Under the pieces are notes generated by a model that saw only the letters and a list, made by a program, of their open reading frames with translations, searched no databases and had not been told where the DNA came from. From Rhizobium sp. SSA_523 (GTDB lineage: Bacteria > Pseudomonadota > Alphaproteobacteria > Rhizobiales > Rhizobiaceae): 64,000 nt of DNA. Below, one piece after another: positions 1 to 64,000 of this stretch. The stretch spans positions 3,218,501 through 3,282,500 of the forward strand of contig NZ_CP129382.1 of NCBI RefSeq assembly GCF_030435705.1, in the 5' to 3' direction. The translations under genes and the position numbers were made by a program. Position 1 is the first letter of the stretch. The number at the start of each line of letters is the position of its first letter.

Positions 1-1
1 T

Positions 2-1048
2 TTTGCCGACAAGGTTCAGTCCATGGATCGGCTGAAGATGCTGCTGATCCTGACCATCTGCGATATTCGCGCCGTCGGCCCGGGCGTCTGGAACGGCTGG
101 AAAGGCCAATTGCTGCGCACGCTTTATTACGAGACCGAACTGCTTCTGTCCGGCGGCTTCTCGGAGGTTTCACGCAAGGAGCGCGCCAAGGCGGCCGAGG
201 AAACGCTCGCGGCGGCCTTGTCCGACTGGAGCCAGAAGGAGCGCAAGCTCTATTCCAAGCTCCACTACCAGCCTTACCTTCTCTCGGTCGCACTGGAGGA
301 TCAGGTGCGCCATGCGCAGTTCATCCGCGAGGCCGATGGAGCAGGGCGGGCGCTGGCCACCATGGTGCGCACCGACAGCTTCCGCGCCATCACCGAAATC
401 ACGGTGCTTGCGCCGGATCATCCGCGCCTCCTGTCGATCATCGCGGGAGCCTGCGCTGCCGCCGGAGCCAATATCGCCGATGCGCAGATCTATACGACCA
501 CCGACGGACGGGCGCTCGACACCATTCTCATCAATCGCGAATTTGCCAATGACGAGGACGAACTGCGCCGGGCGGCCACCGTCTGCCGGATGATCGAGGA
601 CGTTCTTTCCGGCAAGAAGCGGCTGCCGGAGGTGATCGCCACCCGCGCCAAGAACAAGAAGCGCAACAAGACCTTCATCGTTCATCCCTCGGCGACGATT
701 TCCAATACGCTGTCGAACAAGTTCACGGTGATCGAGATCGAGGGCCTGGACCGCACCGGTCTGCTTGCGGATATCACCCTTGTCCTGGCCGATCTGTCGC
801 TGGACATTCATTCCGCCCGCATCACGACCTTCGGCGAGAAGGTGATCGATACTTTCTACGTTACCGATCTGGTTGGCCAGAAGGTCACCAACGAGAACCG
901 GCAGGGCACGATCGTGCAGCGGCTGAAGACGGTGATTACAGAGCAGGAAGACGAATTGCGGCGCGGCATGCCCTCCGGCATCATCGCGCCCGATCCGGTC
1001 GCGGTGGCTGCGACCAACCGGCCGCGCAAGAGCCGGGCAGACGCATGA
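2..1048 (+). CDS. glnD: PII uridylyltransferase/uridylyl-removing enzyme, 3' part
   Basis: C-terminal third of GlnD, the bifunctional sensor that uridylylates PII proteins under nitrogen limitation and removes UMP when glutamine is high. The reading frame is open from the first bases, so the gene begins outside the window. The visible part starts at the end of the HD domain ([16 protein letters not shown]). Two ACT domains follow, beginning near [16 protein letters not shown] and [15 protein letters not shown]; these bind glutamine in characterised GlnD. The nucleotidyltransferase domain is not in the window. The stop codon overlaps the murJ start (ATGA), so the two are translationally coupled, an arrangement I recall as usual in rhizobia. 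Confidence 0.96.
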
Positions 1049-2628
1049 GCCTCGTCAAGAAATTCGCGACGGTTGGCGGCGCCACGCTCGGAAGCCGGAT
1101 TTTCGGTTTTGCCCGCGAGACCCTGATGGCCGCGGCGCTGGGAACCGGCCCCATGGCCGATGTCTTCTACGCCGCCTTCCGGTTTCCGAACCTGTTCCGC
1201 CGCCTGTTTGCCGAAGGCGCCTTCAACGCTGCCTTCGTGCCGCTGTTTTCCAAGGAAATAGAGGCCAATGGCGTGGAGGGCGCCAAACGCTTCTCCGAAG
1301 AAGTCTTCGGCGTCCTGTTCACGGCATTGCTGGCGATCACCATCGTCATGCAGCTGTCCATGCCGCTATTGGTGCGCTTCATCATTGCCCCGGGCTTTGC
1401 CGAGGATCCGGAAAAGACATCGCTGACCATCCGCATGGCGATCGTGATGTTTCCCTATCTCATGTGCATGTCGCTGACCGCCATGATGAGCGGCATGCTG
1501 AATTCCCTGCATCATTTCTTCGCTGCCGCCATCGCGCCGATCTTCCTCAACCTCGTCATGATCAGCGTCCTCTTCTATACCTTGTGGAATGGCGCCGACC
1601 CGCTGACCACTGCCTGGTATCTATCCTGGAGCGTGCTGGTCGCCGGCGTCCTGCAACTGGCGGTCGTTTATTTCGGCGTGGTCAGGGCGGGCATCAGCAT
1701 TCGATTCCGGCTGCCGAGAATGACGCCGAACGTCAAGCGTCTCCTCATTCTCGCAGTGCCGGCTGCCGTGACCGGCGGCATCACGCAGATCAACCAGATC
1801 ATCGGCCAGGCGATCGCGTCTGGCAAGGAAGGCGCGATCGCCGCGCTGCAATATGCGGACCGGATCTACCAGCTGCCATTGGGCGTGGTCGGCGTGGCCG
1901 TCGGCGTGGTACTTCTGCCGGAGCTCGCCCGGGCGCTGAAGGGCGGTCACATGAAGGAGGCGGAGGGCATCCAGAACCGCTCGCTGGAATTCGTGCTCTT
2001 CCTCACGCTGCCGGCTGCCGGCGGCCTGTGGGTCCTGTCCGAGGCGATTATCCGCGTCCTGTACGAGAGGGGCGCCTTTTCGGCCGAGAATACCGCCGTC
2101 GTTGCCTCCATCCTCGCCATTTACGGGCTGGGCCTGCCGGGTTTCGTCATGATCAAGGCGCTTCAGCCGGGATTTTACGCGCGCGAAGACACCAGGACGC
2201 CCATGCGGTTCACCATCGTTTCGGTGGTCGTCAACTCGACACTGGCCATCACGCTGTTCCCGCTGATCGCCGAACGCGGGATCGCCACAGCCGAGGCCGC
2301 TGCCGGCTGGATCAACACGGTTCTCCTCTTCTCGACGCTGTTGTGGCGCGGCCACCTGAAATGGGAATGGGCGCTTGCCAGGCGCACGGCCCTGCTGCTC
2401 GTCTCGACCGGCGTGATGTGCGCGGCGCTGACCTATGCCCTCGGTCCCGCCGGCCCGTGGCTGACGCCGGAGACGGGGCTCCTGCATCAGGTGATGGCCT
2501 TGTTCGTCCTGATCGCCGTGGCCATGATCGTCTACTTCGCCACGGCCTTCCTGATCGGAGGTGCTGATCTTGGCATGATCCGCCGAAACCTGAAGCGCAA
2601 GCCGCGCACGCCGCCGCCTCAGCAATAG
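1045..2628 (+). CDS. murJ: Lipid II flippase MurJ (MviN)
   Basis: A 527-residue polytopic membrane protein of the MOP/MviN family, which flips lipid-linked peptidoglycan precursor across the inner membrane. The N-terminus has the family signature around [20 protein letters not shown] and [19 protein letters not shown], with about 14 hydrophobic segments after it and a basic proline-rich tail. Length matches the family. The ATG overlaps the glnD stop by 4 bp, indicating coupled translation. The 3' end overlaps the convergent M15 peptidase gene by 10 bp. An essential gene of cell-wall synthesis; no oddities seen. Confidence 0.96.
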
Positions 2629-3038
2629 ACCCAGCGGCGCTTCGGGCCGATATCGACATGGATAATGCCGTTGCAATAGCGGCCTATGCCGCCAATGCCC
2701 GGCGCGCTGGCGGCTGCCGCGACGATCTTGCGATCGGAAACGCCGGGCACCCGGATATCGGCCGCCAGGCAATGGCTGTGCTGCGAGGTTCCCGAGCGCG
2801 GACGATGGCCGGAGGTGACGACCGGTTTCTTGCCGGTCTTGGCCGCGATATGGGCCAGTATGGCTTCCAGTCTTTCGGGGAAGCAGCCGGTTTTGACGCT
2901 GACGCGCTGCACAGTATAGGCGGCGCTGTAATCATGCTTGAACAAAGTGCTCCGTCGCTTTTTCGAATTGGTTTCTGCCGCGACCGCAGAAGAGAGAGCA
3001 ATCACGCTCGCAAGCGCGACGCAAAACAGTCTACGCAT
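2619..3038 (-). CDS. Secreted M15-type peptidase-like protein (D-Ala-D-Ala carboxypeptidase fold)
   Basis: A 139-residue protein with an N-terminal signal peptide (MRRLFCVALASVIALSSAVA, cleavage near AVAAE). The C-terminal half carries the M15_3/M15A zinc-site pattern: SGHRP, then SQHSHCLAADI giving H87 and D94, then HVDIG giving H127 and D129. In the family this fold cleaves or binds peptidoglycan stem peptides in the periplasm. The protein is short, containing little beyond the catalytic core, with four cysteines in the mature part (51, 90, 122, 139) that could form disulfides. It is convergent with murJ. The exact substrate is not visible from sequence. Confidence 0.85.
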   Translation of the reverse strand: MRRLFCVALASVIALSSAVAAETNSKKRRSTLFKHDYSAAYTVQRVSVKTGCFPERLEAILAHIAAKTGKKPVVTSGHRPRSGTSQHSHCLAADIRVPGVSDRKIVAAAASAPGIGGIGRYCNGIIHVDIGPKRRWVYC

Positions 3039-3389
3039 TGAGTGCTCCTTGAAACAGACCGTCCTTCAATGGACGGCCGGTGATGGCAGAGCATGTGGTT
3101 TCAGAAAGTGACCCGAATAAGGTCATTTTTGCTCAAACTGGAGATAAGTCGGCCGTTTATATTAAAGCACGTTAAGAAATTCTAACATTACGGGTGTTTC
3201 TTGACATTCTGCATCCGACGGTATTTGTCTTGCGCGTGAGCCTGCAAGCATGTGGAAACGGGGAGGAATGGCGTTGCCGCAAAAGTGATGGATTGCCGTC
3301 AAATTGCCTCGAACGCCTATTGTTTTCCGAGACGGTTTCGCATTTCTTGCGCGCCCAACCCAATAAGAACCGGGGAAAAGGAGAAACCT
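3039..3389. other. Intergenic region upstream of oligopeptide transporter
   Basis: 351 bp between the divergent M15 peptidase and the binding-protein gene. It is more AT-rich than its surroundings, especially 3110-3210. A TTGACA hexamer lies at 3201-3206, but no well-spaced -10 follows, so I do not call a promoter. A strong Shine-Dalgarno (AAAGGAGAAA) immediately precedes the ATG at 3390. I see no RNA gene or repeat here. An in-frame ATG at 3252 would extend the transporter gene but puts a non-signal, arginine-rich stretch ahead of the signal peptide, so I rejected it. Confidence 0.5.
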
Positions 3390-4988
3390 ATGGGCTTCCT
3401 CAATCGGACTTTGGCATCCACAATGCTCGCCGGCGCACTCGTCTTCGGCGCGTCGAGCGCCTTTGCGGAGGCGGTGCTTCATCGCGGCAATAGCGGTGAA
3501 CCGCAAACTCTGGACTATGCGCATATCTCGATCGACATCGAGGGCTTTGTCGTCAAGGACCTGTTCGAAGGCCTGACGGTCTATGACGCCGCGGGCAAGA
3601 TCGTGCCGGGCTCGGCCGAAAGCTGGACCGTCTCGGATGATGGTACCGTCTACACCTTCAAGATCCGCGACAATGCCAAGTGGTCCGACGGGACCCCGGT
3701 CACGGCCGGTGATTTCGAATTCGCCATGCGCCGGGTCGAGGATCCGAAGACCGCCGCCGGCTATGCCAACATCCTCTACCCGATCAAGAATGCCGAGAAG
3801 GTCAACAAGGGCGAATTGCCGCTCGACCAGCTGGGCGTGAAGGCCGTGGATGACAAGACCTTCCAGATCACCCTGGAGCGCCCGACCCCCTTCTTCCTGC
3901 AGCTTCTCGCGCACCAGACGGCCCTGCCGATCAGCAAGGCGAATTTCGAGAAGTTCGGCGATCAGTTCGTCAAGCCGGGCAACATGGTCTCCAACGGCGC
4001 CTTCAAGCTGCAGTCGCATGTGCCGAACGATACGCTGACGGTCGTCAAGAACGACCAGTATTGGGATGTCGCCAATGTGAAGCTCGACAAGGTCATCTTC
4101 TACCCGATCGATGACGATGCCGCCTCCGTCCGCCGCTTCGAAGCGAAGGAAATGGACCTCGTCTACAATTTCTCAGCCGACCAGATCAAACGCCTGCGCG
4201 AGAGCTATGGCGAGCAGGTCCATGTCAATCCGTCGCTCGCGACCTATTACTATACATTCGACACCCGCGAGGCCCCCTATAGCGACGTGCGCGTCCGCAC
4301 CGCGCTTTCGATGGCCGTCGACCGCGACTTCCTGGCCAGCGAAATCTATTCCGGCGCCCAATTGCCCGCCTATCACCTGGTTCCGCCGGGCATGGAAGGC
4401 TATGGCGAAGGCGCTGTGCCCGAATGGGCTTCGATCTCGCAGATCGACCGCGAAGACAAGGCCATCGCGCTGATGAAGGAAGCCGGTTACGGCGAGGGCG
4501 CAAAGCCGCTTTCGATCGAGATCCGCTACAACACCAATGCCAATCACGAGCGCGTGGCAACCGCAGTTGCCGATATGTGGAAGAACACGTTCGGCGCGAC
4601 TGTCTCGCTGGTGAACCTCGACGTGGCGTCTCACTATGCTTATCTGCAGGAAGGCGGAAAATTCAACGTCGCGCGCGCCGGCTGGACGGCCGATTATGCC
4701 GATCCGGAAAACTTCCTGGCGCTGAACATCAGCACCAACAAGACCTTCAACTACGCCAAGTACAACAATGCCGAATTCGACAAGCTGATGCAGCAATCCT
4801 ATGCCGAGCAGGATCAAGCCAAGCGCATCGAACTCCTGAAGCAGGCGGAAGCGCTGATCAGCCGTGACCAGCCAATCGCGCCCCTGATGAACACGGCCAA
4901 TCTGTGGCTCGTGTCCCAGCGCGTATCGGGCTGGCAGGATAACGCGGTCAACGAACACCTCTCCAAGTTCCTCAGCGTTTCCGAATAA
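3390..4988 (+). CDS. Oligopeptide ABC transporter, periplasmic binding protein (OppA-like)
   Basis: A 532-residue SBP_bac_5 family protein that captures peptides in the periplasm and hands them to the permeases encoded next. The start at 3390 is set by an AAAGGAGAAA ribosome site and by the signal peptide that follows (MGFLNRTLASTMLAGALVFG, cleavage near AFAEA). Family features include FEGLTVYDAAGKIVPGSAES, TFKIRDNAKWSDGTPVTAGD and the late RAGWTADYADPENFL. It heads the operon and is separated from the permeases by a strong hairpin, consistent with the binding protein being made in excess. Ligand specificity cannot be read; the length and motifs are OppA/MppA-like rather than DppA-like. Confidence 0.9.
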   Translation: MGFLNRTLASTMLAGALVFGASSAFAEAVLHRGNSGEPQTLDYAHISIDIEGFVVKDLFEGLTVYDAAGKIVPGSAESWTVSDDGTVYTFKIRDNAKWSDGTPVTAGDFEFAMRRVEDPKTAAGYANILYPIKNAEKVNKGELPLDQLGVKAVDDKTFQITLERPTPFFLQLLAHQTALPISKANFEKFGDQFVKPGNMVSNGAFKLQSHVPNDTLTVVKNDQYWDVANVKLDKVIFYPIDDDAASVRRFEAKEMDLVYNFSADQIKRLRESYGEQVHVNPSLATYYYTFDTREAPYSDVRVRTALSMAVDRDFLASEIYSGAQLPAYHLVPPGMEGYGEGAVPEWASISQIDREDKAIALMKEAGYGEGAKPLSIEIRYNTNANHERVATAVADMWKNTFGATVSLVNLDVASHYAYLQEGGKFNVARAGWTADYADPENFLALNISTNKTFNYAKYNNAEFDKLMQQSYAEQDQAKRIELLKQAEALISRDQPIAPLMNTANLWLVSQRVSGWQDNAVNEHLSKFLSVSE

Positions 4989-5003
4989 TCGTAAAGGGAG
5001 AAT

Positions 5004-5050
5004 GACGCGCGGCCGCCCGAAAAAAAGGGTGCCGCGCGTCCGTTCTTTTT
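5004..5050 (+). terminator. Strong hairpin between binding protein and permease genes
   Basis: A perfect 10-bp stem (GACGCGCGGC at 5004-5013 with GCCGCGCGTC at 5031-5040) encloses a second small CCC/GGG stem with an A-rich loop, followed by CGTTCTTTTT. It sits 15 bp after the binding-protein stop and just before the permease start. It can act as a partial terminator or a 3' stabiliser, lowering permease and ATPase expression relative to the binding protein, a known arrangement in ABC importer operons. The hairpin is seen directly; the attenuation role is inferred. Confidence 0.75.
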
Positions 5051-5056
5051 GAGCCC

Positions 5057-5980
5057 ATGATCAGCTTTGTCCTGCGACGGCTGATGAGTGCCGTTCCCAC
5101 GGTCTTCATCGTCGTGACGATTTCGTTCTTTCTGATGCGCTTCGCGCCGGGCGGCCCGTTCAACCTGGAACGCCCGCTGCCGCCTCAGACCATGGCGAAT
5201 ATTCTCGCCACCTACCAACTCGACCAGCCGCTGTGGAAACAATATCTCCACTATGTCGGCAATGCCGTGACCGGCGATTTCGGGCCGAGTTTCATCTATA
5301 AGGACAACACCGTTGCCGAACTGATCGGCAAGGCGCTGCCTTACTCGGTGCAGCTTGGCAGCTTTGCCATTCTGATTGCCCTGATCGGCGGTGTGATCAT
5401 CGGCACGATTGCCGCTCTGCGTCAGAACAGCGTGCTGGATTTCGGCCTGATGGCCTTCGCCACCGTGGGCGTGACCATCCCCAATTTCGTTGTCGGCCCG
5501 GTGCTGACCCTGATCTTCGCCGTCATCCTCTCCTGGCTGCCGGCGGGTGGATGGGGCGATGGTTCCGCACAATATCTCATTCTGCCGATGATCGCGCTCG
5601 CCCTGCCGCAGCTCGCCGTCTTCGCGCGCCTGACCCGTGGGGCCATGATCGAAGCCCTGCATACCGATCATATCCGCACCGCGAAGGCCTACGGCCTGCC
5701 CTCCCGCGTCGTCGTTGTCACCCATGCGCTGCGGGGCGCCATGCTGCCGGTGGTCTCCTATCTCGCCCCTTGCGCCGCGGCGCTGCTCACCGGTTCGGCC
5801 GTGGTGGAAAGCATCTTCACCATTCCCGGCGTCGGGCGCTATTTCGTCCTCGGAGCCCTCAACCGCGACTATCCGCTGGTGATGGGCACCGTGATCCTCG
5901 TCGCGATCTTCGTGATCGTCTTCAACCTCATCGTCGACATCGCCTATGGCCTGCTCGACCCGAGGGTTCGCCATGACTGA
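5057..5980 (+). CDS. Oligopeptide ABC transporter permease (OppB-like)
   Basis: A 307-residue inner-membrane permease of the DppB/OppB type, with an N-terminal transmembrane helix (MISFVLRRLMSAVPTVFIVV), the conserved periplasmic start of the family (RFAPGGPFNLERPLPP) and five further hydrophobic segments. The ATPase-contacting EAA loop lies around HIRTAKAYGLPSRVVVVTHA. It pairs with the OppC-like permease, whose gene overlaps it by 8 bp. It follows the hairpin after the binding-protein gene and belongs to the same operon. Confidence 0.93.
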   Translation: MISFVLRRLMSAVPTVFIVVTISFFLMRFAPGGPFNLERPLPPQTMANILATYQLDQPLWKQYLHYVGNAVTGDFGPSFIYKDNTVAELIGKALPYSVQLGSFAILIALIGGVIIGTIAALRQNSVLDFGLMAFATVGVTIPNFVVGPVLTLIFAVILSWLPAGGWGDGSAQYLILPMIALALPQLAVFARLTRGAMIEALHTDHIRTAKAYGLPSRVVVVTHALRGAMLPVVSYLAPCAAALLTGSAVVESIFTIPGVGRYFVLGALNRDYPLVMGTVILVAIFVIVFNLIVDIAYGLLDPRVRHD

Positions 5981-7094
5981 TATTTCCGCAAGCAAGCCGG
6001 CCATCGAGGGCCGAAGCCTCGGCCAACTGGCCTGGCTGCGTTTTCGCCGCAACAAGGCCGCCATGGGCGGCTGCTTCATGCTGCTCCTGATCGGCCTGTT
6101 TTCCTTTGCCGGGCCGTTTTTCGTGCCGCATGCCTATGACGAGGTCTTCCCGTCCTACGTCACCATTCCGCCGAGCCTTGATCCGCGGCCGGATCCGAAG
6201 AGCCTGGAAGACGTGGCGGCGTCGGCCGCCAAGCGCGCCCGCCTGACTCTCGACGCGTTCGAGCTGGAGGACGGCGTCTTTACGGCAACCGTGACGTCCG
6301 CCAGTCCCATCGATCCGCGAGCCATCCGCTATTTCGACCGGGTCAACGAGTTCAAGAACACGCAAGTCAAGGAAACCGCGGCCGACCAGAAGAGCATGGT
6401 GCTGACGGGGACCGTCGACCAGAAATATTTCTTCTTCGGCACCGACAGCAATGGCCGCGATCTTTTGGTGCGCGTCATGCTGGGAGGCCAGATATCGATT
6501 GCCGTCGGCCTCGCCGCCTCGCTCGTCTCCCTTGGCATCGGCGTCATCTATGGCGCGACCTCGGGCTATCTGGGGGGGCGCATCGACAATATCATGATGC
6601 GGCTGGTGGAAATCCTCTATTCGCTGCCCTTCGTCTTTCTCGTCGTCGTGCTGGTCGTCTTCTTCGGCCGGTCGGTGATCCTGATCTTCATCGTCATCGG
6701 CGCGGTCCAATGGCTGGAAATGGCCCGTATCGTCCGCGGCCAGACCCTGTCCTTGAAGCGGCGCGAATTCGTCGGTGCGGCCCAGGCGCTCGGCCTGACG
6801 GATTGGCAGATCATCCGCCGCCACATCATTCCCAATACGATCGGTCCGGTGATCGTCTTCGTCACCGTCGTCGTGCCGCAGGTCATCCTGACCGAGAGCT
6901 TCCTCTCCTTCCTCGGCCTCGGCGTGCAGGCGCCTTTGGCAAGCTGGGGCACGCTGATCTCGGAGGGCGCCAAGAACATGCAGAACGCACCCTGGCTGCT
7001 GATCTTCCCGTCGATCTTCTTCGTGCTTACGCTGTTCTCGCTGAATTTCGTCGGCGATGGCCTGCGCGATGCCCTCGATCCGAAGGACCGTTGA
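5973..7094 (+). CDS. Oligopeptide ABC transporter permease (OppC-like)
   Basis: A 373-residue permease, partner of the OppB-like protein. I chose the ATG at 5973, giving an 8-bp overlap with the preceding gene; an ATG at 5946 would add nine residues. An N-terminal helix near residues 32-48 is followed by an unusually long extracytoplasmic insertion of about 90 residues, from HAYDEVFPSY to TVDQKYFFFGTDSNGRDLL, before the membrane core. The EAA loop is near RREFVGAAQALGLTDWQ. Long OppC proteins of this kind occur in proteobacteria; the insertion probably contacts the binding protein, which is my inference. Confidence 0.93.
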   Translation: MTDISASKPAIEGRSLGQLAWLRFRRNKAAMGGCFMLLLIGLFSFAGPFFVPHAYDEVFPSYVTIPPSLDPRPDPKSLEDVAASAAKRARLTLDAFELEDGVFTATVTSASPIDPRAIRYFDRVNEFKNTQVKETAADQKSMVLTGTVDQKYFFFGTDSNGRDLLVRVMLGGQISIAVGLAASLVSLGIGVIYGATSGYLGGRIDNIMMRLVEILYSLPFVFLVVVLVVFFGRSVILIFIVIGAVQWLEMARIVRGQTLSLKRREFVGAAQALGLTDWQIIRRHIIPNTIGPVIVFVTVVVPQVILTESFLSFLGLGVQAPLASWGTLISEGAKNMQNAPWLLIFPSIFFVLTLFSLNFVGDGLRDALDPKDR

Positions 7095-7096
7095 TC

Positions 7097-8704
7097 ATGG
7101 TGAAAGACAATAACAGCAATGCCGTGCTGATGGTCGAGAACCTGAAGGTGGATTTCGCCACGCCCGACGGCGAGGTTCAGGCGGTCAAGGGCACGAACTT
7201 CTCCGTCGCCAAAGGCGAGACGCTCGCAATCGTCGGTGAAAGCGGTTCGGGCAAGAGCCAGACCATGATGGCGATCATGGGGCTGCTCGCGGCCAATGGC
7301 CGTGTCAGCGGCTCGGCCCGCTATCGCGACCAGGAACTGGTCAATGCCTCCCTGTCGCAGCTGAACGGCGTGCGCGGCTCCAAGATCACGATGATCTTCC
7401 AGGAGCCCATGACATCGCTTGATCCGCTCTACACGATCGGCAGGCAGATCGCCGAACCGTTGATCCACCACCGCAATATGGGAAAGCGCGCAGCGCGTGA
7501 GAGAGTGCTGGAACTGCTGAGGCTGGTCGGCATTCCGGAGCCGGACCGTCGGATCGACAGCTATCCGCATGAAATGTCCGGCGGACAGCGCCAGCGCGTG
7601 ATGATCGCCATGGCGCTCGCCAACGAGCCGGATCTTCTGATCGCCGACGAGCCGACAACGGCGCTGGATGTGACGATCCAGGCGCAGATCCTGGATCTTC
7701 TGGCGGATCTGCAGAAACGCTTCGGCATGGCCATCGTCCTGATCACCCATGATCTGGGCGTGGTGAAGCATGTGGCCGACCGGGTGATCGTCATGCGGCG
7801 TGGCGAAGTCGTCGAAGAAGGCACCCGGGACGAGATCTTCGACCATGCGCGCCATGACTATACGAAGATGCTGCTGGCGGCCGAACCCTCCGGCGCCAAG
7901 GCACCGCCGGCACCGGATGCGCCGATCATCCTGGAAGGCCGCAATGTCACGGTGGATTTCCAGATCGGCTCCGGCATCCTGTTCAAGAGCAACCGCACCT
8001 TCCGGGCGGTGGATACCGTTAATATCTCGCTCCGGCAGGGGCAGACCATCGGCATCGTCGGCGAATCCGGCTCGGGAAAATCCACTCTGGGTCGCGCACT
8101 CCTGCGCCTGCTGGAATCGGAGGGTCGCTACCGGTTCGAGACCAATGACATCTCGCTGCTGGACCGGCGCGCCATGCGGCCCTTCCGCCGCCAGATGCAG
8201 CTCGTCTTCCAGGATCCTTACGGTTCCCTGTCGCCGCGTCAGACCGTGGGCGAGATCATCACCGAAGGGCTTTTCGTCCACGAGCCGAACCTCAGCAAGG
8301 CCGACCGCGACAAGCGGGCCATCGAGGCCTTGACGGAGGTCGGTCTGGATCCGGCCGCCCGCAACCGCTATCCGCACGAATTTTCCGGCGGCCAGCGCCA
8401 GCGCATCGCCATTGCGCGGTCGATGATCCTGAAACCGAAAGTGGTGATCCTCGACGAGCCCACCTCGGCGCTCGATCGCTCGGTGCAGCGGCAGGTGATC
8501 GATCTCTTGCGGGATCTCCAGCAGAAGCACGATCTGTCCTATGTCTTCATCAGCCACGATCTCTCCGTGGTCCGGGCCATTTCGGATCATGTGATCGTCA
8601 TGAAGAGCGGCAAGATCGTCGAGGAGGGGCCGACGGAGGAGATCTTCGAAAGCCCGGCGCAGGATTACACCAAGGCCCTGATCGCTGCCGCCTTCACGCA
8701 TTGA
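7097..8704 (+). CDS. Fused double ATPase of oligopeptide ABC transporter (OppD-OppF fusion)
   Basis: 535 residues with two complete ABC modules. The first has Walker A GESGSGKS at about 47-54, signature SGGQRQR and Walker [13 protein letters not shown]. The second has GESGSGKS near 320, [13 protein letters not shown] and [12 protein letters not shown]. OppD and OppF are therefore on one polypeptide, as in YejF and GsiA, and power the two permeases just upstream. The start at 7097 lies 2 bp after the oppC stop. This is the last gene of the operon; the sequence after it has no clear terminator. Confidence 0.94.
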
Positions 8705-8759
8705 TCGGTTACCTTGCGTCATGCTCGGGCTCGTCTCGGGCATTTTCGACCCGTTCCTT

Positions 8760-8804
8760 GTCATCGACGCCATCGACGCCATCAACGGCATCAACGCCAC
8801 CAAT
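8760..8804. repeat. 9-bp degenerate tandem repeat, five units
   Basis: Five consecutive 9-bp units resembling GCCATCGAC / GCCATCAAC occupy the spacer between the ABC ATPase and the VOC gene. Short frames read through them on the + strand, but these lack a ribosome site and any recognisable protein, so I treat the stretch as noncoding. It is one of several short-period repeats in this window. Confidence 0.6.
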
Positions 8805-8936
8805 CCTCGGCGCAGGGCCCGCGATGACGGCGGATAGGCGTCAATCGGCGCCCGGCTTTCGCCGGGTGCTGTCGTCGAGGGTTGCGCGCTGACAGTGCGC
8901 CATGCTCATGTGGCAAAATCCAAGCTGGAGAGCCGC

Positions 8937-9338
8937 ATGCAGCAGACGTCTATCTTTCTCGTCACCCTCCTTGTTGATGATTACGACCGTGCCAAGACCT
9001 TCTATTGCCGCACGCTCGGTTTCGACTGCGTCTTCGACACGCCTCTGCCGGAGGAGGGCAAGCGCTGGCTCGTCGTCAGGCCGAAGGGCGGCGAGGGTGC
9101 GGGTCTTCTGCTCGCCAAGGCCGTTGGCGCGGCCGAGCAGGCGGCCATTGGCCAGCAGACGGCCGGCCGGGTCTCGTTTTTCCTCAAGACCGACGATTTC
9201 GCCCGCGATCACGCGGCATTCCTGGCGGAAGGGGTCCGCTTTCTCGAGGAACCGCGGCACGAAGCCTATGGGACGGTGGCCGTCTTTGCCGATCTCTACG
9301 GCAATCTTTGGGATCTTATCCAGCACGCAGAAGGCTGA
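8937..9338 (+). CDS. VOC (glyoxalase/dioxygenase superfamily) protein
   Basis: A 133-residue single-module VOC protein. The opening strand SIFLVTLLVDDYDRAKTFY and closing DLYGNLWDLIQ are typical of the glyoxalase/bleomycin-resistance fold, which usually works as a dimer and binds a metal through His and Glu. Enzymatic activity cannot be assigned. I chose the ATG at 8937, preceded by CTGGAGAG; a GTG at 8895 would add an unrelated leader. It stands alone between the peptide transporter and trpS. Confidence 0.8.
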   Translation: MQQTSIFLVTLLVDDYDRAKTFYCRTLGFDCVFDTPLPEEGKRWLVVRPKGGEGAGLLLAKAVGAAEQAAIGQQTAGRVSFFLKTDDFARDHAAFLAEGVRFLEEPRHEAYGTVAVFADLYGNLWDLIQHAEG

Positions 9339-9576
9339 TCAGAACCTTCCTCTCGTCCCGATCCTCTGTGTGCAGGCTGACGCGACAGGTGAGCCGCGAG
9401 ACGCAGATTAACCCGCTTTGTTGTCCGCAAGCCACTTGATCGCAGGCCTGCTGCCATGCTTGATGCGCGACTGCAAAACCCTGGCCCTCAAGGGCGGGTC
9501 GCGAAGAGATCTTCACCCTCTCCGATGGCCCGTTCCCGAAAGCCTGTGGCCCTCCACCAGCCTTAACGAGGACGAT

Positions 9577-10641
9577 ATGAACAGTTTCAAGCCGCTTGTC
9601 TTTTCCGGCGTCCAGCCGACCGGCAATCTCCATCTTGGCAATTACCTGGGTGCCATTCGCAAATTCGTGGCGCTGCAGGACAATAACGACTGCATTTATT
9701 GTGTCGTCGACCTGCATGCGATCACCGCGCAGCTGGTCCATGAGGATTTGAAAGGCCAGATACGCTCCATTGCCGCGGCCTTCATCGCGTCGGGCATCGA
9801 TCCGGTCAAACATATCGTCTTCAATCAGTCGGCGGTTCCGCAGCATGCCGAGCTGGCCTGGATCTTCAATTGCGTTGCGCGCATCGGCTGGATGAACCGG
9901 ATGACGCAATTCAAGGACAAGGCGGGCAAGGATCGCGAAAACGCGTCGCTTGGCCTGCTTGCCTATCCGAGCCTGATGGCGGCCGATATCCTCGTCTATC
10001 GCGCCACGCATGTTCCGGTGGGCGACGATCAGAAGCAGCATCTGGAACTGGCCCGCGACATCGCCCAGAAGTTCAACATCGACTTCCAGGACAAGATCCG
10101 CACGACCGGCAAGGGCGTCGACATGGTGGTCGGCGAAGAGCCGATCCATGGCTTTTTCCCCCTGGTCGAGCCGCTGATCGGTGGTCCTGCACCGCGGGTC
10201 ATGAGCCTGCGCGACGGCACGAAGAAGATGTCCAAATCCGATCCCTCCGATCTGTCGCGCATCAACCTGACGGACAATGCCGACGAGATCCTGAAGAAGA
10301 TCCGCAAGGCCAAGACCGATCCGGATGGCCTGCCATCGGAGGTCGAGGGGCTTTCCGGCCGTCCGGAGGCCGAAAATCTGGTCGGCATCTATGCCGCGCT
10401 GGCCGACAAGACGAAGCAAGAGGTGCTGACGGAATTCGGCGGCCAGCAATTCTCCGTCTTCAAGCCGGCTCTGGCCGATCTGGCCGTTGAGGTGCTGGCG
10501 CCGATCAGCACGGAAATGCAGCGGCTGCTGGGCGATACGAGCCATATCGATGCCATCCTGCGCGATGGCGGCGAGCGGGCCCGCGCCCGCGCCGAGGCGG
10601 TGCTGAACGACGTCTACGACATCATCGGCTTCCTGCGCTGA
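9577..10641 (+). CDS. trpS: Tryptophanyl-tRNA synthetase
   Basis: A 354-residue class I aminoacyl-tRNA synthetase that charges tRNA-Trp in the cytoplasm. The HIGH-type motif is HLGN at residues 19-22 and the KMSKS loop is at 217-221. The start [20 protein letters not shown] matches the family and is preceded by GAGG; upstream in-frame codons give unlikely sequence. In rhizobia I recall trpS following murJ directly; here a peptide-transport block lies between. A terminator follows. Confidence 0.96.
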
Positions 10642-10664
10642 GGCCGATCGCAGCTTCAGATCAG

Positions 10665-10695
10665 CCCGCCGTTGACAGATCCAACGGCGGGTTTT
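10665..10695 (+). terminator. Rho-independent terminator after trpS
   Basis: A perfect 10-bp GC-rich stem, CCCGCCGTTG (10665-10674) with CAACGGCGGG (10682-10691), a 7-nt loop, then TTTT. It lies 23 bp after the trpS stop, so trpS and the downstream uspA gene are probably transcribed separately. Confidence 0.85.
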
Positions 10696-10753
10696 CATTT
10701 CGCGACATTCGTATAAGTTCGCTCGCAAGACGTTTCGAGACAGGGGAGCGGTC

Positions 10754-11245
10754 ATGGTTTCTAAACGGCTTTCGCGGCTGGAGGGGCATCGGCGCAAGTT
10801 CATGGCCGTCATCGACGGCACGCCCGAATGCGAAAAGGCCGTCCACTATGCGGGACGGCGCGCGCAAAATTCCAATGGTGGGCTGGTTCTGCTCTATGTG
10901 ATTCCGGAAGGCGATTTCCAGCAATGGCTGGGCGTCGAGCAGATCATGCGGGCAGAGGCGCGCGACGAAGCCGAGGCCGTCATGGCCAAGGCGGCGCAGC
11001 AGGTTCGCGAAACCATCGGCATCGATCCGGAAGTGGTGATTCGCGAGGGCAGTGCCACGGAGGAAATCCATGCCGCCATCGAGGAGGATCAGGATATCGC
11101 CATTCTGGTCCTGGCCGCCGGTGGCGCCACCGAGGGGCCCGGCCCCCTGGTGACTTTGCTTGCCGGGCGCGCCTCCGCCTTCCCGATCCCGGTGACGGTG
11201 CTGCCGGAGACGCTCAGCAATGACGAGATCGATGCCTTGTGCTGA
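10754..11245 (+). CDS. Universal stress protein (UspA family)
   Basis: A 163-residue single Usp domain protein of the adenine-nucleotide-binding alpha hydrolase fold. The opening strand FMAVIDGTPECEKAVHYA and central GGLVLLYVIPEG are typical; the region VLAAGGATEGPGPLVTLLAG stands in for the GxxG-type nucleotide loop of the family. A GGGGAG site precedes the ATG. It lies alone between a terminator and nfuA. Exact stress signal unknown. Confidence 0.9.
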   Translation: MVSKRLSRLEGHRRKFMAVIDGTPECEKAVHYAGRRAQNSNGGLVLLYVIPEGDFQQWLGVEQIMRAEARDEAEAVMAKAAQQVRETIGIDPEVVIREGSATEEIHAAIEEDQDIAILVLAAGGATEGPGPLVTLLAGRASAFPIPVTVLPETLSNDEIDALC

Positions 11246-11402
11246 GCCGGGAACGCTCCGGTGAATGCCCGATCGACCACCGCGCCCGTCCAGGGCTTGA
11301 CCTTGTCGGCGCAAGAGCGCACTTGAATGTAAACCTGATACGAACTATCTTCTTTGGAAGAATTCTAATCTGGCGCCGTACTGGCCGCCCGGGAGCCTGA
11401 CA

Positions 11403-11969
11403 ATGTTCATCCAGACAGAAGCCACACCCAATCCGGCAACCCTGAAATTCCTGCCGGGCAAGGTGGTGATGGAAAAGGGAACCGCGGATTTCCGGTCCGC
11501 CGGTGAAGCGGAGGCCTCACCCCTGGCGGCGCGGCTTTTCGCCATTCCGGGCGTGACGGCGGTTTATTTCGGTTACGATTTCGTCACCGTCAGCAAAGAG
11601 GATCAGGAGTGGCAGCACCTGAAGCCGGCCATTCTGGGTTCGATCATGGAGCATTTCATGTCCGGTCAGCCGGTCATGGGCGGCACTGCAAGCTTTGCCG
11701 AAATGACGGATGAGGAAGGCGAATTCTTCGAAGCGGAAGATGAAACCATCGTCGCCACCATCAAGGAGCTTCTGGAGACGCGCGTGCGTCCGGCCGTGGC
11801 CCAGGATGGAGGCGATATCACCTTCAAGGGGTTCCGCGATGGAACGGTCTATCTGAACATGAAGGGTGCCTGCTCAGGTTGCCCCTCGTCCACCGCCACG
11901 CTGAAGCATGGCGTGCAGAATCTGCTGCGCCATTTCGTCCCCGAAGTGCAGGCTGTCGAGGCGCTCTGA
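11403..11969 (+). CDS. NifU-family iron-sulfur scaffold/carrier protein (NfuA-like)
   Basis: 188 residues with an N-terminal Nfu_N domain (MFIQTEATPNPATLKFLPGK) and a C-terminal NifU domain whose CSGC motif gives C157 and C160, the ligands that hold a [4Fe-4S] cluster at a dimer interface. It delivers Fe-S clusters to client proteins; clients in this window could include MiaB, HemN and FnrN. A GGGAG site precedes the ATG. The gene begins a tight run with tsaB (7 bp) and rimI (9 bp). Confidence 0.94.
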   Translation: MFIQTEATPNPATLKFLPGKVVMEKGTADFRSAGEAEASPLAARLFAIPGVTAVYFGYDFVTVSKEDQEWQHLKPAILGSIMEHFMSGQPVMGGTASFAEMTDEEGEFFEAEDETIVATIKELLETRVRPAVAQDGGDITFKGFRDGTVYLNMKGACSGCPSSTATLKHGVQNLLRHFVPEVQAVEAL

Positions 11970-11976
11970 CCAGATC

Positions 11977-12636
11977 ATGAAAGTGCTCGCCATCGATACG
12001 GCCGGGGCGGATTGTTCCGCCGCGGTCTTCGACGCGTCCCGCACCACGGTGCTGGCGCAGGAGACGGATCTCATCGGCAAGGGCCATGCAGAGCGGCTCA
12101 TGGCGATGATCGAGAAAACCATGGCGGCCGCGGATCTGAAACTCGACGATCTCGACCGGATCGCCGTGACGGTCGGCCCCGGCTCCTTCACCGGCATTCG
12201 CGTCGGCGTGGCCGCGGCGCGTGGCCTGGCGCTTGCGCTCAGCATCCCCTGTGTCGGTGTGACGACGCTGGAGACCATGGCCGCATCGCATCTGCAGCGT
12301 CATCCTGGTCAGGCGGTGGTTGCCGCCATGGATGCGAAGCGCGAGCAGATCTACGCGCAGGCCTTTTCTGATGCCGGCGAGGCTCTCTCGGCGCCATCGA
12401 TCCTGTCGCTCGATGAGCTGCGCCAGCTGCTCGCCGATCATGAAGCGCAGGTCACCGGCTCGGCGGCAGCGCTCCTGCGGGACGCATCGGCCTCCTCGGA
12501 ACCGGATCGTTTCGAGATCGCCACCGTCGCGCGCATCGGCGCCATGGCGGATCAGCGCTATGCGGCGCCAAGACCGCTTTACTTGCGCGGGCCGGATGCT
12601 AAACCGCAAGATGGATTTGCTCTCGCGCGTGCCTGA
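11977..12636 (+). CDS. tsaB: tRNA threonylcarbamoyladenosine biosynthesis protein TsaB
   Basis: A 219-residue ASKHA-fold protein needed, with TsaD and TsaE, to make t6A37 in ANN-decoding tRNAs. It opens with MKVLAIDTAGADCSAAVFD and carries the conserved VTVGPGSFTGIRVG segment. Length is typical of TsaB. It lies 7 bp after nfuA and 9 bp before rimI, a common alphaproteobacterial neighbourhood. Confidence 0.94.
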   Translation: MKVLAIDTAGADCSAAVFDASRTTVLAQETDLIGKGHAERLMAMIEKTMAAADLKLDDLDRIAVTVGPGSFTGIRVGVAAARGLALALSIPCVGVTTLETMAASHLQRHPGQAVVAAMDAKREQIYAQAFSDAGEALSAPSILSLDELRQLLADHEAQVTGSAAALLRDASASSEPDRFEIATVARIGAMADQRYAAPRPLYLRGPDAKPQDGFALARA

Positions 12637-12645
12637 ACCTCGTCT

Positions 12646-13140
12646 ATGTTCGAAGATTATCTGACCTGGAAGCCGTTTTTCGACATCGTTCCGCTGCAGG
12701 AAGCGGATGCCCTGGCGGCATCGGATCTCCACGGGCAGCGCTTCTCGCGCCAATGGGGCGAGGATGAGGTCTTGAGCCTGCTCGGCCAGGCCGGTGTCTT
12801 CGGCTTTGCCGCCATCCAGTCCAATGCGTTCTTCAGCCGCCCGCTGGCGGGCTTCGTCCTCGCGCGGGAAGTGGCGGGCGAAGCGGAGATCCTGACGATC
12901 GCCGTCAGTGAGAAGCTCGCGCGCGCCGGCCTCGGCTGGCGCCTGATGCAGGCTGCGCTGCGGGAAGCGACGGAGCGTGGCGCCGAAACCATCTTCCTTG
13001 AAGTGGATGAGGCGAATGCGGCCGCGATCGGGCTCTACAGGCGGCTCGGCTTTGCCGATGTGGCGCGCCGGCCGGCCTATTATGCCGCAGCCGATGGAAC
13101 GCGAACCGCCGCGCTTGTCATGCGGCGCGATCTTCGCTAG
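12646..13140 (+). CDS. rimI: Ribosomal-protein alanine N-acetyltransferase (RimI-like GNAT)
   Basis: A 164-residue GNAT acetyltransferase. The acetyl-CoA loop is in VSEKLARAGLGWRLMQAALR and the following LEVDEANAAAIGLYRRLGF is the RimI/GNAT signature. In E. coli RimI acetylates the N-terminal alanine of ribosomal protein S18. The tsaB-rimI adjacency supports the assignment. It has a longer N-terminal part than E. coli RimI, so a broader N-terminal acetylation role is possible. Confidence 0.88.
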   Translation: MFEDYLTWKPFFDIVPLQEADALAASDLHGQRFSRQWGEDEVLSLLGQAGVFGFAAIQSNAFFSRPLAGFVLAREVAGEAEILTIAVSEKLARAGLGWRLMQAALREATERGAETIFLEVDEANAAAIGLYRRLGFADVARRPAYYAAADGTRTAALVMRRDLR

Positions 13141-13182
13141 TCCCTGTCCTCTGACCAGACTGCAATGCAAGGCCGGAACGAC

Positions 13183-13611
13183 ATGACAGACCTTTCCAAG
13201 ACGCTGGAGGAGCTGTGCGCCGAGCGTGGCATGCGCATGACCGAACAGCGGCGCGTGATCGCCCGGATCCTGCAGGATTCCGATGATCATCCCGATGTGG
13301 AGGAGTTGTATCGACGCTCCACCAAGATCGACGGGCGCATCTCCATTTCCACCGTCTACCGGACAGTGAAACTGTTCGAGGATGCCGGCATTATCGAAAA
13401 GCATGATTTCCGCGATGGCCGCTCGCGCTACGAGACCGTGCCTGAGGAGCATCACGACCATATGATCGACGTCAAGACCGGCGAGGTGATCGAATTTCAC
13501 TCGGCCGAGATCGAGGCGTTGCAGGAACGGATTGCCCGCGAGCACGGCTTTCGCCTCGTCGGTCACCGCCTGGAGCTCTACGGTATCCCGCTGGACAAGG
13601 ACGATACGTGA
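13183..13611 (+). CDS. mur: Fur-family metalloregulator, rhizobial Mur (manganese uptake regulator) type
   Basis: 142 residues with an N-terminal winged helix (MRMTEQRRVIARIL, SISTVYRTVKLFEDAGI) and a C-terminal dimerisation and metal domain with HHDH at 90-93. The CxxC structural zinc motif of E. coli Fur is absent: the position reads IDVKTG, and the only cysteine is C12. This matches the rhizobial Fur homologue that in studied rhizobia acts as the manganese regulator Mur. I chose ATG 13183 (MTDLSKTLEELC) over 13165 because it matches rhizobial Mur length. It is coupled to the next gene through GTGA. Confidence 0.88.
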   Translation: MTDLSKTLEELCAERGMRMTEQRRVIARILQDSDDHPDVEELYRRSTKIDGRISISTVYRTVKLFEDAGIIEKHDFRDGRSRYETVPEEHHDHMIDVKTGEVIEFHSAEIEALQERIAREHGFRLVGHRLELYGIPLDKDDT

Positions 13612-14402
13612 TCACCGTCCTGCGGATCGCCATCACCGTTCTCGTTCTGACGGTGGTCACCCTTCTTCTTTTGCCCTTCCAGCTGATGGCGCTGCGCTTC
13701 GACTGGCCCTTGCGGCGGCGTCTGCCCCGCTGGTGGCACCGCACGGCCTGCCGTCTCCTCGGCATCCGCATACGGATCCATGGGCAGCCGGAACGCCGCC
13801 GCCCCTTGATGCTGGTCGCCAACCACGCCTCCTGGAAGGATATCCTGGTGCTCGGCGCCGTGGCGGATGTCGCCTTCATCGCCAAGTCGGACGTCGCCAC
13901 CTGGCCTGTCTTCGGCTTGCTGGCGAAGTGGCAGAAGACCGTCTTTGTCGAGCGCGAACAGAAGCGCAAGGCCGGCGAGCAGGTCAATGAGATCGCCGAA
14001 CGGCTGGCCAAAGGCGAGATCATCGTGCTGTTTCCGGAAGGCACGACCTCGGACGGCAACCGGCTGCTCACTGTCAAGACATCGCTTTTCGGCGCGGCCG
14101 CCTCCGCCGTTCCGGCCTCTCCCGATGGCGTGGTCTATGTCCAGCCGGTTTCGATCGCCTATACCGGCATTTACGGCATGCCCATGGGGCGCTATCACCG
14201 GCCGATCGCTGCCTGGCCGGGCGATGTGGAGCTCGTGCCGCATCTGATGGGCGTGCTGAAGGCGGAGGCGCTGGATGTCGATGTCGATTTCGGCGAGGCG
14301 GTGGAGTTTCGGGCCGATACCAATCGCAAGATCGCCGGCGCTGCCGTCATCGCCCGCTTGCGCATCCAGCTCCAGCAGCGTCTCTACCCGCGCGGCGGTT
14401 GA
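13608..14402 (+). CDS. PlsC-family lysolipid acyltransferase (possible OlsA)
   Basis: A 264-residue membrane-anchored acyltransferase. An N-terminal helix (about residues 4-25) is followed by the catalytic NHASWKD (NHx4D) and the glycerolipid-binding [11 protein letters not shown]. The start is a GTG overlapping the mur stop (GTGA). PlsC enzymes acylate lysophosphatidic acid. In Sinorhizobium the homologue that I recall sitting beside miaB is OlsA, which acylates lyso-ornithine lipid; by position this gene is likely that orthologue. Sequence alone does not separate the two substrates. Confidence 0.88.
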
Positions 14403-14446
14403 AACATCCCTTCTATTTGCGGGCATCTTGCAGTAAAGAAGCCGCC

Positions 14447-15946
14447 ATGACCGAAGAGACCGCCATTCTTCCAGGGACCGCAGATGCGGCCGCGACCATG
14501 ACCGAGACCCGTTTTGAAGCCGGGCGCATGGCGCATGCCGATGCGCGCCCCACGCTGCGAGCCGAGACGCGACCCGAGATGCGACCCGAGATCCGGGCGA
14601 ATTCGCGCAAGGTCTTCATCAAGACCTATGGCTGTCAGATGAACGTTTACGATTCCGTTCGCATGGGCGATGCGCTGGCAAGCGAAGGCTATGTGACGAC
14701 GGACAGCATGGAGGAGGCGGATCTCGTTCTCCTCAACACCTGCCATATCCGGGAAAAGGCCGCGGAAAAGGTCTATTCCGCCCTCGGACGGCTGCGCGAC
14801 ATGAAAAAGGAGCGCAATGCCAGTGGCCGCGAGATGATGATCGGGGTCGCCGGCTGCGTGGCTCAGGCCGAGGGCGAGGAGATCCTCCGACGCGCACCGG
14901 CCGTGGATGTGGTGATCGGTCCGCAGACCTATCATCGCCTTCCCCAGGCGCTTCGACGCGCGCGCAAGGGCGAACGGGTGATCGAAACCGATTATGCGGT
15001 GGAGGACAAGTTCGAGCATCTGCCGAAGACCGACCGCGCGGCGGTCCGGGCGCGCGGCGTGACGTCCTTCCTGACGGTTCAGGAAGGCTGCGACAAGTTC
15101 TGCACCTTCTGTGTCGTTCCCTATACGCGCGGCTCCGAAGTGTCCCGTCCGCTCGGACAGATCGTCGACGAAGCAAAGCGGCTCATCGATGGCGGCGTGC
15201 GCGAGATCACCCTTCTCGGGCAGAACGTCAATGCCTGGCATGGCCAGGGGCCAAATGGCGCGGCCTGGAGCCTTGGCGACCTGCTGTACCATCTGGCGGA
15301 GATCCCGGGTCTGGCGCGGCTGCGCTATACGACCAGCCATCCGCGCGATATGGACGATCGGCTCATCGCGGCGCATCGCGATCTGCGGGCCCTGATGCCC
15401 TATCTGCACCTGCCGGTGCAGGCCGGCTCCGACGCCATCTTGAAGGCAATGAACCGGCGCCATACGGCCGATGACTATATCCGGCTGATCGAGCGCATTC
15501 GCGAGGCCCGTCCGGACATTGCTCTTTCGGGCGATTTCATCGTCGGCTTTCCCGGCGAAACCGATGCCGATTTCGAAGACACGCTGAAGCTGGTGGAGCG
15601 GGTGCGCTACGCCCAGGCCTATTCCTTCAAATATTCGACCAGGCCCGGAACTCCCGGTGCCGAGCTCGGTTCTCAGGTCGAGGAGGAGGTCAAGGCCGAG
15701 CGTCTTGAGCGGCTTCAGGCCTTGCTTCTGAAACAGCAGAATGAATTTGCCGAGGGCTGCGTGGGCAAGACAGTCGATATTCTCCTGGAAAAAGCGGGGC
15801 GAAACCCCGGCCAGCTGATCGGCCGTTCGCCTTGGCTGCAATCGGTGAATGTTGATGCAAATTCATCGCAAATCGGTGACATTATTTCTGTACGAATCAC
15901 CGGCACGGGTCCGAATAGCTTGTTCGCGGAGAGAATTGAGCGTTAA
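14447..15946 (+). CDS. miaB: tRNA-2-methylthio-N6-dimethylallyladenosine synthase MiaB
   Basis: A 499-residue radical-SAM methylthiotransferase that makes ms2i6A37 in tRNAs. N-terminal cluster cysteines are C63 (TYGCQMN), C99 (LLNTCHIR) and C137 (VAGCVAQ). The radical-SAM triad is C215, C219 and C222 ([10 protein letters not shown]). The C-terminal TRAM domain ends near [14 protein letters not shown]. Before the UPF0004 domain lies an extension of about 54 residues containing four-residue repeats ending in R-P or R-A, encoded by a 12-bp tandem repeat. The start at 14447 is 44 bp after plsC. Confidence 0.95.
14540..14599 (+). repeat. 12-bp degenerate tandem repeat inside miaB
   Basis: Five 12-bp units, clearest as GAGACGCGACCC, GAGATGCGACCC and GAGATCCGGGCG (14564-14599), with two more degenerate units before. 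They encode [16 protein letters not shown] and EIRA in the N-terminal extension of MiaB. The period is a multiple of three, so unit number can change without breaking the gene. Confidence 0.75.
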
Positions 15947-15978
15947 ATGGCCCGACAACCTTATGGGAGTCTCCCTGC

Positions 15979-17037
15979 TTGAACGAACGTGAATTGGTCT
16001 CTTCATCCTCGCGCCACACCCGGTCCGCCGCGATTGACGCCAATCACTTTGTCTTGACGTTCGAGAACAATCGGCTTGCGAGCGAGCTTTTCGGACAATT
16101 CGATCAGAACCTGAAGCTGCTTGAGGAGCGGCTGAACGTCGATGCGCGCGCGCGCGGCAATTCGGTCAGCATCAGCGGCGAGGTTCTGGCGACCAATCAG
16201 GCCCGCCGTGCGCTGGATTTTCTGTATGAGAGGCTTCAGAAGGGCGGATCCGTGGAGACGTCGGACGTGGAAGGCGCCATCCGCATGGCTGTTGCGGCAG
16301 AGGATCAACTGACCTTGCCGACGCTGGAGCGGAAGGCAAAGCTCTCCATGGCGCAGATTTCCACCCGCAAGAAGACAGTTCAGGCGCGGACGCCCACGCA
16401 GGATTCCTATATGCGGGCGCTGGAGCGTTCGGAGCTTGTCTTCGGCGTCGGCCCTGCCGGTACGGGCAAGACCTATCTCGCCGTTGCGCATGCCGCCCAG
16501 CTTCTGGAGCGCGGCGCGGTCGATCGGATCATCCTCTCGCGCCCGGCCGTGGAAGCCGGCGAGCGGCTGGGCTTTCTTCCGGGCGATATGAAGGAAAAGG
16601 TCGATCCTTATCTGCGGCCGCTTTATGACGCTCTCTACGATATGATCACCGGCGACAAAGTGGAGCGGGCGATCACGGCCGGCGTCATCGAAATCGCGCC
16701 GCTGGCCTTCATGCGCGGACGGACTCTTGCCAATGCCGCCGTCATTCTGGACGAGGCGCAGAACACCACGTCGATGCAGATGAAGATGTTCCTGACGCGG
16801 CTTGGCGAGAATTCGCGCATGATCATCACCGGCGATCCCAGCCAGGTGGATCTGCCGCGCGGTGTCAAATCCGGTCTCGTCGAGGCGCTGCAGGTGTTGA
16901 AGGACGTCGAAGGCATTTCCGTCATCCGCTTCAAGGACACCGATGTCGTTCGCCATCCGCTGGTCGGCCGGATCGTCAGAGCCTATGATGCGCAATATGC
17001 CGTTCATGAGGAAAGCGAGGAAGCGGACCGCTCCTAG
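15979..17037 (+). CDS. PhoH-family ATPase (PhoH-like, YbeZ type)
   Basis: A 352-residue P-loop NTPase with Walker A GPAGTGKT (158-165) and Walker B VILDEAQ (255-261); an N-terminal KH-like RNA-binding part precedes it. YbeZ/PhoH works with the RNase YbeY, encoded 176 bp downstream, in ribosome quality control. The predicted start is TTG at 15979 with GGGAG 10 bp upstream; the nearby ATG at 15947 is out of frame and no other in-frame start keeps the conserved N-terminus. The TTG may limit its expression. Confidence 0.93.
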   Translation: MNERELVSSSSRHTRSAAIDANHFVLTFENNRLASELFGQFDQNLKLLEERLNVDARARGNSVSISGEVLATNQARRALDFLYERLQKGGSVETSDVEGAIRMAVAAEDQLTLPTLERKAKLSMAQISTRKKTVQARTPTQDSYMRALERSELVFGVGPAGTGKTYLAVAHAAQLLERGAVDRIILSRPAVEAGERLGFLPGDMKEKVDPYLRPLYDALYDMITGDKVERAITAGVIEIAPLAFMRGRTLANAAVILDEAQNTTSMQMKMFLTRLGENSRMIITGDPSQVDLPRGVKSGLVEALQVLKDVEGISVIRFKDTDVVRHPLVGRIVRAYDAQYAVHEESEEADRS

Positions 17038-17213
17038 TCGCCTGATTGCCCGACATTTGCGAGTGCTCGCAGCAGCCGCAAGTGCAGATGTCGGAAATCG
17101 ACAGGTCACTGGCAGTTTAATGATGCGGCCGGAGTTCGGATTTGACTTTTGATCCTCCAGACCGCAGCAGGTGGAACTCGCAATTGCATTCAGTCCACTA
17201 GGTCTTCAGCCAC

Positions 17214-17723
17214 ATGCCCCAACTGGATATACAGATCAGCGTCGAAGACGAGGGCTGGCCCGCCGAGGAACGGCTGGACGAGCTTTGCGCCCACGTCCTA
17301 GGCGTCGCTGCGGCTTATCTCTCCGAAGAAGAAAAACAGCCGTTTCCGCCGCAACCCTGTGAGGTTTCGCTGGTTTTTACCGCAGATGCGGCGATCAGAG
17401 AGATCAATGCCGAATGGCGCGACCAGGACAAGCCGACCAATGTCCTGTCCTTTCCCGCCTTTCCGGTCACGCCCGGTGGCATGCCGGGGCCGATGCTGGG
17501 CGATATCGTGATTGCGAGAGAGACCCTGGAGCGGGAATCACAGGATCTGGACAAGCCCTTCGACCATCATCTGACGCATCTGATGGTGCATGGTTTTCTC
17601 CATCTTTTCGGCTACGACCACATGGAGAGCGACGAGGCTGAAAAAATGGAAGCGCTCGAGACTCGTATTTTGGCAAGGCTTGGCCTATCTGATCCCTATG
17701 CGGGACAAGACCCAATCGTGTAA
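17214..17723 (+). CDS. ybeY: Endoribonuclease YbeY (rRNA maturation factor)
   Basis: A 169-residue UPF0054 metalloprotein. The zinc site is HGFLHLFGYDH, with H126, H130 and H136, and the conserved TNVLSFP lies at 75-81. YbeY matures 16S rRNA ends and takes part in ribosome quality control; in Sinorhizobium it also influences small-RNA regulation. It follows phoH and is followed 9 bp later by the CorC-like gene, the usual ybeZ-ybeY-ybeX order. Confidence 0.95.
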   Translation: MPQLDIQISVEDEGWPAEERLDELCAHVLGVAAAYLSEEEKQPFPPQPCEVSLVFTADAAIREINAEWRDQDKPTNVLSFPAFPVTPGGMPGPMLGDIVIARETLERESQDLDKPFDHHLTHLMVHGFLHLFGYDHMESDEAEKMEALETRILARLGLSDPYAGQDPIV

Positions 17724-17732
17724 ACTGGACCA

Positions 17733-18884
17733 ATGACCGAGATATCCACAAATGCCGCGCATGACAGTGCCGGCTCGGAACAGGCTTCCACCGACGACTC
17801 CGGAAGTTCTCCCAAACGCGAGATTTCACATCGCTCGCAAAACTCATTCTGGTCGCGGGCGATCCGTCTTCTCAGGCCAGCGCAAGGGGAGCGCCTGCGC
17901 GAGGATCTCGCCGATGCGCTCCTGACGGATACCGCCGTCAGTTCAGCCTTCTCGCCCGAAGAACGGGCCATGCTGCACAATATTCTCCGCTTTCGCGAGG
18001 TACGGGTCGAGGACATCATGATCCCCCGCGCCGATATCGAGGCGGTCGAGATGAGCATGACCTTAGGGGAACTGCTGATCTATTTCGAAGAAACCGGCCG
18101 CTCCCGAATGCCCGTCTATGCCGAGACGCTGGACGATCCGCGCGGCTTCGTCCACATCCGCGATCTTCTGTCCTACCTCGCCAAGCAGGCGCGCAACAAG
18201 CGCCGCGGCGCCTCCGCCAAGGCCGTGCAGGTCGATGCCGCACCTGATGCCGTTCTGAAGGAGAAGCAGGTGCGCACGCCACGTCCGGCCTTCGATCTCG
18301 GCCGTGTGGATCTCAGCAAGACGGTTGCCGATGCAGGTCTTATCCGCAAGATCCTTTTCGTGCCGCCATCCATGCTGGCCTCCGACCTCTTGCAGAGCAT
18401 GCAGGCCGCGCGCACCCAGATGGCATTGGTGATCGACGAATATGGCGGCACCGATGGTCTTGTCAGTCACGAAGACATTGTCGAAATGGTCATTGGCGAC
18501 GTCGAGGACGAGCATGACGACGACGAGGCCATGTTCTCCCGCACCAGCGACGACGTCTTCATTGCCGATGCGCGTGTCGAGCTGGAAGACATCGCCGAGG
18601 CAATCGGTCCCGATTTCGATGTGCGCGATCAGTTGGAGGATGTCGATACGCTTGGCGGTCTGATCTTCTCCGCGCTTGGCCGTATTCCGGTGCGTGGGGA
18701 ACTGGTCCAGGCGGTGCCTGGCTTCGAATTCCAGATCCTCGATGCCGATCCGAGGCGCATCAAGCGTGTCCGCATCCTGCGCAAGCGGCAGGTGGCCGCG
18801 CGCCGCCGTCTTTCCAAGGGAGAGGGCGAATTTTCCGCAACGGACGAGGGGACGCCTCCGGCAGCCCCGCCGGCTCAAGGGTGA
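17733..18884 (+). CDS. CBS-domain CorC/HlyC family protein (YbeX-like)
   Basis: A 383-residue cytoplasmic protein without membrane helices. A pair of CBS domains lies from about REVRVEDIMIPRADIEAVEM to HEDIVEMVIGDVEDEHDDD, followed by the CorC_HlyC transporter-associated domain. The N-terminal 80 residues are polar; the C-terminus is basic and then low-complexity. The family has been linked to magnesium/cobalt efflux (CorC) and, as YbeX, to ribosome metabolism. It lacks the DUF21 membrane domain of full-length transporters, so it probably acts as an accessory or regulatory factor. It is in operon with ybeY. Confidence 0.9.
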   Translation: MTEISTNAAHDSAGSEQASTDDSGSSPKREISHRSQNSFWSRAIRLLRPAQGERLREDLADALLTDTAVSSAFSPEERAMLHNILRFREVRVEDIMIPRADIEAVEMSMTLGELLIYFEETGRSRMPVYAETLDDPRGFVHIRDLLSYLAKQARNKRRGASAKAVQVDAAPDAVLKEKQVRTPRPAFDLGRVDLSKTVADAGLIRKILFVPPSMLASDLLQSMQAARTQMALVIDEYGGTDGLVSHEDIVEMVIGDVEDEHDDDEAMFSRTSDDVFIADARVELEDIAEAIGPDFDVRDQLEDVDTLGGLIFSALGRIPVRGELVQAVPGFEFQILDADPRRIKRVRILRKRQVAARRRLSKGEGEFSATDEGTPPAAPPAQG

Positions 18885-19171
18885 TGCCGATCACGGCTGA
18901 TCGCCCTTGACCGGAGCTGGATCTGCAACCGACCTGCGGCTCTGCCAAGAGAGGCGACGCCCGATGCTCTCGGCGCGCTTTTACGTGGGACGGCGTCAAT
19001 GGGCGCCCGCATGCGGGAAGTTGCTTGGCCCTCATCCACGGACTGCGCTAACAAGAGCCGACAGGTGCGGTGCAAGCGGTGCGGCTGATTCGCAAGCGCG
19101 GACCTGGACCTGGTCGAACAGAGCGAAGTCCGGGCTCTGACCGGATCTTGATGCGGGTGGGGATAGCGGGC

Positions 19172-20788
19172 ATGGAAAGACTAGCAAACAGGGTCATTCT
19201 GCTTTGGGGCTGGCGACGGGCGCTGCTTGCCATCGCCAGCGGGGCCTTTGCCGCCTTGGCCCTTCCGCCGGTCTCGTTTGTCGCAGCGCTCTTTGTCTCC
19301 TTCCCGCTCCTTGTCTGGCTGATGGATGGGCTGTCGACGGCGCCCGGCTCCGGCTTTCTTGCCAGGTCCCGCTCCACAATCCTGATCGGCTGGCTCTTCG
19401 GCTTCGGCTATTTCGTGGCGGGGCTCTGGTGGCTGGGTAGCGCCCTGCTGGTCGAGGCGGATGAATATGCCTGGGCGCTGCCGCTGGCGGTCCTCGGCCT
19501 CCCGGCGGTGCTGGCGATTTTCTATGGGCTTGCGACCTGGATCGCCGGCCTCTTCTGGTCCGACGGTTTCGGCCGGCTGACGGCGCTGGCACTCGGCTTC
19601 GGCCTGGCGGAATGGCTGAGAAGCTTTGTTCTGACCGGCTTTCCCTGGAATGCCATCGGCTATGGCGTCATGCCGATCCCTCTGATGATGCAGACCGACC
19701 AGGTGATCGGCCTGTTCGGGGTCAGCGCACTCGCCGTCTTCGTCGCCGCGGCGCCCGCTTTGTTGGGCACGCGCCGCGGCATGCTGACCGGCCTGGCGCT
19801 GGCGCTCGCCCTGGCATGCGCGCATCTCGGCTACGGCGCCTATCGCCTCTCCGATGCGCCTCCGCTCGGCGCGGCGGCGGAGGCCGGGCCGTCGGAGGCT
19901 GGCGATATCAGCGTGCGCATCGTCCAGCCGGTCATCGATCAGGCCCAGAAAATGGATATCAATGATCGGGTCGCCGTGTTTCAGGAGCATCTCGATCTGA
20001 CGGCGCTTCCGCCGCGACAGGGGCAGCGGCGGCCGGATATCATCATCTGGCCGGAAACCTCGGTCCCCTTCATCCTGACGCAATATCGCGACGCGCTGGT
20101 GCGCATCGCCGATGTGCTGCAGGATGGGCAGATCCTGCTGGCGGGTGTGGTCAGAACGGAAGACGGGCCACCGGGAGAGCCGCCGCGTTACTATAATTCG
20201 GTCTATGCGATCGACAGCCAGGGGCAGATCCTGGCCGCCGCCGACAAGGTGCATCTGACGCCTTTCGGCGAATATCTTCCCTTCGAAAGCATCTTCAATG
20301 CTCTCGGCATCGGCAATATCGTCAACGTGCCGGGTGGTTTCACCGCCGGTGCCGGACACGCCCTGCTGACCCTTCCCGGAGGGCAGACCTTTTATCCGCT
20401 CATCTGCTACGAGGCGATCTTTCCCGATGAGATCGAGCCGTCATCGGCAAGTGTTTCCGCCCTTCTTAATATTACGAATGACGCATGGTTCGGCAATACA
20501 CCCGGGCCCTACCAGCATTTTCTGCAATCACGGCTGCGGGCCGTAGAAACGGGCCGTTCACTGATTCGAGGCGCCAATAATGGCATTTCGGCCTATGTTG
20601 ATCCCTATGGCAGGATCGTCAGTAAAATAAACTTGGATGACAAGGCCGTATTAGATTCCACCCTCGGTCGTTTTCCTGTTTCCAAATGGGACAATTACAC
20701 TCGTAATAATAACTTCTGGTTGATAATTTCTACTTTGCTTGTGATTGCAATAGTCTCTCGACTAGGGCCGAAATTACACCTCAATTGA
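19172..20788 (+). CDS. lnt: Apolipoprotein N-acyltransferase
   Basis: A 538-residue inner-membrane enzyme adding the third acyl chain to lipoproteins. Six to eight N-terminal hydrophobic helices occupy about residues 1-225. A periplasmic nitrilase-like domain follows, with the catalytic triad at E295 (WPETSVPF), K359 (DKVHLTPFGEYLP) and C412 (LICYEAIFP). The ATG at 19172 begins at MERLANRVILLWGW as expected for the family; an upstream GTG at 19070 would add 34 unlikely residues. The 287 bp before it hold no recognised gene. Confidence 0.95.
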   Translation: MERLANRVILLWGWRRALLAIASGAFAALALPPVSFVAALFVSFPLLVWLMDGLSTAPGSGFLARSRSTILIGWLFGFGYFVAGLWWLGSALLVEADEYAWALPLAVLGLPAVLAIFYGLATWIAGLFWSDGFGRLTALALGFGLAEWLRSFVLTGFPWNAIGYGVMPIPLMMQTDQVIGLFGVSALAVFVAAAPALLGTRRGMLTGLALALALACAHLGYGAYRLSDAPPLGAAAEAGPSEAGDISVRIVQPVIDQAQKMDINDRVAVFQEHLDLTALPPRQGQRRPDIIIWPETSVPFILTQYRDALVRIADVLQDGQILLAGVVRTEDGPPGEPPRYYNSVYAIDSQGQILAAADKVHLTPFGEYLPFESIFNALGIGNIVNVPGGFTAGAGHALLTLPGGQTFYPLICYEAIFPDEIEPSSASVSALLNITNDAWFGNTPGPYQHFLQSRLRAVETGRSLIRGANNGISAYVDPYGRIVSKINLDDKAVLDSTLGRFPVSKWDNYTRNNNFWLIISTLLVIAIVSRLGPKLHLN

Positions 20789-20813
20789 CCGCAAACCCTA
20801 GAAATTGCATAGT
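20785..20813 (+). promoter_or_regulatory. Predicted promoter of the XRE regulator gene
   Basis: TTGACC (20785-20790), a 17-bp spacer and CATAGT (20808-20813). The -35 overlaps the lnt stop codon and the -10 overlaps the first of three related repeats described separately. It predicts a leader of about 125 nt. Confidence 0.5.
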
Positions 20814-20897
20814 GTAGACCGCTCTCGCGCAAGCAAATTCTTCCGTCGCCGTGTGGGCAGCAGTGACATAGTGTATGCATATTGGGTGCATAGAGTT
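20807..20897 (+). promoter_or_regulatory. Three direct repeats upstream of XRE regulator, possible autoregulatory sites
   Basis: The decamers GCATAGTGTA (20807-20816), ACATAGTGTA (20866-20875) and GCATAGAGTT (20888-20897) share the core CATAG(T/A)GT. The last two are 22 bp apart, about two helical turns, and the first covers the predicted -10. Repeats like these beside an XRE regulator gene suggest self-repression; no binding data are implied. Confidence 0.4.
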
Positions 20898-20944
20898 GCA
20901 GTGTGGCGAGTGACGGCGGCCACTTTACAGATAGGACGCACTAT

Positions 20945-21364
20945 ATGATCGAGAACAAGAAGAGGCCGAACCCGATCGACATTCATGTCGGAAGCCGAAT
21001 TCGTCTTCGTCGCACTATGCTGGGCATGAGCCAGGAAAAACTGGGCGAAAGCCTCGGCATCACGTTCCAGCAGATCCAGAAATATGAGAAGGGCACCAAC
21101 CGCGTCGGCGCCAGCCGGCTGCAGAACATATCGGGCATTCTCAATGTGCCTGTCTCGTTTTTCTTCGAGGATGCGCCCGGCGACCGCCCGGCTTCGGAAA
21201 TGGGGATGGCGGAAGCCTCCAGCTCCAATTACGTGGTGGACTTCCTGTCCTCCTCGGAAGGGCTGCAACTGAACCGCGCCTTCGTCAAGATCACCGACCC
21301 CAAAGTGCGTCGGCGGCTGGTGGATCTGGTCAAGGCATTGGCGGCAGAAGCCGATTCCGAATGA
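20945..21364 (+). CDS. XRE-family transcriptional regulator (PhrR-like)
   Basis: 139 residues with an HTH_3 domain at about residues 14-70: VGSRIRLRRTMLGMSQEKLG, then GITFQQIQKYEKGTNRVGAS. A C-terminal part of about 65 residues has no known domain but is typical of rhizobial regulators of this size, including PhrR, described in Sinorhizobium as pH-responsive. The start at 20945 (MIENKKRPNP) is favoured over an upstream in-frame GTG at 20903 that adds unlikely residues. It lies between lnt and metK, a conserved rhizobial position, and ends in a strong terminator. Targets are unknown; the upstream repeats suggest autoregulation. Confidence 0.88.
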   Translation: MIENKKRPNPIDIHVGSRIRLRRTMLGMSQEKLGESLGITFQQIQKYEKGTNRVGASRLQNISGILNVPVSFFFEDAPGDRPASEMGMAEASSSNYVVDFLSSSEGLQLNRAFVKITDPKVRRRLVDLVKALAAEADSE

Positions 21365-21388
21365 GCGTTCTGCCTCGGTCAACACCAC

Positions 21389-21413
21389 AAGCGGCCTTCT
21401 GGCCGCTTTTTTT
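21389..21413 (+). terminator. Rho-independent terminator after XRE regulator
   Basis: An 8-bp stem AAGCGGCC / GGCCGCTT with a TTCT loop, ending in seven consecutive T. It lies 24 bp after the regulator stop and separates it from the metK promoter. Confidence 0.92.
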
Positions 21414-21454
21414 ATGCCTTCAGGCATAATTGGCTGCAGATCCCCGCTGTCACT

Positions 21455-21482
21455 TTGCCGATGACTCGTATAAAGATATATT
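21455..21482 (+). promoter_or_regulatory. Predicted metK promoter
   Basis: TTGCCG (21455-21460), a 16-bp spacer and TATATT (21477-21482), just after the terminator. It predicts a leader of about 70 nt. I looked for the SAM-II core in this leader and did not find it. Confidence 0.55.
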
Positions 21483-21559
21483 TATGTCGTTGTGTCCTTG
21501 TCAGCGCAATGCAAAATGACTACGACGTTCGACGGTTTGTTCTTGAGGGGAATCCCAGC

Positions 21560-22801
<1,242 letters not shown>

Positions 22802-22803
22802 GA

Positions 22804-23511
22804 ATGTCGTCTGAGGATACCGAGCGCCGGTCGCGAGCCACCGAGGCCTTTTTCGGCCGGCGCAAGGGCAAGGCCTTGCGCGAGAACCAGATCGACCTGA
22901 TGTCGACGCTGCTGCCGTCACTGCGGCTGGATCTGGCGGCTCCGGCGCCGGCCGCTCTGGCGGATCTCTACAATCGTGAAGTCGAGCGGCTGCGGCTGGA
23001 AATCGGCTTTGGCGGCGGCGAGCACCTGGCTCACCGCGCGGCCGAACAGCCCTCGACCGGGTTTATCGGCGTCGAACCCTTCGTCAATTCCATGGCGAAG
23101 CTGCTGGCCAAGGTGGACGAGCAGGGTCTGGACAATATCCGCGTCTATGATGACGATGCGACCCAGCTTCTCGACTGGCTGCCTGCCGCCTCCATCGACC
23201 AGATTGATCTGCTTTATCCGGATCCATGGCCGAAGAAGAAACACTGGAAGCGGCGCTTCGTGTCACAGGTCAATCTGACGCGTTTCCAGCGGGTGCTGAA
23301 GCCCGGCGGACTGTTCTGCTTTGCCTCGGATATCGATACCTATGTGAATTGGACCCTGATGCATTGCAGGGATCATGGCGGCTTCCAGTGGCTGGCTGAA
23401 GAACCCTCGGACTGGCTGTCGCCCTTCGCCTCCTGGCCCGGTACGCGCTATGAAGCCAAAGCGCGCAGGGAGGGGCGGTCGTCGGCCTATCTAACCTTCC
23501 GGCGGATCTGA
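22804..23511 (+). CDS. trmB: tRNA (guanine-N7-)-methyltransferase
   Basis: A 235-residue class I SAM methyltransferase making m7G46 in tRNAs. The SAM-binding [15 protein letters not shown] and the TrmB signature [17 protein letters not shown] are clear. It follows metK by 2 bp. Its last codons and stop lie inside the first unit of a 16-bp tandem repeat. In several Rhizobiales I recall rimP-nusA next to trmB; here a heat-shock gene pair lies downstream instead. Confidence 0.95.
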
Positions 23512-23561
23512 GGCCCGGCGGATCTGAGGCCCGGCGCGTCTGAGACCCGGCGCGTCTGAGG
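23498..23561. repeat. 16-bp tandem repeat at the 3' end of trmB, four units
   Basis: Four head-to-tail 16-bp units: TCCGGCGGATCTGAGG, CCCGGCGGATCTGAGG, CCCGGCGCGTCTGAGA and CCCGGCGCGTCTGAGG. The first contains the trmB stop TGA, and every copy repeats that TGA. High identity between units suggests recent slippage or unequal-recombination expansion. Confidence 0.9.
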
Positions 23562-23586
23562 CAGGCGCCTCGGCCGCGCAAACGTG

Positions 23587-23844
23587 TCAGTGAATGCTGA
23601 CGGTTTTCAGATCGTCTTCCGCCGCCTTGAAGAAAGTGCTCGACCGGTTGTCCGTCAGCAGGATCGGGGTGCCGTCGGCGCCGAACAGTGCCCAGAGATC
23701 AAGGCTCGGGTCGATTTCGGGAGCCTCGGGAAAGCACTTGGAGACTTCTTCGGACCGCATTTTGCGAATGTAGCCAATTTCGCCCGAACCGAGATGGGCA
23801 AGTTCCGACTGCGTCAAGTGCGAGGTCGCATTCTTCAGGAGCAT
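23587..23844 (-). CDS. DUF1150 family small protein
   Basis: An 85-residue protein with no known enzymatic motif, of the DUF1150 family found beside small heat-shock genes in Rhizobiales. Recognisable are HLTQSELAHLGSGEIGYIRK, the central DLWALFGADGTPILLTDN and an acidic C-terminus. I place the start at 23844 because GGAGG lies 5 bp before it; an ATG at 23862 lacks a ribosome site. It lies 42 bp downstream of hsp20 on the same strand, so it is probably co-induced by heat. Function unknown. Confidence 0.8.
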   Translation of the reverse strand: MLLKNATSHLTQSELAHLGSGEIGYIRKMRSEEVSKCFPEAPEIDPSLDLWALFGADGTPILLTDNRSSTFFKAAEDDLKTVSIH

Positions 23845-23886
23845 CATCGCCTCCGTCTCCATTCATCAGGCATCGCTGCCATGAAC

Positions 23887-24315
23887 TTACTCTGAGACGG
23901 AAATGTTAATTTTTCGCACCATGCGCTCAGGTTCCGGCCGAATGAGATCGACCGAGAGCAGGCCGTTCCGCAGGCGCGCCCCACCGACCTGCATACCGTC
24001 GGCCAGGACGAACATGCGCTGGAACTGCCGTGCGGCAATGCCGCGATACAGATAGTCCCGCGCGCCTGTCTCCGTTTGCCGGCCTCTGATGATCAGCTGG
24101 TTTTCCTCCAGGCTGATGTCCAGATCGTCTTCCGAAAAACCGGCCACAGCCAGCGTGATCCTCAATCGCTCGGGCTCGCCGTCGAGCTCGGGACGCATGC
24201 GCTCAATATTATAGGGAGGATAGCCGTCATTGGCCTTTGCAAGACGCTCCAGCGTCTTCTCCATCGTATCGAAGCCCAGAAGCAGCGGGCTGGTAAACGG
24301 TGTCATCCGACTCAT
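23887..24315 (-). CDS. Small heat-shock protein, Hsp20/IbpA family
   Basis: A 142-residue alpha-crystallin-domain chaperone that binds unfolding proteins without ATP. The crystallin core runs from about residue 38 (NIERMRPELDGEPERLRITL) to GGARLRNGLLSVDL, containing the conserved A-x-x-x-N-G-[LV]-L-like strand (ARLRNGLLSV); the tail ends in INISVSE, an IxI-type motif. The start at 24315 is fixed by AGGA seven bases upstream. That AGGA is buried in a predicted ROSE thermometer hairpin, and a sigma-32-like promoter lies upstream. The DUF1150 gene follows. Confidence 0.93.
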   Translation of the reverse strand: MSRMTPFTSPLLLGFDTMEKTLERLAKANDGYPPYNIERMRPELDGEPERLRITLAVAGFSEDDLDISLEENQLIIRGRQTETGARDYLYRGIAARQFQRMFVLADGMQVGGARLRNGLLSVDLIRPEPERMVRKINISVSE

Positions 24316-24371
24316 CTCTCAGTCCTTGATCACAAGCGACCGCGCGCGCATCCGGGAAGGCCTGCGCCAGC
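24316..24371 (-). promoter_or_regulatory. ROSE-like RNA thermometer in hsp20 leader
   Basis: On the minus strand the leader ends UCGCUUGUGAUCAAGGA then 7 nt and AUG. UCGCU (24339-24335) fits the conserved UYGCU of ROSE elements and pairs with the Shine-Dalgarno AGGA (24326-24323) leaving one bulged G; UG/CA extends the stem and UGAU is the loop. A second GCGCA/TGCGC hairpin lies just 5'. Known ROSE elements repress translation of rhizobial small heat-shock genes at low temperature. The pairing is seen directly; thermosensing is inferred. Confidence 0.72.
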
Positions 24372-24377
24372 ACCCAG

Positions 24378-24408
24378 TTATATGGGTGGAGCCCGTGCTC
24401 TTCGCAAG
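24378..24408 (-). promoter_or_regulatory. Sigma-32 (RpoH)-like promoter of hsp20
   Basis: On the minus strand CTTGCGAA (24408-24401) is followed after 14 bp by CCCATATAA (24386-24378). This resembles the heat-shock consensus CTTGAA / CCCATNT. It predicts a start near 24371 and a leader of about 56 nt that contains the ROSE-like hairpin. Confidence 0.7.
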
Positions 24409-24448
24409 CGGGGCCTTTGCGACCTGGAAGCCTGGACGGCATGGCGTC

Positions 24449-25348
24449 TCAGCGCCTGGCATCCACATCGCCGGCCATGGGAATGGCCGGTTGCGCGCCG
24501 GGTTTCAGGCAGGCAAGCGAGCCCGCCACCGCGGCCCGCCGCAGCGCCGCGGCAAAGTCGAGCCCCTGGTCGAGGCTCGCGGCCAGATAGCCGCAGAATG
24601 TATCGCCGGCGCCCACTGTGTCGACGGGATCGATCGTCAGGCCCTTTTGCGCCAGAAGCTCGCCCTGATGCATGGCAACGACACCGTCACCGCCCAGCGT
24701 CACCACCAGTGTCTGGCCGGTTTCCGCATGATGCTGGCGCATGGCGCTGATCCGTTCGTCGGCGGAGAGTTTCCGACGGCCGATGAGAAGCTCGAATTCG
24801 GTTTCGTTGGAGACCAGGATGGTTGCCAGGTGGGCGAGGCGGATCGAATCCGGCGTCAGCGGCGCCGTGTTGAACAGGGTGGTCACTCCCCGGGCGGCGG
24901 CGTCCGTCAGCGCCTGCTCCACGCAGGATGCCGGGATTTCCATCTGCAGCATGAGAATGTCGCCCTCGGCCATGGAGGCAAGGGCGGCCTTGCCGTCCTG
25001 CGGTGTCACGCGGCCATTGGCGCCGGATACCACCACGATCATGTTCTCTCCGTCGCCGCCGACGAGGATGAGTGCCGTGCCGGTCGAACCGTCGACCGTC
25101 CTCACCCGTGCGAGATCCACTCCCGCCTGCGACAGCAGGGCCAGGGCGGGCTCTGCGAAAGCATCATCGCCGACAGCCGCCACCATCTGCACCTGCGATC
25201 CGGCGCGGCGTGCAGCCAAAGCCTGATTGGCACCCTTGCCGCCGGCGGCCGTGGAAAAGGAACCGCCTTCCAGGGTCTCGCCCGGCTCCGGCAGGCGTGC
25301 TGTGGTGGCGATGAGATCCATGTTGACGGAGCCGAAGACGGTGATCAT
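24449..25348 (-). CDS. rbsK: Ribokinase (PfkB family)
   Basis: A 299-residue PfkB sugar kinase phosphorylating ribose to ribose 5-phosphate. It opens MITVFGSVNMDLIATTARLP, with GGKGANQALAARRAG as the first PfkB signature and DTVGAGDTFCGYLAA as the second, whose Asp is the catalytic base. The ATG at 25348 is preceded by AGGA; further upstream codons run into rmuC. No ribose transporter is nearby, so it appears to stand alone. A different nucleoside or sugar substrate is possible. Confidence 0.9.
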   Translation of the reverse strand: MITVFGSVNMDLIATTARLPEPGETLEGGSFSTAAGGKGANQALAARRAGSQVQMVAAVGDDAFAEPALALLSQAGVDLARVRTVDGSTGTALILVGGDGENMIVVVSGANGRVTPQDGKAALASMAEGDILMLQMEIPASCVEQALTDAAARGVTTLFNTAPLTPDSIRLAHLATILVSNETEFELLIGRRKLSADERISAMRQHHAETGQTLVVTLGGDGVVAMHQGELLAQKGLTIDPVDTVGAGDTFCGYLAASLDQGLDFAAALRRAAVAGSLACLKPGAQPAIPMAGDVDARR

Positions 25349-25397
25349 GCGTGTGTCCTGTTGAGTGCCGTTGCGGACCGGACACTGCCCGACGGGA

Positions 25398-26612
25398 TCA
25401 ATCCTCGTCAACCATCCGAAGCTTCAGAAGTCGCGTGCGGCCGTCATTCGCGGAACTTGGCTGTGCGGGCATGCGCTCCGACAGAGGCTGGGTGGCCGCA
25501 GCCGGAGGCTCGACCTCTTCCAGGTCGAGGGCGCTGATGCGGGCGCCGCGGCGTGACAGCTTGTCGGAAGAGGTCAGGATCTGCTCGATATCCTTCTGGG
25601 CCAGGGAGAAATGCCCCTGCAGTTTACGGGTCCTCTCGTCGAGCCGCACGAGGTCGTCCATCAGCAGCGCCACCTCGCTCTGGACGAGATGCGCCTGTTC
25701 GCGCATGCGCTGATCCTTGAGGAGCGCCTGCAGGACCTGGATGGAGAGCATCAGCAGCGATGGCGAGACGATGACGATGCGCAGCCGCTGCGCCTTCTGC
25801 ACAACGCCTTCGAAATGCTCGTGAATCTCAGCGAAGATGGATTCGGAGGGCACGAAGAGAAAGGCCGTCTCCTGCGTTTCGCCGGCCAGAAGGTATTTCT
25901 CGGCAATATCCTTGATATGCGTTTCCAGGTCGCGCCGGAATTGCTGCCCGGCCATCTTGCGCTGGTCGGGATGGGGCGCGTCGCGAAAGGCATGCCAGGC
26001 TTCGAGCGGAAATTTGGCGTCGATGACAAGCGGCGGCGCGTCATTCGGCATGGTGATCGTGCAGTCCGGCCGCAGGCCGTTGGAGAGTGTGGTCTGAAAG
26101 CTGTAGGCGCCCTTTGGCAGGCCGTCTGCGACGATCACTTCCATGCGCCCTTGTCCGAAGGCGCCACGCGTCTGCTTGTTGGAGAGAATGGCCTGCAGCC
26201 CCACCACATCCTTGGCCAGCGTCTGGATATTGCTCTGCGCCGCATCGATCACCGCCAGTCTCTCCTGCAGGAGGCGCAGGTTGTCATGGGTGGATTTGGT
26301 CTGTTCGGCAATCGTCGAGCCGAGCCTGTGGGTCATGCCGTCGAGTCTCTGGTTGACCGCGCGGTTGAGCTCCGCCTGGCGGCTGCCCAGGGCCTCCGTC
26401 ATGGCGGACATGCGGCCCTGCATTTCGGCCTGCGCCCGTAAAAGCGTGTCCAGGCGGTTCTCCATCTCCTCGCGCCGCCGGCTCGCCGCGCGGCGGGTAA
26501 GCCAGACGGCGAGAAGGAGGAGAAGGGCCGCGCCGCCCAGAATGAGGCCGATGGGACCCGCAAGCAGTGCGGCCAAAGCCGGATCGACGAGTGAAGCATT
26601 TGCGTGTTGCAT
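25398..26612 (-). CDS. rmuC: RmuC family DNA recombination protein
   Basis: A 404-residue protein with an N-terminal membrane anchor (about residues 12-38), a long predicted coiled coil (about 45-125) and the RmuC domain, recognised by NKQTRGAFGQGRMEVIVADG and FLFVPSESIFAEIHEHF. In E. coli RmuC limits inversion at short inverted repeats, and its fold is endonuclease-related. It is transcribed toward rbsK. It has a proline/alanine-rich C-terminal tail. In Rhizobiales rmuC often flanks def, as here, divergently. Confidence 0.92.
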   Translation of the reverse strand: MQHANASLVDPALAALLAGPIGLILGGAALLLLLAVWLTRRAASRRREEMENRLDTLLRAQAEMQGRMSAMTEALGSRQAELNRAVNQRLDGMTHRLGSTIAEQTKSTHDNLRLLQERLAVIDAAQSNIQTLAKDVVGLQAILSNKQTRGAFGQGRMEVIVADGLPKGAYSFQTTLSNGLRPDCTITMPNDAPPLVIDAKFPLEAWHAFRDAPHPDQRKMAGQQFRRDLETHIKDIAEKYLLAGETQETAFLFVPSESIFAEIHEHFEGVVQKAQRLRIVIVSPSLLMLSIQVLQALLKDQRMREQAHLVQSEVALLMDDLVRLDERTRKLQGHFSLAQKDIEQILTSSDKLSRRGARISALDLEEVEPPAAATQPLSERMPAQPSSANDGRTRLLKLRMVDED

Positions 26613-26736
26613 CGGACGACCCTAAACAAGAAAGCAGGAGCCGAAAAGATCAAAACATGAACAAACCGGCGAAAATCCGCCAAATCGGGTCATCCGGCCA
26701 GTTTCATCCGGAAAAAAGATGCGTTATGGGAAGCGC

Positions 26737-27252
26737 ATGACGATCAAGCCGCTTATCATTCTCCCCGATCCCCTTCTGCGTCAGGTGTCCAAGCCGATCG
26801 AGCAGGTCGATTCCGACGTGCTGCAACTGGCCGATGACATGCTGGAAACCATGTATGACGCGCCGGGGATAGGCCTGGCGGGCATACAGATCGGCGTGCC
26901 GCGCCGTATTCTTGTGGTCGACGTGTCGCGCGAAGGCGAGGAAAAGCAGCCGCTGGTGGTGATCAACCCGACCATTCTCACCTCCTCGGACGAGCGCTCG
27001 GTCTATGAGGAAGGCTGCCTGTCCATTCCCGATTACTATGCAGAGGTGGAGCGTCCGGCGTCCGTGACGGTGGACTATGTCGGACGCGATGGTAAGCAGC
27101 ACCAGATCGAGGCCGACGGCCTTCTCGCCACTTGTTTGCAGCACGAGATCGACCATCTGAACGGGGTGCTGTTCATCGATCATATATCGCGGCTGAAGCG
27201 CGAGATGGTGATCAAGAAATTCACTAAGGCAGCCAAGACCAGGGCCATCTGA
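26737..27252 (+). CDS. def: Peptide deformylase
   Basis: A 171-residue iron/zinc hydrolase removing the N-terminal formyl group from new proteins. All three motifs are present: [14 protein letters not shown] and HEIDH. The start [20 protein letters not shown] at 26737 agrees with rhizobial Def; an ATG at 26719 is possible but the shorter form has GGGAAG upstream. fmt follows 135 bp later and supplies the opposite activity. Confidence 0.96.
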
Positions 27253-27387
27253 CGGCGTCGGGGCCAGTCGTCGCACATGCATCCCGGCTGCACGATCGGG
27301 TTTTGACACGCCCTGCCTGATCCGGGCTTGATCTTCTATGCTTGAGCCGGTTTGAAGGCGCCTGATCGAAACGAGGAGACCCGGCCA

Positions 27388-28323
27388 ATGGCACTGCGCA
27401 TCATCTTCATGGGGACGCCCGAATTTTCCGTGCCGACCCTGCGCGCCCTCAAGGCGGCCGGACACGTGATCGTGGCGGTCTATACCCAGCCTCCCCGCCC
27501 GGGCGGCCGCCGCGGCCTCGACCTGCAGAAATCGCCGGTCCATCAGGCGGCGGAACTTCTCGGCATTCCGGTCTTCACGCCGCTGAATTTCAAGGATCCG
27601 GAGGAGCGCGCCCGTTTTCGCGCCCATGCGGCCGATGTGGCGGTGGTGGTCGCCTATGGACTGCTTCTGCCGATGGAGGTTCTGGAGGGCACGCGGCTCG
27701 GCTGTTACAACGGCCATGCCTCCCTCCTGCCGCGCTGGCGCGGCGCCGCGCCCATCCAGCGGGCCATCATGGCCGGCGATGACAAGACCGGCATGATGGT
27801 GATGAAGATGGAGAAGGGCCTGGATACCGGCCCTGTGGCGCTGACGGCGGAGGTGGAGATTGCGAAAGACACCACGGCCGGTGAGTTGCATGACCGGCTG
27901 ATGCAGGTCGGGGCGCGCGCCATGGTCGAGGCCATGGAAAAGCTGGAGGCTGATGAACTGCCGCTGACGCCGCAGCCGCAGGATGGCGTTCTCTATGCCG
28001 CCAAGATCGATAAAAGCGAAACGCGGATCGATTTCACCAGGCCGGCCGCTGTGGTCCACGATCACATCCGCGGTCTCTCGCCCTTTCCCGGCGCCTGGTT
28101 CGAAGCCGTGATCGCCGGCAGGACGGAGCGGATCAAGGTTCTGGCCAGCAGCCTTGCCGAGGCAAAGGGTGAGGCGGGCATGGTGCTGGACGACAGGCTG
28201 ACAGTGGCCTGCGGCGAGGGAGCGATCCGACTGATCCGCCTGCAGAAAGCCGGTGGCAAGCCGCTGGACGCCGAAACCTTCCTGCGCGGGACTGCGCTTG
28301 CCGCCGGAACGAGGCTGGCCTGA
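27388..28323 (+). CDS. fmt: Methionyl-tRNA formyltransferase
   Basis: A 311-residue enzyme formylating initiator Met-tRNA. It opens [20 protein letters not shown]; the folate-site signature is [18 protein letters not shown], with [20 protein letters not shown] later and a C-terminal OB domain. GAGGAG precedes the ATG. The stop overlaps the truA start (TGATG). Confidence 0.96.
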
Positions 28324-29132
28324 TGCCGCGCTTCAAGATGACCGTCGAATATGACGGCAGCCCCTATGTCGGCTGGCAGCGCCAGGAAAATGGCCATTCC
28401 GTGCAGTCGGCGATCGAGAAGGCCATTCGCTCCCTGACCGGCGAGACCGTCTCCATTCGCGCGGCCGGCCGCACGGATTCCGGCGTTCACGCCTTCGGGC
28501 AGGTGGTGCATGCCGATCTGGCGCGGGCCTGGGTGCCCTACAAGCTGCGCAATGCGCTGAATGCGCATCTGGCGATGGCCGGGGAGAAGGTGTCGATCCT
28601 GCAGGTAGAGGCCGTCGACGACGGCTTCGACGCGCGCTTTTCGGCGCTGCGTCGCCATTATCTCTACCGCATCATCACACGCGCCTCGCCGCTCGCCATC
28701 GAAGCCAGGCGGGCCTGGTGGGTGTCGAAGCCGCTCGACCACGAGGCCATGCATGCGGCGGCGCAGATGCTGGTCGGGCATCACGATTTCACGACCTTCC
28801 GTTCGGTCCATTGCCAGGCGAGGAGCCCGATGCGCACGCTCGACCGGCTGGACGTGACCCGCCGGGGCGAACTGATCGAGATCCGCGCCTCGGCGCAGAG
28901 CTTCCTGCACAATCAGATCCGCTCCTTTGCCGGAACGTTGAAACTGGCCGGCGAAGGAAAGATGACGCCGCAGGACGTTCGCGCCGCCCTGGAGGCGAAG
29001 GACCGCGCCGCCTGTGGGCCGGTTGCGCCGCCGGAAGGTCTCTATTTCATGCAGGTCGATTATCCGGATCCTGCCGGATCAGCCGGGATAGACGCCGAGA
29101 AACTGTTCCAGCGCATCGGAGAGGATGAGTGA
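28323..29132 (+). CDS. truA: tRNA pseudouridine(38-40) synthase
   Basis: A 269-residue pseudouridine synthase acting on anticodon-loop uridines 38-40. The catalytic Asp lies in [16 protein letters not shown]. The start [20 protein letters not shown] is family-typical and overlaps the fmt stop by one base. The 3' end overlaps a convergent membrane-protein gene by 54 bp, an unusually long convergent overlap; the last residues ([16 protein letters not shown]) look like an extended tail. Confidence 0.95.
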
Positions 29133-29702
29133 CGGCACGATCAGCACCATCGTCAAGGTGGCGATCATCAGCCGGTGGTCTCCCAGAAACATTCTGAGGA
29201 TACGGCTGAGCGCGATGATCATGCACAAGATCGCAACCAGCCAGGCAAGCGCGACAATGCCGGTCAGAGACGGCGTCATGATCAGCAGAAGGCTCATGAC
29301 GCTGTAGACATAGGCGAAGGGAACGGAGATCCAGTTGACCGTGACGACAATGGCCGGATAGTGCCTGCCAATGCCGAGCATGGCGGCAAGCACGCCGGCC
29401 AGGACGATCGGCACCAGCCAATTGGCCGCTTCCAGCATGGCCATGCGCAGGAAGAAGACGCCGCCCAGCGACTGACCCGGCGGCAGGCCTTCAAGAAAGG
29501 CGATCCGCCACCAGATCCAAGACAGAGCAATAGCAGGCAGGCACCAGACCACGGCCCAGAAGGATCGCATCATGCCGCGATCGCTGATGTCGAGATATGT
29601 GAAACCGGCGCGGTCGCCCTTGACCAGCAGCCAGAGGCCAAACAGGTAAAGCTGAACTTCAGACAAAGCAGGCAAGCAGCAGGCCTCCGGGCGGAACAGC
29701 AA
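29079..29702 (-). CDS. Membrane protein, paralogue of its upstream neighbour
   Basis: A 207-residue protein with five to six hydrophobic segments and no recognised domain. It shares the pattern [14 protein letters not shown] followed by a hydrophobic helix and RIAFLEGLP with the neighbouring protein (DVSDEGIIRSFRAV, RIEFLQALP), and the remaining helices follow in the same order, so the two are tandem duplicates. The only start keeping the shared N-terminus is TTG at 29702, 2 bp after the neighbour's stop. Its 3' end runs 54 bp into truA. Function unknown; last gene of the dapD-dapE operon. Confidence 0.75.
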
Positions 29703-29704
29703 AA

Positions 29705-30337
29705 TCAGCCATGCGTCAAACCCATGGCGGCTTCAAGATGTTGGATGATCCACATCGGCGGCAGGATCGTCATCAGGAGCAGGGCCGCGCGCCTCCATTT
29801 GGTGCCGCCGACAACCGTGCGCAATATGCGCCAGACCAGGATCAGCGCCATCGTCAGCAGAGCCAGCAGCAGACCGATCGATACAAGCCATTGCAGGGTG
29901 GAGGTCTCGTTAAGCAGCAGGAGGACGGGGATAAGGGTCAATACAGCTGCATAGACGAAGGGAATGGCGCCCCAATTGGCCATGACGATCATCGGCCGGA
30001 TCAGTGGCCGCAGGCCAAGCGCCATGCCGGACAGGATGAGGCTGAGAATGGTGAAGCACCACAGACTCGCTTCGATGACCAGAACCTGAAAGATGAAGGT
30101 CAGGTGCCAGCGTCCGAGGTCCGGCAGGGCCTGCAGGAACTCGATGCGGCGCAAGATCGCATAGACGAGAAAGGCGGGGAGGCTGAAGAGCACGGCCCGG
30201 AAGGACCGGATGATGCCCTCGTCGGACACATCGAAATGCGAAAGGCCGCGTGCATCGCCTTGCGCCGTCAGCTGAAGGCCGCGCAGCGGATGTCTGATCT
30301 CGACCAGCCAGGATTGGACCTTTTCAGGCAGCCGCAT
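29705..30337 (-). CDS. Membrane protein, tandem paralogue downstream of dapE
   Basis: 210 residues from the ATG at 30337 (MRLPEKVQSWLVEIRHPLRG), or 220 from 30367; neither has a strong ribosome site. Five to six hydrophobic segments follow an N-terminal cytoplasmic part carrying DVSDEGIIRSFRAV. Its start overlaps the dapE 3' end by 14 bp, so it is translationally coupled to lysine and peptidoglycan precursor synthesis. No domain recognised. The duplicate gene follows immediately. An envelope role is only suggested by context. Confidence 0.78.
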   Translation of the reverse strand: MRLPEKVQSWLVEIRHPLRGLQLTAQGDARGLSHFDVSDEGIIRSFRAVLFSLPAFLVYAILRRIEFLQALPDLGRWHLTFIFQVLVIEASLWCFTILSLILSGMALGLRPLIRPMIVMANWGAIPFVYAAVLTLIPVLLLLNETSTLQWLVSIGLLLALLTMALILVWRILRTVVGGTKWRRAALLLMTILPPMWIIQHLEAAMGLTHG

Positions 30338-31619
30338 GGGTGAACCAGCGCTCCAGGAAGCTCTCATATATGCCGGTCAGCGTCTCCAGATCCGAAAGGG
30401 ACACCCGCTCGTCAGCCATGTGCATGGTCTGTCCGACCAGGCCGAATTCCACCACGGGGCAGTAATCCTTGATGAAGCGCGCGTCGGAGGTACCACCGGT
30501 CGTCGACAGCGTCGGCACCTGTCCGGTCACCTTTTCGACCGCAGCGGACAAAGCCTCGACCAGGGCCTCGTTGCGGGTCAGGAACACCTGGCTCGGCCTT
30601 TGCGACCAGGTGATCTCGTAGCGGACCGGATCGCGGCCGGGCCTGAGACGGTCATGCGCGGCTGCGGCGTCGAGCCGGCGCAGAAGTTCCGCCTGCAGGG
30701 TCTCGACGCTCCAGAGATCGTTGAAGCGCACATTGAATTCGAGCCGCACCCTGGCCGGGATCACATTGGTTGCCGTGTTGCCGGTATCGATCGTGGTGAC
30801 TTCGAGATTGGTCGGCGGAAAATGCGCGGTGCCGGAATCGAGTGGCGGAAACATCAGGGCCTCGGCCATGGCCGCAGCCGCCCGCAGCGGATTATCGGCC
30901 AGATGCGGGTAGGCGACATGGCCCTGGACCCCGTGAATGGTGACCGAAGCGGAAACCGAGCCGCGCCGGCCGATCTTGATCATATCGCCCAGTCTTTCCG
31001 GATTGGTCGGCTCGCCGACGAGGCAGGCGTCCCACTGCTCGCCTTTTTCCCTCGCCCATTGCAGGAGCTTGACGGTGCCGTTGATGGCCGGACCTTCCTC
31101 GTCGCCGGTGATGAGGAAGGAAATGGAGCCTCGCGGCGCCCCGTGCCGCTCGACATGCCGGGCAACGGCCGCCACGAAGCAGGCTATGCCGCCCTTCATA
31201 TCCACGGCGCCACGGCCGAACATCGCACCATCGGCAATCTCTGCCGCAAAGGGCGGATGACTCCAGGCCGCCTCATCGCCCACCGGTACCACATCGGTAT
31301 GGCCGGCAAACATCAGATGCGGTCCGCTGGTTCCGAGCCGGGCGTAGAGGTTGTCGATGTCCGGCGTCCCTGCCTCGCGGGCGGTCACCCGCTCAACGCT
31401 GAACCCGAGGGGCGTCAGCATGTCCGAAAGAGCGGCCAGCGCTCCGGCATCACTCGGCGTCACGGAGGGGCAGCGGATCAGCCGCCGCAGGTTCTCCACC
31501 GGTTCCCGGGCTTCACCCTTCACCCGACCCTTCACCTGGTCCGAATTCTGGGCCGAATTCTGAGCCGAATTCTGGGCCGCATCCTGGGGCTGATCGTGAG
31601 CCTGATCTTGCGCCGACAT
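30324..31619 (-). CDS. dapE: Succinyl-diaminopimelate desuccinylase
   Basis: A 431-residue M20 family zinc hydrolase in the succinylase branch of diaminopimelate/lysine synthesis. Metal and catalytic motifs are FAGHTDVVPVGD, GRGAVDMKGG and ITGDEEGPAINGT, with TGGTSDARFIKDYCPVVEFG near the C-terminus. About 34 extra N-terminal residues are low complexity (AQNS repeated three times, then DQVKGRVKGE), encoded by a 12-bp tandem repeat; the normal enzyme begins near EPVENLRRLIRCPSVTPSD. No Met or obvious alternative start separates the extension. It lies 16 bp after dapD. Confidence 0.95.
   Translation of the reverse strand: MSAQDQAHDQPQDAAQNSAQNSAQNSDQVKGRVKGEAREPVENLRRLIRCPSVTPSDAGALAALSDMLTPLGFSVERVTAREAGTPDIDNLYARLGTSGPHLMFAGHTDVVPVGDEAAWSHPPFAAEIADGAMFGRGAVDMKGGIACFVAAVARHVERHGAPRGSISFLITGDEEGPAINGTVKLLQWAREKGEQWDACLVGEPTNPERLGDMIKIGRRGSVSASVTIHGVQGHVAYPHLADNPLRAAAAMAEALMFPPLDSGTAHFPPTNLEVTTIDTGNTATNVIPARVRLEFNVRFNDLWSVETLQAELLRRLDAAAAHDRLRPGRDPVRYEITWSQRPSQVFLTRNEALVEALSAAVEKVTGQVPTLSTTGGTSDARFIKDYCPVVEFGLVGQTMHMADERVSLSDLETLTGIYESFLERWFTHAAA
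31543..31614 (-). repeat. 12-bp degenerate tandem repeat encoding the DapE N-terminal extension
   Basis: Six 12-bp units in phase. Three are near-identical (GAATTCTGGGCC / GAATTCTGAGCC at 31543-31578) and three are more diverged. On the minus strand they encode AQDQ, AHDQ, PQDA and then AQNS three times. The unit carries an EcoRI-type GAATTC palindrome. The repeat is in frame and just after the start codon. Confidence 0.85.
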
Positions 31620-31635
31620 GTCTCGATCCTTGTGA

Positions 31636-32505
31636 TCAATCGCGCAGAAGCTCGTTGATGCCGGTCTTGGAGCGGGTCTTCTCGTCGACCCGCTTGACGA
31701 TCACGGCGCAGTAGAGATGCGGTGCCGGCATGCCGTTCCCCATTGTGGCATTGGCCGAGGGCATGGAGCCGGCGACCACGACGGAATAGGGCGGTACCTC
31801 GCCATACATGACCTCGCCGGTGGTGCGATCGACGATCTTGGTCGACTTGCCGATATAGACGCCCATGCCCAGCACCGATCCCTCGCGGATGATGCAGCCC
31901 TCGACCACTTCCGAGCGCGCCCCGATGAAGCAATTATCCTCGATGATCGTCGGTCCCGCCTGCAGCGGCTCAAGCACGCCGCCGATGCCGACGCCTCCGG
32001 ACAGGTGGACATTGGCGCCGATCTGCGCGCAGGAGCCGACGGTCGCCCAGGTGTCGACCATGGTGTTCTCGCCGACATAGGCGCCCAGATTGACGAAAGA
32101 GGGCATCAGCACGACACCCTTCGAGACATAGGCGGAGCGGCGCACGACGGCATTGGGCACGGCGCGGAAACCAGCGGCGCGGAACTGGTTGTCGCCCCAG
32201 TTTTCGAACTTGGACGGCACCTTGTCCCACCAGGTGGCAGAGCCGGGCCCGCCGGTCACGACCTGCATGTCGTTCAGGCGGAAGGAGAGCAGAACCGCCT
32301 TCTTCAGCCACTGGTGAACAGTCCAGCTGCCGTCCTCGCCGCGCGAGGCAACCCGCAGGCGTCCCTCATCCAGAAGGCTGAGGGCTTGGTCCACGGCATC
32401 CCGGATCTCTCCCTTGGTGCTGACCGTCACGCTGTCACGATTGTCGAAGGCAGCTTCGATCGTCTTTTCGAGAGAGGCAAAATCGGGGTTCGCGGGGCTC
32501 GTCAT
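31636..32505 (-). CDS. dapD: 2,3,4,5-tetrahydropyridine-2,6-dicarboxylate N-succinyltransferase
   Basis: A 289-residue left-handed beta-helix transferase that succinylates tetrahydrodipicolinate, the step before DapC/DapE in diaminopimelate synthesis. Hexapeptide repeats are visible from about residue 120 ([20 protein letters not shown]) to [17 protein letters not shown]. The C-terminus [11 protein letters not shown] is family-typical. It heads the minus-strand dapD-dapE-membrane-membrane operon; a candidate promoter lies 73-101 bp upstream. Confidence 0.96.
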
Positions 32506-32577
32506 GGGAATTCCTTGTCTGTCACACGCATCGTGATGAGGGGAAGCTCTCTGCCGGCTGGCAAAATCATGCCATTT

Positions 32578-32606
32578 GCTCTAAGCGACCGCCACTCAGG
32601 CGTCAA
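32578..32606 (-). promoter_or_regulatory. Candidate dapD promoter
   Basis: On the minus strand TTGACG (32606-32601), a 17-bp spacer and TAGAGC (32583-32578). The -35 is good and the -10 weak. It lies in the 143-bp divergent gap between dapD and the LOG-family gene. Confidence 0.45.
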
Positions 32607-32648
32607 TGTGCTTTGGCGCACAAGCGATTCGGGCTCGGGAGAATCCCC

Positions 32649-33524
32649 ATGGCAGCAGATAAAGAGGGCGGAATGCGGCGCAAGGGCGGGGTCTTCGACC
32701 CGCTCAAGGACAGTTCCGTCGACAAGCTGCGGGCGCGGGCCATCCCCAGGACGCCGCAGTCGGAATCGCCGTCCTACCGGCTTGCCTATACGGATGAGGA
32801 TTTCCTCTGCCGCGACGAGTTGCGGCCTGTCCGCCTTCAGCTCGAACTGCTGAAGCCGGAAATGATGCTGACGGAAATGGGCATCAAATCCACCGTCGTC
32901 CTGTTCGGCGGCGCCCGGATTCCCGAACCTGGTACCGAGCCCTGGGCGGCGCGCAACGAGGTGCAGAGCCGCAATCTCAAGGCCGCGTCCGTCTATTACG
33001 ACGAGGCACGCAAGTTTGCCGCACTTTGCGCCCGCCATTCGGCAACGCTCGACCATCAGGAATTCGTCGTCGTCACCGGCGGCGGGCCCGGCGTGATGGA
33101 GGCCGGCAATCGCGGTGCGACCGAGGCCGGCGCACCCACGATCGGTCTCAACATCCTTCTGCCGCACGAGCAGGCGCCCAACCGGTTCGTAACGCCGGCT
33201 CTGAGCTTCAACTTCCACTATTTCGCCATCCGCAAGATGCATTTCCTCATGCGGGCGCGGGCCGTGGTGGTGTTTCCGGGAGGGTTCGGCACGCTCGACG
33301 AGCTCTTCGAGGCGCTGACGCTGATCCAGACCCGCCGCATGGAGCGGATCCCGCTGATCCTGTTCGCCGAGACCTTCTGGCGCAGGATCGTCAATTTCGA
33401 GGCGCTGGCCGAGTTCGGGACGATTGCGCCGGAAGACATGGATCTGATCAGCTTCGTCGAAACGGCCGATGAGGCCTGGCAGGTGGTTTCGGATTTCTAC
33501 GGACTGGAAGAAGCCCGCCCCTGA
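32649..33524 (+). CDS. LOG family protein (nucleotide 5'-monophosphate nucleosidase type)
   Basis: A 291-residue Rossmann-fold protein of the TIGR00730/LOG group. It has VVTGGGPGVMEAGNRGATEA and PGGFGTLDELFEALT, the two signatures of lysine-decarboxylase-like proteins that in studied members hydrolyse nucleotide or cytokinin riboside monophosphates. It is longer than plant-type LOG (about 180-200) because of an N-terminal segment of about 90 residues, as in other bacterial long forms. ATG 32649 follows GGGAGAAT. Substrate not assignable; a role in cytokinin activation is possible in a plant-associated organism but not shown. Confidence 0.88.
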   Translation: MAADKEGGMRRKGGVFDPLKDSSVDKLRARAIPRTPQSESPSYRLAYTDEDFLCRDELRPVRLQLELLKPEMMLTEMGIKSTVVLFGGARIPEPGTEPWAARNEVQSRNLKAASVYYDEARKFAALCARHSATLDHQEFVVVTGGGPGVMEAGNRGATEAGAPTIGLNILLPHEQAPNRFVTPALSFNFHYFAIRKMHFLMRARAVVVFPGGFGTLDELFEALTLIQTRRMERIPLILFAETFWRRIVNFEALAEFGTIAPEDMDLISFVETADEAWQVVSDFYGLEEARP

Positions 33525-33605
33525 CGCCGGGCGGGGCGGCAGGGACAGGCTCTCGACGATGCATCACGGCATCGTCCTCAGGGCTGAAACAAAGCCTCTG
33601 GCGGA

Positions 33606-34310
33606 TCAGAAGCGCTGTTCGGGCAGGTCGTCGATGGAGATGACCCCATCCTTGTTGCGATCCATGCGCGTGAACATCTTGTCGGCGGCGGCGCTCGCCT
33701 CCGCCTTGCTGATCTGACCGCTTTCATCCGTGTCGATCATCCGGACCAAGCCAATGCCCGGCATCATGTCGCGCGGACCCACTCCCATTCCGTGCCGCCC
33801 GCCGTGGTGACGGCCGGGACCGCGCTCGCCCTCGGCCATTTCGCGCGGACCGGGCCCGCCTTCCGGTCCCTTGGCCATTGCCTCAGGTGCGTCGTCCGCC
33901 GTGTCGTCGGCCATGTCCTTGGCCGCGTCCTCGTTACCGGCAGCCTTGCGGCGTTCTGCGCGTTCGGCCTTGCGCGCCTCGCGTGCCTCGGCCCGTCGCG
34001 CTTGCCGGTAGTCGCGGATCTCGCCCGGCGTCAGCGTTTCGTCCTTGTTGCCGTCGATCGCGGTGAAGGTGGCGGCCTGCCAGGCGGTGACCTCCTCCTT
34101 GGAGATCTTGCCGTCCTTGTCCTTGTCGGCCGCCTTCAGGAGCCTGACGAACATCACGTCGCGCATCATGGCCCGGTCACCGCCGGGGCCAGCCCGATGG
34201 CCGCCATGCTCATGATGGCGTGGGCCGGGAGCGGCAAAGCTCGCCGGGACGGCTGCACCGACGAGGAAACTTGCCCCGAGGGCCATTACGATATACCGGT
34301 TCACTCTCAT
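33606..34310 (-). CDS. Secreted EF-hand calcium-binding protein
   Basis: A 234-residue exported protein with signal peptide (about 1-28, cleavage near FAAPG). Four EF-hand loops lie in two pairs: DKDKDGKISKEE (62-73) with DGNKDETLTPGE (86-97), and DTDESGQISKAE (193-204) with DRNKDGVISIDD (217-228). The pairs are separated by about 95 residues of charged low-complexity linker, first Arg/Ala/Glu-rich and then His/Gly-rich. The start at 34310 has AAGGAGG upstream. Probably a periplasmic calcium sensor or buffer; partner unknown. It stands alone. Confidence 0.88.
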   Translation of the reverse strand: MRVNRYIVMALGASFLVGAAVPASFAAPGPRHHEHGGHRAGPGGDRAMMRDVMFVRLLKAADKDKDGKISKEEVTAWQAATFTAIDGNKDETLTPGEIRDYRQARRAEAREARKAERAERRKAAGNEDAAKDMADDTADDAPEAMAKGPEGGPGPREMAEGERGPGRHHGGRHGMGVGPRDMMPGIGLVRMIDTDESGQISKAEASAAADKMFTRMDRNKDGVISIDDLPEQRF

Positions 34311-34451
34311 GAAGCTGCCTCCTTGGTTGCTCATGAGATGAAAGTAGCGAGCGCTTCTTCAAGCAACCACTTAAACATCCGTAACCTGCATGACATTTCG
34401 GTAATGTCGCCCGCATGCGATTCCGGCGACTGTCAGCCGGCACTCGCCGCG

Positions 34452-35162
34452 TCAGGCCGGCAGGATGGATTGCAGGAAGCCGGTCAGGTCGTCCGTCATG
34501 AAGTCGACATTGGGATCGGCCTCGTCCGCCTGTTCCCAGCGTTCGATTACAAAATCCCCGAGATTGCGGGGCACCAGCAGAACCGTCGTCATGCCGAGCA
34601 CGCGCGGCACCTGGAGATTGCGCGGCAGGTCCTCGAACATGGCAGCGTTCTTGACGTCGACGCGGTTGAGCTGGGCGAACTTGTTATAGGTCTCGCCAGC
34701 CGGCTTGGGCACGAATTCGGCGGCGACAATATCGAAGATCTCATCGAAATGGTCGAGAATGCCGAGGGCCCGCGCCGCGGCCTCGGCATGCGAGACGGTG
34801 CCATTGGTGAAGATGAACTTGCGGCCGGGCAGGGCCTTGATCGCCGCGCCGAGTTCCGGATGCGGCAGAAGCGCCGAGTAATCGATCGCATGCGCCTTTT
34901 CGAGAAAGGCATTGGGGTCGATCTTGTGATGGACCATCAGGCCCTTCAGCGTCGTGCCGTGCTCGTGGTAATATTGCTTCTGCAATTTACGGGCGTCGTC
35001 GCGATCCATCTGCAGGAGCTCGGCGACGAAATCCGTCATGTTGCGATCGATCTGCGAAAACAGATTGACGTGATGCGGATAGAGCGTGTTGTCGAGATCG
35101 AAGACCCAGTCCCGAACATGGGAAAAGGCGGCGGGATCGGGCGATGTGGTCAGATGAGGCAT
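34452..35162 (-). CDS. Pyrimidine 5'-nucleotidase (HAD superfamily)
   Basis: A 236-residue HAD hydrolase of the SDT1/PYRN type. Motif I is WVFDLDNTLYP, motif II FIFTNGTVSHAEAAA, and the Lys and late acidic motifs fall near EFVPKPAGETY and MFEDLPRNLQVPR. It probably dephosphorylates UMP, CMP or damaged pyrimidine nucleotides. The start at 35162 (MPHLTTSPDP) is preferred to an extension upstream. It diverges from the EamA transporter across 101 bp. Confidence 0.87.
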   Translation of the reverse strand: MPHLTTSPDPAAFSHVRDWVFDLDNTLYPHHVNLFSQIDRNMTDFVAELLQMDRDDARKLQKQYYHEHGTTLKGLMVHHKIDPNAFLEKAHAIDYSALLPHPELGAAIKALPGRKFIFTNGTVSHAEAAARALGILDHFDEIFDIVAAEFVPKPAGETYNKFAQLNRVDVKNAAMFEDLPRNLQVPRVLGMTTVLLVPRNLGDFVIERWEQADEADPNVDFMTDDLTGFLQSILPA

Positions 35163-35263
35163 GCCGGCTTTATGCACCTTCCCCGCGGGAAAGAAAAGCA
35201 GCGATCCGATCCGGCCTCTGTCCGGCTTGGCGAGGCAACGCGACCGTGCTAGCGCCATGGGTC

Positions 35264-36169
35264 ATGGAAGCCTGGATCCCGATCACGATTGCCGCCGCCT
35301 TTCTGCAGAACCTGCGCTCGACCCTGCAGAAGCACCTTCAGGGCGAACTGGGAACGCGAGGCGCAAGCTTTGTGCGCTTCGGCTACGGCTTTCCCATCGC
35401 CGTCCTTTATGTCGTCGCCCTACATCGCTTCGGCGGCTACCGGCTTCCGGCGCTCAATCTTACCTTCGCCTTCTGGGCCGTGATCGGCGGGTTGGCGCAG
35501 ATCTACGCCACCATCATGCTCGTCCATCTGTTCACCCTGCGCAATTTCGCCGTCGGCACGGCCTATTCGAAGACGGAGCCGGTCCAGGCGGCGATCTTCG
35601 GCGCCCTGATCCTGGGCGAGAGCCTCACAAGCGGGGCGGCTGTCGCCATCGTTATCGGGGTTGTCGGAGTCATGATCATTTCCATTGCCCGCTCGCCGCT
35701 CACCCTGCGCAATCTCTGGTCCTCGCTGTTCAGCAGGACGGCATTGATCGGCATGGCGTCCGGTGCCGTGTTCGGCATCTCCGCCGTCGCCTATCGCAGT
35801 GCTTCCCTTGCGCTCGAGGGACCGAACGCGGTGATGCAGGCGGCGGTGACGCTTGTCTGCGTCACCGGCTTCCAGACGATCTTCATGCTGGGCTGGATGC
35901 TGCTGACGGATGCCGGCGAGATTGTCCGGGTGGCCAAGGCCTGGCGCACCGCATCGCTGGTGGGGCTTGCAGGCGTTGTCGGTTCGGCGGGATGGTTCAC
36001 GGCCATGACGCTGCAGCAGGTGGCCTATGTGCGCGCGCTCGGCCAGATCGAACTCGTCTTTACCTTCGCCTCTTCGGTCATCCTGTTCAAGGAACGGATC
36101 AACCGTCTCGAATTGGTGGGATGCCTGCTGATCGTTACAGGCATCCTCGCGCTTCTGGCGTGGTCGTGA
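35264..36169 (+). CDS. EamA/DMT-superfamily transporter
   Basis: A 301-residue membrane protein with about ten hydrophobic helices in two repeated halves, typical of EamA drug/metabolite exporters. The first half ends near VVGVMIISIA and the second near LLIVTGILALLAWS. It shows the GTAYSKTEPVQAAIFGALIL motif at the end of the first repeat. Start MEAWIPITIAAAFLQNLRST at 35264; substrate unknown. Its stop directly abuts the convergent argB stop with no gap. Confidence 0.87.
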   Translation: MEAWIPITIAAAFLQNLRSTLQKHLQGELGTRGASFVRFGYGFPIAVLYVVALHRFGGYRLPALNLTFAFWAVIGGLAQIYATIMLVHLFTLRNFAVGTAYSKTEPVQAAIFGALILGESLTSGAAVAIVIGVVGVMIISIARSPLTLRNLWSSLFSRTALIGMASGAVFGISAVAYRSASLALEGPNAVMQAAVTLVCVTGFQTIFMLGWMLLTDAGEIVRVAKAWRTASLVGLAGVVGSAGWFTAMTLQQVAYVRALGQIELVFTFASSVILFKERINRLELVGCLLIVTGILALLAWS

Positions 36170-37054
36170 TCAGGGAACGATCAGCGTTCCGGCGCCTTCG
36201 GTGAAAATTTCCAAAAGAACCGAATGGGCCACCTTGCCGTTCAGGATGACGACGCCCTGAACCCCGGCCCTGATGGCATCGATACAAGTCTCCACCTTCG
36301 GGATCATGCCGCCGGAGATCGTGCCGTCCCTGATCAGGGCCTGAGCCTGTGCCACGGACAATTCCTTGATGAGGTTCTTGTCCTTGTCCAGAACGCCTGG
36401 CACATCGGTCAAAAACAGCAGCCGGTCGGCGCGCAGGGCACCCGCGATCGCGCCGGCAAACGTGTCCGCATTGATGTTGTAGGTGGCTCCGTCACGACCC
36501 GGGGCGACGGGTGCGATGACCGGGATCATCTCGGATTTTGCCAGGAGATCGAGCAGCGTGCGGTCCACCTCGACGATTTCCCCGACAAAGCCCAGGTCAA
36601 GAACGCGCTCGATATTGGAATCCGGATCGATCACCGTCTTCTTGGCCTTCTCGGCAAACACCATGTTGCCGTCCTTGCCGCAAAGCCCGATTGCCCATTC
36701 CCCTGTCTGGTTGATCAGCGCCACGATCTCCTTGTTGATGGAGCCGGCAAGAACCATTTCGACGATTTCGACCGTCTTCTGGTCGGTCACGCGCAGACCG
36801 CCTTCGAACTTCGATTCGATCCCCATCTTGCTCAGCATGGCACCAATCTGCGGGCCGCCGCCATGCACGACGATCGGGTTGATGCCTGACTGCTTGAGCA
36901 GGGCGATATCCTCCGCGAAAGCCTTGCCGAGCGCGCTGTCGCCCATGGCGTGGCCGCCATATTTGACGACGATCGTCTTGTTCTCGTATTTCTGCATGTA
37001 GGGCAGGGCCTGCGCCAGGAGCCGGGCCTGCATTTCGCTTTCGGAAGGGGACAT
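36170..37054 (-). CDS. argB: Acetylglutamate kinase
   Basis: A 294-residue amino-acid kinase, second step of arginine synthesis. It has [15 protein letters not shown] (nucleotide-binding Lys), [13 protein letters not shown] and the C-terminal [19 protein letters not shown]. The start at 37054 ([19 protein letters not shown]) follows AAGAGGTG and gives the rhizobial length. In many bacteria ArgB is feedback-inhibited by arginine and bound by PII. In rhizobia I recall engB directly upstream; here an anti-sigma-like gene lies between. Confidence 0.95.
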
Positions 37055-37467
37055 CAAAACACCTCTTGAACACCGGGTGCGGCCTTGTAATACCAAAACG
37101 CGATCTTAGGAACCCATGTGCTGGCGCGATTGACGCAGCTGCGCGGCGATCCGCCTGATACTCCTGCATTGACACTCCGGACGAAGAGTCCGATCCTAGG
37201 CCTGATGGCGAAGGTGAGGAGCGCCAGGGGAGGCGTGTCGCGCATGGCACCGGAGCGGGCTCGACCCATCGGACGTTCGGCCCACCGGCCGGTAGAGCGT
37301 GAGCATCGGCCTGTGGGTATGGGTAGCGCAGGCATGGTTCAGGCTTGGCTCGGGCATTGCGGACGACCCTTTTCGGGACTGGTGCCGTCGAGAATGCAGC
37401 GCCGGCCAGGCATTCCAGGCGGCGCGTCCTTTCCAAAGCTCCTCCAAACCGAACGAGTGCAGGATTG
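37055..37467. other. Gene-free 413-bp gap before the anti-sigma gene
   Basis: I find no recognisable gene in either strand. Several open frames cross it, but all lack ribosome sites and give Arg/Pro/Ser-rich sequence with no domain. It presumably holds the argB promoter (minus) and that of the anti-sigma gene (plus). The ECF sigma gene normally preceding an RskA-type gene is not here, nor did I see a degraded remnant of it. Confidence 0.5.
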
Positions 37468-38220
37468 ATGGCCAGACGGGACCAGAGCGAAGGAGACCGC
37501 GCCCGCGACGAGGTTCTTGCGGGAGAATATGTTTTGGGGATGCTGTCGGCGGAAGCGCGTCAGCGCGTCGAGGCTCGCTTACGCCATGACCAGCCCTTCG
37601 CCGCGATCGTCTCGCGCTGGGAGGAGAACCTGGTGCCGCTGGAGGACGATGATCAGCCGGCCTCGCCCCTGCGTCTGGCCCTTCCCCAGGTCTTGCCGAG
37701 CCTTCGCCCTGTCAGGGGCATGGGGACGCCTTCGGCGCGCGGCGGGGTCCTGGCCGCAGCCTGGCGATCCGTTGGCCTCTGGCGATCGCTGGCCTTCGCC
37801 TCGACCTTCCTGCTGGCCGGCACGGTTCTGTTTGCCGAGCGTTCCGCCTTCCATGCGGAGGGCGCCGCGGCCTTGCGGGCGGATCTCGCCACACAGGATA
37901 CCGGTTCGATCAGCCTGTCGGCAGCCTACGATCCGAAAACCGGTCTGCTGCGGCTGGCGCCCGTTGCGGCTGCGGCCGATGACCGACCCCAGGTGCTTGA
38001 GCTTTGGCTGATGGGCGACGGCGGCGCATCCACCTCGCTGGGCCTCGTGCCGCAGAAGGCGGGCGATAGCCTGGTGCTTGCGCCGGCACTGCGGCAGAAG
38101 CTGGTAAAAGGCGCCACGCTTGCCGTCAGCCTCGAAGAGCCGGGCGGCTCCGCCACCGGCGAACCCAGCCTGCCGCTCCTGGCACTTGGCCAGGTGCAGG
38201 GCCAGGTTCAGGGACCATAA
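37468..38220 (+). CDS. RskA-like anti-sigma factor
   Basis: A 250-residue single-pass membrane protein. The N-terminal cytoplasmic part (ARDEVLAGEYVLGMLSAEAR, then VSRWEENLVPLED) is the usual start of anti-sigma-K/RskA proteins. One transmembrane helix lies at about 104-123. The periplasmic C-terminal part is an RskA domain (VLELWLMGDGGASTSLGLVP, LAVSLEEPGGSATGEPS). Family members sequester an ECF sigma factor encoded next door; no sigma gene is adjacent here. AGGA precedes ATG 37468. It ends 20 bp from the convergent engB. Confidence 0.85.
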   Translation: MARRDQSEGDRARDEVLAGEYVLGMLSAEARQRVEARLRHDQPFAAIVSRWEENLVPLEDDDQPASPLRLALPQVLPSLRPVRGMGTPSARGGVLAAAWRSVGLWRSLAFASTFLLAGTVLFAERSAFHAEGAAALRADLATQDTGSISLSAAYDPKTGLLRLAPVAAAADDRPQVLELWLMGDGGASTSLGLVPQKAGDSLVLAPALRQKLVKGATLAVSLEEPGGSATGEPSLPLLALGQVQGQVQGP

Positions 38221-38240
38221 GCAGCTCTCTTCAGGGCCGC

Positions 38241-38912
38241 TCAGAGATCCTGCACGGGCCGTCCGACTGTCTTGCAGATCTCTTGTCTCAGCTCGTCCAG
38301 CCCTGCGCCCTTTTCCGAGGAGGTCGAGAGGATTTCCGGATAGGCGGCCGGCCTCTTGCGGATCTTCTCCGCCGTTTCCGCCATCAGGCGGGTCACGGCC
38401 GGCGGCTTGATCTTGTCGGTCTTGGTCAGAACGATCTGGTAGGAAACGGCCGCCTTGTCGAGCAGCGTCAGGACGTCCTCGTCATTCTTCTTGATACCGT
38501 GACGGCTGTCGATCAGCACATAGACGCGCTTCAGCGTCGCGCGGCCGCGCAGATAATCGAAGACCAGCTTGGTCCAGGAATCCACCTGGTCCTTTGGCGC
38601 CTGGGCATAGCCATAGCCGGGCATGTCGATCAGCGCCATGGGCGGCAGGTCGCCGGCCTCGCCGGAATAGCCTTCCGGCACGAAGAAGTTCAGCTCCTGT
38701 GTTCGGCCAGGCGTATTGGATGTGCGGGCCAGGCCGCGATGGCCGACCAGCGCATTGATCAGCGAGGATTTTCCCACATTCGATCGGCCGGCAAAGGCCA
38801 CTTCCGGCGGCCCCTCGGGCGGCAGGAACTGCAGGGACGGGACGCCTCGGATGAAGATCCACGGGCGGCCGAAAAGCGGCTTCTCGTTGCCGGTGCTGTC
38901 GCTGTCCATCAT
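38241..38912 (-). CDS. engB: Ribosome-biogenesis GTPase EngB (YihA/YsxC)
   Basis: A TRAFAC GTPase needed for 50S assembly. G1 is [16 protein letters not shown]2 region [14 protein letters not shown]3 [10 protein letters not shown]4 LTKTDKI and G5 near STSSEKG. I place the start at the first of two adjacent ATGs (38912, [20 protein letters not shown]), giving 223 residues. An ATG at 38954 would add 14 residues and is not excluded. It lies downstream of yidC on the same strand, separated by a hairpin with a T-rich tail. Confidence 0.93.
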
Positions 38913-38964
38913 GCCTCGTCTCTCTTCTCGTCCTGCATCGTTTGCGCTCGCCATTGCCTGAAAC

Positions 38965-38990
38965 GAAAACCCCGGACGAGGTCCGGGGTC
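38965..38990 (-). terminator. Hairpin terminator between yidC and engB
   Basis: On the minus strand a perfect 9-bp stem ACCCCGGAC / GTCCGGGGT with a 3-nt loop is followed by TTTCGTTT. It lies 11 bp after the yidC stop. It would end the rpmH-rnpA-yidC transcript, wholly or partly, before engB. Confidence 0.75.
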
Positions 38991-39000
38991 CCGTAAAAGG

Positions 39001-40842
39001 CTATTTCCCGGCTGTCGATTTTCGTCGGAACACGCCCTTCAAATTGTCGAACAGCTCGATCTTGGCGCCGTTGCGCTTCATGATGAGTGCCTGCTGCATG
39101 ATCGACAGCGTGTTGTTCCAGGCCCAGTAGATAACCAGACCGGCCGGGAAGGAGGCCAGCATGAAGGTGAAGACCAGAGGCATCCAGGTGAAGATCATCG
39201 CCTGGGTGGGATCGGGCGGCGTCGGGTTCATGCGCATCTGCAGGAACATGGTGATGCCCATGATGATGGGCCAGACGCCGATCATCAGCGCATGCGGCAC
39301 GTCATAGGGCAGCAGGCCGAACAGGTTGAACAGCGAGGTCGGATCGGGCGCAGACAGATCCTGGATCCAGCCGAAGAAGGGCGCATGCCGCATCTCGATG
39401 GTGACGTAGATCACCTTGTAGAGCGAGAAGAAGATCGGGATCTGCAGGAGGACCGGCCAGCAGCCGGCGATCGGGTTGATCTTCTCCTCCTTGTAGAGCT
39501 GCATCATGGCCTGCTGCAGCGCCATGCGGTCGTCGCCATGCTTGGCCTTCAACTCTTCCATCTTCGGCTGCACGCGCTTCATGCCCGCCATGGATGCGTA
39601 TTGCTTGTTGGCGAGCGGGAAGAACAGGAGCTTGACGACGATCGTGGTGCACAGGATGGCCACGCCAAAATTGCCGAAGTAGCGGAAGAAGAAATCCATC
39701 AGCTTGAACATCGGCTTGGTGATGAAATAGAACCATCCCCAGTCGATCAGGAGGTCGAAGCGCGGAATGCCGAGCGACTGCTCGTACCCGTCCACCAGCG
39801 GCACTTCCTTGGCGCCGGCAAAGATCAGGTTCTTCATTTCGGTCGACTGGCCCGGCTGCACGGTCACGGCATCGGTCTTGTAATCGGCCTGAAAGCGCGC
39901 CTGTCCATCGGCGAAATGCGTGAACCTCGCCTCATAAGGCAGGGTCTGCGGAGGAATGAGCGTGGTCGCCCAGTATTTGTCGGTGATGCCGAGCCAGCCG
40001 CCGGTTGCCTTGGGGAAGGTGTAGGGCTCTTTTTCGACGCTGCTGTAGCTCTCTTCCGTCAGGCCGCCTTCCGTGCCGAGGACGCCGAGGAAACCCTCAT
40101 GGATGACGTAGACGGAGGCGTGCTCGGGCTTGTTGTACCTCGTCACCCGGCCGTAGCTGGCAAGCGAGATCGCAGCGCCGGTGGCGTTTTCGACCTTATC
40201 GGTGACAGTCACCATATAATGTTCGTCCACCGCGAAAGTGCGCGAGAAGACGACGCCCTTGTCATTGGTGAACTGCAGGGTCACCGGCGTCTGTGCCGTC
40301 AGCTTGTCGCCGCTTGCAACCGTCCAGACGGTCGAAGGGCCGGGGACGGAACCTACATTCTCACCCGGAATAAAGCCGATTTCGGTAAAATAGCCGCCTT
40401 TGGTATCGGCCGGCGACAGCAGCGTGATCGTCGGGCTCGCGGGATCCACGGTCTCGTGATAATCGCGCAGATGCAGGTCGTCCAGGCGTGCGCCGGTGAG
40501 GTTGATCGAACCCGAAAGCGCCTGCGTGTCGATGGCCACCCGCGGCGTCCTGGCGATCGCCTGTTCGCGCGTGGCGGCAGCCGGGGCCTGCGAGGAACCG
40601 GGCAGCGTACCGCTCACCTGGCCCGATTGGCCGGTCTGGCCCGCCTGTCCGCCTGCGGCATCGGCCTGAGGATTGCCGGCGGCCTGGGATTGGGCCTGCA
40701 TCTCGGCCTGCTGGGCCTGTTGCGCCTGCTGGGCCGCGCGCTGGGCCTCCATCCTCGGGTTCATATAGAGGAACTGCCAGCCCAGGACGATCAGCACCGA
40801 TAGCGCGATCGCGATGTAATAGTTACGGTTCTTTTCCATCAT
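39001..40842 (-). CDS. yidC: Membrane protein insertase YidC
   Basis: A 613-residue inner-membrane insertase (Oxa1 family). The N-terminal helix ([20 protein letters not shown]) is followed by a Gln/Ala/Gly-rich linker (about 36-90) partly made of repeated QQA triplets, then the periplasmic beta domain (about 95-340) and the conserved five-helix core, with the hydrophilic-groove region starting at about 370. The C-terminus is short and basic ([10 protein letters not shown]). It overlaps rnpA by 4 bp, giving the standard rpmH-rnpA-yidC order. Confidence 0.96.
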
Positions 40843-41231
40843 GCTTTCCTGGAACGGGTCTCCTCGGACCGCTTCTGTTTCGGTCTGCTTCCCACGCGTT
40901 CGGAAAGCGCTGCCGCGAGCTCGGCAAAAGGTGCGTTCAGCATGTCCCGCCGGGCGACAATGACATAGTCATGTCCCTCATTCATTGCAAATCCGGCAGA
41001 ATGCCTCACCGCCTCGCGCAGGCGCCGCTTCATCCGGTTGCGCTCGACAGCATTGCCCTGTTTCTTCGTGACGGTAAAGCCGACGCGGGGGGCAGTGCCG
41101 GGCTGCTTGCGGTCCAGCACTTCAACGAGGAAATACGGGCCGCGGCGCTTTTCGCCGTTGCGAACGGCAAGAAACTGCGGCCGGCTCTTCAGCCGCCCGA
41201 CAGTCTGTTCGTGGATATCCTGTTCCGTCAT
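40839..41231 (-). CDS. rnpA: Ribonuclease P protein component
   Basis: A 130-residue basic protein that binds RNase P RNA and helps process tRNA 5' ends. The RNR motif is in [20 protein letters not shown]. The C-terminus is extended and charged ([15 protein letters not shown]). It lies 29 bp after rpmH and overlaps yidC by 4 bp. Confidence 0.95.
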
Positions 41232-41260
41232 CGCCCGCAGCGACCCGGGCAGGGCCGGCC

Positions 41261-41395
41261 TTAGGCCGACAGACGCTTGCGACCGCGGCTGCGGCGGGCG
41301 GACAGAACCTTGCGGCCGCCCTGGGTTGCCATACGAGCACGGAAACCGTGGCGACGCTTGCGAACAAGCTTGGACGGTTGATAGGTACGCTTCAT
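41261..41395 (-). CDS. rpmH: 50S ribosomal protein L34
   Basis: A 44-residue highly basic ribosomal protein, the standard bacterial length. It starts [20 protein letters not shown] and ends [11 protein letters not shown]. It heads the rpmH-rnpA-yidC operon. A consensus promoter lies about 130 bp upstream, leaving a leader of around 120 nt. Confidence 0.97.
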
Positions 41396-41524
41396 TTTTT
41401 TAACACCGCGGTGTGCGGCCCTTCTTGAATTTGCCCTCTTTTGAGGAGCAAGAGCGTTGCTTTTGGGAACGTTACGGCACGGCCGGGCGCACGCGCGCCT
41501 GCCGAAACACCTCACGTGCGCGGC

Positions 41525-41553
41525 TTATAAGAGGAGTTTGCGGCAAAAGTCAA
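41525..41553 (-). promoter_or_regulatory. Housekeeping promoter of rpmH-rnpA-yidC
   Basis: On the minus strand TTGACT (41553-41548), exactly 17 bp, then TTATAA (41530-41525). This is the best sigma-70-type promoter in the window, in keeping with a highly expressed ribosomal operon. Confidence 0.82.
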
Positions 41554-41670
41554 TTCGTCCGCCGGCTGCGTCCTCTTTCTGCCTTGCCCGTATTTCCCGC
41601 CTGCTCTCGTGATTTTGATCACGCGACTGATCCGGAAGCCCAATCCGAGCATAAGACAAGGACAGGCATG

Positions 41671-41742
41671 AGGCTTGTGACGAAGATAAGGCTCGGGACG
41701 AAGGCAAGGCTTGAGACGGGCATGAGGCCATGACGAGTGCGG
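41671..41742. repeat. 18-bp degenerate tandem repeat, four units
   Basis: Four units beginning AGGC: AGGCTTGTGACGAAGATA, AGGCTCGGGACGAAGGCA, AGGCTTGAGACGGGCATG and AGGCCATGACGAGTGCGG. They lie in the noncoding gap between rpmH and the histidine kinase. Small frames through the repeat have no ribosome site. Confidence 0.65.
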
Positions 41743-41881
41743 GGCGGAGACAGCTGCACGACCAACCTTACCATACTGTCATCTAGCCGGACTGGAAATA
41801 AGCGGCCGAACCCTTTATTCTGCAGTGCAAACGGGACGATTGGTTCCAGACCGGGTGCCATTCATCGAGACGGAGATCCGC

Positions 41882-43396
41882 ATGAGATCCGAGGCGGACA
41901 TATCCGCTAGAGTGGAGGACGGTTCGCCCGGGACGCGGGGCGGGGCGGACAGCACCCTGCCGCGCATGCCGCAGCGGCTTCGCGGCCTGTCCGGCCGTCT
42001 TTTGTGGCTGACCGTCATTTTCGTGATGTTCGCAGAGGTCCTGATCTTCGTGCCGTCGATTTCGGTGATGCGCATGACCTGGCTGCGTGACCGGCTGGAT
42101 ACCGCCGCCGCCGCCGGCATCGTCATCGACGGTCTGCAGCCGGCCGAACTGCCGCGCGCCGTTCAGGACGATACACTGCTGGCCACCGGCACCAAGCTTC
42201 TCGCCCTGAAAAAGGACGGGACCTCGCGCCTGCTTGCCGCCATCGATGTGCCGCCGCAGGTGGACCAGCAGATCGATCTGGCCAATGAGACGGCATTCGG
42301 CTCCATGCGCAATGCCCTCGATACCCTTGTCTTTGGCGGTGGGCGGGTGATGCGCGTGTTCGGCCCGATCGGCGAGACCGATATGGTCATCGAACTGGTG
42401 ATGCCGGATGATGCCTTGCGCAAGGCGATGATCGGCTTCTCCAAAATGATGTTCGGCATTTCGCTGCTGATATCGCTGGTCACCGCGGGCCTCATCTATA
42501 TCGCCATCAACAAGATGATGATCGGACCGCTGCGTCGGCTGACGCATGGCATGCAGAGCTTCTCCGAACAGCCGGAAGATCCCGAACGCATCTTCGCGCC
42601 CGGCCATGCCCGGGGAGAACTCGAGGTCGCCGGCGCGCATCTGGCAGCAATGCAGATGGAATTGCAGCGGACGCTCAAGCAGAAGAAGAACCTGGCCGAT
42701 CTCGGCCTGGCCGTGTCGAAGATCAACCATGATATGCGCAATATCCTTGCCTCCGCCCAGTTGATGTCCGACCGGCTGGTGGATGTCGATGATCCCATGG
42801 TCCGAAGCTTTGCGCCGAAACTGCTGCGCACCATTGATCGCGCCGTTGGCTATACGAATGAGGTTCTGGCCTATGGGCAGGCGGATGAGGCCATGCCTCG
42901 AAGGCGGCTCCTGCCGCTGGCCGGACTGTGCCGGGAGGTGCGCGACATGCTCGCCATCGATCCCGAAGGCGATATTGATTTCGTTGACCAGGTCTCCGAG
43001 GACATCGAGGTGGATGCCGATTCGGAGCAGTTGTTCCGCGTCATCCATAATCTCTGCCGCAATGCGCTGCAGGCTCTCGGTCAGGCCTCGCCGCCGGAGG
43101 ATGGCAGCGGCAAGCGCCTCAGTCTCACCGCCCAGCGCGTCGGTAGCGTGGTCAGCATCACGATCGACGACAATGGACCGGGCATGCCGCGAAAGGCGAG
43201 GGAGAACCTCTTCACCGCCTTTCGCGGTTCCGCCCGCTCCGGCGGCACAGGGCTTGGACTTGCCATTGCGCGCGAACTGATCCTCGCCCATGGCGGCACG
43301 ATCGCTCTGGTCGAGAAGCCGGGACCGGGAACGCAATTTCGCATTGAAATCCCCGATCGCCCCGTCTCGCTGGAGGACTACCGGGCGAGGGCATGA
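41882..43396 (+). CDS. Membrane sensor histidine kinase
   Basis: 504 residues. Transmembrane helices at about 40-60 and 188-208 bracket a periplasmic sensor of about 125 residues with no recognised domain; a HAMP-like linker follows (NKMMIGPLRRLTHGM). The phospho-acceptor is H283 in SKINHDMRNILASAQ. N box VIHNLCRNALQAL, G1 DDNGPGMP and G2 GTGLGLAIA complete the ATPase domain. No response regulator is encoded nearby, so it is an orphan kinase here. Signal unknown. Confidence 0.92.
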   Translation: MRSEADISARVEDGSPGTRGGADSTLPRMPQRLRGLSGRLLWLTVIFVMFAEVLIFVPSISVMRMTWLRDRLDTAAAAGIVIDGLQPAELPRAVQDDTLLATGTKLLALKKDGTSRLLAAIDVPPQVDQQIDLANETAFGSMRNALDTLVFGGGRVMRVFGPIGETDMVIELVMPDDALRKAMIGFSKMMFGISLLISLVTAGLIYIAINKMMIGPLRRLTHGMQSFSEQPEDPERIFAPGHARGELEVAGAHLAAMQMELQRTLKQKKNLADLGLAVSKINHDMRNILASAQLMSDRLVDVDDPMVRSFAPKLLRTIDRAVGYTNEVLAYGQADEAMPRRRLLPLAGLCREVRDMLAIDPEGDIDFVDQVSEDIEVDADSEQLFRVIHNLCRNALQALGQASPPEDGSGKRLSLTAQRVGSVVSITIDDNGPGMPRKARENLFTAFRGSARSGGTGLGLAIARELILAHGGTIALVEKPGPGTQFRIEIPDRPVSLEDYRARA

Positions 43397-43538
43397 AAAA
43401 TATGGAATAATAACAATTGCTTGGAGTGATATCTCAGTAAAATGACAGAGCCTTGGGCAAAATCGCTTGCATTCGAAAGCGAGAGGCTTTAGAGGATCGC
43501 CACACGCCGCGACGCTACTGAACGTCGAGAAACGGCAG

Positions 43539-43615
43539 GCACCCGTAGCTCAGCTGGATAGAGCACCAGACTACGAATCTGGGGGTCAGGAGTTCGAATC
43601 TCTTCGGGTGCGCCA
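43539..43615 (+). tRNA. tRNA-Arg(ACG)
   Basis: 77 nt with the CCA tail encoded (43613-43615). Acceptor stem GCACCCG / CGGGTGC, D-arm with GCTCAGCTGGATAGAGC, anticodon stem CCAGA / TCTGG with anticodon ACG at 43573-43575, T-arm AGGAGTTCGAATCTCTT. The ACG anticodon is normally edited to ICG and reads CGU, CGC and CGA. It stands alone, with AT-rich flanks. Confidence 0.97.
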
Positions 43616-43828
43616 CTTTCCTTTCTTCGACAATTGAAGCTTGCAGCCATGCCCCTTGGGCATGCCGAGCCTTTGCGGCTTCTCTAGCGGTCGGGGCTGA
43701 GGCGACTTCCAAACCTTGACATGATCTCCTGACATCGGCCGCGATCATTCCGGATCTGCGGCGATCAGAGCCTCGGCGTGGTCTTCTTTCGAGTCAGGGC
43801 TGATACGCGTGGCCCATATCCGGAAATG

Positions 43829-44539
43829 CTAAAGCGGCGACCTGGATTGGGCGGCGATCCGCTGATAGGCGCCCAGAATGAAGCGTTCCGCCTGGTCGAG
43901 ATAGGCCTCCATCATCTGCGCGGCCGCCGCCGCCTGACCGCTTTCGAACTTCGTCAGAATATTCATGTTCTGGTCGATGAAGGGCGCGTGGAGGAATTCC
44001 GGATCCTGCAGCAGGCCGAAGACGAGCCGCAATTCCAGCGACACTTCGACGAAAAAGGCGGAGACGCGCGGGCTGTCGGCCAGTTCCACCACGCCGCTGT
44101 GAAAGGCGATATCGGCGCTTCCGACCCCAAGCCAATCGGCGTTTTCGCGGCATGACTGGGCGGCTTCCACCGCCGCGCGCATCTTGCGCGTGCCCGGATG
44201 GCTGGGATGCGCCCTGTCGAGCGCGCGGCACTCGATCATCCGGCGGACCCGGTAGATATCCATGATGGTGGAGACGCTCGGCGTCGAGACGAAGACGCCG
44301 CGATTGGCCTCGTGGCGCAGCAGGCCTTCCTTGGTCAGCATGCGGAACACTTCCCGCAACGTATTGCGGGAAACCGCGAGCTCCTCGCTCAGCGCCAGTT
44401 CGGAGAGGTGGCTGCCGGGCGTCAGGCGACCGGAAATCACCTTCTCGCGAATGCGCGCCGCCACGGTTTCCGCCAGAGTCTGACCGGCGGACGAGATCGG
44501 CCCGCCACCTGGCCCACCTTCCCGATTGAGTATCGTCAT
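43829..44539 (-). CDS. GntR-family (FadR/FCD type) transcriptional regulator
   Basis: 236 residues. The N-terminal winged helix (TLAETVAARIREKVISGRL, then SELALSEELAVSRNTLREVF) is followed by an FCD ligand-binding domain (about 85-225), whose metal ligands would include the Asp and His of SADIAFHSGVV. Start at ATG 44539 (MTILNREGG). It is divergent from the pxp-biotin-ABC operon over 264 bp that contain an inverted repeat straddling the operon promoter, so it is the likely local repressor; the ligand is probably the pathway substrate or product. Confidence 0.9.
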   Translation of the reverse strand: MTILNREGGPGGGPISSAGQTLAETVAARIREKVISGRLTPGSHLSELALSEELAVSRNTLREVFRMLTKEGLLRHEANRGVFVSTPSVSTIMDIYRVRRMIECRALDRAHPSHPGTRKMRAAVEAAQSCRENADWLGVGSADIAFHSGVVELADSPRVSAFFVEVSLELRLVFGLLQDPEFLHAPFIDQNMNILTKFESGQAAAAAQMMEAYLDQAERFILGAYQRIAAQSRSPL

Positions 44540-44731
44540 GTCATCCCGCTTGCATATGCCGATTGTCTGAACAGCGCCCCGGCGATTGCATCCCATAGCA
44601 TCGGGAGCAAAAGCTGCAACCTGCTTACATTGAACTTGCCGCGGTCGCTTCAGAAAATGGGCATATTCCCTCCGCAACCGCCAGTGGCTCCTGCGAGATA
44701 TCTGACTAAATGTAGAGCAATGCAAAAAGAT

Positions 44732-44786
44732 TGTTCAACACGGTTGACGGGATTGTCCTCCTTAACTAGCATTTCATCCCGTTAAC
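44732..44786 (+). promoter_or_regulatory. Promoter and candidate GntR operator of the pxp operon
   Basis: TTGACG (44744-44749), 17 bp and TAGCAT (44767-44772) form the promoter. An 11-bp inverted repeat with one mismatch, GTTGACGGGAT (44743-44753) and ATCCCGTTAAC (44776-44786), covers the -35 and the start region. A small palindrome TGTTCAACA (44732-44740) lies just upstream. Position suggests repression by the divergent GntR protein; binding is inferred. Confidence 0.6.
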
Positions 44787-44803
44787 TTGCCTTGGAGGGC
44801 CGG

Positions 44804-45580
44804 GTGCGGGACATCGACATCAACAGCGATCTCGGGGAAAGCTTTGGCGCCTGGACCATGGGCGACGATGCAGCCATGCTGGATGTGGCGAGCAGCGCCA
44901 ATATTGCCTGCGGCTTCCACGCGGGCGATCCTCTCGGCATCTTCAGGACCCTGACCATGGCCGCCGACAGGCGGGTCGCCGTGGGGGCCCATGTCGGCTA
45001 CCGCGACCTTGCCGGCTTCGGGCGGCGCGCCATGGTCGTCTCCAGCCAGGAATTGCGCAGCGAAGTCATCTACCAGATCGGCGCCCTGCAGGCGCTGGCA
45101 AAGGCGGCCGGAACATGCGTCACCTATGTAAAGCCGCATGGCGCGCTTTATAATGCGATCGCTTTCGACGAGCGTCAGGCCGCCGATGTCATCGCCGCGA
45201 TCCAGGCCGTCGATCCCACGCTGACGCTCATGGCACTTGCGGGTTCGCCGCTGATCGCTCAGGCGCGCGCCGCCGGCCTCGATGTCGTGGCGGAAGCCTT
45301 TGCCGACCGGGCCTATACGGCGGATGGCGAGCTCGTCTCCCGGCTGGAAAAGGGTTCCGTCCTGCATGAACCGGAAGAGGTGGCCGCGCGGATGATCCGG
45401 CTGGTCCGCGAGGGCGTAATCGAATCGGTCGATGGCAAGCCGGTCCGGATCGAAGCCCAGAGCATATGCGTCCATGGCGACAGTCCGGACGCTGTTGCCA
45501 TGGCTCGCTGTTTGCGGATGCGCCTGCAGGAAGCCGGTCTGACGATACGCGCTTTCGCGACGCGGGGTGCGCCCGCGTGA
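44804..45580 (+). CDS. pxpA: PxpA, LamB/YcsF family 5-oxoprolinase subunit A
   Basis: A 258-residue TIM-barrel-like protein. It starts [16 protein letters not shown], with [27 protein letters not shown] and VKPHGALYN, the classic LamB/YcsF signatures. PxpA with PxpB and PxpC makes ATP-dependent 5-oxoprolinase, which opens pyroglutamate to glutamate. The GTG start at 44804 is set by GGAGGG 5 bp upstream. The stop overlaps the next start (GTGA). First gene of the operon. Because a biotin carboxylase follows, the true substrate may be another lactam. Confidence 0.92.
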
Positions 45581-47232
45581 CTCCCGTTGCGGCCAAACCT
45601 CGCACCGAGGCCCGAAACAGCATGCACGTCCTGCCTGTGCGGTCGGATAGCATTCTGATCGAGCTTGCCGGGCTCGACGAGGCGCTGGCGCTTTATGATG
45701 CGCTCGCCGCCGACATGCCGGCCGGCGTGCTGGACATGATCCCGGCGGCGCGCACGGTGATGATCTGCTTCGACCCGGTTCTTACCGGCGTCGAGGACCT
45801 GATGGCCGCCATCGCCGCCGTCGACACCAGGCGCAGTCGCGTTTCCGACGCGGTGCCGATCGAAATCCCGGTGCGCTATGATGGCGAGGATCTGCCGGCC
45901 GTGGCAGCCATGCTCGAGATGAGCGTCGAAGAGGTGGTGCGGCGGCATGTGCAGAGCGATTACCGCGTCGCTTTCACCGGCTTCGCCCCCGGCTTTGCCT
46001 ATCTTGCCGATGGCGACCCGCAGCTCTGCGTGCCACGCCGCACATCGCCGCGCACCCATGTTCCCGCCGGTGCGGTCGCACTGGCCGATGCGTTCAGCGG
46101 CGTCTATCCCAAGGAAAGCCCGGGCGGCTGGCAATTGATCGGCACGACCCCATTGGCCATGTTCGATCTCATGCGCGATCCCCCATCGCTGCTGCAGCCC
46201 GGCCAGCGGGTCCGCTTTCGCGACATCACGGCCGACCGCGCCTATGCAATCCGGCCGCAGCCGGAGAACCCATCCTTCTTGCACCGGGCCCCGACCGGCA
46301 AGAGCGAAGGGGCATGCGCCATCGAAGTGGTATCGATGGGCTTTCCTGTGCTGTTCCAGGATCTCGGCCGAAAGGGCCTCACACGCCAGGGCATCGGTGC
46401 TTCGGGGGCGGCCGACCAAGCCAGCCTCAGGGCGGCCAATCGCCTGGTCGGCAACGACCCCTCAGCCGCAGGTCTGGAAATCGTCTTCGGGCATTTCTCC
46501 TTCCGCATGCGCGGCCGCGGCGTGATGGCCGTGACCGGCGCTTCCCTGCCGATTGCGATCACGACCGCCGCCGGCGCGACCTTCGACGCCTCCCATTCCA
46601 AGCCTTTGCCGCTTGAGGATGGCGATACGGTCAGCCTCGGCGCTGCGCAGGCAGGGCTTCGCGCCTATCTGGCGGTTCGCGGCGGCTTCGACGTGGCGCC
46701 GGTTCTCGGAAGCCTCTCGACCGATATGCTGGCGAGGATCGGCCCCGCACCGCTTGCCGCCGGTGAGGTCATCGGTATCCTGGAGGCCAGACCCGGCAGC
46801 GTCGTCGCGCTGGATGAAATTATGGCTTTCTCCATGCCCCGGGCGGATGAAGTGCTTTGGCTGGATGTGGTTCTGGGCCCCCGCGATGGCTGGTTCACGC
46901 CTCGCTCCATCGAGCATTTCCTGAGCCGCGAATGGACGGTGTCGCCACAGTCGAGCCGCGTCGGCATCCGGCTCGAAGGCGAGGTGCTGGAGCGCGGCAT
47001 ATCCGCCGAACTGCCCAGCGAAGCTACCTTGCGCGGCGCCATCCAGGTGCCGGCGAATGGCCAGCCGGTTCTCTTTCTCGCCGATCATCCACTGACGGGC
47101 GGCTATCCTGTCATCGCCAATGTCGCCACCCATCACCTCGATCTTGCGGGGCAGGCGCCGGTCGGTGCGCGTATCCGCTTTCGTGCCTTGAGCCCGGACG
47201 CTTTGTCCCTGATGTCAGGAAAACCATCATGA
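45577..47232 (+). CDS. PxpB-PxpC fusion (KipI/KipA, allophanate hydrolase subunits 1 and 2; carboxyltransferase-like)
   Basis: 551 residues joining two normally separate proteins. Residues of about 20-235 are the KipI/AHS1 domain ([50 protein letters not shown]). Residues of about 250-545 are the KipA/AHS2 domain ([48 protein letters not shown]). AHS1+AHS2 form the carboxyltransferase half of urea carboxylase and two subunits of 5-oxoprolinase. GTG 45577 overlaps the pxpA stop; an ATG at 45622 with GAGG upstream is the alternative. It overlaps the biotin carboxylase by 4 bp. Confidence 0.92.
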
Positions 47233-49028
47233 AGAAGGTGTTGATCGCCAATCGCGGTGAAATCGCCGTCCGTATCATCAGGGCCTGCAGGGATTACGGC
47301 CTCAGGAGCGTCGCAGCCTATGCCGATGCCGATGCGGATGCCATGTTCGTGCGCCAGGCGGACGAAGCTTACGCCCTTGACGGGGTAAACCCGAAAGACA
47401 GCTATCTCGACATCGACAAGATCATCCGGATCGCCAGACGCACCGGCGCAGATGCCGTCCATCCGGGCTATGGCTTCTTGTCGGAACGGGCCGAATTTGC
47501 CGAAGCGGTCATAGAGGCGGGACTGGTCTGGATCGGGCCGGATCCCCACGTCATCGCCGCGCTTGGCGACAAGCTGAAGGCGCGCGAGATCGCCAGACAG
47601 GTCGGGGCGCCGCTTGTCGCAGGCAGCGAGGGTGCCATCGACAATGCCGCCGAAGCGCTTGCCTTCGCCCGCCGGTTCGGCCTGCCGATCGCGATCAAGG
47701 CGGCGCATGGCGGCGGCGGACGCGGCCTCAAGATCGCACGGGCACTCGAAGAGGTTGAAGAGAGTTTCCACTCCGCCAGGCGCGAGGCTCTGGCCGCCTT
47801 CGGGCGCGGCGAATGCTATGTCGAACAGTTTCTCGACCGGCCGCGCCATATCGAGGCGCAGATCCTTGCCGACCGTCACGGCCATGTTCTGGTGGTGGGG
47901 ACGCGGGACTGCTCGCTGCAGCGCCGCAACCAGAAACTCGTGGAGGAAGCGCCGGCGCCCTTCCTGACGCCGGACCAACGCGGCCTCATCCACAAGGCCG
48001 CGAGCGACATCTGCGCCGCTGTCGGCTATGTCGGCGCCGGAACGGTCGAGTTCCTGCTCAGTGCCAGCGGCGTCATCTCCTTTCTGGAGGTCAATACCCG
48101 TTTGCAGGTCGAGCATCCGGTGACGGAAGAGACAACGGGACTGGACCTGGTGGTCGAACAGTTCCGCATTGCCGAAGGCCTGCCCATCAGCCGGACGCAG
48201 ATGCCGGAGCCGAACGGCCACGCCATCGAATTCCGTATCAATGTCGAAGATCCCGCACGGGGTTTCCTGCCCTTTTCCGGAGATATTTCAACATTCGTGG
48301 CGCCAGCCGGGCCGGGTATCCGCCTGGACAGCGGTGTCGCGCAGGGATCGTCGGTTCCCAGCATGTTCGATTCTCTCATCGCCAAACTCGTCGTCTGGGG
48401 CCCGGACCGGAAGACGGCGCTGGCGCGGGCGCGGCGCGCGCTTGCGGAATTCGAGATCGGGGGCGTGCCGACCGTCCTGCCTTTCCATCGCGCCGTTGTC
48501 GATCATCCGGATTTTACGGGAGAGGCGTTTTGCGTCCATACGCGCTGGATCGAAACGGATTTTTCGGAACACCTTGAGGCTCAGCTGCGCCCGGCAGCCC
48601 CGGATCACCAATCGATGATCTCGGTCTCGGTCGAAATCGATGGCAAGCGGTCTTCTCTTCGCCTTTCCGAAAGTCTCCTCGGTCTCTTCGGTCGTGCCGG
48701 ATCGCAACCGGCGGCAGCGGCCGACATGGCCGACATGGCCGGCATGGCCAACAAGGATGAGACGGCCTTGTACTCCCCGGTTCCTGGCAATCTGACGCAT
48801 TGGACACATGCCGATGGCGATCAGGTGGAAGAGGGTGCAGTGCTTGCCGTTCTCGACGCCATGAAGATGGAGACCACTATCGTCGCCCCGCATGCCGGGA
48901 CCCTCAAGATCATCGCCAAGCCCGGCTCGCTGCAGAAAGCCGGCGCGGTGATCGCGCATATCCTACCATCGCACAATGCAGCGACGTCCTTGCCCAGCCC
49001 GCAAGGTCAGCCGGAGGCCTCACAATGA
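47229..49028 (+). CDS. Biotin carboxylase with C-terminal biotinyl-carrier domain
   Basis: A 599-residue two-part enzyme. Biotin carboxylase occupies about 1-445: [19 protein letters not shown], the ATP-grasp loop [14 protein letters not shown] and [25 protein letters not shown] domain at about 515-580 has the biotinylation motif DAMKMET, with the biotinyl lysine at 546. The linker contains an ADM triplet repeat. Acyl-CoA carboxylases also have this layout, but no acyl-CoA carboxyltransferase is here; the only carboxyltransferase-like partner is the PxpB-PxpC fusion, to which it is coupled by ATGA. Confidence 0.93.
48720..48755 (+). repeat. 9-bp in-frame repeat in the biotin carboxylase linker
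   Basis: Four 9-bp units (GCCGACATG twice, GCCGGCATG, GCCAACAAG) encode ADM, ADM, AGM and ANK in the flexible linker before the biotinyl domain. Such Ala-rich linkers vary freely in length. Confidence 0.65.
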
Positions 49029-50851
49029 CACGATCCGCGCCGCTTCAAGACAGTCTGATCTCGGTCGACAATCTCAGCGTCCGCTTCGGAGCGCAGACGG
49101 TTGTAGACGGCCTCTCATTTGCCGTGTCGCCGGGCAAGACGCTGGCGATCGTCGGCGAGTCCGGGTCCGGCAAATCGGTGACATCGCTGTCGATCATGCG
49201 CCTCGCCGACATGATGGGCGCGTCACTTAACGGTGGCCGCATCCTGTTCGGCGGCAAAGACCTGCTGCAGACCTCGCAGAAAGACATGCGGCGCATCCGT
49301 GGCAAGGACATTGCCATGATCTTCCAGGAGCCCATGACCTCCCTCAACCCGGTCTTTACGATTGGCGATCAGATCAGCGAAGTGCTGATGCTGCACGAGA
49401 AGATCGGCAAGGCGGCAGCGCTGGCCGAAGCGGGCCGGCTTCTTGACATGGTTCGGCTGCCGGGCGGCCCGGCGCTTCTCAAGCGCTATCCGCACCAGCT
49501 GTCCGGCGGCATGCGCCAACGCGTGATGATTGCCATGGCGCTCGCCTGCCGCCCGAAGCTCCTGATCGCCGACGAGCCGACAACCGCGCTGGATGTCACC
49601 ATCCAGGCGCAGATCCTGCAGATCATGCGCGATCTGCAGCAGGAACTCGGCATGGGAATGATCTTCATCACCCATGACATGGGCGTCGTGGCCGAAATGG
49701 CAGATGATGTCGTCGTCATGTGGAAGGGCAGGAAAGTGGAGGAGGGGCCGGTCCGGCAGCTCTTCGCCGATCCGCAGCATCCCTATACCCAGACCCTTCT
49801 GTCGGCCGTGCCACGCCTTGGCAGCATGGAAGGTCACGATTTTCCCCGACGAATGCCCATCACCCTCGTGCAGGATGGCGAGAAAACCGTTATTGGCGAG
49901 GAAAGACGCCAGGATACGGCGCGCTATGATCAGGCGCCGCTCCTTTCCGTCAGCAATCTCGCCGTCCGTTTCGATGTCCGCAAGACCATGTTCGGCCAGG
50001 TGACGCATCGATTGAGCGCGGTGAACAATGTCAGCTTCGACATTCATCCGGGCGAGACACTGGCGTTGGTCGGCGAATCGGGATCCGGCAAGTCCACCAT
50101 CGGGCGCACAATCCAGCAGTTGCAGAAGGCCAATTCCGGGCAGATCCTGTTCAACGGCAAGAGCTATGCGGACATGTCGGCGTCCGAGCGCTTTTCCATG
50201 CACCGCAATGTCCAGTATATTTTCCAGGATCCGTTCGCCTCGCTCGATCCCCGCAAGACGGTCGGGTTTTCGGTGGCGGAACCGATCCACACGCACGGTC
50301 TCCTCTCGGGGGAGACGGCGGTTCGCCGGCGCGTCGACGAATTGCTGGAAAGGGTGGGTCTCGGATCCGGCTATGCCGATCGCTTCCCGCATGAATTCTC
50401 CGGCGGTCAGCGCCAGCGCGTCTGCATTGCGCGCGCACTCGCCTGCGAACCGAAACTGATCATTGCCGATGAAGCACTGTCTGCGCTGGATGTCTCGATC
50501 CAGGCGCAGATCATCAATCTCTTCATGGACCTGCAGGCCGAACGCGATCTCGCTTACCTGTTCATCAGCCATGACATGGCCGTGGTCGAACAGATCAGCC
50601 ATCGCGTGGCGGTTCTCTATCTCGGTCAGATCATGGAAATCGGCACGCGCCGCCAGGTGTTCGAGACGCCGGCGCATGCGTATACGCGCCGCCTTCTGTC
50701 CGCCGTTCCCGTCGCCGACCCGACAGCACAACGCAAGCCGCAGCGTATCGACGGCGAGATCCCCGATCCCGTTCGGCGTGTCGGCGACGAGCGGCCCATT
50801 CTTCCGCATCAGGAAATAGATCCAGGCCACTTCGTTGCGATGAGTGCCTGA
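49025..50851 (+). CDS. Fused double ATPase of peptide ABC transporter
   Basis: 608 residues with two ABC modules: Walker A GESGSGKS near 44-51 and again near 353-360; signatures [13 protein letters not shown] and [13 protein letters not shown]; Walker [13 protein letters not shown] and [12 protein letters not shown]. The second Walker B has the less common EAL in place of EPT. This is a DppD-DppF fusion. It overlaps the biotin carboxylase stop by 4 bp, physically linking transport to the carboxylase genes, and precedes its own binding protein by 41 bp. Confidence 0.94.
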
Positions 50852-50892
50852 GTGATATCGACAATCGCATGAAACCAAGAGGAACAGATAAG

Positions 50893-52425
50893 ATGGCAAG
50901 CATCAAACTGGGAATGACTTCAACTTTCATGGCGCTAGCCTTGGCCGGCGTCGCCTTTGGTGCCGCGCCTGCCTCCGCCGCAGGCAAGGTCACCGTGTCC
51001 ATCGCAACCGATCCCGGCAGCTGGGACCCGGTCGACACCTTCCTGGTCGCCTGGGGTTCGGTCGGCTCCAATATCTTCGACGGTCTGACGAGCCGTGACA
51101 CCAATGCCAAGATCGGGCCCGGCCTTGCGACCAGCTGGGAGGTTTTGGACAATGGCCTGCGCGTCCGCTTCGCTCTGCGCGAAGGCGTCAAATTCCACAA
51201 TGGCGAAGCCTTCAATGCGGATGCCGTGAAATACACCTTCGACCGCCTTCTCGGTGAGGAAGGTGCAAAAGGTCCGCAGCGCGCCAATTACACCTCGATC
51301 GATCGTGTGGAGGTCATCGACGAAAAGACGGTGGATTTCCACCTCAAGGCTGCCGATCCGGTGCTGATCACCAAGCTTGCCGGTTACGGCGCGATGATCG
51401 TGCCGCCGCAATACATCAAGGAAAAGGGTGAGGATTATTTCAACGCTCATCCCGTCGGGACCGGCCCCTTCAGCTTCGTCGCCTACAATGCCAAGATCGA
51501 CCTGCAGCTGAAGGCCAATCCCGATTACTGGGGCGGCGCGGCAAAGATCTCGGAACTGGATTACCGCTTCATCTCCGAGCCGGCCACGGCCGTGGCCGAG
51601 TTGCAGGCGGGGCGCGTGGATCTCGTGATTGACCTGCCGATCAGCCTGATCCCGGTTGTCGAAGGCGATTCCAAGCTGGCGGTCGAGTCAACCACCGGCC
51701 CGGTCGTCAACGGCCTGCGTTTCAATACCAAGGACGGCATCACCAAGGATGAAAGGGTGCGCAAGGCCCTGATCATGGCGGTGGACCGCGCCACCATCAT
51801 CCAATCCTTGCTGGGTGGCCAGGCGACGGAAATCGCCAGCTTCCAGAGCGCGCTTTCCTTCGGCGACGATCCGTCCCTGAAGCCGCTGCCCTATGATCCG
51901 GCCAAGGCCAAGGCGCTGCTGGCAGAGGCGGGCGTCAAGCCCGGCACGCCGGTGCAGATCGATATCCGGTCGGGCAATCCTACCTTCAACGAGGTTTCGC
52001 AGGCGATCGCGGCCTATCTCCAGACCGTCGGCATCAATGCCACCGTGAAGCCTTACGAGACGAATGTCTTCCTCAACGACATCGTCCCGCAGGGCAAGAC
52101 CGGCGCAATGTTCCAGCAGAGCTGGGGCGGCTGGACGCTGGACTACGACAACACCGCCTATCTTCTCTACCATTCCGGCCAGAAGTGGAACCCTTACGAC
52201 GCGGATCCGAAGCTCGATACCATGCTCGAAGAGCAGCGCCCGATGACGGATGTCGGCCAGCGTGAAAAGCTGCTGCAGGGCATTGCCGGCTATATTGCCG
52301 ACAAGGCGCTCGAAATGCCGCTTTACAACCTGAACGCAATCTATGGCGTCAACAAGCGGGTGAAGGATTTCGTCGCTGCGCCGGACAACCGCGTGAAGCT
52401 CAACGAAGTGTCCGTCGCCGAGTAA
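50893..52425 (+). CDS. Peptide ABC transporter, periplasmic binding protein
   Basis: A 510-residue SBP_bac_5 protein with signal peptide (MASIKLGMTSTFMALALAGV, cleavage near ASAAG). Core features include NIFDGLTSRDTNAKIGPGLA, FALREGVKFHNGEAFNADAV, VGTGPFSFVAYN and QQSWGGWTLDYDNTAYLLYH. AGAGGAA precedes ATG 50893; an ATG at 50869 would put eight charged residues ahead of the signal peptide. Family members bind peptides, nickel, heme or glutathione; the operon suggests pyroglutamyl or other modified peptides. A hairpin follows. Confidence 0.92.
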   Translation: MASIKLGMTSTFMALALAGVAFGAAPASAAGKVTVSIATDPGSWDPVDTFLVAWGSVGSNIFDGLTSRDTNAKIGPGLATSWEVLDNGLRVRFALREGVKFHNGEAFNADAVKYTFDRLLGEEGAKGPQRANYTSIDRVEVIDEKTVDFHLKAADPVLITKLAGYGAMIVPPQYIKEKGEDYFNAHPVGTGPFSFVAYNAKIDLQLKANPDYWGGAAKISELDYRFISEPATAVAELQAGRVDLVIDLPISLIPVVEGDSKLAVESTTGPVVNGLRFNTKDGITKDERVRKALIMAVDRATIIQSLLGGQATEIASFQSALSFGDDPSLKPLPYDPAKAKALLAEAGVKPGTPVQIDIRSGNPTFNEVSQAIAAYLQTVGINATVKPYETNVFLNDIVPQGKTGAMFQQSWGGWTLDYDNTAYLLYHSGQKWNPYDADPKLDTMLEEQRPMTDVGQREKLLQGIAGYIADKALEMPLYNLNAIYGVNKRVKDFVAAPDNRVKLNEVSVAE

Positions 52426-52495
52426 GCGGCGCGTCGAGGCCGACGATCTTCAGCCCAGCGCGGGTGGATCGGACGGTCGTCGCTTAGGCTATCGA

Positions 52496-52523
52496 GGCAG
52501 GCATCGCAGGATCGGTGCCTGCC
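52496..52523 (+). terminator. Hairpin after the second binding-protein gene
   Basis: Stem GGCAGGCA (52496-52503) / TGCCTGCC (52516-52523) with a 12-nt loop, then ACCCTTTC. It lies in the 135-bp gap before the permeases. Like the hairpin in the first transporter operon it could uncouple binding-protein from permease expression. T-run weak, so attenuation is uncertain. Confidence 0.5.
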
Positions 52524-52560
52524 ACCCTTTCTAGTTCTGTCAAATCAACGGACCCCGTTC

Positions 52561-53484
52561 ATGGCTGGTTTTATCCTCAGGCGTCTGGCTCAGGCCATAT
52601 TTGCCGTTCTGGCTGTCACGCTGCTTGTGTCCTTCGCCATACGCTTGACCGGGGATCCCGCACTCATGCTCACCCAGGGCGCCGGCAGCATCACCGAGGC
52701 CGATCTGGTCCGCATCCGGGAGGCGCTCGGCGTCAACCGCCCCTTCTTCGTTCAATATCTCGAATTTCTGCGCGGCATCGTCACCTTCGATCTCGGCCGC
52801 AGCTTTCTCGGCGGAACGCCGGTTTCGCAACTGATCGGTACGGCCTTGCCTGCGACTCTGGCGCTCGCCTTCTGGTCCATGTTCGTTTCCATCGTCCTGT
52901 CGATCCCGCTCGGCATCAAGGCCGCCACATCGCGCGGCGGCTGGATCGACCAGACGATCCGCATCGTGTCGCTGGTCGGCCTGTCCTTCCCGAACTTCTG
53001 GCTGGCGATCATGTTCGTCCTGATCTTTTCGATCACCTTCAACCTCTTGCCGCCGAGCGGCTTGAGCGGTGCCTCGAGCTACATCATGCCGGCCATGACG
53101 ATGGGCATCATCATGACGGCAGTGAATGTACGCCTCGTGCGCACAACCATGCTGGAGACGCTGAATTCGCAGTATATCATGGTGGCGCGCGCCAAGGGCC
53201 TCAGCGAGACCAAGGTGCTTTACAAGCACGCTCTGCGCAATTGCGCCATCCCGATCGTCACCTATCTCGGCGTGCAGTTCGGCGGGCTTCTTGGCGGCAT
53301 CGTCGTCGTCGAGCGGGTGTTCAACTGGCCAGGGCTCGGCACGCTTGCCTTCGATGCCGTGGGCGGGCGCGATTATCCTGTCCTGCAGGCCACTATTTTC
53401 GTGCTGTCGCTGATGATCATCGGCGTCAACCTTCTGGTCGATATTGCCTATGGCCTCATCGATCCGCGCATCCGGACGGAGTAG
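52561..53484 (+). CDS. Peptide ABC transporter permease (DppB/GsiC-like)
   Basis: A 307-residue permease with six hydrophobic segments, beginning MAGFILRRLAQAIFAVLAVT, with the family IREALGVNRPFFVQYLEFLR region and the EAA loop near YIMVARAKGLSETKVLYKHA. It pairs with the next permease, whose start is 8 bp after its stop. Confidence 0.93.
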   Translation: MAGFILRRLAQAIFAVLAVTLLVSFAIRLTGDPALMLTQGAGSITEADLVRIREALGVNRPFFVQYLEFLRGIVTFDLGRSFLGGTPVSQLIGTALPATLALAFWSMFVSIVLSIPLGIKAATSRGGWIDQTIRIVSLVGLSFPNFWLAIMFVLIFSITFNLLPPSGLSGASSYIMPAMTMGIIMTAVNVRLVRTTMLETLNSQYIMVARAKGLSETKVLYKHALRNCAIPIVTYLGVQFGGLLGGIVVVERVFNWPGLGTLAFDAVGGRDYPVLQATIFVLSLMIIGVNLLVDIAYGLIDPRIRTE

Positions 53485-53492
53485 AACCAGCC

Positions 53493-54347
53493 ATGGCAAA
53501 GCTTAGCAAGCCACACCGCTTCTCACGCTTCAGGAGCCTTGAGTTCATCCTCGGCTTCGTGCTGATCGGCACCATCCTGACGGCGGCGCTTCTGGCCAAT
53601 GTATTGTTTCCGGCAGGGTTCGACCGCATCGACCTTCTCGCCCGCCTCAAGCCGCCGTTCCAGATCATGGCCCATCCCTTCGGGACCGACCCGCTGGGGC
53701 GCGATATTCTGGCGCGAGTGATCGCCGGAGGGCGCATATCGCTTCTGGTCGGTGTCACCTCGGTGGCCGGCGCGGCAATCATCGGCATCGCTGTCGGCCT
53801 GATCGCCGGCTATTATCGGGGCGTCACCGAAATGCTGGTGATGCGCTTTGCCGATATCCAGCTGGCGCTGCCCTTCATCCTGCTTGCCATCACCTTTATC
53901 GCCATTCTCGGCGGCAGCCTGCAGAACACGATCATCCTGCTCATCGTGTCGCAATGGGTGCAATATGCACGGCTGGTGCGGGGATCGGTCCTTGCCCTTC
54001 GGGACCGGGAGTTCGTGCTGGCGGCCAAGGCAATCGGCGTCAAGAACTGGCGGATCATCCTGCAGCATCTCCTGCCCAACCTGACGGGGCCGGTCATCGT
54101 CCTGATGACGTTGAATGTGGCAACCAACATCCTCCTGGAAAGCAGCCTTACCTTCCTCGGCATGGGCGTGGATCCCAGCGTCCCGACATGGGGCGGCATG
54201 CTGGCGGATGCGCGCACCTATATGCAGACGGCCTGGTGGGCCAGCGTCTTTCCCGGCCTTGCCATTCTCCTGACCGTGCTTGGCCTTAATCTTCTCGGAG
54301 ACTGGCTGCGTGACAGCCTCGATCCGACCGGCAGAACCTCCAGGTGA
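53493..54347 (+). CDS. Peptide ABC transporter permease (DppC/GsiD-like)
   Basis: A 284-residue permease: N-terminal helix near FILGFVLIGTILTAALLANV, the conserved PFGTDPLGRDILARVIAGGR and the EAA loop REFVLAAKAIGVKNWRIILQ. Compact, without the long insertion seen in the OppC-like protein of the first operon. ATG 53493. The M14 gene follows 4 bp after the stop. Confidence 0.93.
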   Translation: MAKLSKPHRFSRFRSLEFILGFVLIGTILTAALLANVLFPAGFDRIDLLARLKPPFQIMAHPFGTDPLGRDILARVIAGGRISLLVGVTSVAGAAIIGIAVGLIAGYYRGVTEMLVMRFADIQLALPFILLAITFIAILGGSLQNTIILLIVSQWVQYARLVRGSVLALRDREFVLAAKAIGVKNWRIILQHLLPNLTGPVIVLMTLNVATNILLESSLTFLGMGVDPSVPTWGGMLADARTYMQTAWWASVFPGLAILLTVLGLNLLGDWLRDSLDPTGRTSR

Positions 54348-54351
54348 TCCG

Positions 54352-56082
54352 ATGACAAAAATTTTCGAGACGTCCTTCGAGCGCAGCCTCGACCAGCTTG
54401 TGGCCATGGCGCAACCGGGAGACCGGTTCGAGGCCTGGACCTTCGACGATCGGTCAAGCCGCGAGGCCGCCATGGCACGGCTTGCCGAAAAAGGCGTTAC
54501 GGCGCGCATTCGCAGCGCCTATAAGCCGCTGGTCACGTTTTTCCGGGAGGAAGTCGATCTCGACGATGTCGAGACGATCGAAATCCACTATCCGGTCCAC
54601 CCTGCGGCTGCGCAGAACCGGTTCCGGCTGGAAGCCTATCCGCTGGCAGCGCTGGTGGGCTCGGCAAGCCTCATCTTCGTCGCGCGCGAGGATGCGGAGT
54701 TCCGTTACGAGATCCGCTTGACGCGCGCCCATTCGGAGGAAACCCTGACCGTGCTTGCCCCCAACCGGGTGCACCAGGACATTCTCGGCGAGACCAATGT
54801 CTCCCCGACCGGCTGGCTGCGGCGGGACGGCGAACCGGATGGAGCCCGTTTCGAAACCGATTACGAACGGCTGTTCCATTCGACCATGGCGGCAATCGCC
54901 GGCTTTGGCTGGGGTGATGAGGAGCCGTATTTCGAGGAGTTGAACATCCGCGTCGCACATCCGGCCGCCGATGAACCGCTTCCCTATGACGATGAAGTGC
55001 TGAGCCTGCGGGAAGCCCTGCACGAGGACTTCTATTTCTCGCTTCTGGAAGTGTTCCAGGCGAAATCCGGCCGGCCGTCCGGCTACCGCGACCTCAGGCC
55101 CGGCCAGATCGTGCCGGAAATCGTCCAGAGCGAGGGGCGCGTCAGCGTCTCAGTCACCACGAGGGCGCTTTCGACGGAATTCCTCGATGGTCCCGAGCAG
55201 GAGATCGACCGGGCGCGGGAGCCGATCGCTGCCGGCCAGATCGCGTCCTGCCTCGAGACGATCGGCGGACAGGGCTTTGCCGCAAGAAGCCGATCCGGCA
55301 GGACCGTTGCGGCGCGCTATGTGAAGGGAACGGATCTGCCGGTCATGATCAGCGGCGGGCAGCATCCCAACGAGGTCAGCGGCATTATCGGATGCCTGCG
55401 GGCAGCGCTGATGCTGAAGAACAGGGAGGGCGCGCATTTCACCATCTCGCCGCTCGAAAACCCCGATGGCTACGCGCTGGATCAGCGGCTGCGGCGCGAC
55501 AATCCCCGCCATATGCATCACGCCGCTCGCTACACCGCGCTTGGGGATGATCTCGAATATCGCACGCCGGAGAATTCCGGCGGTCATCTGAACGAGACGG
55601 ATATTCGCCTGCAGGCGCAGCGAATGACGGGGGCGGGGCTGCATATCAACCTGCACGGCTATCCCGCGCATGAATGGACGCGGCCGCTCTCCGGCTACGT
55701 TCCGCGCGGCTTTGCCATGTGGACGTTGCCGAAAGGCTTCTTCCTGGTTCTTCGCCATCATGCGGGATGGGAAGACACGGCGGAGGAACTGCTGGACCGG
55801 GTCACCCGCCACTTAAGCGCGATACCCGGCCTGCTCGACGACAATGCCAGGCAGATCAAACGGTATGAAACCCATTCCGGTGAAACGGGCTTCCGTATCA
55901 TCAACGGCTTTCCCTGCCTGTCCTCCGTCGACGATCGTCACGCGGTTCCCATCACGCTCATCACCGAATATCCGGACGAGACGATCTACGGGCAAGACTT
56001 GATCGCCGGCCACACTGCCCAGATGGAGACGGTGCTTTCCGCCTATCGGGCCTGGCAGGAGATCCATCAAAGGCTCTCCTGA
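54352..56082 (+). CDS. M14-family zinc carboxypeptidase-like protein
   Basis: 576 residues. The first 300 have no recognised domain (mixed alpha/beta, starting ETSFERSLDQLVAMAQPGDR). The C-terminal half is M14-like: GGQHPNEVSG gives zinc ligands H338 and E341, ENPDGYALDQRLRRDN contains the NPDG and substrate Arg region, INLHGYPAHEW gives the third ligand (H435), and LITEYPDETI supplies a likely catalytic E539. No signal peptide, so cytoplasmic. As the last gene of the pxp-biotin-ABC operon it probably trims imported peptides; substrate unproven. Confidence 0.85.
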   Translation: MTKIFETSFERSLDQLVAMAQPGDRFEAWTFDDRSSREAAMARLAEKGVTARIRSAYKPLVTFFREEVDLDDVETIEIHYPVHPAAAQNRFRLEAYPLAALVGSASLIFVAREDAEFRYEIRLTRAHSEETLTVLAPNRVHQDILGETNVSPTGWLRRDGEPDGARFETDYERLFHSTMAAIAGFGWGDEEPYFEELNIRVAHPAADEPLPYDDEVLSLREALHEDFYFSLLEVFQAKSGRPSGYRDLRPGQIVPEIVQSEGRVSVSVTTRALSTEFLDGPEQEIDRAREPIAAGQIASCLETIGGQGFAARSRSGRTVAARYVKGTDLPVMISGGQHPNEVSGIIGCLRAALMLKNREGAHFTISPLENPDGYALDQRLRRDNPRHMHHAARYTALGDDLEYRTPENSGGHLNETDIRLQAQRMTGAGLHINLHGYPAHEWTRPLSGYVPRGFAMWTLPKGFFLVLRHHAGWEDTAEELLDRVTRHLSAIPGLLDDNARQIKRYETHSGETGFRIINGFPCLSSVDDRHAVPITLITEYPDETIYGQDLIAGHTAQMETVLSAYRAWQEIHQRLS

Positions 56083-56105
56083 AGTCCGCGCGCCTGTCGG
56101 CTGCG

Positions 56106-56615
56106 TCAGACGCGCCGATAGCTGCGGTCGAAGTAGATCAGCGCCTGGCCGCTCTTGCGCAGGTGGATCGTCTCGACCGTGCAAAACAGGACTTCATGCG
56201 TCTCGCCATCGGCCGTGGACCCGATCCGGCAGTCGAATGAAGCGAGCGCCCCTTCCAGCCGGTGGCAACCGGTCTCAGTCCGCGTCCACTCGGCCGCGGC
56301 AAAACGCTCCTGCACCGGCGTCTTGCCGCCGAAGAGACGGCTGAGATCTTCATGGTCAGCGGACAGGATATTGATGCAAACCACCTGATTGTCGCGGACC
56401 GGCCGATAGGCTGAGGAACCGCGGTTGAGACATACCAGCAATGTCGGCGGCGAATCCGAGACGCTGCAGACGGCCGTGGCCGCAAAGCCGGCCTTCCCGC
56501 CCGGTCCATCGGTGGTGACGATGGTAACGGCGGCCCCCAGGCGCGCCATCGCGTCGCGAAACGCCATGCGCTGTTCGTCCTCAGGAATGGCAGTCTGTAC
56601 CGCGGCAGCCAACAT
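56106..56615 (-). CDS. Flavin reductase family protein (RutF/HpaC-like)
   Basis: A 169-residue FMN-binding split-barrel protein. Typical are [40 protein letters not shown] and [16 protein letters not shown]. Relatives reduce FMN with NADH for a partner monooxygenase. The start at 56615 has GGAGAG seven bases upstream, preferred to the ATG at 56636. No monooxygenase gene is nearby. It is convergent with the M14 gene (23 bp between the stops). Confidence 0.9.
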
Positions 56616-56734
56616 AGGCGCTCTCCAATTCGTCATTGCCGCTATTTTACGACGGAACGGACTAACAGTTCAGGGGGCAGGGCAGGAAACTCGCGTTTGT
56701 GGTTAAAAGCGTGGCGCGGCCAGAAGGCCCGGCA

Positions 56735-57463
56735 TCAGCCGCAACGCGCCTTCAGCCTGGTCAGGCTCATCACCTCGATATGGCGATTGGCGGTGATGGA
56801 GAGGATGCCCTCCCGCTTCAGTCTCGAAAACTGTCGCGACACGGTCTCGATTGTCAGGCCCAGATAATCGGCCATGTCGAGACGCGTCACCGGGAGATCG
56901 AAGATCCGGACCTCTCCCTTGGCATCGGGATCGAGATGAAGGGCAATCACCAGAAGCAGACTGGCAACCTTTTCCGCCGCTGTCTTGCGGCCGAGTGTCA
57001 CCATCCAGTCGCGGGCATCGTCCAGCTCCCGCAGCGACTGGTCCATGAGCCGTTTGCGCAGCGCCGGATTGCGCTCGATGAGCCGCTCGAGGGTAACCTT
57101 AGGCACGCGGCAGACATCCACCTCGGAGGCCGCCTGGGCAGAGATCGGGCTTTCGCTGGCATAGAGCCGTCCGACCAGGTCCGGGGCAAATTGCAGGCCG
57201 ACGATCTGCTGGCGGCCATCCTCGAGCGTCTTGGACAGCTTGACCACGCCGCGCATGATGTTGTCATAGGCTTCCACGCTGGTGCTTTCGCCCACCAATT
57301 CCTCACCGGCTCCATGCTGCAACTGGCGGGTATGGCGCGACAGAAGCAAGAGTTCGTCCGGGTTCAGCGCCCCGCACATGCCTTTGTGGCGCACCTCGCA
57401 GCTGCGGCAGAGCGCGGGCACTTCGGTCGAATGGATATCGCGACGGGTCAGGTCCATGATCAC
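56735..57463 (-). CDS. fnrN: FnrN, CRP/FNR-family oxygen-sensing regulator
   Basis: 242 residues with the oxygen-labile [4Fe-4S] site formed by C19, C22, C30 and C118, a cyclic-nucleotide-binding-like barrel, a long dimer helix and an HTH_Crp domain (TRLDMADYLGLTIETVSRQF) whose E-SR contacts recognise TTGAT. This matches FnrN, the rhizobial FNR that activates microaerobic genes. It is divergent from hemN, whose promoter has a perfect FNR box. Confidence 0.95.
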   Translation of the reverse strand: MIMDLTRRDIHSTEVPALCRSCEVRHKGMCGALNPDELLLLSRHTRQLQHGAGEELVGESTSVEAYDNIMRGVVKLSKTLEDGRQQIVGLQFAPDLVGRLYASESPISAQAASEVDVCRVPKVTLERLIERNPALRKRLMDQSLRELDDARDWMVTLGRKTAAEKVASLLLVIALHLDPDAKGEVRIFDLPVTRLDMADYLGLTIETVSRQFSRLKREGILSITANRHIEVMSLTRLKARCG

Positions 57464-57766
57464 TCACCTATATTCGAAAGACTCCGGCGGATCGATGCGA
57501 CACTCTCGACCCGGACGCGGCACTCTCCGTTTCGGACACTGGGGCATTGTCCGGGATGACGGAAGACATCGTCGCGCGGCGCAGTCCCTCCGTCTTGCGT
57601 GTGGAAAGTTGATGTCGAGCGGCGCGTGGCATCACGAAGGCGGGTCCTGCCTCATCTGAAGACCTTCTAGTAGATCTGGTCCTAGCAGTCGGTCCTGCGG
57701 CTAAATTGATCTTGATCAAGGTAGGCTCGGATTTTCTTTCTAACTCTGGGTAAGAAAGGAAATCCC
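57464..57766. other. fnrN-hemN divergent intergenic region
   Basis: 303 bp between the two genes. It contains the FNR box listed separately and an AAAGGAAA ribosome site before hemN. I searched it for a second TTGAT-N4-ATCAA near fnrN and saw none, so direct autoregulation of fnrN, known in other rhizobia, is not evident here. No gene. Confidence 0.6.
57706..57719 (+). promoter_or_regulatory. FNR box (anaerobox) upstream of hemN
   Basis: TTGATCTTGATCAA is a perfect TTGAT-N4-ATCAA site, 48 bp before the hemN ATG. It predicts low-oxygen activation of hemN by the neighbouring FnrN. Confidence 0.92.
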
Positions 57767-59116
57767 ATGCAGCCAGATCTTCTTCGCCGCTATGCCGCTC
57801 CGGTGCCACGCTACACGAGCTATCCGACGGCGCCGCATTTTCATGACGGCGTCACCGGCGAGACCTATTCCGGCTGGCTGGAGGCCCAGGATGGAAAAGC
57901 TCCGCTGTCTCTCTACTTGCACGTGCCCTTTTGCGATCGGCTGTGCTGGTATTGCGGCTGTCACACCAAGCAGACGCGGCGTTATCAGCCGGTCGCGGAC
58001 TATGTGAATGCGCTGCTGCAGGAGATTTCTCTGGTTGCCGCCCGGCTGCCCAAGCGCGCCCGAATCAGCGCCATCCATTTCGGCGGCGGCTCTCCGACCA
58101 TCGTCTCACCGGCGGATCTCTCGCGCATCCGCCACGCGCTCGACCGTCATTTCAATATGGATCCCGCAGCCGAAATCAGCGTCGAGATTGATCCCGGCTA
58201 TGTCGACGCGGAAAGGCTTTCGGCCTGGCGCGATATCGGCATGACGCGGGCCAGCATCGGCGTGCAGGATTTCGATCCGGCCGTCCAGCAGGCGATCAAC
58301 CGGCCGCAGACGTTCGAACAGACGCAGCGCATTCTTCACCTCCTGCGCACCTATGGCGTCGGCGGCATCAATCTGGACGTCGTCTACGGACTGCCGCACC
58401 AGACGATCGAGAGCCTCGGCCGCACCCTGGAGCTTTCTTTGTCCATGGCGCCGGACCGCTTCGCCATATTCGGCTATGCCCATGTGCCGTGGATGAAGAA
58501 GCACCAGACCCTGATCGACGAGACGGCGCTTGCCGGAATCGAGACGCGGTTCGAAATGCAGCAGATGATTGCGCAACGATTGCTGGCCGCCGGATATCTT
58601 TCCATCGGAATCGATCACTTTGCCAGGCCGGGAGACAGCCTTGCCGCCGCACTGGACCAGAAGGAGGTGAAGCGCAATTTCCAGGGCTATACGACGGACC
58701 AGGCGCCTGCTCTGATCGGTCTCGGCGCCTCCGCAATCGGCAGGACGGAGGGCGGTTATGTGCAAAACATCGTCGCCACGGGCGAATATATGCGGGCTGT
58801 GAGCGAGGGGCGGCTGCCGATCGCCAAGGGATTTGCGCTTGGTCCGGTGGACCGCGCAATCGGCGAGGCGATCGAATCGCTGATGTGCCACTTCGCCTTT
58901 TCGGTGCGTCGTCTGAAGGAGCGTTACGGCGCGGCGGCGGAAGTCGTCCAGGCAAGCGCTGCCCGCATCCATCAGCAGGATCCGGATGGCATTACCCGGT
59001 TTGACGGGGACCACTTCGAGGTGCTGCCGCAGGGCCAGATCTTCGTGCGGACCATTGCTGCAGGTTTCGACCAGTATTTCGGCCGCGGCACTGCCAGGCA
59101 TTCCGTCGCGGTCTGA
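57767..59116 (+). CDS. hemN: Oxygen-independent coproporphyrinogen III oxidase
   Basis: A 449-residue radical-SAM enzyme making protoporphyrinogen IX without oxygen. The cluster motif CDRLCWYCGC gives C56, C60, C63 and C65, the CxxxCxxCxC arrangement of true HemN, and the N-terminal RYAAPVPRYTSYPTAPHF is also HemN-specific. The FNR box 48 bp upstream and divergent fnrN point to microaerobic induction for heme synthesis under low oxygen. Confidence 0.96.
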   Translation: MQPDLLRRYAAPVPRYTSYPTAPHFHDGVTGETYSGWLEAQDGKAPLSLYLHVPFCDRLCWYCGCHTKQTRRYQPVADYVNALLQEISLVAARLPKRARISAIHFGGGSPTIVSPADLSRIRHALDRHFNMDPAAEISVEIDPGYVDAERLSAWRDIGMTRASIGVQDFDPAVQQAINRPQTFEQTQRILHLLRTYGVGGINLDVVYGLPHQTIESLGRTLELSLSMAPDRFAIFGYAHVPWMKKHQTLIDETALAGIETRFEMQQMIAQRLLAAGYLSIGIDHFARPGDSLAAALDQKEVKRNFQGYTTDQAPALIGLGASAIGRTEGGYVQNIVATGEYMRAVSEGRLPIAKGFALGPVDRAIGEAIESLMCHFAFSVRRLKERYGAAAEVVQASAARIHQQDPDGITRFDGDHFEVLPQGQIFVRTIAAGFDQYFGRGTARHSVAV

Positions 59117-59183
59117 CGGGAAAGGCCGGGCTTTTGAGACTATTCGGCCTCCTGCGGCCGCAGCCGCGGATCTTCCTTCGGCC

Positions 59184-59978
59184 TCACGCCGCTTGAGGTG
59201 CGTCGCGGCTGCCCCAGACGAAGAAGGCGCCATTGGCAAAATCGGCGGCCTCGGCCCGCCCGCATTTGCCATAGGTGAGCGGTTTGCCGTCGGCAGCCAG
59301 GACAGATCCGCCCGCCGCCCGCACCACGGCATCGCCGGCCGCCGTGTCCCATTCCATGGTCCGGCCGAAGCGGGGATAGACATCGGCGAGGCCTTCGGCC
59401 ACCAGGCCGAATTTGAGCGAGGATCCGACGGTTCGGCATTCCGCCGGCTGAAGGTCTTCCAGATAGCGGCTCGTCTCGGCATCCAGATAGGAGCGGCTGG
59501 CGACGGCCACCGGCGGACTGGCGACACAGCGCGCCTGGATCCGGCTGCGGGAGACGACGGTCTGATCCTCCCTCACCGAGAGCTTCCAGGCGCCTTTCTG
59601 ATCTCCGAGATAAGCAACCCCGATAGCCGGCGCGTAGACGATGCCGGCAACCGGCGCGTTGTTCTCGATCAGGGCGATATTGACGGTGAACTCGCCATTG
59701 CGGTGGATGAATTCCCGCGTCCCGTCCAGCGGATCGATCAGCAGGAATCGGCCGCCGGAAATATCGGGCTGGCATCCGGCCGCCATCTGCTCTTCCGCAA
59801 TGGCCGGCAGGTCCGGATATTCCGTCTGGAGAATGCGCAGGATGATCGCCTCGGCGCAGAGATCGGCCTCCGTGACCGGGCTCTGGTCGGCTTTTGTCTC
59901 GACCGCGAAGTCGCGATGATAGATTTCCAGAATGGCCCGGCCGGCGGCCAGAGCGGCCCGTTCGAAAATCTCCAGCAT
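59184..59978 (-). CDS. cysQ: 3'(2'),5'-bisphosphate nucleotidase CysQ
   Basis: A 264-residue lithium-sensitive inositol-phosphatase-fold enzyme that hydrolyses PAP to AMP in sulfur metabolism. Motif 1 IDPLDGT (81-87), motif 2 WDTAAGDAVVRAAGG and the AEEQ metal ligand at 61-64 are present. AGAGGGA precedes ATG 59978 (MLEIFERAAL); an ATG at 60068 is less likely. Convergent with hemN. Confidence 0.93.
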   Translation of the reverse strand: MLEIFERAALAAGRAILEIYHRDFAVETKADQSPVTEADLCAEAIILRILQTEYPDLPAIAEEQMAAGCQPDISGGRFLLIDPLDGTREFIHRNGEFTVNIALIENNAPVAGIVYAPAIGVAYLGDQKGAWKLSVREDQTVVSRSRIQARCVASPPVAVASRSYLDAETSRYLEDLQPAECRTVGSSLKFGLVAEGLADVYPRFGRTMEWDTAAGDAVVRAAGGSVLAADGKPLTYGKCGRAEAADFANGAFFVWGSRDAPQAA

Positions 59979-60121
59979 GGATTCGTCCCTCTTGGTTTCG
60001 ATCTCTGATGCGGCAAACGCTTCGAAATTGCAAATGCGCCGGGCGCGCGAAATTCGGGGGAGCGGCACGCCCGCGGATTTTCTTTATGCCCGGGGCGCAA
60101 TAAGGTGCCGGCCGATCGGGG

Positions 60122-60179
60122 GCCGCAAGGGGCCGCTGGAAAAGCCGCAAGACGGGCCACAAGAGAGGCCGCAAGAGGG
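60122..60179. repeat. 12-bp degenerate tandem repeat upstream of the racemase-family gene
   Basis: Five units beginning GCC: GCCGCAAGGG (short), GCCGCTGGAAAA, GCCGCAAGACGG, GCCACAAGAGAG and GCCGCAAGAGGG. The array ends 9 bp before the ATG at 60189, and its last unit (CAAGAGGG) supplies the ribosome-binding purines. Copy number would not move the last unit relative to the start. Confidence 0.7.
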
Positions 60180-60188
60180 AAGACTGCC

Positions 60189-61229
60189 ATGCGTTGGAAA
60201 CGCACCATGCAATTGCTGGATGTCCATGCAGAAGGTGAAATCGGCAAGGTGGCCATTGGGGGCGTGCCGAAAATCCCCGGCGCGACCATCGCCGAAAAGC
60301 TCGCCTGGCTGAATTCCGATCCGAAGGGGCAGGACCTGCGCCGTTTCCTCTGCCTGGAGCCGCGGGGCAACCCGATCGGTTCGGTCAATCTGCTTTTGCC
60401 GCCCGTTCATCCCGATGCCGATGCCGCTTTCGTCATCCTGCAGCCGGATCAGGCGCATGCCAGCTCAGGGTCGAATTCCATCTGCGTGACGACCGCGCTA
60501 CTGGAGGCCGGCATTGTGGACATGCGCGAGCCGGAAACCATCGTGACGCTGGAAACAGCTGCCGGTCTGGTGCAGGCGAAAGCCAGCTGCCGCGACGGCC
60601 GCTGCGAGCGCGTCGAGCTGACAATGGTGCCCGCCTTTGTTCATGCGCTTGATGTAAGCCTGGCCACACGTTGGGGACAGGTGACGCTGGATCTGGCCTA
60701 TGGCGGGGTGTTCTACGCCCTGGTGGATGTGGAGCAGATCGGGCTCACGATCGAAAAGCACAATGCCGCGGCGCTCGTGGCCGCCGGCATGGAACTGAAG
60801 GAGGCAGTCAACGCGGCGTTCCCGGTGGTGCATCCGGAAATTCCGGCCGTTTCAGGTGTTGCCTATGTGATGTTCCGCAGCAAGGACGCCGATGGAGCCG
60901 TCCGCACATGCACCACGATGTGGCCGGGACGCGCCGATCGCTCGCCCTGCGGAACCGGGAATTCCGCCAATCTCGCGACATTGCATGCGCGCGGCAAGGT
61001 GGCGGTGGGCGATGTCTTCACCTCCCGCTCGATCATCGGTTCGGAATTTCGCGTGGGGCTGAAGGGGTTGACGTCCGTCGGATCGATCAATGCCGTCATA
61101 CCGACCATTAGCGGCAGGGGATTTACCTTCGGCATGCAGACAGTGGCCCTCGATCCTTTCGACCCGCTGGCATCCGGCTTTGCCATGACCGATGTCTGGG
61201 GACCCTCTGCCGGCGACATTCCGTCGTGA
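60189..61229 (+). CDS. Proline racemase family enzyme, Ser/Cys catalytic pair
   Basis: A 346-residue protein of the proline racemase/4-hydroxyproline epimerase/trans-3-hydroxyproline dehydratase family. The second catalytic cysteine is C254 in DRSPCGTGNSA. The first position, Cys in MCGH of racemases, is serine here (S93 in SSGSNSICV). Cys/Cys members are racemases or epimerases and Thr/Cys members are dehydratases; Ser/Cys members are less clear. No proline-catabolic genes are adjacent. ATG 60189 (MRWKRTMQLLDVHAEGEIG) is preceded by a repeat carrying a purine-rich site. Confidence 0.88.
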   Translation: MRWKRTMQLLDVHAEGEIGKVAIGGVPKIPGATIAEKLAWLNSDPKGQDLRRFLCLEPRGNPIGSVNLLLPPVHPDADAAFVILQPDQAHASSGSNSICVTTALLEAGIVDMREPETIVTLETAAGLVQAKASCRDGRCERVELTMVPAFVHALDVSLATRWGQVTLDLAYGGVFYALVDVEQIGLTIEKHNAAALVAAGMELKEAVNAAFPVVHPEIPAVSGVAYVMFRSKDADGAVRTCTTMWPGRADRSPCGTGNSANLATLHARGKVAVGDVFTSRSIIGSEFRVGLKGLTSVGSINAVIPTISGRGFTFGMQTVALDPFDPLASGFAMTDVWGPSAGDIPS

Positions 61230-61318
61230 CAGCGTCCCTGTCGGGGCGCTTCGCGGCAGTCCGGCTGCAGATGAGAGAGTGGCAGCCGGATCTCGCCTGA
61301 GGCTGGCGAGAAATGCAG

Positions 61319-61348
61319 GCAATCGGGCCGGATGATCGGCCCGATTGC
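61319..61348. terminator. Perfect 12-bp hairpin between convergent genes
   Basis: GCAATCGGGCCG (61319-61330) pairs fully with CGGCCCGATTGC (61337-61348), loop GATGAT. It lies 6 bp from the stop of the minus-strand Sel1 gene and 89 bp after the racemase-family stop. On the minus strand CTGCATTT follows, so it more likely ends the Sel1 transcript. Confidence 0.6.
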
Positions 61349-61354
61349 AAGAGA

Positions 61355-62290
61355 TCAGATGTTTTTCAGCTTGGACGGGCTTTCAACTTCGTTCGGAGCC
61401 AGAACGAGCATCTGGAAACCATCCGGCAGGAGCGAAGAGATTTCCGGAGCCGGTGCCGGCGCAATGCCTGCCTGCTGCAATTGCTGCAGCTTGGTGGCGC
61501 CGAATGTATCGCCCGCTGCGGCGGCCTGTGCGTAAAGCTCTGCGGCAACCTGGCGGTTGACCGGAATGCCTTCGCCGCCCTCATACATCAGGCCGAGATT
61601 GATCATGGCATCCTTGCTGCCGCCCTTGGCTGCAACATCGTACCAGGCAATGGCCATCTGGTTGTCTTCGACCAGAAGCTTGCCTTCGTCATAGATCACG
61701 CCAATGTTGAAGGCCGCCGTGGAATCGCCCGCAGCTGCTGCGGTCTCGAACCACTTCAATGCTTTGTTGACGTCCAGCTGCGTGCCAAGGCCGTCGCGAT
61801 AGGCAACGCCAAGATTATAGGCCGCAAGAATATTGCCCTCGGCCGCCGCTTCGCTGTACATCTTGAACTCGGCCTCGTTATCGCCGAGCCGACCCATCAA
61901 CATGCCGAGATTGACCTTCGCTGCAGCATAATTGCTGTTGGCGGCCGTCTCGTAAGCCTGCATGGCGGCGTCGGCCTGCTCGGAATTGTTCAGAGCCCGG
62001 CCAAGCTGGAAAGCGAAGCGGGGATTCTTGGTTGCCTCGAAGGCGACACGACAGGCCGTTGCAGCGCTGGCATCGACTTCATTGATGGCGACCGGGCTAT
62101 AGGCCGGATTGCGGTCACGGTCGAAAGGGCTGCCAGCCAGGCGATCGCACTGGTCCTGCATTTCCTTCACAGCGACCGTTTGTGCGGGCTCGCGGGCTTG
62201 TGGTGCAACGGTCAGGGCAGACAGGGTCAGGATCGTACCTGCACAAAGGCAAGCAAAACTCGTCAGCTGCTGCGAGGAACGGCTGTTCAT
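61355..62290 (-). CDS. Exported Sel1-repeat protein
   Basis: A 311-residue protein with N-terminal signal region (about 1-32, SFACLCAGTILTLSALTVAP). Four to five Sel1-like repeats span about 105-270, seen as MYSEAAAEGNILAAYNLGVA, WFETAAAAGDSTAAFNIGVI and WYDVAAKGGSKDAMINLGLM. The C-terminal 40 residues are outside the repeats. Sel1 proteins are scaffolds; ExoR of Sinorhizobium is a periplasmic example, but I do not claim orthology. GGAGACTAAGG precedes the ATG. Divergent from pyrC. Confidence 0.88.
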   Translation of the reverse strand: MNSRSSQQLTSFACLCAGTILTLSALTVAPQAREPAQTVAVKEMQDQCDRLAGSPFDRDRNPAYSPVAINEVDASAATACRVAFEATKNPRFAFQLGRALNNSEQADAAMQAYETAANSNYAAAKVNLGMLMGRLGDNEAEFKMYSEAAAEGNILAAYNLGVAYRDGLGTQLDVNKALKWFETAAAAGDSTAAFNIGVIYDEGKLLVEDNQMAIAWYDVAAKGGSKDAMINLGLMYEGGEGIPVNRQVAAELYAQAAAAGDTFGATKLQQLQQAGIAPAPAPEISSLLPDGFQMLVLAPNEVESPSKLKNI

Positions 62291-62527
62291 CCTTAGTCTC
62301 CGATGTCTTTATCTTCAGATTTGTTTAACGAACGCGGAAATCGGCAGACGGTTCCTCTTTATTGCAGCGTTCACATCTAGATGATCAGGTTTCTGGCGTT
62401 ATTTGCCGCCGACGACGCGTTCCCGGCGAGCCCGGCTTCTCGCGGTATGCGTCGACGCAACAGGTTCCCATGATCGCGGTTTCGTATTAGAGCGAGGGTC
62501 GACAGGATCAGGAACTTGGGAAGTCTT

Positions 62528-63565
62528 ATGAAGACCATCAGCATTCGCCGCCCGGACGATTGGCATCTTCACCTGCGGGACGGCGCCGTCCTTGCCGGCG
62601 TCGTCGGCGATAGCAGCCGGCATTTCGGACGTGCCATCATCATGCCGAACCTGGTGCCGCCGGTGGTAACGACCCAGGATGCCAAGGCCTATCGCGATCG
62701 TATCCTCGCCGCGGTGCCGGCAGACCATCGCTTCGAACCGCTGATGACGCTCTACCTGACCGAACAGACCAATGCTGACGATGTGGAAGAGGGCAAGCGC
62801 TCCGGCCTGATCACCGCCGTCAAGCTCTACCCCGCCGGGGCCACCACCAATTCCCATGGCGGGGTGCGCGACCTCGACAAGGTCATGCCTGTCCTGGAGC
62901 GAATGGCCAGGATCGGCCTCACGCTTTGCGTTCACGGCGAGGTGACGACGCCGGAGGTCGACATATTCGACCGCGAAGCCGTCTTCATCGAGGAAAAGCT
63001 CGATCTCATTCGCCGTCGCCTGCCCGAGCTGCGCGTCACCATGGAACATGTCACGACAAAGGAGGGCATTGATTACATCCTTGCCGCCGATCGCAATCTG
63101 GCGGGCTCCATCACCACCCATCACCTGATCATCAATCGCAACGACATTCTCGTCGGGGGCATTCGCCCGCATTACTTCTGCCTGCCCGTCGCCAAGCGCG
63201 AGCATCATCGGCAGGCCCTGCGCAAGGCGGCGACCTCGGGCGATCAGCGCTTCTTCCTCGGCACCGATTCCGCCCCGCATGTCGATCCCCTCAAGGAATG
63301 CGCCTGCGGCTGTGCCGGCATCTATACGTCGATCAACACGATGAGCTGTCTGGCGCATGTCTTCGAAGAGGAGAATGCTCTGGATCGGCTGGAAGCATTT
63401 GCGTCGCTGAACGGTCCAGCCTGGTACGGACTGCCAGCCAATGAAGAGACGATCGTGCTCGAAAAACAGCCCGATCCGATTGTCTATCCCGCCAAGATCG
63501 ACACGGATGCAGGTCCCATTACTGTCTTTGACCCCAAATTTCCTTTGCATTGGGCCGTTCGGTAA
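62528..63565 (+). CDS. pyrC: Dihydroorotase (class II)
   Basis: A 345-residue zinc amidohydrolase in pyrimidine synthesis. Metal ligands: [10 protein letters not shown], the carbamylated Lys in [16 protein letters not shown] and EHVTTK, HHLI, and GTDSAPH. The length and motifs match E. coli-type PyrC. ATG 62528 ([12 protein letters not shown]) follows GGGAAG. Transcribed alone. Confidence 0.95.
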
Positions 63566-63667
63566 ATCGAAATTTGTCTTTTATTCTCCCGTTCGCGGTA
63601 ATGAATCCGTTAGGATTTGAGGCGTAGCTTCACCTGCGACGGGATGCTGTGTGCGTCTAACGGGGGC

Positions 63668-64000
63668 ATGATGCTGGATTACAAAACACTTCTCGTGTCG
63701 CTGGGCGTGTCGGCTGTTTGCCTACTCCTGACCCTGATGGGCACCTGGATGGCCCGTCGCCGAGACGGCTTTCTGCTGACATGGGTGATCGGGCTCGCCT
63801 TTCTCGTGCCCGGCATTTTCTCCTATTCCTATTATGCCCAGTATCCGACGGCGCTGGTGGGCTTTGTGTGCACCAGCCTAATGTTGATCGGCTTTGCCAT
63901 CATCTATTCGGCCTCGATCCAGTTCTGCCATGGCGGATCCCCCTTGCGCTCGATCCTCATCTGGTCGGCGCTCTCCATCCTGTTCACCGGCCCGCCAATG
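63668..64000 (+). CDS. Multi-pass membrane protein, N-terminal part (possible GGDEF sensor)
   Basis: An open frame of 111 codons running off the window end, from ATG 63668 (or the adjacent ATG 63671), with GGGGG upstream. Visible hydrophobic segments: LLVSLGVSAVCLLLTLMGTW, LTWVIGLAFLVPGIFSYSYY, LVGFVCTSLMLIGFAIIYSA and ILIWSALSILFTG. The layout resembles the membrane sensor of rhizobial diguanylate cyclases with a C-terminal GGDEF domain, but that domain would lie outside the window and is not seen. Confidence 0.6.
   Translation, partial: MMLDYKTLLVSLGVSAVCLLLTLMGTWMARRRDGFLLTWVIGLAFLVPGIFSYSYYAQYPTALVGFVCTSLMLIGFAIIYSASIQFCHGGSPLRSILIWSALSILFTGPPM

Follow-up and report, generated by a model that had tools for sequence, protein, structure and literature searches.

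An operon of Rhizobium sp. SSA_523 probably encodes a 5-oxoproline-induced, biotin-dependent 5-oxoprolinase together with a feeding module, a reading to which we assign a probability of roughly 0.65. The operon lies in a stretch of 64,000 nucleotides (hereafter, the window) and, as the sequence-only reading had it, joins pxpA, a PxpB-PxpC fusion, a biotin carboxylase (BC) with its own BCCP domain, a peptide-type ABC importer and an M14-fold gene. Gene content, linkage, phylogeny, signature residues and an operator match are the observations on which we build; judging from these sequences, the biotin enzyme of the operon probably converts pyroglutamate (5-oxoproline) to glutamate, and carboxylation would be the activating step before ring opening by PxpA.

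Gene content of the operon

The first gene, pxpA (44804..45580, plus strand, start codon GTG), encodes a member of the LamB/YcsF family (NF003814, score 367.1 against a cut-off of 226; PF03746, 329.9 bits). The fusion gene (45622..47232, plus strand) encodes CT_C_D followed by CT_A_B and bears the type-A signature described below; its product contains PxpB and PxpC domains at the family level (PF02682 and PF02626) and passes the TIGR00724 cut-off (256.2 against 230.2), while missing the NCBIfam equivalog cut-offs for both PxpC (178.9 against 500) and PxpB (134.2 against 145.55). The carboxylase of the AccA3 type (47229..49028, plus strand) combines a BC domain, BCCP and the motif AMKM, which we take to be the biotinylation site and to mark K546 (codon 48864..48866, plus strand) as the biotinylated lysine. 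The remaining genes, all on the plus strand, encode a double ABC ATPase of a peptide-type importer (49025..50851; two PF00005 matches and oligo_HPY), for which the top NCBIfam model, GsiA, scores under its cut-off; a family-5 solute-binding protein (50893..52425; PF00496, 310 bits); two permeases (52561..53484, PF00528 and PF19300; 53493..54347, PF00528); and a metallo-carboxypeptidase-like protein of the M14 fold, extended by an additional N-terminal region (54352..56082). A second pxp set, which includes no carboxylase, is present elsewhere in the same genome.

Urea carboxylase carboxylates an amide-type nitrogen. Urea carboxylase and urea amidolyase (PDB 3VA7, 5I8I) contain the same BC, BCCP, CT_A_B and CT_C_D domains as the window, and the operon had been read as a urea carboxylase divided between two genes. 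However, urea carboxylase is a single chain in which CT_A_B precedes CT_C_D, whereas the window encodes the reverse order on two chains; the urea carboxylase model TIGR02712 remains below its cut-off (505.3 and 150.8 against 1303.85), and the type-A PxpC proteins form a clade separate from that of urea carboxylase. Domain order, model score and phylogeny thus rule out a split urea carboxylase.

Pairing of the carboxylase with the PxpBC fusion

Many bacteria share the core genes of the operon, and there is good support for a partnership of the biotin carboxylase and the fusion. Among 80 named loci, which are the best kept of 580 and not a random draw, the carboxylase directly follows the fusion in 76, including loci of Pseudomonas species; a BCCP match is absent in 6 of these 76, one of which (L222) lies at a contig end. 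Conversely, when close relatives of the carboxylase (E up to 1e-150) were sought in 299 Pseudomonadota genomes, with at most four candidates scored per genome, all 14 that were found, the window's own included, reside in pxp loci. Given this adjacency and reverse linkage, the association is no local accident, and the conserved co-occurrence that had been suggested as a check is borne out.

The phylum sample, 80 stretches from PxpA places that were hand-picked to spread over genera, shows that the majority of pxp sets are carboxylase-free: 52 loci, L012 included, lack a carboxylase within 3.5 kb of pxpC, and two of them (L128 and L130) encode, at a greater distance within the fetched stretch, a carboxylase from a different clade. 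According to the available excerpts of two papers, such systems function as PxpABC, and ATP hydrolysis is attributed to PxpB and PxpC (PMC13274462; PMC8453981). Both points would fit an ordinary ATP-dependent 5-oxoprolinase in the window as well, composed of PxpA and the fusion and acting by direct phosphorylation, with the carboxylase as a passenger or in a separate role; yet the linkage in both directions, the distinct residues of carboxylase-linked fusions and the joint presence of homologues in a solved structure make this unlikely. Another five loci of the phylum sample display a layout (type B) in which the carboxylase is encoded between pxpA and pxpB-pxpC; here the carboxylase belongs to a different clade and PxpC groups with urea carboxylase.

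Of 181 loci sorted, 107 are of type A, 56 lack a carboxylase inside the 3.5-kb limit, 10 fall under 'other', and in 8 PxpC was not found. The fusion residues R354, R422 and W425 are present in all 109 carboxylase-linked sequences (type A plus L203 and L209, the carboxylase of those two being 54% identical) and in none of the 52 without an adjacent carboxylase, these counts holding duplicates (L147 and L057, on contigs of equal length, are seemingly one locus). The 52 are the 56 unlinked loci minus four from actinobacteria, shown apart, in which the signature is present and an adjacent carboxylase is absent; the genome of one of these, L220, yielded no AccA3-type match, the best reaching 49%. 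From the 'other' class, the five type B loci are likewise shown apart, and L087 (match truncated at the end of a contig), L138 and L142 are outside the comparison. The urea carboxylase of K. lactis shares the R354-type arginine and a P491-type proline. The signature residues also track the PxpC phylogeny and may therefore be indicators of a clade and not of a mechanism.

In the carboxylase phylogeny, the pxp-linked proteins and mycobacterial AccA3 form one clade (support 100/100, 31 of 50 rows), apart from AccC, the genome's two other BCCP-bearing carboxylases and PYC. As far as the accessible literature goes, AccA3 is common to several acyl-CoA carboxyltransferases, and an AccA3-like enzyme could accordingly serve, as AccA3 does in mycobacteria, an acyl-CoA carboxyltransferase whose gene lies elsewhere, handing it carboxybiotin. 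We regard this as very improbable: two Carboxyl_trans genes adjoin those for the genome's 673- and 657-aa carboxylases, the remaining two Carboxyl_trans matches have the sizes of AccD and AccA, and close relatives of the window carboxylase occur only in pxp loci in the Pseudomonadota sample at up to four candidates per genome. With the genome's carboxyltransferases accounted for by its other carboxylases, none is left for that of the window.

Furthermore, PDB entry 9YX5, by its title and chain names, holds Mycobacterium smegmatis AccA3 and the PxpB/PxpC homologues MSMEG_0435-0436 together; no solved structure matches the carboxylase better, and for the fusion, too, it ranks among the top matches. 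Binding in this structure is no demonstration of carboxyl transfer. Whereas AccA3 of M. smegmatis is, in the literature accessible to us, a shared subunit, the window carboxylase is encoded in one operon with the fusion.

Regulation, substrate and the peptide module

A gene for a PxpR-like GntR/FCD regulator (43829..44542, minus strand; GntR PF00392, FCD PF07729) is divergent from the operon, in line with a PxpR regulon, and a divergent homologue is located upstream in 60 of the 80 named type-A loci (best 80 of 580). The sequence AGATTGTTCAACACGGT at 44728..44744 (plus strand) matches the C. glutamicum PxpR operator agattgttcaacaatct at 14 of 17 bases; it is the sole site in the window at up to three mismatches, and one of five in the genome; TTGTTNAACAA with at most one substitution is found in 57 of the 60 regulator intergenic regions of these named loci, again the best 80 of 580. 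In C. glutamicum, PxpR is a 5-oxoproline sensor with a published operator, and the available part of that work shows 5-oxoproline binding there.

Within the same 80 best of 580, an NRAMP gene adjoins pxpA in 37 loci, a D-glutamate cyclase is encoded in 36 and DUF969/DUF979 in 9, and pyroglutamyl peptidase was confirmed in all three candidates tested among the relatives' loci. Because relatives encode pyroglutamyl peptidase, NRAMP and D-glutamate cyclase, and a PxpR operator is present in the window, gene context makes 5-oxoproline the likely substrate. Instead, the compound carboxylated and opened might be a different amide or lactam, be it a lactam peptide, a hydantoin, urea or guanidine, considering the peptide importer and M14 gene, the homology of PxpC to the carboxyltransferase of urea carboxylase, and the carboxylase-free second pxp set that could already handle 5-oxoproline. 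The relatives' enzymes and homologues of NRAMP 5-oxoproline transporters, the PxpR operator and the distinctness of the type-A PxpC clade all argue against such a substrate, which we consider quite unlikely.

Added locally to the core set, the importer and the M14 gene occur in 15 of the 36 genomes sampled from the genus. Uptake and trimming of a lactam-containing peptide, as initially envisaged for the operon, is possible for the local variant only; beyond it, the enzyme set is often accompanied by NRAMP-type transporters or, in those loci that were tested, by pyroglutamyl peptidase. In the M14 protein, H338, E341, H435 and E539, presumably the zinc and catalytic residues, are invariant in 24 rows; parts of the domain (437-462 and 509-523, for example) are modelled at low confidence. 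Searches for pyroglutamyl peptidase found none in the genome itself and none in any of the 36 same-genus genomes. The peptidase is therefore lacking irrespective of the importer/M14 variant, and we propose a role of the M14 protein as its substitute only tentatively.

Proposed mechanism and relation to known enzymes

Under the biotin-dependent reading, the GntR/FCD protein would repress from its operator until released by 5-oxoproline. The importer would take up short peptides, probably pyroglutamyl dipeptides, and the M14 enzyme may cut off the C-terminal residue to yield free 5-oxoproline. With ATP and bicarbonate, the carboxylase is predicted to carboxylate the biotin of its own BCCP domain; the fusion, acting as carboxyltransferase, would N-carboxylate the lactam, PxpA would hydrolyse the activated ring, and the resulting N-carboxyglutamate would lose CO2 to give glutamate.

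PxpABC of B. subtilis and C. glutamicum comprises the same PxpA, PxpB and PxpC domains, C. glutamicum has a similar GntR regulator and operator, and the NRAMP transporter likewise occurs in many relatives of the window operon. The window differs in the fusion of PxpB and PxpC, the dedicated biotin carboxylase and the missed PxpB and PxpC equivalog cut-offs, and its fusion residues differ from those of PxpC in the 52 sampled carboxylase-free loci. The association of pxp genes with accBC is already published: an excerpt of PMC11315280 describes a Staphylococcus aureus operon with pxpB, pxpC, pxpA, accB and accC, which by description, not sequence, resembles the window in joining pxp genes to genes for a biotin carboxylase and a carrier, although accB and accC are separate genes there and BC-BCCP is fused here. 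Our literature searches surfaced no paper testing biotin dependence of Pxp.

The two-component 5-oxoprolinase of P. putida, with component A of 64 + 51 kDa and component B of 82 kDa in the excerpt available (PMC8453981), may be a type-A system, judging from protein sizes rather than a linked sequence: type-A proteins are 60-64, 56-60 and 26-27 kDa, and 51 against about 57 kDa fits imperfectly. A wider and tentative proposal, which we rate somewhat below even odds, is that two Pxp 5-oxoprolinases exist, one biotin-free and the other an N-carboxylase that depends on biotin, is recognisable by R354/R422/W425 in PxpC and is served by a dedicated AccA3-type or a shared AccA3 carboxylase, that the P. 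putida enzyme is of the second kind, and that in the window's genus a dipeptide importer and M14 carboxypeptidase replace pyroglutamyl peptidase.

If this is true, the older two-component Pseudomonas enzyme would gain a candidate identity, the diagnostic residues would be available for sorting annotated PxpC proteins, and ATP use by PxpB and PxpC would become a directly testable question. Widespread bacterial pyroglutamate recycling would then use biotin and bicarbonate, like urea carboxylase, and where AccA3 is shared, this recycling may carry a hidden biotin requirement.

Composition of the operon

Searches against Pfam and NCBIfam profiles bear out the gene order and domain content proposed in the sequence-only reading: PxpA (44804..45580, + strand, as is the whole operon), a CT_C_D-CT_A_B fusion (PxpB-PxpC, 45622..47232) and a biotin carboxylase with a terminal biotinyl domain (47229..49028), followed by an importer that consists of a double ABC ATPase (49025..50851), a family-5 binding protein (50893..52425) and two permeases (52561..53484 and 53493..54347). 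The two 4-bp gene overlaps, at 47229-47232 and 49025-49028, are both ATGA. The product of the last gene (54352..56082), read as an M14 peptidase, produced no match in either profile collection; this part of the reading is backed by the M14 carboxypeptidase fold in the C-terminal part of the predicted structure, parts of the domain being modelled at low confidence, and by the named homologues, which bear the name M14 peptidase. Residues H338, E341, H435 and E539 are invariant in 24 aligned rows and may have zinc-binding or catalytic roles in this partly low-confidence domain. A RutF-like flavin reductase gene (56106-56636, - strand) is convergent with the operon.

Linkage of the carboxylase to pxp genes

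PxpA is present in 124 of 299 Pseudomonadota genomes. Among 80 stretches fetched around a subset of the PxpA places in these genomes, 13 contain what we call type A loci, with the fusion linked to a carboxylase 67-72% identical to that of the window (in L067, the fusion match is split over two frames), and 5 contain type B loci, in the order pxpA, carboxylase (46-49% identical), pxpB, pxpC. Type B (L077, L129, L136, L139 and L141) is a second carboxylase-linked pxp type. The co-occurrence of carboxylase-BCCP with AHS1/AHS2 and LamB/YcsF genes, suggested as a check in the sequence-only reading, is conserved in both search directions. The reverse search of the same 299 genomes, with up to 4 candidates scored per genome, detected 14 carboxylase genes in 13 genomes (E up to 1e-150, the gene of the window included), and all 14 sit in type A loci when places are compared by position; among the best 80 of 580 loci found with the fusion in named genomes of Pseudomonadota and Actinomycetota, the carboxylase follows the fusion in 76 and pxpA precedes it in 79. 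The four loci without an adjacent carboxylase (L193, L220, L221 and L223) are actinobacterial; three of these genomes encode an AccA3-type carboxylase elsewhere (56-58% identity), and the fourth showed no AccA3-type match (best 49%). The L220 stretch stops just past the fusion, so a neighbouring gene could be missing there. Solitary pxpA genes, 61-62% identical to that of the window, were observed in L072 (7027-7788) and L079 (6978-7751), with no pxpB/pxpC or carboxylase match within about 7 kb.

Carboxylase orthologues (65-75% identity) occur in 20 of 35 other genomes of the genus; elsewhere in the order (24 genomes), matches do not rise above the ~50% typical of ordinary AccC. The full block, from the regulator through pxpA, fusion, carboxylase, ATPase, binding protein and permeases to M14, is kept in 14 of the 20, and the remaining 6 keep pxpA, fusion and carboxylase only. 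All six short blocks have an upstream gene resembling the NRAMP-family gene of L062, the one protein among them searched with Pfam; in L061 (13407-14009), the NRAMP-family gene matches as two separated pieces only.

The genome encodes five biotin carboxylases and yields four Carboxyl_trans matches, two of which adjoin the 673-aa and 657-aa carboxylases, while the other two sit elsewhere and have the sizes of AccD and AccA (307 and 334 aa; named by size). For the pyruvate carboxylase, a 1156-aa frame, a carboxyltransferase of its own is assumed. With all of these accounted for, none of acyl-CoA type remains for the pxp carboxylase; pairing with such a partner elsewhere, the case held to speak against the sequence-only reading, finds no unassigned candidate among the Carboxyl_trans matches of this genome.

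Phylogeny and signature residues

In the PDB, the carboxylase scores highest against AccA3 (643 bits), followed by a similar second acetyl-CoA carboxylase chain (641) and then by a match at 485. One of the AccA3 entries, 9YX5, known here by its title ('Structure of the long chain acyl-CoA carboxylase complex from Mycobacterium smegmatis with MSMEG_0435-MSMEG_0436 bound') and chain names, also has chains labelled as subunits 1 and 2 of allophanate hydrolase. In the carboxylase tree, M. smegmatis AccA3 groups with the type A carboxylases in a single clade (support 100/100), outside of which fall AccC, the 673-aa and 657-aa carboxylases and PYC; type B carboxylases form a separate clade of their own. 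In the PxpC tree, 3MML, the MSMEG_0436 homologue chain, shares a clade with type A and with the sequences of the four actinobacterial loci that have no adjacent carboxylase, the solos (100/100); type B is placed with urea carboxylase (100/97), on a long branch. Type B PxpC and urea carboxylase have a PSN-D-Y-G pattern in common.

Fusion residues R354, R422, W425 and F486 are present in 109/109 type A sequences versus 0/52 without a carboxylase within 3.5 kb of pxpC, and P491 in 109/109 versus 1/52. The four actinobacterial solos have all five; 3MML has R354, R422, W425 and P491, with leucine at position 486. From E. coli YbgK, R354, R422, W425 and P491 are all absent, and K. lactis urea carboxylase has, of the set, only the R354-type arginine and P491-type proline. 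Type B PxpC lacks the same four residues, which thus fail to mark every carboxylase-linked PxpC. In PxpB, F159 is found in 104/109 type A and 5/5 type B sequences; the 52 others have Q in 46 cases and F in none. Because the signature residues also follow kinship, these sequence features are best regarded as markers, not proof.

A second complete pxp set lies on another contig of the same genome (C3), with pxpA on one strand and pxpC and pxpB on the opposite one. No carboxylase was found within the stretch fetched (L012), and the PxpC of this set counts among the 52 sequences that lack the signature.

Putative mechanism and substrate supply

Urea carboxylase first carboxylates an amide-type nitrogen, and hydrolysis comes after. 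By analogy, the fusion would use carboxybiotin to carboxylate 5-oxoproline at its lactam nitrogen, and ring opening would fall to PxpA. The main rival explanation is direct phosphorylation of 5-oxoproline, the assumption made for PxpABC in a published study (PMC13274462). For the classical P. putida 5-oxoprolinase, the reported masses are 64 and 51 kDa for component A and 82 kDa for component B (PMC8453981). By mass, these resemble type A proteins (carboxylase, 60.2-64.0 kDa; fusion, where fused, 56.0-59.5; PxpA, 26.1-27.3, three copies being 78-82 kDa), and E. coli YbgJ (218 residues) and YbgK (310) fit worse. Several Pseudomonas species among the named loci have a type A locus. Published passages describe an S. 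aureus operon of pxp and accB/accC as a gene order (PMC11315280) and, for Lactiplantibacillus pentosus, note pxpB/pxpC and an extra BC/BCCP pair, drawing no mutual link. No published test of Pxp biotin dependence was found in the literature searched, which left out most subscription papers.

Among the best 80 of 580 named loci, NRAMP adjoins pxpA in 37, and D-glutamate cyclase occurs in 36, a DUF969/DUF979 pair in 9 and an MFS gene in 5, each family being assigned from one protein tested; pyroglutamyl peptidase was confirmed in 3/3 candidates tested in loci of relatives. According to PMC13274462, 5-oxoproline use needs the NRAMP-kin PxpT in C. glutamicum and YcsG in B. subtilis, and the GntR-family PxpR of C. 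glutamicum binds 5-oxoproline (KD 726 nM) and acts at agattgttcaacaatct. Between pxpA and the divergent GntR/FCD regulator gene of the window (43829..44542, - strand) lies a candidate site with 14/17 bases of agattgttcaacaatct; shuffles give an expectation of 0.02 such sites per 64 kb, and the whole genome has five. Furthermore, TTGTTNAACAA at up to 1 substitution is found in 57/60 regulator intergenic regions of named type A loci versus 4/1200 shuffled stretches (a rough control, single-base shuffles of one nearby stretch), and ATTGTTCAACA at up to 1 substitution, anywhere in the stretch, in 96/107 type A loci versus 11/56 others.

In Bartonella sp. M0177 (L192, 12030-15365), the region downstream of the type A set encodes a peptidase of family S58 and an ATPase of an importer, 59% identical to that of the window; this is a parallel feeding module using another peptidase. 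The C3 pxp set has a peptide-type ABC importer as a neighbour, along with two M24 peptidases and one of family M20 (L012, 5422-19001), so that both pxp sets of this genome are accompanied by peptide import and by peptidases of different families. In the window operon, the importer and the M14 protein would provide a supply route for pyroglutamyl dipeptides, a role that is plausible from gene content.
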